From Candidatus Rokuibacteriota bacterium (lineage in GTDB: Bacteria; Methylomirabilota; Methylomirabilia; Rokubacteriales; JACPHL01): DNA of 8,749 nt. The stretch's first letter is position 1, and each line of letters opens with the position of its first letter. Of this stretch, positions 1 through 8,749 are shown piece after piece. The position numbers and the translations under genes are program-made. A model generated the notes under the pieces. The model was not told the DNA's origin. It did no database searches and was given only the letters and a program-made list of their open reading frames with translations. The stretch is taken from contig JACPHL010000118.1 in NCBI GenBank assembly GCA_016188625.1, positions 1-8,749 of the forward strand, read 5' to 3'.

Positions 1-621
1 ATCGAGGAGGGGCTGGAGCGCCTGGCCCGCCGCATCCGCCAAGCGCGGCGCCTGCTCGAACGCAACCCGCGGGCGGCTGGCCGCTATGTGATCGCGCTGG
101 TGCCCGCCCCGGACCTCCCTGCCGGCGTGCGCCTGGAGTGGACAGCCCGCCCGGAGTGGGACGACTGGGCGCGCTGGAGCGAGGGGTGCTATGACTTGCG
201 CTCCAACATCCTGGACTGGAGTGCCGAGGATCTCTGGCGCACCTACGTGCAGCTCACCGAGGCAGAAGCCGCCTTTCGGATCCAGAAGAGCGACCTCTCG
301 CTCCGGCCCATCTGGCATCAGCGCGCCGACCGGGTGCAGGCCCACATCCTCGTGTGCTTTCTGGCCTACGTGCTCTGGAAGACCCTGGAGCAGTGGCAGC
401 GGCGGGCCGGCCTGGGCCAGAGCCCGCGGACGATCCTCGAGGAACTTCGGCACATCCAGAGCACCGACGTCGTCCTCCCCACCACCGACGGCCGGGAGTT
501 ACGCCTGCGCTGCGTGGTCCGCCCCGACCCCGCGCAGGCGGCTCTGCTGGACCGCCTGGGCTTGGACCTCCCGCAGCGCCTCCGGATCCCGCCGCCCCTC
601 ACCAAGGCTGCCGAGGTGTAG
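1..621 (+). CDS. IS1634-type (IS4 superfamily) DDE transposase, C-terminal part
   Basis: The frame is open from the first base to the TAG at 619-621, so this is the 3' end of a gene that begins outside the window; a GTG at 88 is only an internal codon. The roughly 206 visible codons carry the C-terminal signature of IS1634-like transposases: a 'CYDLRSNI' strand, then '[18 protein letters not shown]', where Y-x6-E-x6-K matches the Y-(2)-R-(3)-E-(6)-K signature with Leu in place of Arg. The Glu of that motif (codon at 265-267) is the probable third catalytic acid. 'RPIWHQ' and the helix '[13 protein letters not shown]' follow, as usual in this family. The two catalytic Asp residues would lie upstream and cannot be checked, so activity is unknown. 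The enzyme would move its own element by cut-and-paste transposition. Reading frame and composition look intact here. Confidence 0.85.
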
Positions 622-667
622 TGCCGACTTTTTTCGTAACTGCTTGAAATGATTCACCTCGACCTCT

Positions 668-684
668 CCAACTGCGGAAGTTGG
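668..684. repeat. Short hairpin downstream of the transposase
   Basis: CCAACT (668-673) and AGTTGG (679-684) form a perfect 6-bp stem around a 5-nt loop, 47 bp after the transposase stop. It may lie in or near the right end of the insertion sequence, or act as a weak terminator. No U-tract follows. The left end of the element is outside the window, so terminal inverted repeats and target duplication cannot be tested. Confidence 0.35.
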
Positions 685-723
685 GCTAGCCCCCTCCCCC
701 GTTGGAGTGGTCCGCTCACACTC

Positions 724-822
724 GACCCTCGGCTGGCGGATGGAGGGTCCACTTCGAGCGCCGGCTTTGCCGGCGCGACCTCCGGGGGGAGGTTCGGAAG
801 GGGGGCAGAGCCCCCCTCCGAA
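724..822. repeat. Chain of four adjacent hairpins (REP/BIME-like)
   Basis: Four inverted repeats follow each other almost without gaps. They are GACCCTC/GAGGGTC (724-730 with 743-749), GCGCCGGC-TTT-GCCGGCGC (758-776, perfect 8-bp stem), ACCTCC-GGGG-GGAGGT (778-793), and a long stem of 793-806 with 810-822, broken by one bulged A at about 799, around a loop of AGA. The last hairpin ends 3 bp beyond the stop codon of the minus-strand PaaA-like gene. It could therefore terminate or protect that mRNA, although no T-run follows in that direction. The layout resembles repetitive extragenic palindrome clusters; copy number elsewhere in the genome is unknown. No gene is seen between 622 and 825. Confidence 0.6.
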
Positions 823-825
823 TCT

Positions 826-1599
826 TCAGAGGATCTTGCGGTTGAGGTGTTCGGGCGGGACCTCGAGGCCGAGTCCCCGGATCTTCTCGTCGATCTCCTG
901 CTCGTACATCTGGCGCAGCTCGCGGTTGTTCCAGCGCCGGAGACCGTACCCGACCGCGAGGTCGCTGAACCGCGAGTCGGACTTCCCGAAGGTGTCCAGG
1001 GCCCGGGGGTACCACTTGTTGACGGCCGCCTGGAGCTCTTCCTTGCCCGCCCCGGCGAGTCGCGCGTACTCCGGGTTCTGGACGAGATCGCCGGCCCGAC
1101 GAGCCCCGAACGCCGCGTGGAACTTCTCCTCGTGCACCATGGACGTCATCTCCCGCGCCAGGGGGGCGTAGCTGCAGTTCTCCATCGCGTGGAGGTGGTA
1201 CCAGGCGACGAGGTCCATGGTGAAGCAGAAGGTCACGGTATCGACCCAGCTCTCGAAGGGGTAGTTGAAGGCGTCGAGCGGATGCTCGCCCATCCGACGG
1301 CGGAGGAGGTCGTCCACCAGCGCCACCCCGTCGGGGCCGAAGGAGCGGAGCAGCCGGCAGTCGATGAAGCCCTGGTGCGCCTCGTCGGCGGCGATCTGCG
1401 CCTGGATGTACCGGTCCTCCGCGGTCGGCCCCCGGTTGATCCAGGGGTGGTGCTGCTCCACGGAGGCGAATTCCGTGGAGGCCAGCGCGTAGATGAGCTT
1501 CATCAGGATCTGCCGGTACTCCTCCGGCATCTGCTCGACCGTCTCGACCTTCCGCATCCCGAGCAGGACGCCCCACTCGACCAAGCGGGTCACCGACAT
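826..1599 (-). CDS. PaaA-like ferritin-family di-iron oxygenase subunit
   Basis: This 257-residue protein belongs to the phenylacetate-CoA epoxidase (PaaA/PaaC, PF05138-type) ferritin-like family, judged by motif order and by its close resemblance to the second PaaA-like protein at 4137-4850. Candidate iron ligands are E43, D72-x-x-H75, D129 and E158-x-x-H161, one set per helix of a four-helix bundle. In the first ExxH motif Asp replaces the usual Glu. Residues 191-210 (AAVNKWYPRALDTFG and onward) and the tail with 'NNRELRQ' and 'LGLEVP' match the PaaA C-terminal pattern. The chosen ATG at 1597-1599 has a textbook Shine-Dalgarno 7 nt upstream. An earlier ATG at 1642-1644 lies inside the predicted -10 box. 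The likely role is O2 activation for epoxidation or hydroxylation of an aryl-CoA in the cytoplasm. The substrate cannot be read from sequence. The gene diverges from the ligase operon. Confidence 0.8.
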   Translation of the reverse strand: MSVTRLVEWGVLLGMRKVETVEQMPEEYRQILMKLIYALASTEFASVEQHHPWINRGPTAEDRYIQAQIAADEAHQGFIDCRLLRSFGPDGVALVDDLLRRRMGEHPLDAFNYPFESWVDTVTFCFTMDLVAWYHLHAMENCSYAPLAREMTSMVHEEKFHAAFGARRAGDLVQNPEYARLAGAGKEELQAAVNKWYPRALDTFGKSDSRFSDLAVGYGLRRWNNRELRQMYEQEIDEKIRGLGLEVPPEHLNRKIL

Positions 1600-1606
1600 C
1601 GGCGTG

Positions 1607-1615
1607 CACCTCCTT
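1607..1615 (-). promoter_or_regulatory. Strong ribosome binding site fixing the PaaA-like start
   Basis: The minus strand reads AAGGAGGTG here, a full anti-16S match, followed by a 7-nt spacer and ATG at 1599. It decides between this start and the longer frame from 1644, which has no such signal. Confidence 0.85.
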
Positions 1616-1645
1616 GCCGGGGACGTTCGGGCGTCAGCGTCCACG

Positions 1646-1675
1646 ACTCTACCATCGCCCCCCGGAGCGTGTCAA
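1646..1675 (-). promoter_or_regulatory. Sigma70-like promoter for the minus-strand PaaA-like gene
   Basis: On the minus strand a perfect TTGACA (-35, 1670-1675) is followed by an 18-bp spacer and TAGAGT (-10, 1646-1651; 4 of 6 consensus). Transcription would begin near 1639, giving a leader of about 40 nt that includes the ribosome binding site. It lies back-to-back with the plus-strand promoter candidate at 1695-1723. Confidence 0.6.
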
Positions 1676-1694
1676 AGCCTTTGCCGGCGCGCCC

Positions 1695-1723
1695 TTGACG
1701 CCGCTCGGGAAAGCGGCTAAGGT
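1695..1723 (+). promoter_or_regulatory. Candidate promoter of the ligase operon, with internal inverted repeat
   Basis: TTGACG (1695-1700) and TAAGGT (1718-1723) are separated by exactly 17 bp. The -35 is a 5/6 match; the -10 is weak (T, A and final T conserved). The spacer holds the inverted repeat GCCGCT (1700-1705) / AGCGGC (1712-1717), a possible repressor site. A start about 7 nt after the -10 would fall on the GTG initiation codon at 1730. The AAGG inside the -10 (1719-1722) could instead be a weak ribosome binding site if transcription starts further upstream. Confidence 0.4.
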
Positions 1724-1729
1724 AGCCGT

Positions 1730-3325
1730 GTGACGAAGCCCGCCAAGCTCGCCTGGCCCATCGAGCCGCTGGAGTATCAGACCCTCCCCGACGCCTTCAA
1801 CATCGTGAGCCTCCTCGTGGACCGTCACCTGGAGGCCGGGGCCGGGGAGCGCGAGGCCCTCCTCCACCCGGGCGGGAGCGTGACCTACCAGGACCTCTGG
1901 GAGGCGGTCAACCGCGCGGCCCACCTCGTCCGGACCCTGGGCGTCGAGCCGGAGCAGCGCGTCCTGCTCCTCCTCCCCGACTCGCCCGAGTTCGTCTACC
2001 TCTTTCTCGGCGCCATGAAGGCCGGGGCGGTCCCGGTCCCGGTGAACACCCTCGCCGCCGCCGACGAGCACGAGTACTGCCTCCGCGACAGCCGGGCCAA
2101 GCTCCTGGTGACCCACGCCAGCCTCTACGAGAAGGTCGAGGGGGTCTGGCAGGGGATCCCCGGGCTCCGCGCGAGCGTCGTCGTGGGCGGCGCGCCCGCC
2201 GGGTGCCTGGCCTTCGAGACCCTGCACGCGGCCCAGCCGGCCTTCTTCGATCCGGCGGCGACCCACAAGGACGACATGGCCTACTGGCTCTACTCCTCGG
2301 GGACCACGGGGCAGCCCAAGGCGGTCGTCCACCTCCACCACGACATGGTCTTCTGCATCGACAGCTACGCCCGGCACGTCCTCGCCATGACCGCGGAGGA
2401 TCGGACTTTCGCCGTCCCGCGCCTCTTCTTCTCTTACGGGCTCGGATGCTCCCTCTATCTCCCGCTCTGGTGCGGGGGCTCGGCGGTCCTCCTCCCCGAG
2501 CGGCCGTCCCCCGCCGGCGTCTTCGAGGCGATCGAGCGCTACCGCCCGACCCTCTTCTTCTCGGTCCCGACCTCGTACGCGGCCCTCCTCCGCGAGGCCG
2601 AGGGGCGCGACCCGGATCTCTCGAGCCTGCGCCTGGCGATCTCGGCCGGCGAGCCGCTCCCGGCGCCGCTCTACCTGCGCTGGATGGACCGATTCGGCGT
2701 CGAGCTGCTGGACGGCCTCGGCGCCACCGAGGTCGGCTTCATCTACATCTCGAACCGGCCGGGGGCGGTCCGGCCGGGCTCCTCGGGGCAGCTCCTGCCG
2801 GGGTACGAGGCGCGGATCCTGGACGGCGAGGGGCGCGAGGTCGGGCCCGACGAGGTCGGGGACCTCTGGATGAAGGGGGAGTCGGTGGCCGCCGGCTACT
2901 GGAACCAGCATCCGAAGACCAGGGCGACCTTCGTGGGGGAGTGGTACTGGACCGGGGACCGGTACACCCGCGACGCCGACGGGTGCTACTTCTATCAGGG
3001 GCGCGCCGACGACCTCCTGAGGGTGGGCGGGCAGTGGGTCTCCCCCCTCGAGGTCGAGTCGGCGCTCCTCGAGCACCGCGCGGTCGCTGAGTGCGCGGTG
3101 GTGGGCGGGATGGACGCCGACGGCTTGGAAAAGCCTCACGCCTACGTCGTCCCGCGACCCGGCGAGGTCACCGACGGCCTCGAGGAGACCCTCCGAGCCC
3201 ACGTCCAGGCCCGGCTCGCCCCCTTCAAGGTCCCGCGCTGGGTGAGCGTGGTGGCGGAGCTTCCGAAGACCGCCACGGGGAAGATCCAGCGCTTCAAGCT
3301 CCGCGGGATCGACGCGCCGAGGTAA
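1730..3325 (+). CDS. Benzoate-CoA ligase family (AMP-forming aryl-CoA synthetase)
   Basis: This 531-residue ANL-superfamily enzyme adenylates a carboxylic acid with ATP and transfers it to CoA. Visible landmarks are the P-loop 'YSSGTTGQPKAVVH' (188-201), 'FFSYGLGCSLYLPL' (233-246, typical of the benzoate-CoA ligase branch), 'GLGATEVG' (A5, 329-336), 'YWTGDRY' (406-412), the hinge region 'GRADDLLRVGGQWVSP' (424-439) and 'LPKTATGKIQR' (511-521), where K518 is the catalytic Lys. The N-terminal 'AFNIVSLLVDRHLEAG' also fits this branch. Length is normal for the family and no defect is visible. Translation starts at GTG. It is the first gene of an operon with the crotonase (10-bp gap) and a PaaA-like oxygenase. 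The natural acid is probably an aromatic or aryl acid (inferred from family and neighbours); benzoate itself is not proven. Confidence 0.9.
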   Translation: MTKPAKLAWPIEPLEYQTLPDAFNIVSLLVDRHLEAGAGEREALLHPGGSVTYQDLWEAVNRAAHLVRTLGVEPEQRVLLLLPDSPEFVYLFLGAMKAGAVPVPVNTLAAADEHEYCLRDSRAKLLVTHASLYEKVEGVWQGIPGLRASVVVGGAPAGCLAFETLHAAQPAFFDPAATHKDDMAYWLYSSGTTGQPKAVVHLHHDMVFCIDSYARHVLAMTAEDRTFAVPRLFFSYGLGCSLYLPLWCGGSAVLLPERPSPAGVFEAIERYRPTLFFSVPTSYAALLREAEGRDPDLSSLRLAISAGEPLPAPLYLRWMDRFGVELLDGLGATEVGFIYISNRPGAVRPGSSGQLLPGYEARILDGEGREVGPDEVGDLWMKGESVAAGYWNQHPKTRATFVGEWYWTGDRYTRDADGCYFYQGRADDLLRVGGQWVSPLEVESALLEHRAVAECAVVGGMDADGLEKPHAYVVPRPGEVTDGLEETLRAHVQARLAPFKVPRWVSVVAELPKTATGKIQRFKLRGIDAPR

Positions 3326-3335
3326 GGATTCGGAA

Positions 3336-4118
3336 TTGGATTTCCAGGCCATCCGGTTCGAGCTGGCCGACGGCGTCGCCACCGTCACCATGAACCGACC
3401 CGAGCGGCTGAACGCGATCGACGAGACGATGCGCCACGAGCTGCGGGCCCTCGCGGACGTCTGCTACGCCGACGACGCCGTCCGGGTCGTGGTCTTCACC
3501 GGGGCGGGGAAGGCCTTCTCGGTCGGGGCCGACCTCGAGATCTTCGAGCGCGACTGGGACACCCCGGCCTTCCGGGCCCAGAGCCGGCTCCTCACCAACT
3601 TCTTCGGCGACCTCGAGGCCCTGGAGAAGCCGGTCCTGGCCGCCATCAACGGGACCTGCGTCGGCGGCGGGCTCGAGCTGGCCCTGGCCTGCGACCTCCG
3701 GATCGCCGCGGCCTCGGCGCGCCTCGGGTTCCCCGAGGCCAACATCGGCCTGATCCCCGGGGTCGGCGGCTGCTCGCGGCTGGTCAAGCTGGTCGGCTAC
3801 GGGCGCGCCAAGGAGCTGGTCCTCACGGGCGAGCTGATCTCCGCGGAGGAGGCGCGGGCCATCGGCCTGGTGAACCGCGTGGTCCCCGACGCCGAGCTGG
3901 GCGCCGCGGCGCGTCAGCTCGCCGCGCGGCTGCTCGCGCGGGCGCCCCAGGCCCTCGGCCTGGCCAAGCGGGTGATCCGGGAGTGCGTGAGCGCCGACCT
4001 CGCCGCGGGGCGGACCCTGGAGGGCCTCGCCCAGTCGATCCTCCTCAAGACCCGGGACCACCAGGAGGGCGTCCAGGCCTTCCGCGCCAAGCGGCCCCCC
4101 CGCTTCGAGGGGCGCTAG
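3336..4118 (+). CDS. Enoyl-CoA hydratase/isomerase (crotonase family)
   Basis: A 260-residue crotonase. The oxyanion-hole segments are 'GKAFSVGADL' (58-67) and 'NGTCVGGGLELALACD' (105-120). Both acids of classical enoyl-CoA hydratase are kept: E114 in GGGLE and E134 in 'FPEANIG'. 'IPGVGGCSRL' follows. With both Glu residues present, hydratase chemistry is plausible, but PaaG-like isomerisation of a ring epoxide cannot be excluded. It is much shorter than BoxC, so it is not a BoxC orthologue by size. The start is TTG at 3336. AAGGA at 3324-3328 overlaps the ligase stop codon TAA and lies 7 nt before it, suggesting translational coupling. It would act in the cytoplasm on the ligase/oxygenase product. 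Confidence 0.9.
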   Translation: MDFQAIRFELADGVATVTMNRPERLNAIDETMRHELRALADVCYADDAVRVVVFTGAGKAFSVGADLEIFERDWDTPAFRAQSRLLTNFFGDLEALEKPVLAAINGTCVGGGLELALACDLRIAAASARLGFPEANIGLIPGVGGCSRLVKLVGYGRAKELVLTGELISAEEARAIGLVNRVVPDAELGAAARQLAARLLARAPQALGLAKRVIRECVSADLAAGRTLEGLAQSILLKTRDHQEGVQAFRAKRPPRFEGR

Positions 4119-4136
4119 GAGGGAGCTGTCAACGCC

Positions 4137-4850
4137 ATGTTCACGGACAAGATCGAGGCCAGGGACTTCTCCAAGATGCCCAAGGAGTACCAGGACCTCC
4201 TGGTCAGGGTCCTGACCATCCAGGCCGACTGCGAGATCGGCGGCCCCCACATCTACCTGGACCGGTGGGTCCTCACCGCGCCCACCATCGACGACCAGCT
4301 CGTGATGGCCAAGACCGCCAGCGAGGAGGTGGACCACTGCCGGAAGATGCTCGTCCTCCTCCGGGAGGTCGGGGTGGACGGCTCGCACGTCCTCTGGCGG
4401 ACCAAGGCGGAGCGGGCGGTGGACGCCTTCCGGATGGAGATGCCCACCTGGGCCGACGTGGCCGTCTTCGGCTTCCTCATCGACCGGGTGGGGCGCTACC
4501 AGCTCGAGGAGTTCACCGACTGCTCCTACCTCCCGCTCCAGAAGGTCCTCCCCCAGATCCTCCACGAGGAGCGCGGCCACATCAGCTACGGGACGACCAA
4601 GCTCCGCGAGCTCCTCCGGGCGCCGGAGGGGCGGGCCCAGGCGCAGGCGGCGGTGAACCGCTGGTACCCGCGGGCGCTCGACATGTTCGGGCTGTCGGAG
4701 TCCCGGCGGAGCGAGCGGTACGTGGAGTGGGGGATCAAGCGCCGGGGCAATACCCAGGCCCGCCAGGAGTACATGGACGAGGTCACCCCCCTCCTCACCG
4801 AGCTGGGCCTTCAGATCCCCGACCCCCTGGAGGACCGGAAGTACCTCTGA
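4137..4850 (+). CDS. PaaA-like ferritin-family di-iron oxygenase subunit, second paralogue
   Basis: A 237-residue relative of the catalytic alpha subunit PaaA of phenylacetyl-CoA epoxidase, shorter than the roughly 310 residues of enterobacterial PaaA. Both canonical ExxH motifs are present: E64-V-D-H67 and E145-R-G-H148. E33 and D116 are in position for the other two helices. The C-terminal 'WYPRALDMFG', 'WGIKRRGNTQARQ' and 'LGLQIPDP' are typical PaaA features. Alignment by eye with the minus-strand protein at 826-1599 is collinear: D116 with D129, and the 'NRWYPRALD' block with 'NKWYPRALD'. GGAGGGAG at 4118-4125 gives a ribosome site 11 nt from ATG. As last gene of the ligase operon it probably oxygenates the aryl-CoA. 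No PaaB, PaaC, PaaD or reductase lies beside it, so electron supply must come from elsewhere. Confidence 0.85.
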   Translation: MFTDKIEARDFSKMPKEYQDLLVRVLTIQADCEIGGPHIYLDRWVLTAPTIDDQLVMAKTASEEVDHCRKMLVLLREVGVDGSHVLWRTKAERAVDAFRMEMPTWADVAVFGFLIDRVGRYQLEEFTDCSYLPLQKVLPQILHEERGHISYGTTKLRELLRAPEGRAQAQAAVNRWYPRALDMFGLSESRRSERYVEWGIKRRGNTQARQEYMDEVTPLLTELGLQIPDPLEDRKYL

Positions 4851-4895
4851 GGATCGCGGCGACCGGTATGTCCCGCGGCAACACCTGTATCTCTG

Positions 4896-4901
4896 TATAA
4901 T
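4896..4901 (+). promoter_or_regulatory. Perfect -10 box upstream of the protease/TtuB/TtuA cluster
   Basis: TATAAT stands out in an otherwise about 70% G+C context. No recognisable -35 hexamer lies 16-18 bp upstream (GC-rich there), and it is not an extended -10. CTGTAT occurs twice, 8 bp apart (4885-4890 and 4893-4898). Transcription would start near 4908, next to the ATG at 4909. It may use an activator or be an AT-rich coincidence. Confidence 0.45.
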
Positions 4902-4908
4902 GGTCTCG

Positions 4909-4920
4909 ATGGTGCGCTGA
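4909..4920 (+). other. Three-codon mini-ORF overlapping the protease start
   Basis: ATG GTG CGC TGA begins 8 bp after TATAAT, and its stop shares one base with the ATG of the aspartic protease (TGATG at 4918-4922). If transcription starts at about 4908, ribosomes could load on this first ATG without a leader, terminate, and restart on the protease. No Shine-Dalgarno is seen for the protease itself. Functional status is unproven. Confidence 0.3.
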
Positions 4921-5291
4921 TGGGGCTCATCTATCGGGTGACCCACCTCCGGGGCGACCGCGGCGCGAGGGAGGTCAAGGCCCTCTTCGACACCGGCGCC
5001 TCCCAGTGCTTCGTCCGGCGGGACATCGCCCAGGTCGTGGCGACGCCCGGGCGGGCGCCGTTCTCGCTGGCCTTCGAGACTGCCACCGGCCGCGTGGAAA
5101 CCGATCAGGTCATCTTCGCGGCCGTGGCGATCGACAGCCACGAGCTGTTCTGGACGTTCATGGTGATCCCGGAACTGACCGAGGAGCTGATCCTCGGGGC
5201 CGACTTCTTCCAGCGCTGGAAGATCCGGCTGGATCCCGAGCAGGAGAGCGTCTCGATGGACCCGGGCGCCCTCCGGCTCAAGCTCGTCTAG
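4920..5291 (+). CDS. Small retropepsin-like aspartic protease (clan AA)
   Basis: A 123-residue single-domain protein with the retroviral-type active site 'LFDTGASQCFV' (22-32), followed by the second family signature 'LILGADFFQRW' near residues 90-100. One DTG per chain means it should act as a homodimer, like HIV protease. There is no signal peptide or membrane helix, so it is cytoplasmic. The start at 4920 gives the 'MGLIYRV' N-terminus common in this bacterial family. Four bases separate its stop from the TtuB-like gene, so the two are almost certainly co-transcribed. Substrates of these short bacterial proteases are generally unknown. The context allows, but does not show, a link to processing of the adjacent sulfur carrier. 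Confidence 0.8.
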   Translation: MGLIYRVTHLRGDRGAREVKALFDTGASQCFVRRDIAQVVATPGRAPFSLAFETATGRVETDQVIFAAVAIDSHELFWTFMVIPELTEELILGADFFQRWKIRLDPEQESVSMDPGALRLKLV

Positions 5292-5295
5292 CATC

Positions 5296-5496
5296 ATGCG
5301 GGTGATCCTGAGGAACCAGGGGAAGGAGGTCGAGCTGGCGGGCCGCCGCCGCGTCAAGGACCTCCTGCGTGAGCTGGGGCTCTTCCCCGAGGCCGTCCTG
5401 GTCATCCGGGGGAAGGAGCTCCTGACCTCCGATCAGGTCGTCGGCGAGGAGGAGACCATCGAGGTCCGGCCGGTCGTCTCCGGAGGGGCGCGATGA
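5296..5496 (+). CDS. ttuB: TtuB/ThiS/MoaD-type ubiquitin-like sulfur carrier
   Basis: A 66-residue beta-grasp protein with 'VILRNQGKEVEL', 'VKDLLRELGL', 'VLVIRGKELLTSDQVV' and 'EEETIEVRPVVSGG', in the order seen in TtuB and related sulfur carriers. The C-terminal di-glycine (63-64) would be adenylated by an E1-like enzyme and converted to thiocarboxylate, then donate sulfur to TtuA. Unusually, Ala65-Arg66 follow the Gly-Gly, so the encoded protein does not end in a free Gly carboxylate and may need trimming. Its stop overlaps the TtuA start in an ATGA (5493-5496). The direct TtuA linkage is why TtuB is favoured over ThiS or MoaD. No E1-like activating enzyme is in the window. Confidence 0.8.
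   Translation: MRVILRNQGKEVELAGRRRVKDLLRELGLFPEAVLVIRGKELLTSDQVVGEEETIEVRPVVSGGAR
5482..5488 (+). promoter_or_regulatory. Ribosome binding site of ttuA inside the Gly-Gly codons of ttuB
   Basis: GGAGGGG encodes the terminal Gly63-Gly64 of the sulfur carrier and lies 4 nt before the ATG of the PP-loop protein at 5493, so these bases serve as both codons and Shine-Dalgarno. With the ATGA overlap this points to tight translational coupling. Confidence 0.6.
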
Positions 5497-6485
5497 AGTG
5501 CATCAAGTGCCGGGGCCCCGCCGTCCTCGAGCTGCGGCGCCACAACGCGGCCTTCTGCGCGGAGGACTTCCTGGCCTTCTTCCGGAAGCAGACCGTGGAG
5601 ACCATCCGGAAGTGGAAGATGTTCACGCGCGAGGAGCCGGTCCTCGTCGCCGTCTCCGGTGGGAAGGACTCCCTCGCCCTCTGGGACGTCCTCCTCCTCG
5701 AGGGGTACGACGCCACCGGGCTCTACCTCGACCTGGGGATCTACGACTACTCCAAGGCCTCTCGCGCCAGGTGCGAGGCCTTCGCCGCCGAGCGCGGGGC
5801 CAAGCTCCACGTGGTCGCCGTCGCCGACGAGATGGGGGCGTCGATCCCCGAGGTCAAGGAGCTGACGCGCCGGCCGACCTGCTCGGCGTGCGGCCTCTCC
5901 AAGCGCTACCTCACCAACCGCGTCGCCCTCGAGCAGGGATTCCCCGTGGTCGCGACCGGCCACAATCTCGACGACGAGGCGGCCACCCTCCTCGGCTCGG
6001 TCCTCCACTGGGCGCCCGAGGCCCTGGCCCGCCAGTCCCCGGTCCTCCCGGCCTCCCACCCCGGCTTCGTCCGGCGGGTGAAGCCGTTCTTCCGGATCAG
6101 CGAGCGGGAGACCGCAGCCTACGCCTTCCTCCGGGGGATCGACTACATCGTCGAGGAGTGCCCCTTCTCGCGGGGGGCCACGAGCCTCGTCTACAAGGAG
6201 GTCCTGAACCGTCTGGAGGAGCACTCCCCGGGCGCCAAGGCGGCCTTCTTCACGACCTTCCTCCAGCGCGCCCGCCCGGCCTTCGAGCGGCTCGAGGAGG
6301 TGGAGCTCCGCGACTGCGCCCGCTGTGGCCAGCCCACCACGGCCGAGGTCTGCGCCTTCTGCCGGCTCGCCGAGCGGGTGAAGCGGGCCGGGGGAGACCG
6401 GACCGGGACCCCCGTCCGATCCGAGGCTGAGACCGATCCCTCGGAGCTCCGCGGCCTCGGGGCGGCCGAGCGCGCGCTCCCGTAG
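5493..6485 (+). CDS. ttuA: TtuA-family PP-loop tRNA 2-thiouridine synthetase
   Basis: A 330-residue ATP pyrophosphatase of the TtuA/Ncs6/TtcA group. It adenylates a tRNA uridine (position 54 in the Thermus enzyme) and replaces oxygen with sulfur supplied by a TtuB-type carrier. The N-terminal zinc finger has C3, C6, H17 and C22; the P-loop is SGGKDS (55-60). The [4Fe-4S]-binding triad is C130 and C133 (CSAC) plus C223 (EECPF), numbered almost as in Thermus TtuA. 'GHNLDDEA' (156-163) completes the PP-loop domain, and a C-terminal zinc finger has C275, C278, C287 and C290. About 40 residues beyond the finger are low-complexity and probably disordered. Start at 5493 is supported by the overlapping Shine-Dalgarno. 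The exact tRNA position modified cannot be read; TtuA-like genes are not limited to thermophiles. Confidence 0.85.
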   Translation: MKCIKCRGPAVLELRRHNAAFCAEDFLAFFRKQTVETIRKWKMFTREEPVLVAVSGGKDSLALWDVLLLEGYDATGLYLDLGIYDYSKASRARCEAFAAERGAKLHVVAVADEMGASIPEVKELTRRPTCSACGLSKRYLTNRVALEQGFPVVATGHNLDDEAATLLGSVLHWAPEALARQSPVLPASHPGFVRRVKPFFRISERETAAYAFLRGIDYIVEECPFSRGATSLVYKEVLNRLEEHSPGAKAAFFTTFLQRARPAFERLEEVELRDCARCGQPTTAEVCAFCRLAERVKRAGGDRTGTPVRSEAETDPSELRGLGAAERALP

Positions 6486-6499
6486 TCGTCCCCCAGGCC

Positions 6500-7294
6500 A
6501 TGCCCACCCCGCCGTCCGCGGGCGACCAGCTCGTCTTCCTCGGCTCGGGCGGGGGGCGGATGACCACGGCCACCCAGCTCCGCGCCACCGGCGGCCTCTG
6601 GGTCAGCCTGGACGGGACCACCCTCCACATCGACCCCGGCCCGGGCGCCCTCGTCCACTGCCGCGCCAAGGACCTCGCCCTCGACCCGACGCGCCTCGAC
6701 GCCATCGTCCTCACCCACAAGCACCTCGACCACGCCGGGGACGTCAACGCGATGATCGAGGCGATGACCGAGGGCGGGACCAAGCACCGGGGCCTCGTCC
6801 TGGCCCCCAGCGACGCCTACGAGGAGGACCCCGTGATCCTCCAATACGTGCGCGGCTACCCCGCCGCCACGGGGATCCTCGAGCCGGGCGGCCGCTACCC
6901 TCTCGGCGCCGTCACCCTGGAGACCCCGCTGCGCCTCCGCCACCCGGTGGAGACCTACGGCCTGCGCCTGGTCGGCTCCCGGCTGACCGTGAGCCTGATC
7001 GCCTGCACCGGCTACTTCCCGGAGCTTGAGGAAGCGTTCCGGGGCGACGTCCTGGTCCTCAACGTCGTCTTCCACCACCGCCGCGACGAGATCCACCTCT
7101 GCCTGGAGGACGCCGAGCGGCTGATCGCGGCGATCCGGCCGCGCCTGGCGGTCCTCACCCACTTCGGGATGACCATGATCCGGGCCCGGCCCTGGGAGCT
7201 CGCCGATCGGGTGAGCCAGGCGACGGGGATCAAAACCCTCGCCGCCCGCGACCACCAGCGCCTGGACCTGGCGAAGGCCCTCGCCCCGGGCTGA
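6500..7294 (+). CDS. MBL-fold metallo-hydrolase with a Cys at the bridging-Asp position
   Basis: A 264-residue metallo-beta-lactamase-fold protein of the RNase Z/lactamase_B_2-like branch. It has the metal motif H73-K-H75-L-D77-H78, H148 in 'RHPVETYG' and H221 in 'LTHFGM'. '[11 protein letters not shown]' followed by '[11 protein letters not shown]' (199-209) is typical of the branch. At the place where relatives usually have Asp ('DT.YFPE'), this protein reads 'IACTGYFPE', with C169. There is no signal peptide. The ATG is 14 bp after the ttuA stop with only a weak ribosome site, so it is probably transcribed with the thiolation genes. Its substrate is unknown; a nucleic acid, nucleotide or thioester ester bond is possible, and assigning one would be guesswork. 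Confidence 0.8.
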
Positions 7295-7319
7295 CCGAAG
7301 CCCCGACGCGAGCGGAGCG

Positions 7320-7403
7320 CGGCTGGCCACACCCGCCGCGGAACTTCTCGCCCGGCTCGTTGGAGAAGCCGCAGGCTGGGCAGGCGAGCGCCAGAGCAGC
7401 CAT
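7320..7403 (-). pseudogene. Orphan N-terminal zinc-ribbon fragment
   Basis: Reading minus from ATG at 7403, 28 codons give '[19 protein letters not shown]' with C8, C11 and C25. This is the double-Cys zinc ribbon that commonly opens class III adenylate cyclases and other multidomain regulators (usual form CxxC...FCxxCG). Here the third Cys is Arg22 (CGC for TGC). Homology ends at about 7320. Beyond it the frame only runs antisense into the MBL gene, so the body of the parent protein is missing. It is best read as a decayed gene start. Confidence 0.6.
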
Positions 7404-7419
7404 TTCGGAAGATCCCCCA

Positions 7420-7740
7420 GGTCACCGCCACCACTACCTCGCGCCCCATGACCTGCCGCTTCAGGTGGGCGTCGGCGTTGTCCTCCCCGGTGTCGTTGTG
7501 CCGGTACTGGTTGATCGGCTCGTGGGGCGCGAGCTGCTCCAGCCACCGGGTGAAGTCCTGGTGGAGCCCGCGCTCGTCGTCGTTGATGAAGACCGAGGCG
7601 GTGATGTGCATGGCGTTGACCAGGACCAGCCCTTCCCGGACGCCGCTCTCCCGGAGGGACTCTTCGACCTGCGGGGTGATGTTGAGGAACGCCACGCGGG
7701 TAGGGGTGTTGAACCAGAGCTCCTTGCGGTAGCTTTTCAT
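7420..7740 (-). pseudogene. YjbQ/UPF0047-family protein, C-terminally truncated
   Basis: ATG at 7740 opens 107 codons clearly of the YjbQ family (linked in the literature to thiamin-phosphate-synthase-like activity). They include '[19 protein letters not shown]' (45-63), '[17 protein letters not shown]' (79-95) and '[10 protein letters not shown]' (98-107). Family members run to about 135-140 residues and continue with a 'dGrL.LGtW..i...E.DG.R' block. That block is absent in all three minus-strand frames. The sequence changes instead to the zinc-ribbon fragment in a different frame. The YjbQ frame itself has no stop until 7012, so translation would add about 135 unrelated residues antisense to the MBL gene. 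GAGGA 6 nt before the ATG is a fair ribosome site. It is probably non-functional, though the core with the conserved His, Asn, Asp and Glu is intact. Confidence 0.75.
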
Positions 7741-7843
7741 CTCCGTCCTCTCGGCCAAGGGTTTCTCTTCGCCGTGAAGGGTAGCACAAACACGGGTCAA
7801 TCGGCCCTGAGAGCGCGAGATCCCTCGGTCGAAGTGAGGGTAA

Positions 7844-7862
7844 CTCAGGTTGACAACCCGAG
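7844..7862. promoter_or_regulatory. Near-palindrome over the thiolase -35, candidate operator
   Basis: CTCAGGTT (7844-7851), a GAC centre, then AACCCGAG (7855-7862) match as inverted repeats at 7 of 8 positions. The site covers the -35 hexamer, the classic place for a repressor. A second short inverted repeat, CCCTC (7822-7826) / GAGGG (7836-7840), lies just upstream. No regulator gene is in the window. Confidence 0.4.
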
Positions 7863-7877
7863 GGAGCGCAGTATAGT
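7850..7877 (+). promoter_or_regulatory. Near-consensus sigma70 promoter of the thiolase gene
   Basis: A perfect TTGACA (7850-7855), 16-bp spacer and TATAGT (7872-7877; 5 of 6) make this the strongest promoter in the window. Transcription would start at about 7884, leaving a 20-nt leader with GGGGGG (7893-7898) 5 nt before the ATG at 7904. Confidence 0.75.
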
Positions 7878-7903
7878 GGAGGAGGCGTGCCTGGGGGGTA
7901 TCG

Positions 7904-8749
7904 ATGGCTGAGGCGGTGATCGTCGAGGCGGTCAGGACGGCCGTGGGCAGGCGCGGCGGTGCGCTGGCCGGGGTGCGGCCGGACGAGCTGGCGGCCCTCG
8001 TCCTCAAGGAGGTCATCCGCCGGGCCGGGATTGATCCCGCCGAGGTGGCGGACGTCATCCTCGGGTGCGTGGACCAGATCGGGGAGCAGGGGTTCAACAT
8101 CGCCCGGAACGTCGCCCTGCTGGCCGGGCTCCCCCTCGATGTCTGCGGCGTGACCCTCGACCGGATGTGCGGCTCGGGGCAGCAGGCGGCCAACTTTGCC
8201 GCGGCCGTGGTGATGGCCGGGCAGCACGACTGCGTCGTCGCCGGCGGGGTCGAGCACATGACGCGCGTCCCCATGGGGTCGAACGCCGAGGGCCCCGGCG
8301 AGGGGCCGATCCACCAGAAGCTCGCCGAGCTGTACACCATCGTCCCCCAGGGGATCTCCGCGGAGCTGATCGCCGAGAAGTGGGGGCTCAGCCGTGAGGA
8401 GCTGGACCGCTTCGGCTATGAGAGTCACCTGAAGGCCGCGCGGGCGATCCGCGAGGGGCGCTTCCGGCGGGAGATCGTGCCGGTGGAGGTCACGCGCCCC
8501 GACGGGACCAAGGCCCTCTTCGACACCGACGAGGGGGTCAGGATGGAGCCGTCCCTCGAGAAGATGGCGGCGCTCCCGCCCGCCTTCAAGGCCGACGGGG
8601 TGGTGACGGCGGGGAACTCGAGCCAGATCTCCGACGGCGCCGCGGCGCTCCTGATCATGTCACTGGGGAAGGCCGAGGCCCTGGGGCTCAGGCCGCGGGC
8701 GCGTTTCGTCGCGACGGCGTTGGCCGGGGTCGATCCCACCATCATGCTG
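7904..8749 (+). CDS. Thiolase (acetyl-CoA C-acyltransferase), N-terminal 282 residues
   Basis: The frame from ATG 7904 is open to the window end; the gene continues outside. Visible thiolase features are the opening '[17 protein letters not shown]' (5-21), the active-site Cys C89 in '[11 protein letters not shown]', '[15 protein letters not shown]' (111-125) and '[15 protein letters not shown]' (238-252). The C-terminal GHPxG His and the second catalytic Cys lie beyond the window. Thiolases of this type cleave 3-ketoacyl-CoA with CoA to release acetyl-CoA, or run the reverse. The gene could complete degradation of the product of the ligase/oxygenase/crotonase locus, but it has its own promoter and is separated from that locus by the thiolation cluster, so the link is inferred. 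General fatty-acid beta-oxidation is an equally good reading. Confidence 0.9.

Follow-up and report, generated by a model that had tools for sequence, protein, structure and literature searches.

The window analysed here, an entire 8,749-bp contig (G000:C253), belongs to a 2.6-Mb MAG (84% complete) of a soil/groundwater bacterium (Rokubacteria). It carries two genes of the PF05138 family, which we call A and B, on either side of a ligase gene and a crotonase gene, with the following features:

826–1599, minus strand: gene A, 257 aa, PF05138, from the BoxB/SSO1313 side of the family, with Gln replacing the Fe1 histidine
1372–1383, minus strand: E73-A74-H75-Q76 codons of A, ExxQ at the canonical ExxH position, invariant in 11 orthologues
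1600–1729, between the two strands' genes: 130-bp intergenic stretch separating the divergent A and ligase genes, presumed from the ORF coordinates to be a shared regulatory region
1730–3325, plus strand: benzoate-CoA ligase family protein, 531 aa
3336–4118, plus strand: crotonase/enoyl-CoA hydratase, 260 aa
4137–4850, plus strand: gene B, 237 aa, PF05138, with six of six di-iron ligands (E33, E64, H67, D116, E145, H148)
4326–4337, plus strand: E64-V-D-H67 codons of B, canonical ExxH

Profile scores bore out the first-pass annotation of two PF05138 proteins flanking a ligase and a crotonase: A (108.4 bits) and B (109.6 bits) matched PF05138 over most of the profile (gathering cut-off 28.5), the ligase exceeded the cut-off of the benzoate-CoA ligase subfamily model TIGR02262 (587 against 375 bits), and the crotonase scored 206 bits against ECH_1. 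The solved structures nearest to the ligase were anthranilate-CoA ligase 4WV3 and benzoate-CoA ligase 2V7B. A GTG at 1644 was rejected as the start of A, since the orthologues align from the ATG at 1599.

Beyond these genes, the left end of the contig (1–621, plus strand) holds the C-terminal part of an IS1634-family transposase, scoring 99 bits against a 100-bit cut-off. On the 3′ side of B lie genes for an aspartyl-protease-like protein, a ThiS-like protein, TtuA, an MBL-fold protein and a thiolase. Between the last two we observed an ORF (7414–7740, minus strand) that resembles the YjbQ/UPF0047 family and whose C-terminal end enters an unrelated frame, as if frameshifted.

Family placement and di-iron ligands of A and B

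The two proteins had been described as PaaA-like paralogues, a description that holds for fold and family and fails for PaaA proper. Against the PaaA equivalog TIGR02156 (cut-off 280 bits), A scored 100.3 and B 121.8 bits; against the BoxB equivalog TIGR03225 (cut-off 499 bits, about 470 aa), A, with 257 aa, reached 56 bits and B, with 237 aa, 44 bits; and both were far below the cut-off of the PaaC equivalog TIGR02158 (133 bits; A 28 bits). The first-pass annotation had proposed a PF05138 tree as a check, and in our maximum-likelihood tree (IQ-TREE, 62 sequences) the A orthologues formed a clade (100/100) nested in a larger group (100/99) that also holds BoxB, a protein from contig C217 of the same genome, 4MUD, and archaeal and Rokubacterial homologues. 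Twelve of the 13 B orthologues formed a separate clade of their own (support 96/95), PaaA made up its own 100/100 clade and PaaC also fell elsewhere, with A and B outside both; long terminal branches in several places make the deeper placement less certain.

The AF2 models were confident (pLDDT 91.8 for A, 94.4 for B), and both matched the PaaA, BoxB and 4MUD folds and shared the PaaA/PaaC fold. For A, the best match among solved folds was 4MUD (Z 29.6, rmsd 1.7 over 222 residues), followed by PaaA and BoxB (Z about 26) and then PaaC (Z 23.5); for B, no solved protein was closer in sequence than 4MUD, and its fold too was among the nearest. The C-terminal N[KR]WYPRALD motif that had been used to pair A with B is indeed present in both, but has no value for pairing, because it is common in this part of PF05138 (NFWFPRAVEM in 4MUD).

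The di-iron ligands of PaaA are Glu42, Glu72, His75, Asp126, Glu155 and His158 (PMC4498308). In BoxB, Glu120 and His153 coordinate Fe1, Asp211, Glu240 and His243 coordinate Fe2, Glu150 bridges the two, and Gln116 hydrogen-bonds the substrate (PMC5489048). Alignment showed that B has all six ligands together with a Gln equivalent to BoxB Gln116, and that A has five of the six (Glu43, Glu73, Asp129, Glu158 and His161), with Gln76 in place of the Fe1 histidine and a Leu or Ile at position 39, where BoxB has its substrate Gln116. These ligands are common to most of PF05138 and are therefore not diagnostic of PaaA.

The substitution first reported in A, D72xxH75 instead of ExxH, proved to be one residue out of register. 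The family ExxH corresponds to E73 and Q76 of A, and what is anomalous is that the normally invariant Fe1 histidine has become Gln; D72 belongs to the family pattern and has a counterpart beside the ligand in PaaA (QDEAGHG). The resulting D-E-A-H-Q string was found in 11/11 A orthologues, from Rokubacteria and Alphaproteobacteria, that is, in two phyla. Among the sequences aligned, Gln at the Fe1-His position outside the A clade occurred only in PaaC of E. coli and Dinoroseobacter, in which most other ligands are lost. An assignment of A as a PaaC was rejected on its position outside the PaaC clade and on the ligands that it keeps. Metal binding by A is probable, as its Fe2 site is intact and only one of the three Fe1 ligands is missing; the place of the latter would be taken by the unusual Gln or by His75 next to it. 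Having lost the Fe1 histidine and the Gln116 equivalent, as the non-catalytic E. coli PaaC has (Gln, Leu), A could instead be non-catalytic. The A clade represents a natural, strictly conserved test of the need for the Fe1 histidine in PF05138.

Usual partners, co-occurrence and gene neighbourhoods

The first-pass annotation had seen no PaaB, C, D or E beside the pair, and this was upheld on a wider scale. No paaBCDE-like gene was found anywhere on the 8.7-kb contig; PaaB (PF06243) was absent from the genome itself and over the cut-off in 0/40 relatives, and PaaC (TIGR02158) was over the cut-off in none of these 41 genomes, with positive controls matched in both searches (34 of the 40 relatives are near complete, the MAG itself 84%). 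The possibility of paaBCDE genes lying just outside the window was rejected on the same genome-wide PaaB and PaaC searches. Because relatives in the order mostly carry several PF05138 genes per genome, the absence of PaaB and PaaC is a property of the lineage and not of a fragmented contig. BoxA (TIGR03224) stayed below the cut-off in all 21 genomes searched (this one and 20 relatives), where only ferredoxin-like pieces were found.

A different candidate for electron delivery was met beside B. In three genomes (G001, G005 and G076) B is followed by EtfB-EtfA, once in the order TetR-crotonase-B-EtfB-EtfA; EtfB-EtfA, with ETF identity read from sequence, lie directly downstream of B orthologues at L056 7559–9543, L055 7049–9011 and L103 9035–10793, and two of these three loci also have a 64-aa orphan protein. 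We regard EtfB-EtfA as candidates for supplying electrons to a di-iron oxygenase.

Besides A and B, the MAG has four PF05138 genes (contigs C217, C155, C130 and C339). The C217 protein is a BoxB relative (39% to BoxB) encoded beside a ligase and a crotonase, and the C155 gene adjoins a PaaK-like ligase (576 bits, below the 646-bit cut-off). At the C217 locus (L060 2–8663) we also observed that the ligase is of benzoate type, that an XRE-type regulator is present and, by eye, that there are 4-hydroxybenzoyl-CoA reductase-like genes. At two further loci (L061 8687–11126 and L062 6948–9402), tandem genes for two cysteine-rich proteins come after a PF05138 gene, and a crotonase and a ligase-like gene adjoin; one of the two proteins is weakly similar to reductive dehalogenases, and the pair may be other redox partners. 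On a Rhodococcus plasmid (L112 6968–11023), a lone PF05138 gene has a PDR/VanB-type reductase of its own and stands with a crotonase; PaaB and PaaC are missing.

Across 95 genomes of the phylum, A orthologues were present in 6, B orthologues in 12 and both in 4, leaving eight genomes with B and no A and two with A and no B, the latter state being shared by several alphaproteobacteria. That four of the six genomes with A also have B corresponds to a hypergeometric P of 0.002–0.012, a value not corrected for kinship. Within the phylum, A and B are neighbours in the window and in none of the other genomes: in G001 and G012 they lie on different long contigs, with the flanking genes of both visible, and in G080 the contigs are short. 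Adjacency of A, B and a crotonase recurred only in one alphaproteobacterial MAG (L077/G097), where crotonase, B, A and a thioesterase adjoin; four other alphaproteobacterial MAGs have A without an adjacent B. Beyond that MAG, no further B orthologue was found among 385 genomes of the class, and the plasmid collection yielded no close relatives, only distant ones, all below 60% identity. The first-pass annotation had treated a lack of adjacency in related genomes as evidence against the pair, and a lack of adjacency is mostly what we found, with the alphaproteobacterial MAG as the exception; as crotonase, B and A stand side by side there in another phylum, the association is not a one-off.

Away from the window, A and B keep different company. 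In 6/6 Rokubacterial A-type loci outside the window, including that of a homologue in G010, A stands beside a 4HBT thioesterase; in two genomes A comes before a LigB-type extradiol dioxygenase, and a Liv-type ABC transporter also belongs to the A locus. In G030, A adjoins a benzoate-type ligase fragment. In a marine Rhodospirillaceae MAG (L076 3582–8774), equivalogs of two genes of the oxygen-independent benzoyl-CoA pathway, bcrB (benzoyl-CoA reductase subunit B) and oah (6-oxocyclohexene-carbonyl-CoA hydratase), are found 2 kb away from the A orthologue. B comes after TetR, and what follows it is a class II aldolase/decarboxylase-type gene and an amidohydrolase in five genomes, EtfB-EtfA in the three named above and a benzoate-type ligase in G039; in G081 a gentisate 1,2-dioxygenase-like gene is near. 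The G010 homologue of A, 40–41% identical and with a canonical ExxH, occupies the same chromosomal neighbourhood as A of G001 (flanking genes 57–81% identical). That a homologue with the canonical site sits there, next to the thioesterase and transporter, indicates that the A position belongs to an enzyme and not to a structural subunit, and A itself is probably an enzyme too.

Two oxygenases or two subunits

The reading we favour, and hold to be reasonably probable, is that one module here brings together two aroyl-CoA oxygenases, A and B, each of a single component, and that the metal site of A is altered. The four genes would form an aromatic-acid degradation module in which the ligase converts the acid to benzoyl-, hydroxybenzoyl- or aminobenzoyl-CoA, B acts as a single-component di-iron aroyl-CoA monooxygenase and A as a second one, both coming from PF05138 branches that, like BoxB, would work without PaaB and PaaC. 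The crotonase would then hydrate or hydrolyse the oxygenated thioester (an epoxide or oxepin); where A has its usual neighbours, the 4HBT thioesterase and the ring-cleaving dioxygenase would take it over. A and B would be separate enzymes, probably homo-oligomers, acting on different or successive substrates, and two normally independent modules would have been joined in the window and, perhaps independently, in one alphaproteobacterium. The electron donor would not be of BoxA type, as far as searched, and ETF is a candidate.

As A and B are usually apart in other genomes, two enzymes are more probable than two halves of a complex and fit the data better than one two-subunit enzyme. On this point the first-pass annotation was partly confirmed in what it observed and partly supported in what it proposed. 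A variant aryl-CoA oxygenase arrangement, lacking PaaB/C and BoxA and set beside an aryl-CoA ligase and a crotonase, is supported as a predicted function. The proposed A/B hetero-oligomer does not stand as a general, obligate rule, which is unlikely given that both genes occur in only 4/95 genomes, are neighbours only in the window within the phylum, and that alphaproteobacteria have A without B; a facultative hetero-oligomer where the two co-occur is possible. The literature on SSO1313 and PF05138 paralogues held nothing useful, with no activity, metal content or oligomeric state for close relatives, 4MUD included. Besides the chance that A is non-catalytic and the long branches of the tree, what counts against two separate oxygenases is that the adjacency of A, B and a crotonase in a second phylum exceeds what two unrelated enzymes need.

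This adjacency, along with the co-occurrence in four of six genomes and the fold common to A, B, PaaA and PaaC, is what a PaaA/PaaC-like hetero-oligomer in this organism would account for, with B catalytic and A a structural partner losing its metal site; the Gln and Leu of A at the Fe1-His and substrate-Gln positions are the same letters as in E. coli PaaC. We nevertheless think it unlikely, since E. coli PaaC keeps two ligands and A keeps five of six in every orthologue, A lies outside the PaaC clade, each gene occurs in genomes that lack the other, and a homologue with a canonical site can fill the A locus. Rather doubtful, too, is the proposal that A and B oxygenate one substrate in sequence, for example with B epoxidising or hydroxylating the ring, after which A would oxygenate it again or de-epoxidise the CoA thioester and the crotonase or thioesterase step would follow. 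The shared crotonase in two phyla is consistent with it, the altered Fe1 site of A suggests chemistry unlike that of B, and BoxB has been suggested to catalyse a deoxygenation (PMC5489048); but most genomes with A or B lack the partner, so neither needs the product of the other in general. That A, the ligase-crotonase pair and B were acquired independently beside the IS1634 remnant at 1–621, with no functional link between A and B, would suit the divergent orientation of A and the separation of the two genes in relatives, but is very improbable given the same three families adjacent in the alphaproteobacterial MAG, the benzoate-type ligase fragment next to A in G030 and the ligase next to B in G039.

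Comparison with known systems

Of the aerobic, CoA-dependent systems of PF05138 that oxygenate aromatic rings, two are well described, PaaABCE and BoxAB. In the genomes searched, members of this uncultured order mostly encode several PF05138 proteins each and lack PaaB, PaaC and BoxA; the loci include aryl-CoA ligases, thioesterases, ring-cleaving dioxygenases or ETF and point to unexplored routes of CoA-dependent aromatic degradation with other electron donors. We consider it unlikely, though conceivable, that the A clade is a new PF05138 type, an aroyl-CoA oxygenase or subunit with Gln for the Fe1 histidine that would dispense with PaaB/C and BoxA; where it meets B, the two would act together as a hetero-oligomer or a tandem oxygenase, with electrons coming from a new donor, ETF for instance.

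With the structural subunit PaaC (TIGR02158), A shares the fold, the Gln at the Fe1-His position and the Leu at the Gln116 position, but it lacks one ligand where E. coli PaaC lacks most, belongs to a different clade and scores 28 bits against the 133-bit cut-off. The catalytic subunit of phenylacetyl-CoA epoxidase, PaaA (TIGR02156; 3PVR), resembles the pair in fold and, for B, in the six di-iron ligands; the difference is that neither A nor B falls in the PaaA clade, has the Lys68/Glu49 'lysine bridge' residues or is accompanied by PaaB or PaaC. SSO1313 of Sulfolobus solfataricus (4MUD), a lone short PF05138 protein, is the solved structure closest to A by sequence and fold, but keeps the canonical ExxH and is just 27% identical to A. 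The benzoyl-CoA 2,3-epoxidase BoxB (TIGR03225; 3PER/3PM5) shares with the pair the PF05138 fold and the genomic link to benzoate-CoA ligase and crotonase, and works without a PaaC-type subunit; A falls in its clade (100/99) and keeps the equivalents of Thr119, Ser123, Phe193 and Phe206. A differs from BoxB in its length (257 against 475 aa), its score (56 bits against the 499-bit cut-off), its Gln for His153 and Leu for Gln116, and the BoxA that was not found in 21 genomes, and the C217 protein of the same genome is a separate and closer relative of BoxB than A is.
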